From NCBI GenBank assembly GCA_019117185.1, contig DXAF01000035.1, positions 1 to 32,072 on the forward strand: a DNA stretch of 32,072 nt, given 5' to 3'. Made by a program: the position numbers and the translations under genes. The DNA is from Candidatus Limosilactobacillus intestinipullorum (GTDB lineage Bacteria; Bacillota; Bacilli; Lactobacillales; Lactobacillaceae). The notes under the pieces were generated by a model. That model ran no database searches, had not been told where the DNA came from, and saw only the letters and a list, made by a program, of their open reading frames with translations. Positions 1-32,072 of this stretch are shown here, one piece after another (the stretch's first letter is position 1; the number at the start of each line of letters is the position of its first letter).

Positions 1-55
1 GCCAGTAAGCGTCAACACTTTCCAAGTATTGCTTGGAATCGTAATCTACTGCCAT
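1..55 (-). CDS. xpkA: Xylulose-5-P/fructose-6-P phosphoketolase, N-terminal 18 codons (cut by window edge)
   Basis: Only the start of this minus-strand gene is present. It reads MAVDYDSKQYLESVDAYW, which matches the opening I know from phosphoketolases of heterofermentative lactobacilli (MxVDYDSKxYLxxxDxYW). The ATG (complement of 53-55) is preceded by an AAGGAGTG ribosome binding site. The enzyme would cleave xylulose-5-phosphate to acetyl phosphate and glyceraldehyde-3-phosphate, the central step of heterolactic fermentation. No catalytic residues are visible, so the assignment rests on the N-terminus alone. Confidence 0.75.
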   Translation of the reverse strand, partial: MAVDYDSKQYLESVDAYW

Positions 56-136
56 TCTAATAAACACTCCTTCTGAATAAATCAAATACGTTCGTGCTTC
101 TAACAACTAACGTAAATCATTCAATTTACATGTATT

Positions 137-164
137 ATGATAAACTGTTTTTGTTTAAAGTCAA
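137..164 (-). promoter_or_regulatory. Promoter of the phosphoketolase gene
   Basis: On the minus strand TTGACT (159-164) is followed after 16 bp by TATCAT (137-142), a good sigma-A match about 80 bp upstream of the start codon. The stretch 165-343 towards the next gene holds a possible plus-strand promoter (TTGAAA at 170-175, 16 bp, TATAAA at 192-197) and no ORF that I can support. Confidence 0.6.
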
Positions 165-343
165 CCTTTTTGAAAATTGATACGGTCCAATTATAAAATC
201 TTAAACTTTACCGGCTGTTCACTAGGTCCCCCCTATCATCGAAATTACCGCTAAAGCGCATGATATCAATGGTTTAAACCAAGCTACCCCGCCAGGTGTA
301 TACTTAAAAATGTAATATTTGTAATATCAGGTGGTGGCGAAAT

Positions 344-1447
344 TTGGCACAATTAAATAGTCTTAACCAGGCCGACGTCGGTGATTTTGAAAAGGTAATG
401 GCGGTGACGACCGTGATGACCCAATCGGTTATTAGCTGGTTAATGGGCAGTAGTCCCCAGGTTGGGCAGCAGTTTTTCCTCGGTGGGATCTATGAAGTAA
501 TTAAGTTCAGCGCCCCCGCCTTTATTTTTGGGATCCTTTTTTCCACGGTGCGGACTCACCCCGCCGCACGACTTCGCGACTATCCGGCCTTTATGAGGAA
601 CCGCTGGCATTTCCTCTTCATCCCCTCAATTTTATGGACAGGCATCTACTTAATTGGCTTGCCCCAGTTGCAACAGCACGGTCACTACCATGACTGGGCC
701 AGCTTTATTTGGCAATTTATTAACGGCAACGCCGCTCCCCACCTCTGGTACAACGTCATGATGTTACAATTTATCATTATTATGCCCCTGTTCTGGTGGC
801 TCGCTCGCACAGTGGCCGGTCGTCCCCGCTTGAGCATTGCCACCTTCCTCTTGATTCTCTTATTTGAACTTGGCTGGCACCTTACGTACGAAATGCAAGT
901 TTTTCACGGCCCCCAGGCCCAGCACTGGTACCTGCTCGACCGGGTCTTGCCAAGCTTCTTGATTTTTGGAGTCAGTGGCACCCTCTTTTGGACTAACTAC
1001 CGGCGGGTCAGTTCCTGGCTATTGCGCCACTGGTTATGTCAGCTAATCGTTTGGCTGCTCCTCTTGTATATCGTTACCATTAACTTCTTTAGCTATGGCT
1101 ACCCCGTTTACCTCACCAACGCACCGTATTACTTACCATCAATGATCTTTTATAACCTCAGCACGATTGGCCTGGTAGCAACCTTGCTCCTTCATTTCCG
1201 GCAAACGCAAAACCAGTGGCTCCCCATCATCCATTGGATTGCCCTGTACGCCCACCGCTCATACCTGGGACACGTTTTTTGGCTTTACTGGTGCTGGCGG
1301 TTACTACCCCGCTTGCCGTTGATCGTCGGGTTCCCACTGCTCGTTTTATTGACCATCACAATTTCCTTTGCCTTTTCCTACTGCGCCCACATTATCTGGA
1401 GCAGTATCAAACGCCACTGCGCGGTGACCCGTTTGCCCAATGGCTAG
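344..1447 (+). CDS. Membrane acyltransferase (acyltransferase-3-like family)
   Basis: A 367-aa polytopic membrane protein with about ten hydrophobic segments, for example around residues 50-67, 87-105, 138-153 and 160-178. The length and the pattern of short loops fit acyltransferase-3 family proteins, which transfer acyl groups to sugars or cell-wall polymers at the membrane. The start is TTG at 344 with CAGGTGGTGG about seven bases upstream. The first segment (VMAVTTVMTQSVISWLMG) resembles the usual first helix of the family, but Gln stands where a conserved His is commonly found. Activity and substrate are therefore uncertain. It is convergent with the GntR gene and shares a terminator with it. 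No pathway partner is adjacent. Confidence 0.65.
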   Translation: MAQLNSLNQADVGDFEKVMAVTTVMTQSVISWLMGSSPQVGQQFFLGGIYEVIKFSAPAFIFGILFSTVRTHPAARLRDYPAFMRNRWHFLFIPSILWTGIYLIGLPQLQQHGHYHDWASFIWQFINGNAAPHLWYNVMMLQFIIIMPLFWWLARTVAGRPRLSIATFLLILLFELGWHLTYEMQVFHGPQAQHWYLLDRVLPSFLIFGVSGTLFWTNYRRVSSWLLRHWLCQLIVWLLLLYIVTINFFSYGYPVYLTNAPYYLPSMIFYNLSTIGLVATLLLHFRQTQNQWLPIIHWIALYAHRSYLGHVFWLYWCWRLLPRLPLIVGFPLLVLLTITISFAFSYCAHIIWSSIKRHCAVTRLPNG

Positions 1448-1460
1448 CTGATAACAAAAA

Positions 1461-1510
1461 AACGGTTTCAAACCCCGGTTAGTGAAGCCGAGCGTTTGAA
1501 GCCGTTTTTT
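1461..1510. terminator. Bidirectional intrinsic terminator
   Basis: Arms 1461-1473 and 1494-1506 pair over 13 bp with one G-T wobble. The stem is followed by T6 on the plus strand and preceded by A7, giving a T-run on the minus strand. It lies between the convergent acyltransferase and GntR genes and overlaps the GntR stop codon. Confidence 0.85.
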
Positions 1511-2240
1511 AACCTTCCTGGTCAAGGTTGATAAAGGTACTGTAGCGCATGTACTTGTAGTGAATCCGCATGTTGGAAACTTCAAATGGGGTGCCATCGT
1601 CAAGGAAGAAGACCCCATCCATTACCCCCACTGGTTCCGTGGGGGTCAGCTTAAGCAGGTCCTGGTCATCCTTGATTGAAGGTGACACGCTGATGGTGGT
1701 GAATGATTTGGTGACCCGTTTGCCCATGCTGTCTTCTAGGTAGTTAAAGATCGAACTATTAACTACCGCCGGCGACAGGGTCGGGACAATCTTAATCGGG
1801 ATAAAGCCCGTCTCAATCATAAACGGTTGGTCATCAATTAGTCGCAACCGTTTGATTTGATACACAAAATCATTATCATTAAGGAAGAGTTCTTCTTGGA
1901 TGTCAGCACTAGCCGGTACCACCTGGTAGTCAAGCAGTGAAATACCTTGCTTCTTACCATCGACTTGAAAACTATCGGTGATTCCCAGGTTGCTACCCTC
2001 ATAGTGAAAGAGGGACTGGTTTTTCAGGTATAGCGGGTTAATGAAGGTCCCGGACCCCCGCTTCTTGAAGATAATCCCCTGTTGGGCTAAGATACCGAGT
2101 GCCCGTTTGATTGAACTGCGGCTCACTCCGTAGGTCTCGCTCAGGCTGCGCTCGTCCGGCAAGCGCATCCCGGCATATTGGTTTTGTAAAATCTTGTGTT
2201 TTATATCACGCATAACGGAGCGATATACTAAATCTGCCAT
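1509..2240 (-). CDS. GntR-family (HutC/UTRA type) transcriptional regulator
   Basis: A 243-aa protein with an N-terminal winged helix-turn-helix (about residues 5-70). Its recognition region GVSRSSIKRALGILAQQGII and wing KKRGSGTFI are typical of GntR proteins. The remainder (about 95-235) has the UTRA ligand-binding pattern, including IKRLRLIDDQPFMIETGFIP. Such regulators bind a sugar phosphate or amino-acid-related ligand and release a palindromic operator. The start ATG has GAGGAG eight bases upstream. No catabolic or transport gene lies next to it, so its target cannot be read from context. Autoregulation through the palindrome at 2281 is possible. Confidence 0.85.
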   Translation of the reverse strand: MADLVYRSVMRDIKHKILQNQYAGMRLPDERSLSETYGVSRSSIKRALGILAQQGIIFKKRGSGTFINPLYLKNQSLFHYEGSNLGITDSFQVDGKKQGISLLDYQVVPASADIQEELFLNDNDFVYQIKRLRLIDDQPFMIETGFIPIKIVPTLSPAVVNSSIFNYLEDSMGKRVTKSFTTISVSPSIKDDQDLLKLTPTEPVGVMDGVFFLDDGTPFEVSNMRIHYKYMRYSTFINLDQEG

Positions 2241-2280
2241 CTCGTTAGCTCCTCAGACTTATTTTCTACATACTTAAATT

Positions 2281-2296
2281 CTAGTACTAGTATAAC
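2281..2296. promoter_or_regulatory. Candidate operator between gntR and ybaK
   Basis: A perfect 10-bp palindrome CTAGTACTAG (2281-2290) runs into TATAAC, with ACTAGT repeated in overlapping register. On the minus strand it overlaps the -10-like TATACT. The position in the divergent gntR/ybaK gap and its symmetry suggest a binding site for the GntR protein. This is inferred from position only. Confidence 0.35.
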
Positions 2297-2365
2297 AGAC
2301 CTATTTCAAATTGGGGCCTTTTACTAAAAAATTGGTCCGTTCCAGTACACAAAGGAAGTTTTATT

Positions 2366-2884
2366 ATGAGTAAAAAGAACAAAAAAAGCAAGTTAAAGAA
2401 GACCCAGGTTGAGCAAATCCTTGATAAGAATAAGGTTGCGTACCAACAAGCTGAATTTCCGACCCACCAAGATGGTGATGTTCGCACCATGAGCGTCGAC
2501 CACACCGGCGTAGACGACCACGTCATCTACAAGACGCTGGTCCTCACCGGGAACGTGACCGGGCCACTAGTCGGGGTGCTTCCCGTTGATACCCACCTTG
2601 ACGAAAAGAAACTCGCCAAGGTTTCTGGTAATAAGAAGGTTACCATGGTTCCTTTAAAGAACCTTCTTAAGACGACCGGCTACGTCCACGGTGCCAACAC
2701 CCCGGTAGGAATCTACGAAAAGTACCAGTACCCGATCTTCATCGACCAAGCTGCCAAAGAGCAGGGTGAGATTTACGTTTCTGCTGGTAAGATTGGCCGG
2801 TCAGTCCGGCTCAATGCCGACGACCTCGCCAAACTAGTCCACGCCCAATTTGCTGACCTCCAGCAGGCAAATTACCCGGGGTAA
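2366..2884 (+). CDS. ybaK: YbaK/EbsC-type aminoacyl-tRNA deacylase (Cys-tRNA(Pro)-like)
   Basis: A 172-aa cytoplasmic protein with the YbaK signature in order: IYKTLVLTG (about 55-63), GVLPVDTHLDEKKLAK (75-90), LKNLLKTTGYVHGANTPVG (103-121) and the C-terminal GEIYVSAGKIGRSV. These proteins hydrolyse mischarged tRNA in trans, classically Cys-tRNA(Pro). A basic Lys-rich stretch (KKNKKSKLKK) precedes the fold. The start ATG follows AAAGGAAG. It is transcribed alone and divergently from gntR, and is followed by a hairpin terminator. Confidence 0.9.
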   Translation: MSKKNKKSKLKKTQVEQILDKNKVAYQQAEFPTHQDGDVRTMSVDHTGVDDHVIYKTLVLTGNVTGPLVGVLPVDTHLDEKKLAKVSGNKKVTMVPLKNLLKTTGYVHGANTPVGIYEKYQYPIFIDQAAKEQGEIYVSAGKIGRSVRLNADDLAKLVHAQFADLQQANYPG

Positions 2885-2942
2885 TTGAGCCGCATTAATT
2901 GACCGGTCCAAAGTGAACGCGTAAACTAATATTATGTCACAC

Positions 2943-2973
2943 GGGATTGGCAACTGCCTAATCCCAGTTTTTT
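2943..2973 (+). terminator. Intrinsic terminator after ybaK
   Basis: GGGATT-GGCA pairs with TGCC-(T)-AATCCC over ten base pairs with one bulge, followed by T6 (2968-2973). A promoter-like TTGACC (2899-2904), 17 bp, TAAACT (2922-2927) lies upstream of it. The hairpin could therefore end ybaK or sit in the pepD leader. Confidence 0.75.
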
Positions 2974-2994
2974 GTAGAAAGGTTCGAAAAATTA

Positions 2995-4428
2995 ATGAAA
3001 AAACGTTTATCCGCCTGTACCACGGTACTAGTTGGTAAAAATGCAACAATTGATGGGTCAACGATGGCGGCCCGGAATGACGACACCCCTAAGCCACTCT
3101 GCCCAATGCGGGTCGTCGTTTACCCGGCCTACCATGACCACCCCAACCAGGTAAAGTCATACCTTAACAAGTGTGTCGTCGAGCGGCCCGCGGATGGCTA
3201 TGCCTATCAGGGGGTTCCAAATGTTGATTACCAACACGAAGGGGTCTTTGATGAAAGTGGCTTTAACTCAATGAACGTCGGCATGAGCGCCACAGAAAGT
3301 GTTTACGCCAACGAACGTGTCCTGGCTTGCGATCCCCTCAATACAGAATCTGGAATTAATGAAGACTTAATCGTGGCAACAACCCTGCCATTCATCAACA
3401 GTGCCCGCGACGGGGTGGCCTTTTTAGGTAACCTGGTTAAGAAGTACGGTTCCGCAGAAGGCAACGGTGTGATCTTCTCCGATAAGGACGACATTTGGTA
3501 CATGGAAATCGTTACTGGGCACCACTGGGTTGCTCAACGAATTCCCGATGATGCCTACGCGGTAACCGGTAACCGGATTGCCATCCAACAGGTTGACTTC
3601 AGTGATTCTGATAACTTTATGTGGTCCGAAGGGATTCAAGAGTTCGTTGAAAAGAACCACCTTAACCCGGACCGGCACGGCTGGAACTTCCGGCACATCT
3701 TCGGTACGGCAAACGTTTTTGACCAGCACTACAACACACCGCGTCAGTGGTATGGCCACAAGGTCCTCAGTCCTGATGTTGACATGAACCCGCTTGACTT
3801 TGACCTTCCCTTCATTATGCGGACCGACCGTAAGTTGTCCTTAGAAGATGTAGAATCAGTCTTAAGCAGTCACTACCAAGGAACTGTTTACGATCCACTA
3901 GGCAAAGGGACCGAAGAAGAAAAGCACCTTTTCCGGCCAATTTCACTAAACCGGACCCAAAATTCACATGTGCTTCAGGTTCGTAATGACTTACCTGAAA
4001 AGGCTGCCGCAATCATGTGGATGAGTTTTGGCATTCCAACCTTCACACCATACGTTCCGTTCTTTGCCCAGGCTCACGACATCGACGAAAGCTACCGGGA
4101 AACACCGATGAAGCTCGACATGAACTTTAAGAGTGCCTACTGGATGTACCGGACACTTTCAATGCTAGTCGAATCCCACCATGCGGAATTTGCTCAAGAC
4201 GACCTCGACTACCTAAAGGACGCCCGGGAATACCTATACCGTTGGGTTAACGAAGTTGCCGCGCAAGTCGCCGACAAGGATGAGGCGGAAGTAAGTACGT
4301 TCCTCAGCACGGAAAGCCACCAGATGGTTGCTGAACTTGCTAAACGGACGAAGAAGCTCATGGCGGAATTAGTGATGAGCGGTCTTGAATTGTCCAAGCT
4401 GACCTTTAAGATGGATGAAAACTTATAA
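2995..4428 (+). CDS. pepD: C69-family dipeptidase PepD
   Basis: A 477-aa cytoplasmic dipeptidase of the N-terminal-nucleophile family C69, as in lactobacillar PepDA. The N-terminus MKKRLSACTTVLVG places Cys8 as the likely nucleophile, followed by the family's GSTMAARNDD block (about 21-30). The length equals the usual 470-475 aa. It would hydrolyse dipeptides of broad specificity in the last step of peptide utilisation, and a second dipeptidase (PepV) lies further on in this window. The ribosome binding site (AGAAAGGT) is weak and rather far from the ATG. A strong terminator follows. Confidence 0.93.
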   Translation: MKKRLSACTTVLVGKNATIDGSTMAARNDDTPKPLCPMRVVVYPAYHDHPNQVKSYLNKCVVERPADGYAYQGVPNVDYQHEGVFDESGFNSMNVGMSATESVYANERVLACDPLNTESGINEDLIVATTLPFINSARDGVAFLGNLVKKYGSAEGNGVIFSDKDDIWYMEIVTGHHWVAQRIPDDAYAVTGNRIAIQQVDFSDSDNFMWSEGIQEFVEKNHLNPDRHGWNFRHIFGTANVFDQHYNTPRQWYGHKVLSPDVDMNPLDFDLPFIMRTDRKLSLEDVESVLSSHYQGTVYDPLGKGTEEEKHLFRPISLNRTQNSHVLQVRNDLPEKAAAIMWMSFGIPTFTPYVPFFAQAHDIDESYRETPMKLDMNFKSAYWMYRTLSMLVESHHAEFAQDDLDYLKDAREYLYRWVNEVAAQVADKDEAEVSTFLSTESHQMVAELAKRTKKLMAELVMSGLELSKLTFKMDENL

Positions 4429-4440
4429 GCTAAAAGCCTT

Positions 4441-4481
4441 AACGCTCCTTTGGCCACTACTGGTTGTAAGGGGCGTTTTTT
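4441..4481 (+). terminator. Intrinsic terminator after pepD
   Basis: AACGCTCCTT (4441-4450) pairs with AAGGGGCGTT (4468-4477) with one wobble, and a T6 run follows. Confidence 0.85.
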
Positions 4482-4549
4482 CATGGTCAATTTAACATCC
4501 CCAAAATCTGCTATGATATAAGTAATAATTGCCAAAGGGAAGTCTTAAC

Positions 4550-5389
4550 ATGTTTCAACCGCAACTTGGCCTTAAGGGGAGTAGTTCCCGTATCCAAATC
4601 GATGACCGGCTTAAACACCACCCCACCGTCTACGAATTCTTCACGGATATGGGTGACTTTACCCCGGATGGCTACCGCCAGCTTGCTGACGCAATTCAGT
4701 ACGTCCAAGCGGCCGGGATCCACCATATAGTTCTCCACCACCCGATGAAGTTTCACGAACACCACTCTGAAGTTGTTGCCCCCGAACGGTATTACCCGGA
4801 CCTTTACCGCTTCATCGAGCAAACCACCGAGCAGTTAATTCGCCTGGGTGAAGACTTAAACGTCCAGGTATTGGTTCACGGTGGTTATTCTGGTGCGGAA
4901 GTCCAACACATGGTCGACCTCTACCCCACCATTGCGGATGCCCGCCAAGCGGTCTATCACCGCCTGGATCGTTTTGCCCGTGCCGGGCGTGACCACATCA
5001 TGTTTGAAAATTCGATTGCACCAGTTTTTGCGTACGGTCACCCCGACCAAGAAAATGAAATTCTCGCCCACCACTACCGACTGGCCTTCGACACTTCACA
5101 CTGCTTTATCGAACTACACGGCGATAATCAGGGGCTCTTGGCATCACTACGCCACCTCGCCCCAGCCGTTGTCCACTACCACCTGGTCGATTCACTGGGG
5201 CAAACCCACGACAGCCTTACCCTGGGTACCGGAAAGATCAACTGGGCAGGGGTGTTACCCTTACTCAACCCTGCTGCTTCCAGCATTTATGAGATTAACC
5301 TTCATGATCAAACTAACTGTGCTGAGCAATTAGCCAGTCACCGGTATTTGAATCAGATAGCTCGGCAGCTGGTCGGCAAGGAGGTCTAA
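4550..5389 (+). CDS. Xylose-isomerase-like TIM-barrel protein (sugar phosphate isomerase/epimerase or AP-endonuclease-2 family)
   Basis: A 279-aa protein starting at the ATG at 4550, which has AAAGGGAAG just upstream. A TTG seven codons earlier would overlap that site and is less likely. Strand-end motifs fit the metal-dependent AP-endonuclease-2/xylose-isomerase barrel: HHIVLHHPMKF, VLVHGGYSG, IMFENS, LAFDTSHCF, VVHYHLVDS and the late YEINL. His, Glu and Asp at these ends would bind the metals. The exact reaction (sugar epimerisation or AP-site cleavage) cannot be told from the sequence. A TATGAT -10 lies at 4512-4517. It is three bases from the next gene, so the two are co-transcribed. Confidence 0.75.
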   Translation: MFQPQLGLKGSSSRIQIDDRLKHHPTVYEFFTDMGDFTPDGYRQLADAIQYVQAAGIHHIVLHHPMKFHEHHSEVVAPERYYPDLYRFIEQTTEQLIRLGEDLNVQVLVHGGYSGAEVQHMVDLYPTIADARQAVYHRLDRFARAGRDHIMFENSIAPVFAYGHPDQENEILAHHYRLAFDTSHCFIELHGDNQGLLASLRHLAPAVVHYHLVDSLGQTHDSLTLGTGKINWAGVLPLLNPAASSIYEINLHDQTNCAEQLASHRYLNQIARQLVGKEV

Positions 5390-5392
5390 CCA

Positions 5393-6514
5393 TTGAAGCT
5401 TCATATTAATAAGCAGCACGTTTCTTTAGCCCTGGCATTGTTTTTCCTCTACTTAGCGATTACCTTCTGGCCCCACTTTACCCACTGGTGTGGCACTTTC
5501 TTTGCGGCTCTTACCCCCTTATTGATTGGTGCCGTCATTGCCTACATCGTTAACTTGCTCTTACGCCAGTACGAGACCCTTTACCAACACCTCTTTAAAA
5601 GTAAGCGGGCCGCAAAGTTTAAACGGCTGTGGGGGATCGTCCTCTCCTACCTAACGATCTTCTTAATCCTAGCGATCGTCGTCCGGTTAGTGATCCCCGA
5701 ATTAATCAGTTGTATTCAACTTTTGATTAACAACCACAGTAAGGTCATCACCCGCTTCATTGCGACTTTTGAGCACAACAGTAACATTCAAGAAGCTCTT
5801 AAGCACCTCGACCCACGCCACCTTAGCTGGGCCAAGGCTGAGAAGTACCTCTCCTATGGCTTTGGGGGCACCTTTAAGGCCTTGGTCTCAACGGCTTCTT
5901 CCGTAGTTTCGGGCACGGCAACCGCCATCGTGGCCTTCTTCTTTTCGATCTATTTGCTGATCTATAAGGAGATGCTGGCCCGGCAGTTTACCCGCCTGAT
6001 CAACACTTACCTCAGCAGGGTTAAGCTGCCGTTAATGTACGCCATCCGGACCTTTGATGATTGTTACAGTAACTACATCGCTGGGCAGTGCAAGGACGCT
6101 GCAATTCTTGGTATTGCCTGCTTTATCGGAATGACCATCATGCGGATGCCTTACACAACGATGATTGGCGTAGTCACCGCCATCGGTGCCTTAATCCCAA
6201 TCGTCGGGGCCATCTTGGGGGCCAGCATTGGTGTCATCCTTATCTTTGCGGTCTCACCAATGCAGTCCCTAGTCTTCTTAATTTTTATCGTTATCCTCCA
6301 ACAGTTTGACAACCGGGTTACCTACCCACTCGTGGTCGGTAAGAGTATCGGCTTACCAAGTGTCTGGGTATTTGCAGCTGTCATCGTTGGCGGGAGCCTT
6401 TCCGGTATCTTAGGGATGATGCTGACGGTCCCCTTGTTTGCCGCAATCTATCGAATTGTCGCCACGGACGTCGGCCGCCGGGAACATCCCCAACCGACCA
6501 CTAATTTAAAATAA
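5393..6514 (+). CDS. AI-2E family (PerM/YdbI-like) membrane transporter
   Basis: A 373-aa polytopic membrane protein with hydrophobic segments near residues 12-52, 78-97, 160-185 and several after 215. The C-terminal half carries the family pattern: YIAGQCKDAAILG, MPYTTMIGVVTAIGALIPIVGAILG, FIVILQQFDNRVTYPLVVG and GLPSVWVFAAVIVGGSL. Family members move small molecules or ions (AI-2 exporters, Na+/H+ antiporters), and the substrate here is unknown. The start is TTG with a very strong AAGGAGGT. The gene begins three bases after the TIM-barrel gene and is followed by a repeat element at the convergent junction. Confidence 0.88.
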   Translation: MKLHINKQHVSLALALFFLYLAITFWPHFTHWCGTFFAALTPLLIGAVIAYIVNLLLRQYETLYQHLFKSKRAAKFKRLWGIVLSYLTIFLILAIVVRLVIPELISCIQLLINNHSKVITRFIATFEHNSNIQEALKHLDPRHLSWAKAEKYLSYGFGGTFKALVSTASSVVSGTATAIVAFFFSIYLLIYKEMLARQFTRLINTYLSRVKLPLMYAIRTFDDCYSNYIAGQCKDAAILGIACFIGMTIMRMPYTTMIGVVTAIGALIPIVGAILGASIGVILIFAVSPMQSLVFLIFIVILQQFDNRVTYPLVVGKSIGLPSVWVFAAVIVGGSLSGILGMMLTVPLFAAIYRIVATDVGRREHPQPTTNLK

Positions 6515-6534
6515 AAGCGACCACATATGAACGA

Positions 6535-6689
6535 GGGAGTGAGACAGAACTAGCTTGCTAGTTCGTCTTCGAACCCCCGCAAGCACAAATAGGCCTCCAG
6601 TGTTCGGCTTTGCCGGGCACTGGAGGCCATTTGTGTACTGCGCTGTTCGTACTTTAGCTAGGCTGTAGAGATTATGTCCCAGCCCCCTC
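6535..6689. repeat. Convergent-gap structured repeat, copy 1 (deleted form)
   Basis: First of four related elements (others at 8938, 18014 and 23955). It opens with GTGAGACA, followed by an 8-bp hairpin GAACTAGC-TT-GCTAGTTC (6547-6564). A long hairpin (6584-6635) follows, then a tail ending in TGTCCCAGCCCCCT. Compared with copies 3 and 4 it lacks about 45 bp between the two hairpins. It lies between the 3' ends of the AI-2E-type gene (plus) and the 55-aa gene (minus). Likely roles are transcription end, 3'-end protection, or a non-autonomous mobile repeat. Confidence 0.85.
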
Positions 6690-6700
6690 TTGCCTTATTT

Positions 6701-6868
6701 TTATAGGTGTTCTTTGATACCGTGGGGAAAATCTTTGTCGATTTCCTTGAGAATTGGCAGCAGGGAGTTAACATAGCGGTGGTATGCCTCGACGGGTTCG
6801 AGCTCCTTGCCGTTTGCCTGTAGTAGGGCAATTGCAATATCGTGGGCCCGTTGTTCATTTGAAATCAT
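6701..6868 (-). CDS. Small conserved-looking soluble protein, 55 aa
   Basis: A short minus-strand gene whose product begins MISNEQRAHDIAIALLQ and ends DFPHGIKEHL. The ATG (complement of 6866-6868) has GAGGTG six bases upstream. The predicted protein is helical, charged and without membrane segments. I know of no function for it. It starts 33 bases after the VanZ-like gene on the same strand, so the two may form an operon. The clear start site and amphipathic composition argue for a real gene. Confidence 0.65.
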   Translation of the reverse strand: MISNEQRAHDIAIALLQANGKELEPVEAYHRYVNSLLPILKEIDKDFPHGIKEHL

Positions 6869-6901
6869 TTTTGTCACCTCACCAACCTAGTGTACCAGAC
6901 T

Positions 6902-7432
6902 TTAGGGGCGGTTGAGCCGTAATTTTTGAATTAAGGCGTGAAAAAATGTGTTGTCAAAGAGTTTCATGATAGTAAAACCAACGAGGGCACCGAACGTGTT
7001 AGTTATTAGGTCGTCAACGTCGGCCAGCCGTCCTAGATGAATGAGCAGGTCCCAGATAAACTGGTTGGCTTCAATGAAGAGGCTGAATAAGAAGCAGTAT
7101 TTAACCAGCCGGCCCCATCGTAGCCGGGAGTTAAAGAGGTAGAGGAAAAAACCCCAGGGGAGGGTCATGATGATGTTTAAAAAGAACTCGGGACTGATTC
7201 CCTGGAAGGGGAGGAGGTTGTAAGGGACACCCCTAAAGTAGAAGAGTGTTTTGTGGACGGAAGAAACCTTCAAAAAGGTGGGGGTCAAACAGAGCAGTAG
7301 GATAGCAGTCAGGTAGATGAAGGCAGCAGTAATGGTAATTCGCTGTCCCCAAGAACGGAAACGCTGTCCGCCCTTATTTAATAGATAGCAATTAACCAAG
7401 AAATAAATTGTAAAAGGTAACCAGTGCAGCAT
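6902..7432 (-). CDS. VanZ-like membrane protein
   Basis: A 176-aa protein with about five hydrophobic segments (near 5-18, 33-53, 82-98, 108-125 and 143-158). The VanZ family core is present: NLLPF, FFLNIIMTLPWGFFL, FSLFIEANQFIW and RLADVDDLITNTFGALVGF, the last being the conserved Asp-Asp-Asn block. VanZ-like proteins are linked to glycopeptide tolerance in some hosts, but in most lactobacilli the role is unknown. The ATG follows GAGGAGA. It diverges from the permease gene and is followed by the 55-aa gene. Confidence 0.85.
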   Translation of the reverse strand: MLHWLPFTIYFLVNCYLLNKGGQRFRSWGQRITITAAFIYLTAILLLCLTPTFLKVSSVHKTLFYFRGVPYNLLPFQGISPEFFLNIIMTLPWGFFLYLFNSRLRWGRLVKYCFLFSLFIEANQFIWDLLIHLGRLADVDDLITNTFGALVGFTIMKLFDNTFFHALIQKLRLNRP

Positions 7433-7566
7433 TATTTTCTCCTCGTTATGTGCATTTCTTATAATATGGTATACAATAGAGTTTCACATTTGGCGTGGAC
7501 CGTGAACTAATAACCAGCTTAACCGTTACTAGCTTGCGATGCAATGCACTAGGAGATTTTATTAAG

Positions 7567-8913
7567 ATGAGTAAGCAACAAATGAATAGAAGTCTAAAGA
7601 GTCGTCACATTCAGTTGATGGCACTAGGCGGCACGATTGGCACGGGATTGTTTTTGGGAGCAGGAAAGGCCATTCGGGCAGCGGGACCGGCAATCTTGCT
7701 GGCTTACCTAATCACTGGGATCGTTTGTTTTGGTATAATGCGGGCCCTGGGGGAACTGCTGATGGCCAACTTAAAGTACCGATCCTTCATGGAGGCGATC
7801 CGGGACTACCTCGGTAACCGGGTCAGTTTTATTACCGGCTGGGCATACTGGGCTTGCTGGTTAGCCCTTGCAATGGCGGAGATTACGGCGATTGGTTTGT
7901 ACATTCAGATCTGGTTGCCCAATGTTCCTCAGTGGGTACCGGGACTAATTACCCTGCTCATTTTTTTGTGCCTCAATTTGATTACGGTGAACGTCTTTGG
8001 CGAAATTGAATTTTGGTTTGCGATGATTAAGGTAGTAGCGATCCTGATCCTAATTGCCGTCGGGGCCTTCATGATGGTGATCCAGTTTAAATCCCGGGGT
8101 GGTTACGTTGCCTCACCGGCTAACCTGGTAGCCGACCACGGCTTCTTTGCGACGGGAATCAAGGGCTTTGTGATGTCCTTTCAGATGGTCGTTTTTGCCT
8201 TTGTTGGTATTGAGATGGTGGGGGTAACGGCTGCTGAAGCTGAGAACCCCCGTCAGGTAATTCCCAAAGCAATTAACGGCATCCCCATCCGCATCCTCCT
8301 CTTTTATATTGGCGCACTGGCGGTGATTATGTGTATCTATCCCTGGAACCGCCTGTCACCGACCAATAGTCCCTTCGTACTCGTCTTTCGCGATGCTGGC
8401 TTACGGGGGGCCGCTAGCGTGGTCAACTTCGTGGTAATTACCGCGGCGGCTTCGGCTTGCAATAGTTCGATTTACACGACGGGGCGAATGCTGGCGGAGT
8501 TAACGGCCGATGCTCACCGGCCTGGAATTAGGCGCATCGCTCGCTTGTCGAAACACCAGGTTCCGGCATTAGCAGTGGTTATTTCATTCATCGTAATTGG
8601 GGTGGCTGCGATCCTAAACCTTTTGATGCCGGGCGCAGTTTTCACGTTGGTATCAAGTGTTGCCACCACGAGTTTCCTTTTTATTTGGGCGGCAATCATT
8701 GGTGCCCACCTTCGTTATATCAAGCAGCACCCTCACGACCGCACCTTTAAGATGCCGGGGGCACCGTTTACGGACTACCTTGTCCTTGCCTTCTTGGCAT
8801 TCGTCCTGGTGGTCCTGTGCCTCGATAAGCAGACGTTTGCAGCGCTAATTTTTACCCTGATCTGGTTCGGACTACTCACGGTGGCCTCATTGAGTAAGCG
8901 GGAAAGGGCTTAG
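7567..8913 (+). CDS. Amino acid permease, AAT family, CycA-like (D-Ala/D-Ser/Gly type)
   Basis: A 448-aa, 12-segment APC-superfamily permease. The motif ALGGTIGTGLFLGAGKAI and following GPAILLAYLITG are the substrate-binding first helix. FEIEFWFAMIK-like text (GEIEFWFAMIKVVAIL) and FAFVGIEMVGVTAAEAENP strongly resemble CycA, the proton-coupled importer of D-alanine, D-serine and glycine. The specificity is inferred from that resemblance. I chose the ATG at 7567, with AGGAG 11 bases upstream, because the family N-terminus starts there. An in-frame GTG at 7495 would add 24 unusual residues. A repeat element follows at the convergent junction with perR. Confidence 0.88.
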   Translation: MSKQQMNRSLKSRHIQLMALGGTIGTGLFLGAGKAIRAAGPAILLAYLITGIVCFGIMRALGELLMANLKYRSFMEAIRDYLGNRVSFITGWAYWACWLALAMAEITAIGLYIQIWLPNVPQWVPGLITLLIFLCLNLITVNVFGEIEFWFAMIKVVAILILIAVGAFMMVIQFKSRGGYVASPANLVADHGFFATGIKGFVMSFQMVVFAFVGIEMVGVTAAEAENPRQVIPKAINGIPIRILLFYIGALAVIMCIYPWNRLSPTNSPFVLVFRDAGLRGAASVVNFVVITAAASACNSSIYTTGRMLAELTADAHRPGIRRIARLSKHQVPALAVVISFIVIGVAAILNLLMPGAVFTLVSSVATTSFLFIWAAIIGAHLRYIKQHPHDRTFKMPGAPFTDYLVLAFLAFVLVVLCLDKQTFAALIFTLIWFGLLTVASLSKRERA

Positions 8914-8937
8914 TTTTCAAAATATGACCTACAAAAG

Positions 8938-9116
8938 GTGGAGCGTGACAGAAGTCATTTATGACTTCGTCTTCACGCCCTCGTCGACGCGCAGCTAGCC
9001 TTTAGGAAGCGCGAAGAGGCCTTTAGCGTTCGGATTTTCCCGAACACTAAAGGCCTCTTCGCGTACTGCGCTACAGTATTTTTAACTATAATAAGGGACT
9101 TATGTCACAGCCCCCT
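8938..9116. repeat. Convergent-gap structured repeat, copy 2 (divergent stems)
   Basis: Same plan as copies 1 and 3, but the first hairpin is GAAGTCAT-TT-ATGACTTC instead of GAACTAGC-TT-GCTAGTTC. The long hairpin (9010-9063) starts CGCGAAG and ends CTTCGCG instead of CACAAAT/ATTTGTG. Pairing is kept although the bases differ. The outer ends GTGACA and TGTCAC are complementary. It lies between the 3' ends of the permease and perR. Confidence 0.85.
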
Positions 9117-9137
9117 TTAAATACTTTATGATTCTTT

Positions 9138-9593
9138 TTACAGGTTTAAATGTAACTTCCGTTGGCACTCGGGACATAGTCCGTGGACTTCAATGTTATT
9201 ACCGGTGACCAAGTAGTGGGTCTTTTTACGGGTCATTTCCGCCATTTCCCGGGTAATTTCGGAAAAATGCTCATCAAAGACATCGGTGATCTTTCCGCAG
9301 TTGTCACAGACAACGTGGTAGTGGGGGTGGCCAAAGTAGTCATAGTGAGTACTGCCATCCCCGTTCTTTAACTCGATAACTAGATTATAGTCAACAAGGA
9401 GTTTAAGCGTGTTGTAGACCGTTGCCATACTGATGTTGTCGACGTTGCCTTTGAGGTCATCGTAAATCATTTCAACGCTGGGGTGCGTATGGTGGGTGAT
9501 AAGGTATTCTAGAATTGTTCGACGTTGGGGAGTTAGACGGACTTTGTGGTCACGAAGCAGGTCTAGTGCCCGGTCAAGTTCAGCCTCTGCCAT
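9138..9593 (-). CDS. perR: Fur-family peroxide-sensing repressor PerR
   Basis: A 151-aa Fur-family regulator with an N-terminal winged helix (RLTPQRRTILEYL, MATVYNTLKLLVDYNLV) and a C-terminal dimer domain. All five PerR regulatory metal ligands occur at exactly the Bacillus subtilis numbers: His37, Asp85, His91, His93 and Asp104. The structural zinc site has C96-x2-C99 and a later CPEC pair. Asp104 rather than Glu is the PerR hallmark. It would sense peroxide by metal-catalysed oxidation and derepress stress genes. The ATG follows AAGGAGA. It diverges from an MFS exporter, and a PerR-box-like site overlaps its own -10. Confidence 0.92.
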   Translation of the reverse strand: MAEAELDRALDLLRDHKVRLTPQRRTILEYLITHHTHPSVEMIYDDLKGNVDNISMATVYNTLKLLVDYNLVIELKNGDGSTHYDYFGHPHYHVVCDNCGKITDVFDEHFSEITREMAEMTRKKTHYLVTGNNIEVHGLCPECQRKLHLNL

Positions 9594-9630
9594 GAACAGA
9601 TCTCCTTTCTTCTTTATAACTGTTTTAATC

Positions 9631-9643
9631 TAAACTTATTATA
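9631..9643. promoter_or_regulatory. Candidate PerR box over the perR -10
   Basis: TAAACTTATTATA matches the core of the PerR box (TATAATNATTATA) at 10 of 12 fixed positions. It covers the minus-strand -10, which fits negative autoregulation. No binding data can be read from sequence. Confidence 0.5.
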
Positions 9644-9666
9644 GCATTTACAAATATAGATTCAAA
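9638..9666 (-). promoter_or_regulatory. perR promoter
   Basis: On the minus strand TTTGAA (9661-9666), 17 bp, then a perfect TATAAT (9638-9643). It overlaps the divergent exporter promoter. Confidence 0.7.
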
Positions 9667-9680
9667 CATTATAATATGTT
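9647..9680 (+). promoter_or_regulatory. MFS exporter promoter with palindrome on the -10
   Basis: TTTACA (9647-9652), 17 bp, TATAAT (9670-9675). The -10 is the centre of a palindrome AACAT-TATAAT-ATGTT (9665-9680), a plausible operator. The two divergent promoters interleave, so a protein bound here could affect both genes. Confidence 0.7.
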
Positions 9681-9719
9681 GCGACTAAATAATAATAGTT
9701 CTAAAAAGGGGAGATAGAA

Positions 9720-11153
9720 ATGGAGAAGAGTATTGATCAAAATGGTCAACCATATAGCCGTTTTTGGTTTATCTGCACCTTACTGGTGGGGACGTTTACG
9801 ATGTCCATCAGCCAGTCGTCGCTATCGACGGCTTATCCAACCTTAATGCAAAGCTTTGGGATTTCGGCCGATACGGTTCAGTGGCTAACGACCGGCTTTA
9901 TGCTGGTAATGTGTGTCAGCATGCCAATTAGTCCCTGGATGTTGAGCAACCTGAACTTTAAGACAATGTTCATTGCTGCTTTAGCCCTCTTTGACGTGGG
10001 ATCCTTGATGATTGTATTCACCCCGGCGAGCTGGGGGGCCAACGGCTTTTGGTTTATGATGGTTGGTCGGGCGATGGAGGCCTTTGCCGTCGGGGTGCTT
10101 TTCCCGTCTTACCAGTCTGTCTTGCTGGAAATTACGCCTAAGGACAACCGGGGGACCACGATGGGAATCGCGGGCCTGGTAATGGGGTCGGCCCTGGCGT
10201 GTGGACCGATTGTTTCCGGGATTATCTTGAAGTTCTTTGATTGGAAGAGTCTCTTTATCTTTTTCATGATCATTATTACCGTGATTATCCTGTTGGCGGG
10301 GACGGGCCTGATCCGCGACGTTATGCCCCGCCACTCGACCAGTTTGGACTGGTTATCGGTCTTCCTATCCATTGGTTTGATTGGGATCATGTACGTCGTC
10401 AATTTGGCTGCGAAGAAGAACGTTAACTGGACTGTTAATGGGGTTATCCTGGTGGTTAGTGTATTAGCAATCATTTGGTTCTGCCACCGGCAACTCAACA
10501 TTGACGAGCCCCTCCTGGAATTACGGGTATTAAAGACTTTTAACTATGACTTGGCAGTCTTGTTAACGTCAATTTCATACATTGCACTGATTGTGACGAC
10601 GATTATTTTCCCCCTGTACTACCAGGGGGTCTTACACGTCAGCCCATTCGTGTCGGGGATGGCGCTGGTTCCCGGGGCCGTTTTCTTAAGTATTCTAAAC
10701 CCCTTGACCGGTAAGCTGGCCGACAAGATCGGCTTTAAGCCAACGATGCTGGTGGGGATGGTCATGATTATCTGTGGCTGGGTAGTTGGTTGGCTAATGC
10801 TTGACCGCCTCAGCATCGTGGCAATGATCCTGTGCGCGATGGTTATCGAGGGCGGGAACGCCTTTGTCATGATGCCAGCGGTGACGTTGGGTGCTAACTC
10901 ACTGCCGAATGAGTTAGTTTCCCACGGGACCGCGGTGATCACGACCGTCCGGCAGGTCCTCGGTTCTGCCGGCGTGGCCATGGCGACAATTGTTCTAACG
11001 GTGGGGACCGCACGGGCAATCGGCACCGGTAGTCAGCAGCTCCAGGCGTCTTTGCACGGTTATCACATGGTATTTGCCATGATGGTGGTCATTGAAGTCA
11101 TCGGGCTGGTCCTGGCCTTACTCTTGCGAAATACCAAGAAGCAGGCTGCATAG
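9720..11153 (+). CDS. MFS multidrug exporter, DHA2 (EmrB/QacA-like, 14 TM)
   Basis: A 477-aa protein with about 14 hydrophobic segments. It carries the DHA2 features: a first helix ending SISQSSLSTAYPTLMQSFG, the helix-5 motif C-like MGIAGLVMGSALACGPIVSGIIL (about 148-170), and NPLTGKLADKIGFKP as the second-half motif A. It would export drugs or other hydrophobic compounds by proton antiport across the membrane. The ATG follows AAAAGGGGAG. It diverges from perR through interleaved promoters, which suggests, but does not prove, redox-linked control. A long imperfect hairpin follows. Confidence 0.9.
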   Translation: MEKSIDQNGQPYSRFWFICTLLVGTFTMSISQSSLSTAYPTLMQSFGISADTVQWLTTGFMLVMCVSMPISPWMLSNLNFKTMFIAALALFDVGSLMIVFTPASWGANGFWFMMVGRAMEAFAVGVLFPSYQSVLLEITPKDNRGTTMGIAGLVMGSALACGPIVSGIILKFFDWKSLFIFFMIIITVIILLAGTGLIRDVMPRHSTSLDWLSVFLSIGLIGIMYVVNLAAKKNVNWTVNGVILVVSVLAIIWFCHRQLNIDEPLLELRVLKTFNYDLAVLLTSISYIALIVTTIIFPLYYQGVLHVSPFVSGMALVPGAVFLSILNPLTGKLADKIGFKPTMLVGMVMIICGWVVGWLMLDRLSIVAMILCAMVIEGGNAFVMMPAVTLGANSLPNELVSHGTAVITTVRQVLGSAGVAMATIVLTVGTARAIGTGSQQLQASLHGYHMVFAMMVVIEVIGLVLALLLRNTKKQAA

Positions 11154-11184
11154 TTGTTAATTAACCGTATTTAACATAGTGAGT

Positions 11185-11233
11185 AGTGTCAGAGTGCATG
11201 GTTTATAATGACCATGTGACGCTGGCACTTTTT
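11185..11233 (+). terminator. Imperfect terminator hairpin carrying a TATAAT in its loop
   Basis: Arms 11185-11202 and 11211-11229 pair with a few mismatches (outer AGTG/CACT, inner CATGGT/ACCATG) and T5 follows. It probably ends the exporter transcript. The loop holds TATAAT (11204-11209), a possible -10 for the downstream tag gene. No good -35 sits at the right distance. Confidence 0.6.
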
Positions 11234-11252
11234 AGTAAGGAGGAAACTGCTA

Positions 11253-11789
11253 ATGGCAAAACGACGACCAACCTGGGCGGAAAGTTCCGACCTCATGCGT
11301 AATTACTATGACCAACTATGGGGGTATCCCATCCATGATGACCGCTTACTCTTTGAGATGCTGACCCTGGAATTATTTCAGGCCGGCCTTTCCTGGGAAA
11401 TAATTTGGCGCCGGCGGGCAGCCTTTGAACGGGCCTTTGACCACTTCGTAGTTCGGCAAGTGGCTAGCTATGGTGAGACCGACTGGGTCCGGCTGATGAC
11501 GGACGCGGGGATCATTCGCAACCGGCGCAAGATCGCAGCAACAATTAATAATGCCCAGGTCATTAAGGGAATGCAGGACCGGGGGCAGCGTTTTGCTGAT
11601 TACCTGTGGGCCTTTGTTGACCACCACCCCCAGCGGTTACGGCGGGCAGCGGACGAGCCAATGCCCGCCCAGACGGACCTTTCCCGCAGAATCGCCCGGC
11701 AGATGAAGCGCGACGGCTTTAAGTTTGTCGGTCCCACCATTGTTTACTCCTGTATCACGGCGGTGGGGTTGGTTAATGCGCGCCTTTAA
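11253..11789 (+). CDS. tag: DNA-3-methyladenine glycosylase I, zinc-ligand-free variant
   Basis: A 178-aa Tag-family base-excision glycosylase that removes 3-methyladenine. The core is intact: FEMLTLELFQAGLSW (Glu40 and Trp48 match E. coli Glu38 and Trp46), DAGIIRNRRKIAATINNA and KRDGFKFVGPTIVYS. All four zinc ligands of E. coli Tag (Cys4, His17, His175, Cys179) appear lost. They align with Pro6, Tyr19, Arg177 and the position after the end of the protein, which stops at VNARL. The start is ATG with AAGGAGGAA upstream. It is followed directly by the metK promoter region, and no separate terminator is evident. Confidence 0.9.
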   Translation: MAKRRPTWAESSDLMRNYYDQLWGYPIHDDRLLFEMLTLELFQAGLSWEIIWRRRAAFERAFDHFVVRQVASYGETDWVRLMTDAGIIRNRRKIAATINNAQVIKGMQDRGQRFADYLWAFVDHHPQRLRRAADEPMPAQTDLSRRIARQMKRDGFKFVGPTIVYSCITAVGLVNARL

Positions 11790-11800
11790 TGATTTTCTCA

Positions 11801-11830
11801 TTGATTATTAAGAGAACTTTGTGATAGTAT
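11801..11830 (+). promoter_or_regulatory. metK promoter
   Basis: TTGATT (11801-11806), 18 bp, TAGTAT (11825-11830), placing the transcript start just before the SMK box. Confidence 0.6.
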
Positions 11831-11847
11831 TGTCTTCGTTATAAAGC

Positions 11848-11939
11848 AAATTCCCGATAGGATTCACTGTGCAGTGAAGATGCCTTGTAACCGCAACTAC
11901 AAAACGTTTTTTAAGTTTCGACTAGAATATGGGGGAATT
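11848..11939 (+). promoter_or_regulatory. SMK box (SAM-III) riboswitch
   Basis: The leader contains the SMK core TTCCCGATAGGAT, a hairpin TTCACTG/CAGTGAA (11863-11878), then AGATGCCTTGTAACCG. Its AATTCCC (11849-11855) can pair with GGGAATT inside the metK Shine-Dalgarno GGGGGAATT (11931-11939). In the known mechanism SAM stabilises this pairing and hides the ribosome binding site, so metK translation falls when SAM is ample. About 37 bases between the core and the Shine-Dalgarno form the variable linker. The order, core bases and partner gene all fit, so I am confident. Confidence 0.93.
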
Positions 11940-11946
11940 AGAAAAG

Positions 11947-13134
11947 ATGACAGAAAAACACCTATTTACATCAGAATCAGTTTCCGAAGGGCACCCGGAT
12001 AAAATTGCCGACCAGATCAGTGACGCTATTTTAGATGCCCTCCTTGAAAAGGACCCGGATGCGCGGGCAGCAGTGGAAACTTCCGTAACGACCGGGCTGG
12101 TCCTGGTCTTTGGTGAAGTCTCCACTTCGGCCTACGTTAACATCCAAAAGGTCGTTCGGGATACCATTCGCCGGATCGGCTACACTGATGGTAAATATGG
12201 CTTTGACGCGGATAATTGTGCCGTTATCACGGCGCTGGATGAACAATCACCAGACATTGCCCAGGGGGTTGACGATTCCCTGGAGACCCGTGAAGGTGAC
12301 GCTGATCCGCTTGATCAAATTGGTGCTGGTGACCAGGGGCTGATGTTTGGTTACGCAACTGACGAAACGCCGGAATACATGCCACTGACCTTAATGCTTA
12401 GCCATAAGCTCGTCCACCGAGTTGCTAAGCTCCGTAAGGAAGGGGCGATTTCCTACCTCCGTCCAGATGCCAAGGCAGAAGTAACCGTTGAATACGATGA
12501 TAACGACAAACCACTGCGGGTGGACACCGTTGTCTTAAGTACCCAGCACGATCCCGATGCGACCCTTGACCGGATCCGCAAGGATATCAAGGAACAGGTT
12601 ATTAAGGCCGTCATCCCGGCTGAATTGCTGGATGAAAACACCAAGTACTTTATCAACCCAACGGGCCGCTTCGTTATTGGTGGTCCCCAAGGGGATGCCG
12701 GTTTAACTGGGCGCAAGGTCATCGTTGATACTTATGGTGGGGCTGCTCACCATGGTGGTGGAGCCTTCTCTGGTAAGGACGCTACTAAGGTTGACCGCTC
12801 AGCTAGTTATGCGGCTCGTTACATTGCCAAGAACCTGGTAGCTGCTGGCTATGCCAAGAAGTTGGAAATCCAGGTGGCCTATGCCATCGGGGTCGCTGAA
12901 CCAGTTTCGATTGCCATTGATACTTTTGGTACTGGTACCAAGAGTGAGGAAGAATTAATCGCGGCCGTTCGCCAGGTCTTTGACCTCCGGCCGGCCGGGA
13001 TCATTAAGATGCTGGACCTGAAGCGGCCAATTTATGAGCAAACGGCTGCTTACGGTCACTTTGGCCGGACCGATGTTGACCTGCCATGGGAACACCTTGA
13101 CAAGGTTGACGAGCTCAAGCAAATCTTGGGTTAA
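11947..13134 (+). CDS. metK: S-adenosylmethionine synthetase
   Basis: A 395-aa enzyme that makes SAM from methionine and ATP. MetK blocks are clear: [21 protein letters not shown], then [36 protein letters not shown] and [18 protein letters not shown] chose the ATG at 11947, not the in-frame ATG at 11929, because the GGGGGAA that serves as Shine-Dalgarno in the SMK switch begins inside the upstream ATG. The length is then the usual one. Expression is under SAM feedback through the riboswitch. leuS follows with its own promoter. Confidence 0.97.
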
Positions 13135-13147
13135 TCAATAATCTTCC

Positions 13148-13176
13148 TTGCAAATTGCTGGTAGGAAAGTTAGAAT
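13148..13176 (+). promoter_or_regulatory. leuS promoter
   Basis: TTGCAA (13148-13153), exactly 17 bp, TAGAAT (13171-13176), just upstream of the T-box leader. Confidence 0.8.
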
Positions 13177-13199
13177 ACAATTAATATTTTGATCGTGAT

Positions 13200-13422
13200 A
13201 GAAGTAGTAGTTAATCTGCTGGCCGGCAGAGACCCGTTGGTGCTGTGAAACGGGGACCAGGGATTGACGAACTCATCTTGAAAGATTGCTGCTGAAGTTA
13301 GTAGGTAGCGACGTTGGTCCACGTTATGGCCCTAAGTGCTATGGGGGTTCCCATAGAAAACGGGTGGTACCGCGGATTGATTTTCGTCTCGTAGGAGCAA
13401 AGGGCTTCTGCGGGACTTTTTT
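13200..13422 (+). promoter_or_regulatory. T-box leader for leucyl-tRNA synthetase, specifier CUC (Leu)
   Basis: The stem I base pairs 13206-13217 with 13283-13293 (wobbles and one bulge). The specifier loop shows GAACTCA, so the likely codon is CTC (13272-13274), Leu. Stem III is CTATGGG/CCCATAG (13339-13356). The T-box core GGGTGGTACCGCGG (13362-13375) follows, and its TGGT fits the ACCA end of tRNA-Leu. A terminator hairpin (13386-13416) with a T-run completes it. Uncharged tRNA-Leu would stabilise the antiterminator and switch leuS on. Confidence 0.93.
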
Positions 13423-13456
13423 ATTACGATCAAGGAAAAAGAAAAGGAGCACAGTT

Positions 13457-15877
13457 ATGGCTTACGATCACACAACGATTGAAAACAAGTGGCAGAAGTT
13501 CTGGAAGAAGAATAAGACTTTCAAAGCAGACATCAACAAGGACCAAAAGAAGTACTACGCCCTCGACATGTTCCCTTACCCGTCTGGTCAGGGTCTGCAC
13601 GTTGGGCACCCAGAAGGATACACCGCAACGGATGTGATGTCCCGGATGAAGCGGATGCAGGGCTACAACGTTTTGCACCCGATGGGCTGGGACGCTTTCG
13701 GCCTGCCGGCAGAACAATATGCACTAAAGACTGGTCACAACCCGAAGAGCTTTACCAATAAGAACATCAACCACTTCCGTGACCAAATCCAATCACTTGG
13801 TTTTTCTTATGACTGGGACCGGGAAGTTAACACCACCGATCCAGAGTACTACAAGTGGACCCAATGGATCTTTGAGCAGCTTTATAAGAAGGGCTTGGCC
13901 TACGAAAGTGAAATCATGGTTAACTGGGCCCCGGACTTCATGGGGGGGACCGTTGTTGCGAACGAAGAGGTTGAAGACGGTAAGACTAAGCGTGGTGGCT
14001 ACCCCGTTTACCGCAAGCCGATGAAGCAGTGGGTCTTAAAGATTACCGCCTATGCTGACCGTCTGATCAAGGACCTCGACCTGGTTGACTGGCCAGAAAG
14101 CGTTAAGGAAATGCAACGCAACTGGATCGGTCGCTCGGAAGGGGCTTCCGTCTTCTTCCCGGTTGCCGGGGATGAAGATACTAAGATTGAGGTCTTTACT
14201 ACCCGGGCTGACACCCTCTTTGGTGCATCCTACGTTGTCTTGGCACCAGAACAGGAACTAGTTGACCAATTGACGACACCGGAGCATCAAGAAGAAGTTG
14301 CTAAGTACAAGGAAGAGGCTTCCCGGCGTTCTGACCTGGAACGGACGGACCTCAGTAAGGAAAAGACCGGGGTCTTCACCGGTTCTTACGTAATCAACCC
14401 GGTTAATGGCGAAAAGTTGCCAATCTGGATTAGTGACTACGTACTGGCTTCTTACGGGACGGGATGTGTCATGGCGGTACCGTCTGGTGACCAACGTGAC
14501 TATGACTTCGCTAAGAAGTTTGACCTGCCAATCAAGCCCGTAATCGAGGGGGCTGATATTTCTGAAGGGGCCTTTGATGGTGATGGTAAGCACATCAATT
14601 CTGGTTTATTGGACGGCTTGAACATCAAGGATGCTAAGGCCAAGATGATTGATTGGCTAGAAGAACACGAAGCCGGGCACAAGAAAGTTAACTACCGTCT
14701 GCGGGACTGGATCTTCAGTCGGCAACGTTACTGGGGTGAACCGATCCCGGTTATTCACTGGGACGATGGTCGGACGACCCTGGTACCAGAAGATGAACTG
14801 CCACTGAAGCTACCTGACACGGATAACATTGAACCATCCGGGACCGGGGAAAGCCCACTGGCTAACGTTAAGGATTGGGTCAATGTCTATGATGACCAAG
14901 GTCGTCACGGCTTGCGGGAAACCAACACGATGCCGCAATGGGCAGGGTCTTCTTGGTACTGGCTCCGTTACACGGATCCCCACAACAGTAAGGAATTTGC
15001 CTCAAAAGAAGCCCTTGACTACTGGTCACCAGTTGACCTTTACGTTGGTGGGGCAGAACACGCGGTCCTCCACTTGCTGTATGCCCGTTTCTGGCACAAG
15101 GTTCTGTATGACCTGGGCTTAGTACCAACTAAGGAACCATTCATGAAGTTGGTCAACCAGGGGATGATCCTGGGCGCTAACCACGAAAAAATGTCCAAGT
15201 CCAAGGGGAACGTGGTTAACCCGGATGACATCGTTGATAAGTATGGTGCCGACACCCTCCGCCTGTATGAAATGTTTATGGGCCCACTGACCGAATCCGT
15301 TCCGTGGGATGAAGAAGGTCTCCACGGTTCGTACAAGTGGATCCAACGGGTATGGCGCTTACTGATGGATGATAACAACCACCTGCGGGACCGGGTTTCC
15401 AACTTTAATGATGGCAAGTTGACTAAGGTATACAACCAAACCGTTAAGAAGGTTACCGAAGACTACGAACGGATGCACTTTAATACCGCCATCTCGCAAC
15501 TGATGGTCTTCGTTAACGAAGCCTACAAGGCCGATGACTTACCAGCAGAATACATGCAAGGCTTTGTTAAGATGATTGCACCGATCATGCCACACGTGGC
15601 CGAAGAATTATGGAGTCAATTTGGCATCAGTGACACCATCGCTTACCAACCATGGCCAAAGTATGACCCTGCCGCCCTCGTTGAAAATGAGGTTGAAATG
15701 ATCTTACAAGTTAATGGAAAGGTCCGGGCTAAGGTTAAGATGGCTAAGGATACCTCAAAAGAAGATGCTGAAAAGGCAGCCCTGGCTAATGAACACGTTC
15801 AAAAGTTCACCGCCGGCAAGGACATCAAGAAGGTTATTGTGGTGCCAAACAAGATCGTCAACATTGTTGCTAAGTAA
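13457..15877 (+). CDS. leuS: Leucyl-tRNA synthetase
   Basis: An 806-aa class I synthetase that charges tRNA-Leu. The HIGH motif is HVGH in [14 protein letters not shown] (about residues 43-56). [13 protein letters not shown] follows, and the CP1 editing insert includes [18 protein letters not shown] and [25 protein letters not shown] is in [17 protein letters not shown], followed by the anticodon-binding and C-terminal domains. The ATG at 13457 has AAAAGGAGC upstream. A 57-codon upstream in-frame extension would run through the T-box terminator and is rejected. Two hairpins follow. Confidence 0.98.
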
Positions 15878-15885
15878 GAATAATT

Positions 15886-15960
15886 GACCAGCCCCACAGT
15901 GACATTTTATGGGGCTAGTCAAAATAAGGGGACTGCGTCAAAATACGTAGCCCCTTATTT
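15886..15960 (+). terminator. Tandem hairpins after leuS
   Basis: First hairpin: GACCAGCCCCA (15886-15896) with TGGGGCTAGTC (15910-15920). Second: AATAAGGGG (15923-15931) with CCCCTTATT (15951-15959), followed by a broken T-rich stretch. The second is the better terminator candidate. Confidence 0.7.
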
Positions 15961-15985
15961 ATTAATTATTGAAAGGAACTTACTA

Positions 15986-16249
15986 ATGGAATTAGTCACG
16001 TACCCCGCAATTTTTACCCCCCAGGATGGACAGATTTTAGTGGACTTCCCGGACCTGCCGGAGGCGTTTACGCAAGGAAAAACGATGGCTGAGGCCCTTG
16101 ACTTTGCCAAGCTCGGTCTGGCAATCACCCTTAACGATAAACTGGGCCACTTTGAAAAGGCACCTGTTGCCAGTGACCTTGCGGCGGTGGCAGCTGCCCA
16201 CCCGGCAGCAACCGTTAAACTAGTGACGGTTGACCTCGACCAATACTAA
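15986..16249 (+). CDS. Solo HicB-like protein (partial RNase H fold, no DNA-binding tail)
   Basis: An 87-aa protein with the HicB pattern: YPAIFTPQDGQILVDFPDLPEAFTQGKTMAEALDFAKLGLAITL. HicB antitoxins normally pair with a small HicA toxin and usually carry a C-terminal helix-turn-helix or ribbon-helix-helix. Here the protein ends right after the fold (VKLVTVDLDQY), and no HicA-like ORF is present on either side. It may be a free-standing metabolic or regulatory relative rather than an antitoxin. The ATG at 15986 follows GAAAGGAAC. An upstream extension to 15884 would cross the leuS terminator. Confidence 0.8.
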   Translation: MELVTYPAIFTPQDGQILVDFPDLPEAFTQGKTMAEALDFAKLGLAITLNDKLGHFEKAPVASDLAAVAAAHPAATVKLVTVDLDQY

Positions 16250-16281
16250 TGGTCTTAACGAAAACTTAATATTAAAAGAAA

Positions 16282-16310
16282 TTGCGTCCCCTTCCTTTTC
16301 ACGATAGAAT
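16282..16310 (+). promoter_or_regulatory. Promoter of the flippase gene
   Basis: TTGCGT (16282-16287), 17 bp, TAGAAT (16305-16310). Confidence 0.7.
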
Positions 16311-16356
16311 AAATAAGATTGTTTATTTTTTAGAAAGGGCAGGAACTAAAGGAATC

Positions 16357-18006
16357 ATGAATGATGAATACGCTAGTGGTTCGGAATCAATTGGAACCAA
16401 CAAAGATGCGAAGTCCAAGATGCTGAATGGTTCAGCCTGGATGACCGTGGGGAGCATTACCTCCCGGATCCTCGGGGCGGTCTACATTATCCCCTGGGTT
16501 ACCTGGTTCGGTGCTTACAGTAACCAGGCCAACGCCTTGTTTGCACAAGGTTACAATATTTATAACATTTTCGTAATTATTGCCACGGCGGGACTACCGT
16601 CGGCGATCTCCAAAATGGTGGCCCACTATAATGGCCTAAACGAGTACGGGGTAAGCCGGCGCCTGTACTACTCTAGCATGTACGTTGCCTTAGCCATGGG
16701 GGTGATCTGTGCGACCGTGATGACCTTTGCCGCACCCAAAATGGCGAACGGTGATCCAAACGTAGTCCCTGTACTTCATTCGTTAGCGTGGGCGGTCCTA
16801 ATCATCCCGGCATTGGCGATGAGCCGGGGGTTCCTCCAAGGGTATAACTGGATGGCCCCGTCGGCTGTGTCCCAGTTTGTTGAACAGGTCTTCCGGGTCA
16901 TCTACATGCTGGCCGCAACCTACCTGATTATGAAGATCCAAAAGGGGAGCTGGGTGAGTGCCGTTACCCAGTCAACTTTTGCGGCCTTTATTGGAGCGCT
17001 GGGCGCGATTGCAATCCTGGCCTGGGCCTGGTTGAGCCACCGGCAGGAGATGAACTCCCTCATCAATAATGGTAAGAATGACCTGAGCGTTTCTACGGGG
17101 CGGTTAATTATCCGGATGGTTTACCAGGCAATCCCGTTCGTTGTGATTGAATCGGGGGTGGCAATCTTCATGCTGATTGACCAGTTTACCTTCCCTAAGA
17201 TGTTGATGAGCGTGGGTCACTTCACACACTACCAAGAAACGGTGCTCTATGCCCTCTTTGCCTTTAACGCAAACAAGCTCTTTGCAATCATTATTTCTTT
17301 GGCGTCCGCCATGGCGGCAACGGTAATTCCACTATTGGCCACGGCCCGTGTGCAAAACGACTTTCACGGTATGCGCAAGCAGATTGAAAACGTCCTGCTC
17401 CTCTTCTATTTCGTGATGATTCCTGCCTCGCTTGGCTTGGCTGCCGTTGCCCAGCAGGTTTATACGGTTTTCTACCGTTATGACCATGCTGGGGTGGTGG
17501 TCCTGGAGTTTGCCGCCTTCGTGTCAATCCCGATGGGGTTATACACGGTTGCCGCGGCAATGATGCAAGGAATTTCTGAGAACCGGCGGATGATGCGGTA
17601 CCTGGCAATTGGTATTGTAATTAAGCTTGTACTCCAGTACCCATGTATCATGTTTGCCCAGGGATTAGGACCATTGCTAGCGACCTGTCTTTCCATGTTT
17701 GTGATTGACTACTTGATCCTGCATTCCTTTAACATGGAGTTTAACCTCCATTTCTATCAAATGTCGAAGCCAACCAACCAGATTTTGTGCTTCTCTTTGA
17801 TTATGTTTGCGGTCACTAAGGTCGTGATGGTCCTTCTTGGCCACCTTGTCAGTCCCTACGGCCGGTTTACCGCCTTCTTTATGGCAGTGATCGGGATCGC
17901 TGTTGGGGTGGGAGTCTTTACCTTCCTGGCCCTCAAGTACCGGCTAGCCGACCAAATCATTGGTCCACGGTCGGCAAGCTTACGGCGTAAGTTGCATATT
18001 GCTTAA
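16357..18006 (+). CDS. MurJ/YtgP-type polysaccharide or lipid II flippase (MOP superfamily)
   Basis: A 549-aa membrane protein with about 14 hydrophobic segments. The opening KMLNGSAWMTVGSITSRILGAVYIIPWVTWFG is the MOP-family first helix, and the size equals Bacillus YtgP (SpoVB/MurJ group). It would move lipid-linked cell-wall precursors, probably lipid II, to the outer face of the membrane. The start is the ATG at 16357 with AAAGGA close upstream. A 25-codon in-frame extension overlaps the promoter and is rejected. A repeat element follows, at the junction with the convergent hydratase gene. Confidence 0.87.
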   Translation: MNDEYASGSESIGTNKDAKSKMLNGSAWMTVGSITSRILGAVYIIPWVTWFGAYSNQANALFAQGYNIYNIFVIIATAGLPSAISKMVAHYNGLNEYGVSRRLYYSSMYVALAMGVICATVMTFAAPKMANGDPNVVPVLHSLAWAVLIIPALAMSRGFLQGYNWMAPSAVSQFVEQVFRVIYMLAATYLIMKIQKGSWVSAVTQSTFAAFIGALGAIAILAWAWLSHRQEMNSLINNGKNDLSVSTGRLIIRMVYQAIPFVVIESGVAIFMLIDQFTFPKMLMSVGHFTHYQETVLYALFAFNANKLFAIIISLASAMAATVIPLLATARVQNDFHGMRKQIENVLLLFYFVMIPASLGLAAVAQQVYTVFYRYDHAGVVVLEFAAFVSIPMGLYTVAAAMMQGISENRRMMRYLAIGIVIKLVLQYPCIMFAQGLGPLLATCLSMFVIDYLILHSFNMEFNLHFYQMSKPTNQILCFSLIMFAVTKVVMVLLGHLVSPYGRFTAFFMAVIGIAVGVGVFTFLALKYRLADQIIGPRSASLRRKLHIA

Positions 18007-18013
18007 AAGTAAA

Positions 18014-18200
18014 GTGAGACAGAACTAGCTTGCTAGTTCGTCTTTTGAAGCGCAGCAAGCCGGTCGGGAACCCCCGTCGACGCGCAGCTAGCCTTTAGGA
18101 AGCACAAATAGGCCTCCAGTGTTCGGCTTTTGCCGGGCACTGGAGGCCATTTGTGTACTGCGCTATTCGTACTTTAGCTAGGCTGTAGAGATTATCTCCC
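18014..18200. repeat. Convergent-gap structured repeat, copy 3 (full length)
   Basis: Near-identical to copy 1 in both hairpins (GAACTAGC-TT-GCTAGTTC; long hairpin 18103-18155) but with the middle segment present. That segment includes AGCGCAG, complementary to CTGCGCT after the long hairpin, which gives an extra enclosing stem. It lies between the 3' ends of the flippase and nnrD. Confidence 0.85.
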
Positions 18201-18231
18201 TTTTGTTAATCTGTCTTTATTTCCCGGGAAA

Positions 18232-19092
18232 TTAATTTAGGAAGCCAATGTGGTGTTCCTGGGGTGCTGCTTCCATCTTCTTCATGAAGCTTGGCAGGGC
18301 CCGGCTAATTTGGTGGGGGAGGACGATGTATTGGCTTTCGGCGATTTTATCAGCAATGGCACTGTGGGCGTAAACCGCAGCTAAGACGGCCTTAGTTCCC
18401 TGGTCCTTAAATTCGGCGGTAAAACCACCCACCATGCCGGCGAGTGTGTCACCCATTCCCCCAACTGCTTGGGCAGGCGTACCAATCGGGAGCTGGTAGG
18501 TAGCAGTAGCCGTGTAAATTTCCGTATGGTGTTTTTTGAGGACTACCGTAGCGTCCAATCGGTCACGGACGGCGCGGTTCTTCTCTTCAGTCTGGTCGCC
18601 AATCTTAATACCAGAAAGGCGTTGCCATTCCATTTCATGCGGCGTGTAAATAACGTTGGCCTTAGGCTGGGATAACTTTTCCCGGGCCATCAAGGTAATG
18701 GCGGAACCATCAATTACCAGGTTTTGCGCTGGTGAAACGTTCGCAAAGACGTTTTTTAAAATATGCAGACTAGTTTCATCGTCGCCTAGTCCGGGACCAA
18801 CAACGACCGTGGTTGCGGCGCTTACCAGACTGGCCACTTGCTGGTCGTCTGTAAAGTCCGCAAACATTGCTTCGGGTAACTGGGCGTGCAAGGCGCCAGA
18901 ATTACTCTGGTCCGTGCAGGTGGTTACCAAGCCGGCCCCTGAACAGACGGCAGCGGTTGACGCCATAATGATGGCACCACCAAAATTACGGTTTCCACCA
19001 ACGAGGGTAACCTTCCCGAAAGTTCCCTTAAAACTGTTATCTGGCCGGGGTTGAATGACCTCGTGCAGAATTTGATCGGTTAATTTTTTCAT
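18232..19092 (-). CDS. nnrD: ADP-dependent NAD(P)H-hydrate dehydratase
   Basis: A 286-aa ribokinase-like YjeF C-terminal-domain protein. It shows KGTFGKVTLVGGNRNFGGAIIMAS (about 22-45), VVVGPGLGDDE (96-106), NVIYTPHEMEWQRLSG and the catalytic QAVGGMGDTLAGMVGGF (about 213-229). It repairs hydrated NAD(P)H using ADP. The epimerase half (NnrE) found fused in other bacteria is absent here. The ATG follows AAAGGAGA. It diverges from pepV across 83 bp. Confidence 0.92.
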   Translation of the reverse strand: MKKLTDQILHEVIQPRPDNSFKGTFGKVTLVGGNRNFGGAIIMASTAAVCSGAGLVTTCTDQSNSGALHAQLPEAMFADFTDDQQVASLVSAATTVVVGPGLGDDETSLHILKNVFANVSPAQNLVIDGSAITLMAREKLSQPKANVIYTPHEMEWQRLSGIKIGDQTEEKNRAVRDRLDATVVLKKHHTEIYTATATYQLPIGTPAQAVGGMGDTLAGMVGGFTAEFKDQGTKAVLAAVYAHSAIADKIAESQYIVLPHQISRALPSFMKKMEAAPQEHHIGFLN

Positions 19093-19175
19093 TAATAAAG
19101 TCTCCTTTAGATTTAGTAATGACTATATTAATGGTATCATTATTTTAGTGTAATGATCAGATGGAGGGATGAGAA

Positions 19176-20576
19176 ATGACTGAATGGCTTAAAGCAGCCC
19201 AGAGTCAAGAAAAAGACTACTTAAATGATTTAATTTCGTTAATGAAGATTCCTAGTGTCCGCGATGATGACGCGGCGACTGATGAGTACCCACTCGGTCC
19301 CCGGCCGGCCCAAGCATTAAAAGCGTTTTTGGAGATGGCCGACCAAGATGGCTTCAAGACGAAGAACATTGACAACCTGGTTGGTTATGCCGAATGTGGT
19401 GAGGGTGATGAGACCCTGGCAATTTTGGCCCACCTGGACGTGATGCCGGCTGGTAAGGGGTGGGACACCGATCCCTTTGACCCCGTAATTAAGGATGGCA
19501 ACCTGTACGGGCGGGGAGCATCCGACGATAAGGGGCCCGGAATGGCTGCCTACTACGCGCTTAAGTACCTCAAGGACCAGGGGATTAAGTTTAATAAGCG
19601 GGTCCGTTTCATTGTCGGTACTGATGAAGAAAGTAACTGGACCGGGATGCACCGCTACTTTGAAGTTGAACCGGCCCCAACCCTGGGCTTTTCACCGGAT
19701 GCCGAATTCCCGGTTATTAACGGCGAAAAGGGTCAGGTATCACTCTTGCTTAGTGTACCGGGAACCAATGAGGGCGACTACCAATTAAAGAGCTTTGCAG
19801 CGGGTCTGCGGTTTAACATGGTACCGCGCGAAGCAGTTGCTGAAGTGATTGTAAAGGATCGCCAGCAGGTGCAAAGTGACTTTGCCCGCTTCCTTGATAA
19901 CAACCCGGTTAGTGGGACGGCGGAAGAGACTGCCGAAGGGCTTAAATTGACGGTGATTGGTAAGGCCGCCCATGGTATGGAACCCGAAAAGGGAATCAAT
20001 GCCGGGACCTACTTGGCAAACTTCTTGGACCAGTACGAATTCAAGGCGGGTGCCCAAAGCTTTATCCACTTCCTTGGCAAGTATCTCCACTTAAACACCC
20101 GGATGGATAGCTTTGATGGTGCCTTTACCGACCCGGTAATGGGTGAGCTCACGATGAATGCCGGAATCCTTAACTTTACCACTGCTAAGGATGGGGATAT
20201 CAACATGAACTTCCGCTTCCCTAAGGGACTGACGCCGGACGAGTTGGAAGCAGTTGTTAAGCGGGTTGCTGACCCACTGGGCATCGCCGTTAAGCAGGGC
20301 CCGGCCCAAGCACCCCACTATGTTGACCCTGATGACCCAATCGTGAAGACCCTCATGGCGGCGTACGTCCACCAGACTGGTGACCAAAATGCCCAGCCAG
20401 AGGTTGTGGGTGGTGGTACCTATGGCCGGCTGATGAAGCGGGGGGTTGCCTTTGGGGCCTTAATGCCCAACACGCCAAATACGATGCACCAGGCCAATGA
20501 GTTCCAGCCGGTTGCTGACCTGATTAAGTCGATGGCCATCTACATGGAAGCAATTAATAACCTCGTAACCGACTAA
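19176..20576 (+). CDS. pepV: Dipeptidase PepV (M20 family)
   Basis: A 466-aa zinc dipeptidase. Metal-site motifs are in place: HLDVMPAG (His86, Asp88), YGRGASDDKGPG (Asp118), GTDEESNW (Glu151-Glu152), FSPDAEFP (Asp175) and the late NTMHQANEF. The lid-domain insertion of about 190 residues lies between them, as in Lactobacillus PepV. It cleaves dipeptides, including carnosine-like ones. The ATG follows ATGGAGGGATGAG. Confidence 0.95.
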   Translation: MTEWLKAAQSQEKDYLNDLISLMKIPSVRDDDAATDEYPLGPRPAQALKAFLEMADQDGFKTKNIDNLVGYAECGEGDETLAILAHLDVMPAGKGWDTDPFDPVIKDGNLYGRGASDDKGPGMAAYYALKYLKDQGIKFNKRVRFIVGTDEESNWTGMHRYFEVEPAPTLGFSPDAEFPVINGEKGQVSLLLSVPGTNEGDYQLKSFAAGLRFNMVPREAVAEVIVKDRQQVQSDFARFLDNNPVSGTAEETAEGLKLTVIGKAAHGMEPEKGINAGTYLANFLDQYEFKAGAQSFIHFLGKYLHLNTRMDSFDGAFTDPVMGELTMNAGILNFTTAKDGDINMNFRFPKGLTPDELEAVVKRVADPLGIAVKQGPAQAPHYVDPDDPIVKTLMAAYVHQTGDQNAQPEVVGGGTYGRLMKRGVAFGALMPNTPNTMHQANEFQPVADLIKSMAIYMEAINNLVTD

Positions 20577-20621
20577 CTTTATGCTAGAATAAGAGTAACT
20601 AAACAGTGGAGGCGGTTTCTG

Positions 20622-21119
20622 ATGAGTTATCAAAAAATTTTAGTTGGTATTGATGGGTCCAAGCAATCTGACATGGCCTTTGATAAGGCCGTAGAAACGG
20701 CTAAGCAAAGTGGGGCTAAGCTGTACTTGTTAAGTGTGATTAATGGTGAACGGATCCCGAACGGGGGACCAAATGGTTATGGCTTTATTGACCGGGGTAT
20801 TTACCAACCGGCAATTGACACGATGAAGAAGAAGCTGGCTGAGTACGAGCAAAAGGCTAAGCAGGCCGGGATCACCGATGTCTCGACAGAAGTTGAAATT
20901 GGTAATGCCAAGCTTGAATTAGCGGAGAACTACCCCAGCCAAAATGATATTGACCTGATTGTGATTGGGGCAACGGGCTTGAACGTGGTTGGCCGGCTGA
21001 TCGTGGGCTCAACTGCTGCCTACACGATTCGGGAAGCACCTTGTGACGTGACGGTGGTTAAGACCGACAAGAATAATCACAAGGTCGACCTGAAGAAGAA
21101 TAGTTACCCAGAAATTTAA
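20622..21119 (+). CDS. Universal stress protein (UspA family)
   Basis: A 165-aa single-domain Usp. It opens YQKILVGIDGSKQSDMAFDKA and ends with the ATP-binding loop GATGLNVVGRLIVGSTAAYT, matching G-x2-G-x9-G-S/T. It likely binds ATP and acts in general stress. The ATG follows GTGGAGGCGG. An extended -10 (TGCTAGAAT, 20583-20591) lies in the short gap after pepV, so it probably has its own start. A hairpin terminator follows. Confidence 0.92.
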   Translation: MSYQKILVGIDGSKQSDMAFDKAVETAKQSGAKLYLLSVINGERIPNGGPNGYGFIDRGIYQPAIDTMKKKLAEYEQKAKQAGITDVSTEVEIGNAKLELAENYPSQNDIDLIVIGATGLNVVGRLIVGSTAAYTIREAPCDVTVVKTDKNNHKVDLKKNSYPEI

Positions 21120-21140
21120 GTGGCTGATAAGTTAAATAAC

Positions 21141-21185
21141 GGGGTCATTAATTGCTACTAACGGCAGCAGTTAACGGCTCCTTTT
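21141..21185 (+). terminator. Intrinsic terminator after the usp gene
   Basis: 16-bp arms 21141-21156 and 21166-21181 pair with a few wobbles and one mismatch, then TTTT. The gap to the next gene also holds an extended -10 (TGGTACAAT, 21249-21257). Confidence 0.7.
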
Positions 21186-21316
21186 GTGTTCATAAAAATC
21201 AGCTTTTTGTTTAAAAATTGTAATTTGCGTGTCAAAAAGTTGAAATACTGGTACAATATGATCGTTGACTTTAGTTTATTGAAGTTAAAGAATTTTATGA
21301 TTTAGGGAGTTTCAAA

Positions 21317-22708
21317 ATGCAATTTAGGTTAAAGCACTTTATTATTGCAATTATTGTTATTGTAGTTGTGCTAATTGGTGGACTTTCGTGGCACCAACAT
21401 AATCATTTTAATCGTAATACGACCGTTAACGGCGTGGCGGTTGGTGGGATGACTGCTGACCAGGCCTACCAAAAGGTAAAGGCCAGTTCCCGGTCCAACG
21501 ATGTGTACTTAAATGGAAAGTTGATTTATAACGGTACCCAGTCTGACTCTGGAATTACCAGTGCTGATAAGGGGAAGTTTACAACGGCATTAAAGGATCA
21601 ACGGACCTTCCTTCCTTCCGGGAAGAAGCGCAACATGACGGTGCTGCCAAGTAACGTCGATAGTGAGCAGACGGCGGCAATGAAGCAAAGCGTTGACAGT
21701 GCGGTTGCCAAGCTCAACGAAGGTCGACGCGCACCGGTTGATGCTTACGCAGTTTTGAAGAATGGTAAGGTTTCGACGGTTGCTGCTAAGAAGGGTAACC
21801 AATACGACCTGGAAAATGTTATGAAGCAGTTTAACAACGAACGGGCCAATGGGACGATCCGCTTAACTGCACATTACAAGCAGCCACTGGCGGTTAATAG
21901 CAAGGAAGTTCAAAACGAAAAGAGTAAGTTATCTGCTTTAGCTAAGCGGAAGGTTACTTACCAAGTTGAAAAGCAGAACTACCGATTGACCGCTGATGAT
22001 GTGATTACCAAGGCTACCTACCAAAAGGGCAAGTACAGTTTTGATACTGCCGCCGTTAAGAGTCACATCGACCAGATTAATGCTAAACAAGCCACCCTTG
22101 GTAAGGCGTTTAAGTTTAAGACCCACTCCGGCAAGGAAATTACGACCAGCGATAAGGGTTCCTACGGCTGGAAGATTAGTGCTGACCGTGCCGGTGCCAC
22201 CCTGGCCAATGCCATGGCTGATAACAAGAAGTCCGTGGATGCCAAAAAGGATATTTACGGTACGGGCTACAACAAGCGGGGAACTGGTTATGGCGTTACT
22301 AGCAACGATGGTATTGGGAACACTTACGTTGAATTATCATTGGCTGAGCAGCACGTCTGGTTCTACAAGGACGGTAAGTGTGTCTTTGATGCCGATGTTG
22401 TTACGGGGAGCAACACACCAGGTAACCGGACGCCTAAGGGTGTTTGGTACATCATGTACCAGCAGTCACCAGCAACCCTTCGTGGCTTGAATGATGATGG
22501 CTCGACGTACAGTAGTCCAGTTCAATACTGGTCACCATTCACTGACTCCGGTTGTGGTTTCCACGATGCTAGTTGGCGGAATAACTGGTCAAAGACGGAA
22601 TATCTGACCACGACTGGGGGCTCACACGGTTGTGCTAACATGCACCCCAGTGACGCCGGCCGGGCCTACCATGATATGGAAATTAACGAACCAGTTGTAA
22701 TTTACTAA
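21317..22708 (+). CDS. Membrane-anchored L,D-transpeptidase (YkuD domain)
   Basis: A 463-aa protein with an N-terminal membrane anchor (residues 8-24, IIAIIVIVVVLIGGLSW after a Lys/Arg start). A long linker follows whose pattern (TTVNGVAVGGMTADQAYQKV) fits the peptidoglycan-binding/VanW-like module that usually precedes YkuD in this group. The C-terminal YkuD domain starts near 343 (YVELSLAEQHVWFYKDGK). Its active site is SHGCAN with Cys439 and upstream FHDASWR. It would form or exchange 3-3 peptidoglycan cross-links outside the membrane. The ATG follows AGGGAG. A strong terminator separates it from the GH73 gene. Confidence 0.92.
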   Translation: MQFRLKHFIIAIIVIVVVLIGGLSWHQHNHFNRNTTVNGVAVGGMTADQAYQKVKASSRSNDVYLNGKLIYNGTQSDSGITSADKGKFTTALKDQRTFLPSGKKRNMTVLPSNVDSEQTAAMKQSVDSAVAKLNEGRRAPVDAYAVLKNGKVSTVAAKKGNQYDLENVMKQFNNERANGTIRLTAHYKQPLAVNSKEVQNEKSKLSALAKRKVTYQVEKQNYRLTADDVITKATYQKGKYSFDTAAVKSHIDQINAKQATLGKAFKFKTHSGKEITTSDKGSYGWKISADRAGATLANAMADNKKSVDAKKDIYGTGYNKRGTGYGVTSNDGIGNTYVELSLAEQHVWFYKDGKCVFDADVVTGSNTPGNRTPKGVWYIMYQQSPATLRGLNDDGSTYSSPVQYWSPFTDSGCGFHDASWRNNWSKTEYLTTTGGSHGCANMHPSDAGRAYHDMEINEPVVIY

Positions 22709-22718
22709 AGTGAAGTTA

Positions 22719-22758
22719 AGTCGTTAGTACTGGCATTGCCGGTGCTGACGACTTTTTT
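22719..22758 (+). terminator. Strong intrinsic terminator
   Basis: AGTCGTTAGTACTGGC-ATTG-CCGGTGCTGACGACT hairpin followed by T6. Confidence 0.9.
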
Positions 22759-22817
22759 AGTTTAATAAAGAGAAACTCACCCCGTCACCGTATTTATTAG
22801 GTGAAGGAGTGAGAAAG

Positions 22818-23930
22818 ATGAAGAAGCAATTTGGGGCAGCAGCCGTTACCATCATGTTAATAATGGGGAGTAGTGCGCCTGCTTTTGCGGCAGCGGGGAG
22901 TGTTCAGGGGTGGGCGCTTGCCGACGCGGAGCAGGCCGTGCTTAACCAGCGGCCGGTTGATGAAAATGAGATCCGCCAACACGGTGAAGAGTACACCCAA
23001 GCCTTTTTGACTAGCTTTGCGCAGGTGAGCAGTAGTTACCAGCAGGCCTACCGCCAGGGGATGCAGGATGGTCAAGGCGGTAGGCCAGCAACGCCCCCCG
23101 CAGGTCGGGTGGGCCGGATAGCCTACCAGCGGGGGTATGAACGGGGCACCCGCTTACAGCAACCACCGGTGGATTCCGGGCCACTTCCGGCTACCCCGCC
23201 CGTTGGCAACCAGCCGGTTCCAACAACAGGTGAACCACCGCTGGTCGCGACACCCCAGACCCCTGACCGGGAGGATTACCCGCCCCAGGAGCTAACCCCT
23301 GACCAGGCTAAGTTCATCCGTCGGATCGCCAAGAGTGCGCAGAAGGTGGGGATGGAGTATGACTTGTACCCTTCAGTGATCATCGCCCAGGCGGCGCTAG
23401 AGAGTAATTGGGGAGCCAGTGGCCTGGCCCGGCAGCCTTACCATAATCTATTTGGGGTCAAGGGCACCTTTCGGGGACGTGCGGTTCGCCAGCCCACGAC
23501 GGAGTACAATCAGGAGGGCAAGCAGCTCAAGATTAATGACTACTTTCGTTGGTATGATAATGACTACCAGTCCCTTTGCGACTACGCAGAGACGCTTAAT
23601 GACCCGCTTTATGAAGGTGTGCACCGGAGTAAGGCCACCAGTTATCGCAAGGCAACGCGGGCTTTGTTGGGGCGGTATGCGACCGACCCCCGGTATGACC
23701 GTAAGCTTAACCGGGTGATTGATAGTTACCACTTGACGAAGTATGACCGGGCGGTGCCGACGGGTACTAGGGAGAATAAGGCAAGTGTAATTACCCCACC
23801 CGTTGCCGAGCCCACCGTCCACGACAGCCCAGCAACGGTCCAACGCCACCACCGACTGAGCTGGTTATCCGTAGTGGGTGGCGTTGGCTCTGCCGGTGCG
23901 TTAGGGCTACTCCGGCGGTTTATTAACTAG
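22818..23930 (+). CDS. Secreted GH73 glucosaminidase (autolysin) with hydrophobic C-terminal tail
   Basis: A 370-aa secreted protein. A signal peptide (about 1-26, ending APAFAAA) is followed by a region with repeated AYxxGy/mxxG motifs (QAYRQGMQDG and AYQRGYERG) and a Pro-rich linker (about 112-160). A GH73 domain follows (about 163-316) with QAALESNWG, where Glu195 is the likely catalytic acid, then YHNLFGVKG and YRKATRALLGRYATDPRYDRKLN. It would cleave peptidoglycan glycan strands. The tail (about 347-370) is hydrophobic and ends RRFIN, like a sorting-signal anchor, but I see no LPxTG. I chose the ATG at 22818, because the GTG at 22809 directly abuts the AAGGAG. Confidence 0.88.
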   Translation: MKKQFGAAAVTIMLIMGSSAPAFAAAGSVQGWALADAEQAVLNQRPVDENEIRQHGEEYTQAFLTSFAQVSSSYQQAYRQGMQDGQGGRPATPPAGRVGRIAYQRGYERGTRLQQPPVDSGPLPATPPVGNQPVPTTGEPPLVATPQTPDREDYPPQELTPDQAKFIRRIAKSAQKVGMEYDLYPSVIIAQAALESNWGASGLARQPYHNLFGVKGTFRGRAVRQPTTEYNQEGKQLKINDYFRWYDNDYQSLCDYAETLNDPLYEGVHRSKATSYRKATRALLGRYATDPRYDRKLNRVIDSYHLTKYDRAVPTGTRENKASVITPPVAEPTVHDSPATVQRHHRLSWLSVVGGVGSAGALGLLRRFIN

Positions 23931-23954
23931 TATCGGTACTTCATTTTCAAAAAG

Positions 23955-24150
23955 GACCGTGACATAAGTCCCTTACAAAGAGAAAAATGTTACAGCACAG
24001 TACACAAAGAGGCCGTTAGCGTTCGGAAAAACCGAACACTAACGGCCTCTTCGTGCTTCCTAAAGGCTAGCTGCGCGTCGACGGGGGTTCCCGACCGGCT
24101 TGCTGCGCTTCGAAAAACGAACTAGCAAGCTAGTTCTGTCTCACCCCCCT
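23955..24150. repeat. Convergent-gap structured repeat, copy 4 (inverted, full length)
   Basis: The reverse complement of the element plan: the tail end (GTGACATAAGTCCC) is on the left and the GAACTAGC hairpin plus GTGAGACAG end is on the right. The long hairpin (24003-24055) has GGCCGTTAG/CTAACGGCC where copy 2 has GGCCTTTAG/CTAAAGGCC and copies 1 and 3 have GGCCTCCAG/CTGGAGGCC. It lies between the 3' ends of the GH73 gene and the deoxynucleoside kinase. Confidence 0.85.
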
Positions 24151-24163
24151 GTCTTTTTAAATA

Positions 24164-24796
24164 TTAACGAATAGTCTTAAGACGTTCGTCGATCATTTGG
24201 AGAACGGCGTCAACGTTTTGTGGATCTTCCAGGTCATACTTTTCGAGGTCGATCTTCATCTTCGGACTGGCATCATAGTCCTTGTACCACTGCTTGTAGG
24301 CACTCCACATCTTGTAGTAGTAGTCCTTTAATTCCGGGTTGTTGTCGATTTGCTCGTAGTCCCGGCCCCGCTTCTTGATCCGGTAAAGGATGGTTTCAAA
24401 GTCCGTTTCGGAGTAAACCATCAGGTCCGGTGCCTTCTTTGGCAACTGCTGGAGGTCCTTCATCATGTTGTCGAGCAGGGTTAAGTAAACCTCTAGCTCG
24501 GTATCCGTAATGTTACCCTCGGCATTGTTTTCGCGGGTAAAAAGCGCATCCTCGTAGATTGAACGGTCTAAGACATTGTTGTCATCTGCCAATGCCTGTT
24601 TAATCATCGAGAAGCGCTTGTTTAAGAAGTAAATTTGCAATAAGAAACCGTATTGCTTCTGGTCTTTATAGTACAGTGGCAAAACCGGATTGTCACCGAC
24701 TGGTTCAAAGAACGCTTTAGTATGAAGGTGTTCGGCAATTTTCCCGGTTAACGTTGTCTTCCCAACACCAATCATTCCTGCTGTAATAATCACCAT
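24164..24796 (-). CDS. Deoxynucleoside kinase (dGK/dAK type)
   Basis: A 210-aa P-loop kinase: GMIGVGKTT (residues 7-15), DRSIYEDALF (about 77-86, the conserved Asp-Arg-Ser) and a lid Arg cluster KKRGRDYE. It phosphorylates purine or pyrimidine deoxynucleosides for dNTP salvage. Lactobacilli lacking other salvage routes carry dAK/dGK pairs, but only one gene is seen here. Specificity cannot be read. The ATG (complement of 24794-24796) has AGAGGGG upstream. Confidence 0.9.
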   Translation of the reverse strand: MVIITAGMIGVGKTTLTGKIAEHLHTKAFFEPVGDNPVLPLYYKDQKQYGFLLQIYFLNKRFSMIKQALADDNNVLDRSIYEDALFTRENNAEGNITDTELEVYLTLLDNMMKDLQQLPKKAPDLMVYSETDFETILYRIKKRGRDYEQIDNNPELKDYYYKMWSAYKQWYKDYDASPKMKIDLEKYDLEDPQNVDAVLQMIDERLKTIR

Positions 24797-24974
24797 ATTG
24801 GCCCCTCTTTATAATTTTTCGAACAAGAACCATCTTACTACAAAATCATGGCAATGCCCACCGTTAATTTTCACCGTCCAGCGGGAAGTTAGTTCCTTGC
24901 CCATTTTAAAAATATTTGAAAAACGCGGGGAAAAACCGGAAAATATAAAGGAGAGAACTTTTTGGAGATAAGAA

Positions 24975-25583
24975 ATGGAAAAAATGAAACAAACTGACCT
25001 GCGGGCCCAACTAGCACTGGCCCGCCAACAGGGCATCTTAATCGAAATTCACAACCTTCCCGGGGATGACTACTTTAATGTTGGTTTTGTCGTGGCAATG
25101 GACCCGACTTTTTGCTTGGTAATCAGTATTGACTGGGATGGGAAAATCAACGGTCTAATCGTGATCCGGATTAGCAGCATTATTTCAATTGCCCGGCATA
25201 CGGACTACTTAATGACCGTTTCGGAAAAGACCAAGGTGGCCCACACCCACGGCTACTTTGACCTTTGGCATGTTCAACAGTTTATTGATGACCACCCGAC
25301 GTTTAGCCAGGGGGACCTGTTAAATAACGTGTTGAATGATTCCTATACTAACCACTTACCGGTCGTCATTGGTACCGACCAGTATAAGGGGGCTGATGAT
25401 TTTACCGGCGTAATTGCCGACCGGTACCGAATTAAGTTAACCCTGCATTACTTTAACGAGCATGACCTGTCGTCATTATGGACGTATGATATCTTGCTTG
25501 CTAAAATTGACTACGTGCGTGTCCGGGGAACGCAAGCGGCAACGGGCCGCCAGATTCTTGATGACCTTTTCGCCGGCGAATGA
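24975..25583 (+). CDS. Unknown protein, 202 aa, two similar beta-rich halves
   Basis: I do not recognise this family. No signal peptide or membrane segment is visible. Each half holds a beta-rich block of similar plan. The first is FNVGFVVAMDPTFCLVISID, then IVIRISSIISIARH. The second is FTGVIADRYRIKLTLHYF, then ILLAKIDYVRVRG. This suggests an internal duplication of a small-barrel-like domain, a guess from pattern only. The ATG at 24975 has GGAG seven bases upstream. It stands alone between the kinase (divergent) and rbsR. The 178-bp gap before it shows no convincing promoter. Confidence 0.7.
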   Translation: MEKMKQTDLRAQLALARQQGILIEIHNLPGDDYFNVGFVVAMDPTFCLVISIDWDGKINGLIVIRISSIISIARHTDYLMTVSEKTKVAHTHGYFDLWHVQQFIDDHPTFSQGDLLNNVLNDSYTNHLPVVIGTDQYKGADDFTGVIADRYRIKLTLHYFNEHDLSSLWTYDILLAKIDYVRVRGTQAATGRQILDDLFAGE

Positions 25584-25642
25584 TTGCATGTCGGTCGGTT
25601 TTAGCTTAGTATTCTATTAATAACAATGTGAAGAGGATAAAA

Positions 25643-26662
25643 ATGGGTAAAAAAGTAACAATTCGCGATATTGCAAAAATGGCCGGCGTTTCAGTAACCA
25701 CTGTTTCACAGGTCCTCAATGGAAAGGGCAAGCGTTTCAGCAAGAGTACCCGGGAGCGGATCATCAAATTGCGTGACCAGTACCAATACGTCCCGGACTT
25801 CCACGCCCGTAGTTTAATTATGAAGGAAAACATTAATACCATCGGGGTCCTCGTCCCCAATGTTAGTGAGCCCTTCTTTGGTACCTTTGTGGAAGGGGTC
25901 CAGCAGGTTGCCCGTCAAGAAAAACTAATCCCGCTGATCTTCAGTGCCAACCGAGATCCCAAACTGGAGAAACAGTACCTTGAACAGATGGTGGAGCGCT
26001 CGATTGATGGCTTGATCATCGCCAGTGCCCGAATGACGACGGAGATGATTAACCAGGCCTTAATCAACCGGGATATCCCCTACATCCTGTTTGACCGGAA
26101 CTATGACCAGGAGGGGGCCCGGGTCCAGACCGATGACTACCACGGTGGTCAACTGGCGGCTAAGCACCTAGTAGAGTTAGGACACCAGCGCTGCCTCTAC
26201 TTGGGCGTAACAAATATTACTGAGAACTTCAAGCAACGGCTGGCCGGATTCACCAGTGTATTACAGGCCCATGGCCGTCACTTCGATGAAGCCAGTGACG
26301 TCTTACGGGCTGATTTAAGCCGCCGTGGTGGCTACCAGGCTGCCCAGGCGGTTGTTGATAGTGGTGCGACCGCGGTCTTCGCGGCTAATGATGACATGGC
26401 AATTGGCTTGTTGCGGGGCCTGCGTGAACTCAAGATCCGGGTGCCAGAAGATATTTCGGTGGTCGGCTATGATGATATTGCCTTAGACGAGTATGTTTAC
26501 CCGCAACTAACCACGATTCACCAGCCGATCTTTGACCTCGGGATTGGGGCAACCAAGATTTTGTTGGACCGGATCCATAACCAACACCGGGATGAAACAG
26601 TGGAGAAGTTCCCCGTCCGGCTCATTCGTCGGGAAAGTACCGGTCCGTGTCATATGGTATAG
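25643..26662 (+). CDS. rbsR: LacI-family regulator, probable ribose repressor
   Basis: A 339-aa LacI/GalR protein. The helix-turn-helix is TIRDIAKMAGVSVTTVSQVLNGK (about 5-27) and the hinge is SLIMKENINTIGVLVPN. A periplasmic-binding-protein-like sensor domain follows, ending GYDDIALDEYVYPQLTTIHQP. The next gene, 34 bases on, is ribokinase, so it probably represses ribose use. I chose the ATG at 25643 because an upstream GTG (25628) overlaps the AGAGGA ribosome binding site. No operator was recognised in its short upstream gap. Confidence 0.87.
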   Translation: MGKKVTIRDIAKMAGVSVTTVSQVLNGKGKRFSKSTRERIIKLRDQYQYVPDFHARSLIMKENINTIGVLVPNVSEPFFGTFVEGVQQVARQEKLIPLIFSANRDPKLEKQYLEQMVERSIDGLIIASARMTTEMINQALINRDIPYILFDRNYDQEGARVQTDDYHGGQLAAKHLVELGHQRCLYLGVTNITENFKQRLAGFTSVLQAHGRHFDEASDVLRADLSRRGGYQAAQAVVDSGATAVFAANDDMAIGLLRGLRELKIRVPEDISVVGYDDIALDEYVYPQLTTIHQPIFDLGIGATKILLDRIHNQHRDETVEKFPVRLIRRESTGPCHMV

Positions 26663-26696
26663 TATTAGTACATAAGTGTGAGGAGGAAGTTTACAA

Positions 26697-27608
26697 ATGA
26701 ATAAAGTGACAGTTGTGGGTAGTTTGAACGTTGATACAACGATGAAAATTAAACGAATGCCACTTCCTGGTGAAACCATTTCCACGTTAGGAAAGTCCAG
26801 CGCTGCTGGTGGAAAGGGTGCCAACCAGGCGGTTTCGGCTGCCCGGTCCGGTGCGCAAACCTTTTTTGTCGGCGAAGTCGGCAAGGACAGCGGTGGTGAG
26901 ATGATGTTAAATGACCTCCGTGAAAACGGCATTGATGTTTCCGGCATCCGTGAAAACGCCCAGGTGGGGACCGGGTCTGCAGCCATCCTGCTAGATGAAC
27001 ACGGTCAAAATAGTATTTTAGTTTACGGTGGGGCCAACCAACAATTAAGCGTTGATGACGTTAACGCCGCTAAAAAGCAGATTATGGAAGCTGACTTCGT
27101 GGTTGCCCAGTTTGAAACACCCCAGGCCGCAACCTTGCGGGCTTTTGAGCTGGCCAAGGAAAACGGGGTGACGACAATCCTTAACCCGGCACCGGCGCAG
27201 AAGATTGACCCCGCGGTCCTTAAGTTGACCGACTTGGTTATTCCAAACGAAACCGAAAGCCAGGCACTAACCGGGATCATCATCACGGATGAGACTTCAA
27301 TGCTGATGTCAGCGGCTAAGTTCGCGCAGATGGGGGTCCGCAACCTGATTATTACGGTGGGGGCCAAGGGCGCGTTCTACTGCACGCAAGACGGTTATAA
27401 CTTTATTCCAGCCTTTAAAGTCAACGCGGTTGATACGACTGCCGCGGGTGATACCTTTATTGGGGCCCTAGCTTCCCAATTAAAGCCCGACATGAGTAAT
27501 ATCGAAAAGGCCCTGGTTTACGCACAACGAGCCAGCTCATTAGCGGTGCAAAAGATGGGGGCGTTGCCATCAATCCCAACCAAGCAACAGGTTATTGCTG
27601 CTAGTTAA
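26697..27608 (+). CDS. rbsK: Ribokinase
   Basis: A 303-aa PfkB-family kinase converting ribose to ribose-5-phosphate. N-terminal GSLNVDTTMKIKRMPLPGET and GGKGANQAVSAAR (38-50) bind the sugar. The C-terminal DTTAAGDTFIGAL has the catalytic base Asp252, with AAGD in place of the common GAGD. The ATG follows GAGGAGGAAG. Ribose-5-phosphate would feed the phosphoketolase route. No ribose transporter (rbsU or ABC) or rbsD lies in this window. Confidence 0.94.
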   Translation: MNKVTVVGSLNVDTTMKIKRMPLPGETISTLGKSSAAGGKGANQAVSAARSGAQTFFVGEVGKDSGGEMMLNDLRENGIDVSGIRENAQVGTGSAAILLDEHGQNSILVYGGANQQLSVDDVNAAKKQIMEADFVVAQFETPQAATLRAFELAKENGVTTILNPAPAQKIDPAVLKLTDLVIPNETESQALTGIIITDETSMLMSAAKFAQMGVRNLIITVGAKGAFYCTQDGYNFIPAFKVNAVDTTAAGDTFIGALASQLKPDMSNIEKALVYAQRASSLAVQKMGALPSIPTKQQVIAAS

Positions 27609-27622
27609 AACTAGAATTGAAT

Positions 27623-27661
27623 GTGGCTGGTGAGGAGTTTGAAGCTTCTCCCAGCCACTTT
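27623..27661 (+). terminator. Probable terminator after rbsK
   Basis: GTGGCTGG (27623-27630) pairs with CCAGCCAC (27651-27658), with further inner pairing GAGGAG/CTTCTC. The T-run is weak (TTTGAG), so read-through is possible. Confidence 0.6.
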
Positions 27662-27684
27662 GAGTACACCACGGAGGAATTAAG

Positions 27685-27927
27685 ATGAAAGCAGAATATT
27701 TGATCAAGGTAATCCTGCCGCCCTTTGTTATTTTTGCCGTCCTAGTCGGATTGACGATTACTAAGGTAATTACGGGGTGGCTAATGTATGCCTTGTGGAT
27801 TGTGGGCTTTGTCGTGGCTAACCTAATTGTCACCAAGATTACCGCGAAGTGGAGCTACCAACGACGGCGGGCGATTCGACTAAAGGAGGAAGCGACAAAA
27901 AAACGCCATGAAAACTCAAAAGACTAA
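27685..27927 (+). CDS. Small membrane protein, 80 aa
   Basis: Two predicted membrane helices (about residues 7-27 and 32-50) are followed by a strongly basic and acidic cytoplasmic tail (WSYQRRRAIRLKEEATKKRHENSKD). The ATG follows GGAGGAATTAAG. Its last 20 bases overlap the CPBP protease gene, so the two are translationally coupled. The family is unknown to me. A role as partner or guard of the protease is inferred from the overlap only. Confidence 0.75.
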   Translation: MKAEYLIKVILPPFVIFAVLVGLTITKVITGWLMYALWIVGFVVANLIVTKITAKWSYQRRRAIRLKEEATKKRHENSKD

Positions 27928-28582
27928 GCTGGGCTCCTGGCTCTACCGGGTCGGCATTGTTGCACTGTTCTTCTTGCTGATTCAGGTGCCACCAGTGGCC
28001 GTAGCAATTGCCAACCGTCACCCCCATAACCAAGAGCTAGCGGTGGGCCTGGCAGTGATCTTTGTGGTGATCTTCTTATTTATCATTACCCGTGCACGGC
28101 GGCTTTGCCACCGCTATAACCAGCTTGCGGGGGGCGCGGTTAACCTGGGGCTGGTTTTGCTGGGCTATTTGACCTTAATAGTGGGGATGGCCGTCTTTGG
28201 GTGGTTGAACCAGTACTTCTTCCACCAGACGCAAACTGCTAATAACGAGATCATCCGCCAGTTACTTAACCATAACCGCATCATTACGGTCGTGTTTGTG
28301 CTTTCCTCGTTTACGCTGACGCCGGTGGCAGAAGAATTGATTTTCCGGGGACTATTAACCAACCTCTTCTTCCGTCCCAATGCACTGTGGTCGAAAATGG
28401 TGCTGTCGGGGATCGTCTTTTCACTGGCCCACACGAGTACGACGCTGGTGAGCTTCTTACTGTACTGCTTTATGGGGATGGTCCTAACGTACGTTTACCG
28501 GCAGTCAGGAAGCCTTAAAAACAGCATCTTGATTCATGGGATAAATAACTTTGTGGCCATTGCAATAATGCTTTTTCGATAA
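27908..28582 (+). CDS. CPBP-family intramembrane metalloprotease (Abi/CAAX-like)
   Basis: A 224-aa polytopic protein with the CPBP motifs: EELIFRGLL (Glu142-Glu143, Arg147), FSLAHTS (His175) and the late LIHGINN (His210, Asn213-Asn214). In lactic acid bacteria such proteins often sit in bacteriocin immunity loci, but no bacteriocin gene is seen here. Ribosome binding site AAAGGAGGAAG lies inside the preceding gene, about ten bases before the ATG. The ncRNA promoter follows. Confidence 0.88.
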   Translation: MKTQKTKLGSWLYRVGIVALFFLLIQVPPVAVAIANRHPHNQELAVGLAVIFVVIFLFIITRARRLCHRYNQLAGGAVNLGLVLLGYLTLIVGMAVFGWLNQYFFHQTQTANNEIIRQLLNHNRIITVVFVLSSFTLTPVAEELIFRGLLTNLFFRPNALWSKMVLSGIVFSLAHTSTTLVSFLLYCFMGMVLTYVYRQSGSLKNSILIHGINNFVAIAIMLFR

Positions 28583-28596
28583 GTTTTAATTTATAG

Positions 28597-28625
28597 TTGC
28601 AACCGCTTACAAAAGATGGTATATT
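28597..28625 (+). promoter_or_regulatory. Promoter with consensus cre (CcpA) box over the -35
   Basis: TTGCAA (28597-28602), exactly 17 bp, extended -10 TGG-TATATT (28620-28625). TTGCAACCGCTTACA (28597-28611) fits the cre consensus WTGNAANCGNWNNCW at every fixed position and covers the whole -35. In Gram-positives CcpA bound to such a site represses. Start would be near 28632. Confidence 0.8.
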
Positions 28626-28631
28626 AAAAGC

Positions 28632-28920
28632 GTGGAAGGAAAGAAGAAAAGAGAATCTGATCCGTCAGGCAGATCTCCCACTTAGTAGAGTGCCGAAGGA
28701 AGTTATGGAGTAGGCAGAAGCAACGTAAGTGTGATCAGAAATATCAATTAATTTTTTACAATGAATCGGTCACCAGGGTGCGCTTGAACGGGCGGTATAT
28801 AAATAGCGACTTTGCGGAAGTTTAGAATCAAAGAATACTTAATTAATCAGTTCCAGAGCAAAGTGGCAAGATTCCTTCCGTATAACAAACAGGTCCAGTC
28901 GTTTGACTGGGCCTGTTTGT
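28632..28920 (+). ncRNA. Structured small RNA of about 290 nt, family unassigned
   Basis: The predicted start lies at GTGGAAGGAA. GGAAGGAA (28634-28641) pairs with TTCCTTCC (28872-28879) as a closing stem around about 230 nt. Local hairpins include CTGA-TCCG-TCAG (28657-28668), CACT/AGTG (28679-28692) and ACTT/AAGT (28809-28821). CTGATC (28657) could instead pair with GATCAG (28733). A terminator hairpin AACAAACAGG...CCTGTTTGTT spans 28884-28920. No ORF of note is present. I considered 6S RNA because of the long closed form, but could not match it. RNase P, tmRNA, SRP and the common riboswitches do not fit. Confidence 0.65.
28884..28920 (+). terminator. Terminator hairpin of the small RNA
   Basis: 17-bp stem: AACAAACAGGTCCAGTC / GACTGGGCCTGTTTGTT with one wobble and a GTTT loop. 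The U-rich part is contained in the 3' arm rather than in a separate tract. Immediately downstream TGT-TATAAT (28918-28926) is an extended -10 for the next gene. Confidence 0.75.
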
Positions 28921-28951
28921 TATAATGAATAAATATAAAGGAGTGGGGAAA

Positions 28952-29230
28952 ATGTTTTTAACAACGGAGGCTTATCCACAAGCGCACCGGATTTTAGGAA
29001 TCGTGAATGCCACCAGTCACCTGATGCTGCCGAGTGAGGCGATTGATTCTTTTGAGTCGATGGACCAGCTTTTTAGTGCAGTGGAGGAAAAACTCAAGGA
29101 ACGGGCCGCAGCGAAGGGCGCCGATGGGGTCGTCAACGTACGGTTTAATACCGACGTGGCCAACGTCCAAGTGGCGCCTAAGTTCTTGGTATTGACGGGT
29201 TACGGGACCATGATTCAGCTGATTAAATAA
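28952..29230 (+). CDS. YbjQ/UPF0145-like small protein
   Basis: A 92-aa protein. Pattern: TEAYPQAHRILGIVNATSHLM, a helix EEKLKERAAAKGADGVVNVRF, and a final strand LVLTGYGTMIQL. This fits the YbjQ (heavy-metal-binding-like, UPF0145) fold, whose biochemical role is not settled. I chose the ATG at 28952, which has AAAGGAGTGGGG upstream. The earlier ATG at 28925 overlaps the -10. The promoter is the extended -10 at 28918-28926. Confidence 0.75.
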   Translation: MFLTTEAYPQAHRILGIVNATSHLMLPSEAIDSFESMDQLFSAVEEKLKERAAAKGADGVVNVRFNTDVANVQVAPKFLVLTGYGTMIQLIK

Positions 29231-29276
29231 TAAAATGGGCACCGACAGCATGAAGTGCCGCGGTACCCATTTTATT
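29229..29276. terminator. Bidirectional terminator
   Basis: 16-bp arms 29229-29244 and 29261-29276. The single mismatch is C-A on plus but G-U on minus, so it is more stable for the minus-strand channel gene. It overlaps both stop codons. Confidence 0.75.
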
Positions 29277-30000
29277 TATCCTTTGAGTTTGATTGGTCCT
29301 TTTGCCGGTCGAGTAATTCGTGAACTTCCTTTTGTAGGTCTCGGTTAGACTGTTCAAGCTGGTTGAGCTTTTTTAGGACGGTTTCCATCCGGTCATTGGT
29401 ATGATCGCGAATGAAGAAGTTGGTCAAAGAACTGGTGAGGACCCCGATAAAACCGATGCCGATAATCATTAAGAGGATCGCGGCAAACTTACCCAGCGGG
29501 GTGTGGGGGGAAATATCACCGTAACCAATGGTGGTCGCCGTGGCAATGGCCCACCATAACGACTGGTCGTAGGAGACATGCTCGCTAACGGAGTACATGG
29601 CCGCACTGATAATTAGGATGGCGATGCTGATGTAGATGATGTAAACCAAACCACTGATCTGAAGCAGGCGGTTTAGTTTACCGGTTAATCCGACGAGGCG
29701 GACAAGGCGGAAGACCACGGCCAGCCGGCTTAACCGGGCTAGCCGGAAGAAGTTAAAGGAGGCACTGACCGGGATGATTGAAAGCAGGTCAAAGATGTTT
29801 TCCTTGAAAAATTTTTTCTTATCTTTTGCTAGGTAGAGGCGGGTAAAGTAGTCGATCGCGAAAATGACGAGCAGGGTGTTGTTGAGAAGTGCGGGGTAAC
29901 CAGAATTAATATCAATAACTGAACCATAGCTAAGGACAATTAGGACAATCGAAATAATTGCCATGATTGCCATAATTACTTCGTAAAGGCGTCTATTCAC
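29272..30000 (-). CDS. Voltage-gated-type potassium channel subunit
   Basis: A 242-aa protein with six membrane segments. An S4-like helix carries regularly spaced arginines (Arg86, 89, 92, 98, 101). The pore helix leads into the K+ selectivity filter TTIGYGD (156-162). S6 ends near 190, and the cytoplasmic end (about 200-235) is a predicted coiled coil (METVLKKLNQLEQSNRDLQKEV) that may hold the tetramer. The start is GTG at 30000 with AGGAAGG rather far (12 bases) upstream. It is transcribed alone, convergent with the YbjQ-like gene. Confidence 0.9.
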   Translation of the reverse strand: MNRRLYEVIMAIMAIISIVLIVLSYGSVIDINSGYPALLNNTLLVIFAIDYFTRLYLAKDKKKFFKENIFDLLSIIPVSASFNFFRLARLSRLAVVFRLVRLVGLTGKLNRLLQISGLVYIIYISIAILIISAAMYSVSEHVSYDQSLWWAIATATTIGYGDISPHTPLGKFAAILLMIIGIGFIGVLTSSLTNFFIRDHTNDRMETVLKKLNQLEQSNRDLQKEVHELLDRQKDQSNSKDK

Positions 30001-30152
30001 TGCACTGTTGTTCCTTCCTGAGTAGATAAATTAGTAACCATAATTAATGATAACAGGTTACGGTCGGAAAAGGTATCTCGACGGGTAGTTTGTATCCTAT
30101 TAGGGATTTAGCCGCTGTTAATAACCTTTTTGAAAAAAGTCAGGAAAAAGTA

Positions 30153-30180
30153 TTGCATTTTGGTGGTTAATCAGTATAAT
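30153..30180 (+). promoter_or_regulatory. tRNA-Leu promoter
   Basis: TTGCAT (30153-30158), 16 bp, TATAAT (30175-30180). A perfect 8-bp hairpin TGTTGTCT-GAT-AGACAACA (30187-30205) forms the leader before the tRNA. Confidence 0.75.
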
Positions 30181-30218
30181 TAATATTGTTGTCTGATAGA
30201 CAACAGCTAAATAGCGAT

Positions 30219-30302
30219 GCCCCAGTGGCGGAATTGGCAGACGCGCAACGTTCAGGTCGTTGTATGGGTTTCCATGTACAGGTTCGAATCCTGTTTGGGG
30301 CA
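30219..30302 (+). tRNA. tRNA-Leu (anticodon CAG)
   Basis: An 84-nt class II tRNA. The acceptor stem is GCCCCAG with TTGGGGC (one G-U), discriminator A. Anticodon stem CAACG/CGTTG encloses loop TTCAGGT, so the anticodon is CAG (30253-30255), reading CUG. A long variable arm (ATGGGTTTCCAT) and the T loop GGTTCGAATCC follow. The 3' CCA is not encoded. A terminator follows directly. Confidence 0.95.
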
Positions 30303-30308
30303 TAAAGT

Positions 30309-30337
30309 CCGGTAGGTGTTATTCTACCGGTTTTTTT
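30309..30337 (+). terminator. Terminator of tRNA-Leu
   Basis: CCGGTAG (30309-30315) pairs with CTACCGG (30324-30330), followed by T7. The next 120 bases to the IS hold an 11-bp inverted repeat (30400-30410 with 30423-30433) and nothing else I can name. Confidence 0.9.
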
Positions 30338-30471
30338 ATACTCTAAAATGCGTCGAAAAGCGTGACTTCTGAACGTATAATCAGCGCAGTCAATATATTT
30401 ATCGATGCAAAATTACCCGAAATTGCACCGATAAAATAATTTTTCTTCAACTCCTGAAATGTCAATTTAAA

Positions 30472-31440
30472 TTAGAAAAAAGGTGAAAGTTGTTCTTCTG
30501 TGACATGACTCAAGAATACTTCTAATGGTGTACGATAATTAAGAGATTTTCGTGGGATATTGTTGCGACAATGCATTAGCTGAGTGACTAGTTCGTCTGG
30601 TAAATCGCGAAAATCTAGCTTTTTACTAAGACCATCACGATGCAAGAGGCCGTTATTATTTTCGTTTAACCCTCGTTGATTGGGAGCACCGACTTCCGCA
30701 AAATAGGTGTGAAGATCATACTTATTGGCTATTTCTCGCCATCCAGCAAATTCTTTTCCGTTATCAAAAGTAATTGATTTAACAAAGTGACGTGGCAGTT
30801 TAGCGAGCCATTGATCAAGCTGGCGATTCACTGCTTCGTCTGTTTTATGATGAATATTAAGGACAATCATTACTTTGGATTGTCGCTCTACTAGCGTCAT
30901 TACCGCTCCGCGGTGAGCTTTACCTTGAACTGTATCAGCTTCAAAGTGCCCAAATTCATGTTGGTAATGCGGAAAATCACGATATCGTTGATAGATACTG
31001 CGTCCTAATTGGCCAGCTTTACCACGATGTTCCACATAGCCATTGGGATGGCGTTTTCCTTTCATCGGTAGCTGTTTAACGGAAAAGCCATACTGATTGC
31101 GGGCAAACATGCGATAAAGGGTGCGCATACTGCAGCTAATTGGGTGTTCATGACGACCAATAATAGTATCAGGAGTCCAACCTGCCTTGATTTGCGCATG
31201 GATATAGTTAACTTCGATAGTTCGCAGTTGGGTCTGCTTCCGACCACAACGACGCTTATGTCGCTGATAAGTCTGAAGATATTGGTCGATGGTTTTACCG
31301 TCGTTGAGGAAACGATAAACACGATAGATGGTTTCTTGACTACGCTGAAGTAATTTAGCAGCCCGATAAGCTTTAATACCTTGATACCAAAAATCAGCTA
31401 TGAGAGTTAATTCACGTGTGGTAAGATGTTTATAGGTCAT
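30472..31440 (-). CDS. IS30-family transposase
   Basis: A 322-aa transposase. The N-terminal helix-turn-helix region is LTTRELTLIADFWYQGIKAYRAAKLL, with a second one near 68-115. The DDE catalytic domain has Asp169 (FEADTVQG), Asp226 (TFDNGKEF) and Glu260 (GLNENNNGLL), exactly the IS30 layout, so it looks intact. The ATG has AAAGG about ten bases upstream. The start codon lies in the 3' arm of a foldback hairpin described separately. Confidence 0.95.
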   Translation of the reverse strand: MTYKHLTTRELTLIADFWYQGIKAYRAAKLLQRSQETIYRVYRFLNDGKTIDQYLQTYQRHKRRCGRKQTQLRTIEVNYIHAQIKAGWTPDTIIGRHEHPISCSMRTLYRMFARNQYGFSVKQLPMKGKRHPNGYVEHRGKAGQLGRSIYQRYRDFPHYQHEFGHFEADTVQGKAHRGAVMTLVERQSKVMIVLNIHHKTDEAVNRQLDQWLAKLPRHFVKSITFDNGKEFAGWREIANKYDLHTYFAEVGAPNQRGLNENNNGLLHRDGLSKKLDFRDLPDELVTQLMHCRNNIPRKSLNYRTPLEVFLSHVTEEQLSPFF

Positions 31441-31491
31441 TTGTGATTGCCTTTCTTTTGATTAGGGATATTCAAAAGTCTATCACAAATG
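31438..31491 (-). promoter_or_regulatory. Foldback hairpin trapping the transposase start codon
   Basis: On the minus strand CATTTGTGAT (31482-31491) pairs perfectly with ATCACAAATG (31438-31447), which contains the ATG. An inner perfect stem CTTTTGA/TCAAAAG (31455-31461, 31472-31478) is nested. Transcripts entering from outside would carry both arms and hide the start site. Confidence 0.7.
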
Positions 31492-31521
31492 GCTTTTTAT
31501 TTTTTCTAACTTAATTTTACA

Positions 31522-31701
31522 AATGACGACTTAAAATAAAAAGGCCCACCGAAGCGAGCCTGTAAGGTAATTAAAGTCCGCAAAGGGACATAATCAGTAT
31601 AACATGTCTTTAATTACTGTCTGAAATAAATGCCTGTTTTCTTTATGGAGACGACAAAAGGCAATATACTTTAACTGCCAAGATTTGTATATCATCTTTA
31701 A
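31522..31701. other. AT-rich intergenic DNA with a 10-bp inverted repeat
   Basis: No gene is supported here. GTAATTAAAG (31567-31576) is matched by CTTTAATTAC (31608-31617) with a 31-bp loop that includes TATAAC. It may be a leader structure or an old mobile-element end. Confidence 0.4.
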
Positions 31702-31728
31702 CCATCAGCAATTTCTGATGGCTTTTTT
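31702..31728 (+). terminator. Plus-strand intrinsic terminator
   Basis: CCATCAG (31702-31708) pairs with CTGATGG (31715-31721), followed by T6 (31723-31728). No plus-strand gene upstream explains it, so it may end an unseen short transcript or a lost gene. Confidence 0.7.
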
Positions 31729-31891
31729 ATTTATACCCAAGAATTGCTTGGATCATCGAGTCAACTTCAGCTGGTACCTCAGTATGCTCAACAAATTTAG
31801 TCCAGCGATGGTAAGCATCCAAAGTAGTTAGGTGGTCACATAGCAATAAAGCCTCCTGACGCTCGTAACGCCAGAAGACTTGTTTTAACAT
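31727..31891 (-). pseudogene. Possible gene remnant, 54 codons, cut by an IS end
   Basis: A minus-strand reading frame beginning MLKQVFWRYERQEALLLC and ending IQAILGYK. There is no ribosome binding site before the ATG, and the frame runs open upstream into the start of the next IS. This suggests the 3' end of a gene whose 5' part was removed by the insertion. The family is not recognised. It could also be a chance ORF. Confidence 0.45.
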
Positions 31892-31936
31892 GGCAGATTG
31901 TAAAATTTAAATTGAACATTTTAGTGGACAGAAAAA

Positions 31937-31997
31937 CCCATAAAGGTCTTTAATGGTGTCGTCACAACATTCCATTAGAAAGAAGGACCTTTATGGG
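31937..31997 (+). promoter_or_regulatory. Foldback hairpin over the second transposase start
   Basis: CCCATAAAGGTC (31937-31948) pairs perfectly with GACCTTTATGGG (31986-31997), which includes the ATG and part of the AAGGA. An inner stem TAATGG/CCATTA (31951-31956, 31972-31977) is nested. Confidence 0.7.
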
Positions 31998-32072
31998 CAC
32001 CACTATTTTATCATTTGAAGACCGCATTGTCATCGAAACGCTTCGTCATGAAAAGCGATCTCTTCGATATAT
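31993..32072 (+). CDS. IS30-family transposase, N-terminal 26 codons
   Basis: The product begins MGTTILSFEDRIVIETLRHE and continues KRSLRY to the window edge. This opening (SFEDRxxIETLR) is typical of the IS30-type transposases common in lactobacilli (ISLpl1-like). It is clearly a different subtype from the transposase at 30472. The ATG has AAGGA six bases upstream. Completeness cannot be judged. Confidence 0.8.
   Translation, partial: MGTTILSFEDRIVIETLRHEKRSLRY

Follow-up and report, generated by a model that had tools for sequence, protein, structure and literature searches.

Between two protein-coding genes of Candidatus Limosilactobacillus intestinipullorum lies the gene of a structured RNA which we firmly regard as belonging to a new RNA family, shared by Limosilactobacillus and Paucilactobacillus, and which is likely, judging from a predicted cre operator on its promoter, to be controlled by CcpA. 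The window (the whole stretch of DNA analysed, 32,072 nucleotides) comes from a genome of 1.74 Mb that is 90.8% complete (G000), and the RNA gene occupies positions 28597–28924 of it, between a CPBP/Rce1-like membrane protease gene (PF02517) and a YbjQ-like gene. The original prediction of a discrete structured RNA gene is borne out, with promoter, cre, closing stem (P1), branched interior and hairpin all present, and the RNA is conserved with covariation. A covariance search of the window against Rfam, including the 6S RNA family RF00013, matched the RNA to no family, housekeeping RNAs among them, either at the gathering cut-off or at E-values up to 10.

Promoter, operator and structure of the RNA

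The features of the locus are listed here with window coordinates.

25628–26662: LacI-family regulator gene, 5' of the gap
26697–27608: PfkB-type kinase gene, 5' of the gap
27908–28582: CPBP/Rce1-like membrane protease gene, directly 5' of the gap
28597–28625, plus strand: promoter, with -35 TTGCAA (28597–28602), 17-nt spacer and extended -10 TGG-TATATT (28617–28625); kept in 43 distinct promoters
28597–28611, plus strand: cre (predicted CcpA operator) TTGCAACCGCTTACA, covering the -35; strict consensus, 0 mismatches
28630–28920, plus strand: putative RNA transcript of about 290 nt, its start (28630–28632) and its end (near 28920) placed from the distance to the -10, P1 and the hairpin
28634–28641, plus strand: P1 closing stem, 5' strand GGAAGGAA, inside a purine tract once read as Shine-Dalgarno (SD)-like; partner 28872–28879; covaries
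28651–28677, plus strand: P1a, a variable 5' hairpin seen by eye in the alignment; gapped in L021 and L023–L029
28686–28690, plus strand: P2, 5' strand; partner 28783–28787; double-sided changes at 5/5 pairs
28691–28716, plus strand: P2a hairpin, UGCC (28691–28694) with GGCA (28713–28716); covariation
28717–28729, plus strand: conserved linker, family consensus AGNAGCARCGTAAG; near-invariant columns
28731–28773, plus strand: P3 hairpin, GUGAUC (28731–28736) with GGUCAC (28768–28773); double-sided changes at 4/6 pairs
28774–28783, plus strand: conserved joining segment CAGGGTGCGC; near-invariant columns
28783–28787, plus strand: P2, 3' strand
28806–28867, plus strand: P4 arm, GC-ACUUUGC-GGAA (28806–28819) with UUCC-GCAAAGU-GC (28851–28867)
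28872–28879, plus strand: P1 closing stem, 3' strand TTCCTTCC, the tract once read as anti-SD-like
28881–28924, plus strand: terminator hairpin, 20 bp
28952: start of the YbjQ-like gene, 3' of the gap, placed by alignment with relatives

The gap between the flanking genes had been given as 342 bp, which is right if counted from the ATG at 28925, but alignment with relatives places the start of ybjQ at 28952 and makes the gap 369 bp. An extended -10, TGT-TATAAT, lies at 28918–28926 inside the terminator tail ahead of ybjQ and could be a promoter of that gene's own; by eye, TATAAT-like hexamers also follow the terminator in several relatives.

The promoter of the RNA, described earlier as near-ideal, has the 17-nt spacer and the extended -10, but its -35 and -10 match only 9 of 12 consensus positions. 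The cre is as predicted, fitting all fixed consensus positions and covering the -35. It is the only strict cre in the window, the two scan matches being a single palindromic site read on both strands; shuffled windows hold a mean of 0.42 strict matches each, with at least two matches in 11 of 100 shuffles. Across the 43 distinct promoters the fixed cre positions, including those within the spacer, carry 1.48–2 bits each, and the five positions separating the cre from the TG carry 0.29–1.18 bits. A strict cre covers the -35 in 38 of 46 copies across Limosilactobacillus and Paucilactobacillus, and all 46 fit a looser pattern, composed after the sequences were seen. From the position of this site we would expect the RNA to be off, probably, while good sugars are plentiful.

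The closing stem, predicted to surround about 230 nt, was confirmed: the 8 bp of GGAAGGAA and TTCCTTCC enclose 230 nt of branched interior, and 7–8 of the 8 pairs are retained in 45/45 copies examined (the script picked the best-pairing 3' candidate). Pair 5 is G-C in 36 copies and A-U in nine, and pair 8 is A-U in 21, C-G in seven, U-A in one and unpaired in 16. For the interior, 94.4% of cells are paired over 28 pairs in 39 aligned sequences, and double-sided changes occur at 16 of these pairs compared with 9.4 in shuffles; neither figure was reached by any of 500 shuffles, and shifting the partner by one column lowers pairing to 39–44%. It should be noted that this alignment leans towards the tested pairs because the model to which it was fitted already held most of them (P2a excepted), and that related copies are not independent. 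A MAFFT alignment of 16 sequences, most of them divergent, shows double-sided changes at 13 of the 18 pairs that had been proposed from these same sequences.

Among the individual helices, P2a is the weakest, with 80% of cells paired in the 39-sequence alignment, where its outer pair is poorly aligned, and 89% in the MAFFT alignment. P4 has five of seven central pairs invariant and 96–99% of cells paired, and P2 contains one mismatch in the window copy. Across the two genera, hardly any variation is seen in the linker AGNAGCARCGTAAG or in the segment CAGSGTGCRC. A hairpin inside the core suggested by RNAalifold was replaced by P2a, which covaries, and a GAAUC/GAUUC pseudoknot was dropped by eye, GAAUC being absent from Paucilactobacillus and GAUUC overlapping P1. 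The reading of the locus as a small protein gene was also dropped by eye because indels between copies break the frame.

Folding energy for the entire stretch gives z = -4.7, due to the terminator hairpin, and the body alone is no more stable than shuffles (z = -0.84, with 42/200 as good). As the body is ordinary in this respect we abandoned folding energy as evidence, and the signal above chance is conservation and covariation. The predicted hairpin terminator is present as a 20-bp hairpin, and a terminator-like hairpin occurs within 90 nt 3' of P1 in 39/45 copies, compared with 4.5 in shuffles. A terminator scan of the window did not list the 28881–28924 hairpin as a plus-strand terminator; its T-rich tail belongs to the stem.

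Distribution and genomic neighbourhoods

A BLAST search using the gap as query matched 41 of 95 genomes, made up of 40 of the 50 Limosilactobacillus genomes (the source genome included) and one genome of another genus (G052); some matches scarcely exceeded the promoter, and for these the RNA itself was confirmed with covariance models. A lack of conservation among relatives, which would have told against the original prediction, was not found. The RNA is also present in all seven Paucilactobacillus genomes. Two covariance models, R1 and R2, each found the RNA in 27 of 397 genomes of the family, confined to two of 40 genera; R1 gave a single match in each of its 27 (best six candidates per genome), and R2 also found the RNA in three of 295 genomes of the order. 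No genus beyond Limosilactobacillus and Paucilactobacillus gave the RNA in these searches; scoring was limited to the top 6, 8 or 11 candidates of each genome, so that a miss is weak evidence, and 18 genomes were rechecked with 150 candidates each. The window copy scores 70.9 bits with R2, from which it is absent, and is among the rows that build R1. A core-linker pattern, run against a collection of 84,980 species with one genome each, matched 33 times, always in the same two genera, and had no match in IMG/VR. We found no description of the RNA in Limosilactobacillus among the matches listed in a search of open-licence PMC titles and abstract openings.

Ten of the 50 Limosilactobacillus genomes are without the RNA. 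Two of these (G001 and G046, 78% and 85% complete) have neither the RNA nor the CPBP neighbour, and seven (G008, G009, G018, G028, G030, G043 and G049) have a CPBP homologue and no RNA even with lax filters, which look like true absences; by eye, what appears to be folB comes next in five of these seven. In the record of G017 (L135), rated 100% complete, the CPBP stop, the ybjQ start and a tRNA abut without intergenic DNA. This looks like a concatenation of genes, a trap for presence and absence counts, and the absence of the RNA there is uninformative because the intergenic DNA is missing at the locus. A decaying copy was recognised by eye in G027 (L044): it retains P1 but has no promoter or cre, and its P3 and core are damaged. 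The loss of its promoter and part of its core indicates that the RNA is dispensable at least there. L044 was left out of the promoter, P1 and terminator counts, L015 (cut by a contig end) out of the P1 and terminator counts, and L002 (a reverse-strand match to the terminator) out of all counts; alignment A1 is without L004, L015, L020 and L030, and A2 is without these and some near-identical rows.

The surroundings of the gene change between species. In 33 named loci, some with short flanks, the CPBP gene lies 5' of the RNA in 29 (1.3–1.9 kb away in three of them) and ybjQ lies 3' in 15. We did not find ybjQ downstream in the remaining 18, which include L. mucosae, L. coleohominis, L. oris, L. 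frumenti and all five Paucilactobacillus loci, though downstream flanks are shorter than 300 nt at some loci (e.g. L101, L106 and L115). The RNA of Paucilactobacillus follows an α-acetolactate decarboxylase gene in L108 (by Pfam) and in L101 and L112 (by eye), a ribose-type ABC transporter in L096 (by eye) and a phospholipase-D-type gene in L118. A cis-acting leader or attenuator of ybjQ would account for the 15 loci where this gene is next, but the constant link to one downstream gene expected of a riboswitch or attenuator leader is not seen among the 33, and the RNA ends in a terminator-like hairpin; we consider such a role highly improbable. As the downstream gene varies, the RNA probably acts in trans.

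Relationship to 6S RNA, enterococcal RNAs and similar units in other genera

A known parallel for the promoter is 6S RNA, and the possibility that the RNA is a diverged 6S had two points in its favour: cre sites cover the -35 of 6S genes in about a third of lactic acid bacterial species, where they are read as repressing (PMC8414754), and our first scans found RF00013 in 51 of 95 genomes with the source genome not among them. RF00013 did not match the locus of the RNA, however, and the genome's 6S was then located elsewhere, at L134:1720–1908 on contig C48, using the rarA–6S–usp region of G021 as query; it has 82% identity to the G021 sequence over the RNA region. This 6S scores 44.0 bits compared with the Rfam cut-off of 46.4, so that routine annotation would miss it. 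Both RNAs also coexist in seven genomes (G004, G006, G007, G021, G027 with its decayed copy, G029 and G048). Unlike the RNA described here, the 6S of lactic acid bacteria is a rod with a central bubble, usually found between rarA and usp (named by eye in our sequences), and the window RNA has CPBP and YbjQ-like neighbours instead. The separate locus and the coexistence in seven genomes refute a 6S identity, to which we attach a negligible probability. We note that RF00013 matched at an E-value of 0.001 in only 12 of the 50 Limosilactobacillus genomes.

Three further genera of the family, and one genome from another family, have RNAs on the same general plan, in which a cre-like site covers the -35 and a closing stem and terminator frame a different interior. 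The BLAST match in G052 stands at the head of an RNA some 365 nt long that has a cre, TGG-TATATT, a GACGTGG start, a closing stem and a terminator. A search with this RNA matched 41 of 199 genomes, 35 of them of genus g4, in which at least one genome (G130) is without a match. The g4 RNAs (L144–L174 and L182–L185; e.g. L144:1926–2297) measure about 305–365 nt in three cases, and resemble the window RNA in the cre-like promoter, the GTGG start, the closing stem and the terminator; in the 29 of 30 loci where the start could be placed, a looser cre-like site covers the -35 in all 29 and a strict cre in eight. They differ from it in their interior (the best R2 score is 4.8 bits, for L144) and are often in tandem, with two, two and three copies in L182, L183 and L184. 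Amongst the six matches outside g4, that in G041 is the Limosilactobacillus RNA, those in G131 and G155, in or beside coding genes, were rejected as chance, and those in G173, G166 and G092 are noncoding units with a strict cre and a stem closing before the terminator. The unit in G173 (L180, genus g43) is 559 nt by the script's cut, that in G166 (L181, genus g35) is 853 nt and lies 3' of an HMG-CoA synthase gene, as in G052, and that in G092 (L177, of another family) is 338 nt.

In 11 of 12 representatives the 5' end pairs with the 3' end better than with any interior window (in the exception, g35, 22 of 763 windows are as good), and when the ends were shuffled the observed score was reached in 5–669 of 5000 cases, the weakest results coming from the L. 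reuteri form (267) and above all from G092 (669); a positive result is favoured by the script, which trimmed the 3' end where the stem was expected. The first 16 transcribed bases of the g35 RNA, of which the BLAST span includes only one, resemble those of the Limosilactobacillus–Paucilactobacillus RNAs, with 0/20000 shuffles as good at the same offset and 2/20000 as the best of four. The corresponding resemblances of g43 (30/20000) and g4 (31 and 73/20000) are not independent because the BLAST matches covered those bases, and the start of L177 is not similar to the lactobacillar RNAs (6262/20000). Between groups, the interiors share no more 7- or 8-mers than shuffles do.

L177 links this plan to the enterococci. 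When ten divergent relatives of the RNA, eight g4 loci and four further loci were compared with Rfam, the g4 loci gave no meaningful match, and the only one for this type of RNA was that of L177 with RF02639 (EF0869_EF0870, also known as Ref19C, of Enterococcus faecalis), spanning model positions 1–474 with E-values of 1.8e-7 and 9.4e-9 at 38.7 bits, far below the cut-off of 533 bits. L177, the relative of the enterococcal RNAs whose promoter was read here, has a strict cre on its -35 (TTGTAAACGATTACA) and lies between a cation ATPase gene and queA (by Pfam); the same two genes are the neighbours of Ern0160 of E. faecium (PMC12870237). In the window RNA, as in the RF02639 model, a stem joins the 5' end to the segment that directly precedes the terminator-like hairpin, but the window RNA has a shorter, unrelated interior and other neighbours than queA and the cation ATPase gene. 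As the window (28500–29000) did not match RF02639 at E-values up to 10, we have not filed the RNA as a member of that family; a design in common is what the two have, and membership is not proven. Common descent with Ref19C and Ern0160 is possible, going by promoter, closing stem and terminator alone.

EF0869_EF0870 is 474 nt long by RACE and is seen on Northern blots only after 24 h of starvation (PMC3166299), an expression that would fit release from CcpA. Ern0160 is a stand-alone sRNA of 362–370 nt that is abundant and appears late in growth; as sRNA_0160 it reached 271,255 normalised counts, with late accumulation and an 11-fold fall with daptomycin (PMC5593968). It represses two LysM mRNAs by a 13-nt pairing inside the open reading frame, and its overexpression lowers carbohydrate transport genes (PMC12870237). 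The word CcpA is absent from the main texts of PMC12870237, PMC8631354, PMC5593968 and PMC3166299, and CcpA control of Ref19C and Ern0160, if true, would be a link not made there.

These likenesses suggest, tentatively, an order-wide class of catabolite-controlled RNAs in which the promoter under its cre, the GGAAGGGAU-like 5' strand, the closing stem and the terminator are kept while the interior of RNAs of about 220–850 nt is rebuilt in each genus, sometimes in tandem, with Ref19C and Ern0160 as enterococcal members that would themselves be under CcpA. We rate this as possible but somewhat short of probable because the g43 result is not independent. If true, it would connect sRNAs from two enterococcal species, account through one known switch, CcpA, for their appearance late in growth or in starvation, and pose the question of why promoter, closing stem and terminator persist while the interior is replaced.

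Possible function

Trans-acting RNA control is little charted in lactobacilli, most of which are not known to have Hfq. A direct and testable way in is offered by this conserved RNA of L. reuteri, L. mucosae, L. oris and related species, where the main sugar regulator probably controls it. We think it reasonably probable that the RNA is a stand-alone, P1-closed molecule which is repressed by CcpA, made when the preferred sugar runs out and active in trans. While that sugar is present, CcpA with HPr-Ser-P would occupy the cre, cover the -35 and block transcription, and the RNA would be made once the sugar is exhausted. P1 should give it a long life by joining its first bases to those just before the terminator, and the junction of P2a, the nearly invariant linker and P3 that P2 encloses, with P4 as a second conserved arm, presumably holds a partner, be it protein or RNA. 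Its targets in trans would most likely be mRNAs for sugar transport or cell-surface functions, as with Ern0160. Action on mRNAs is our best guess by analogy, and a trans-acting regulator is plausible because the like-built enterococcal RNAs include one that pairs with mRNAs (as PMC12870237 describes for Ern0160). Transcription, CcpA binding, direction of control, stability, partner and targets are all what we infer from these features and likenesses, and the strongly conserved junction sequence, which is unlike a simple antisense sRNA, counts against the proposal.

The original prediction of a sugar-controlled regulator acting on mRNAs thus stands in part: two genera retain the cre over the -35, CcpA is the putative protein that binds it, and a trans-acting role is plausible. 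What does not stand is the view that the purine tract and UUCCUUCC are free elements resembling an SD and an anti-SD, since both are strands of the covarying P1 and change together. The letters of the GGAAGGA and UUCCUUCC tracts do resemble such elements, but the tracts are able to pair with each other in 45/45 copies examined, and it is very improbable that they work on mRNAs or ribosomes in this way. A role mainly in protein binding, by sequestration or as the scaffold of an RNP with the P2a–linker–P3 junction as the site, is a more serious alternative to mRNA pairing. The most conserved positions are in the unpaired junction common to both genera, in Paucilactobacillus a C-rich stretch in the 5' domain could not be made out by eye, and Ern0160 is found partly in heavy gradient fractions of E. 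faecium; however, Ern0160 did not migrate together with S1, cold-shock or Khp proteins and was shown to pair with mRNAs (PMC12870237), and we regard protein binding as the main role as possible but doubtful.

The operator could also serve the neighbouring RbsR-like regulator of the LacI family, in place of CcpA or together with it. Proteins of this family bind palindromes centred on CG and might use this one, and an RbsR-like gene with at least 47% identity lies 0.8–3.2 kb upstream in 17 of the 33 named loci, with no rbsK match beside it in ten of the 17. Against this, no RbsR was found at an E-value of 1e-10 in the 2.3–7.7 kb upstream of Paucilactobacillus L096, L101, L108 and L112, where the site is kept, and the DNA upstream of L118 gives a match of only 28%. 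The same type of site also occurs on the RNAs of other genera in other neighbourhoods, and a second full cre-core match was not found in the window; control by this regulator is unlikely, and CcpA remains the candidate we prefer.

Elsewhere in the window, Rfam identified a SAM-III riboswitch (11834–11946) and a T-box leader (13183–13394), both ordinary, which by eye precede metK and leuS. Past the YbjQ region there is a transposase-like open reading frame on the minus strand (30472–31440), with a Pfam rve integrase core and, by eye, an IS30-like appearance.
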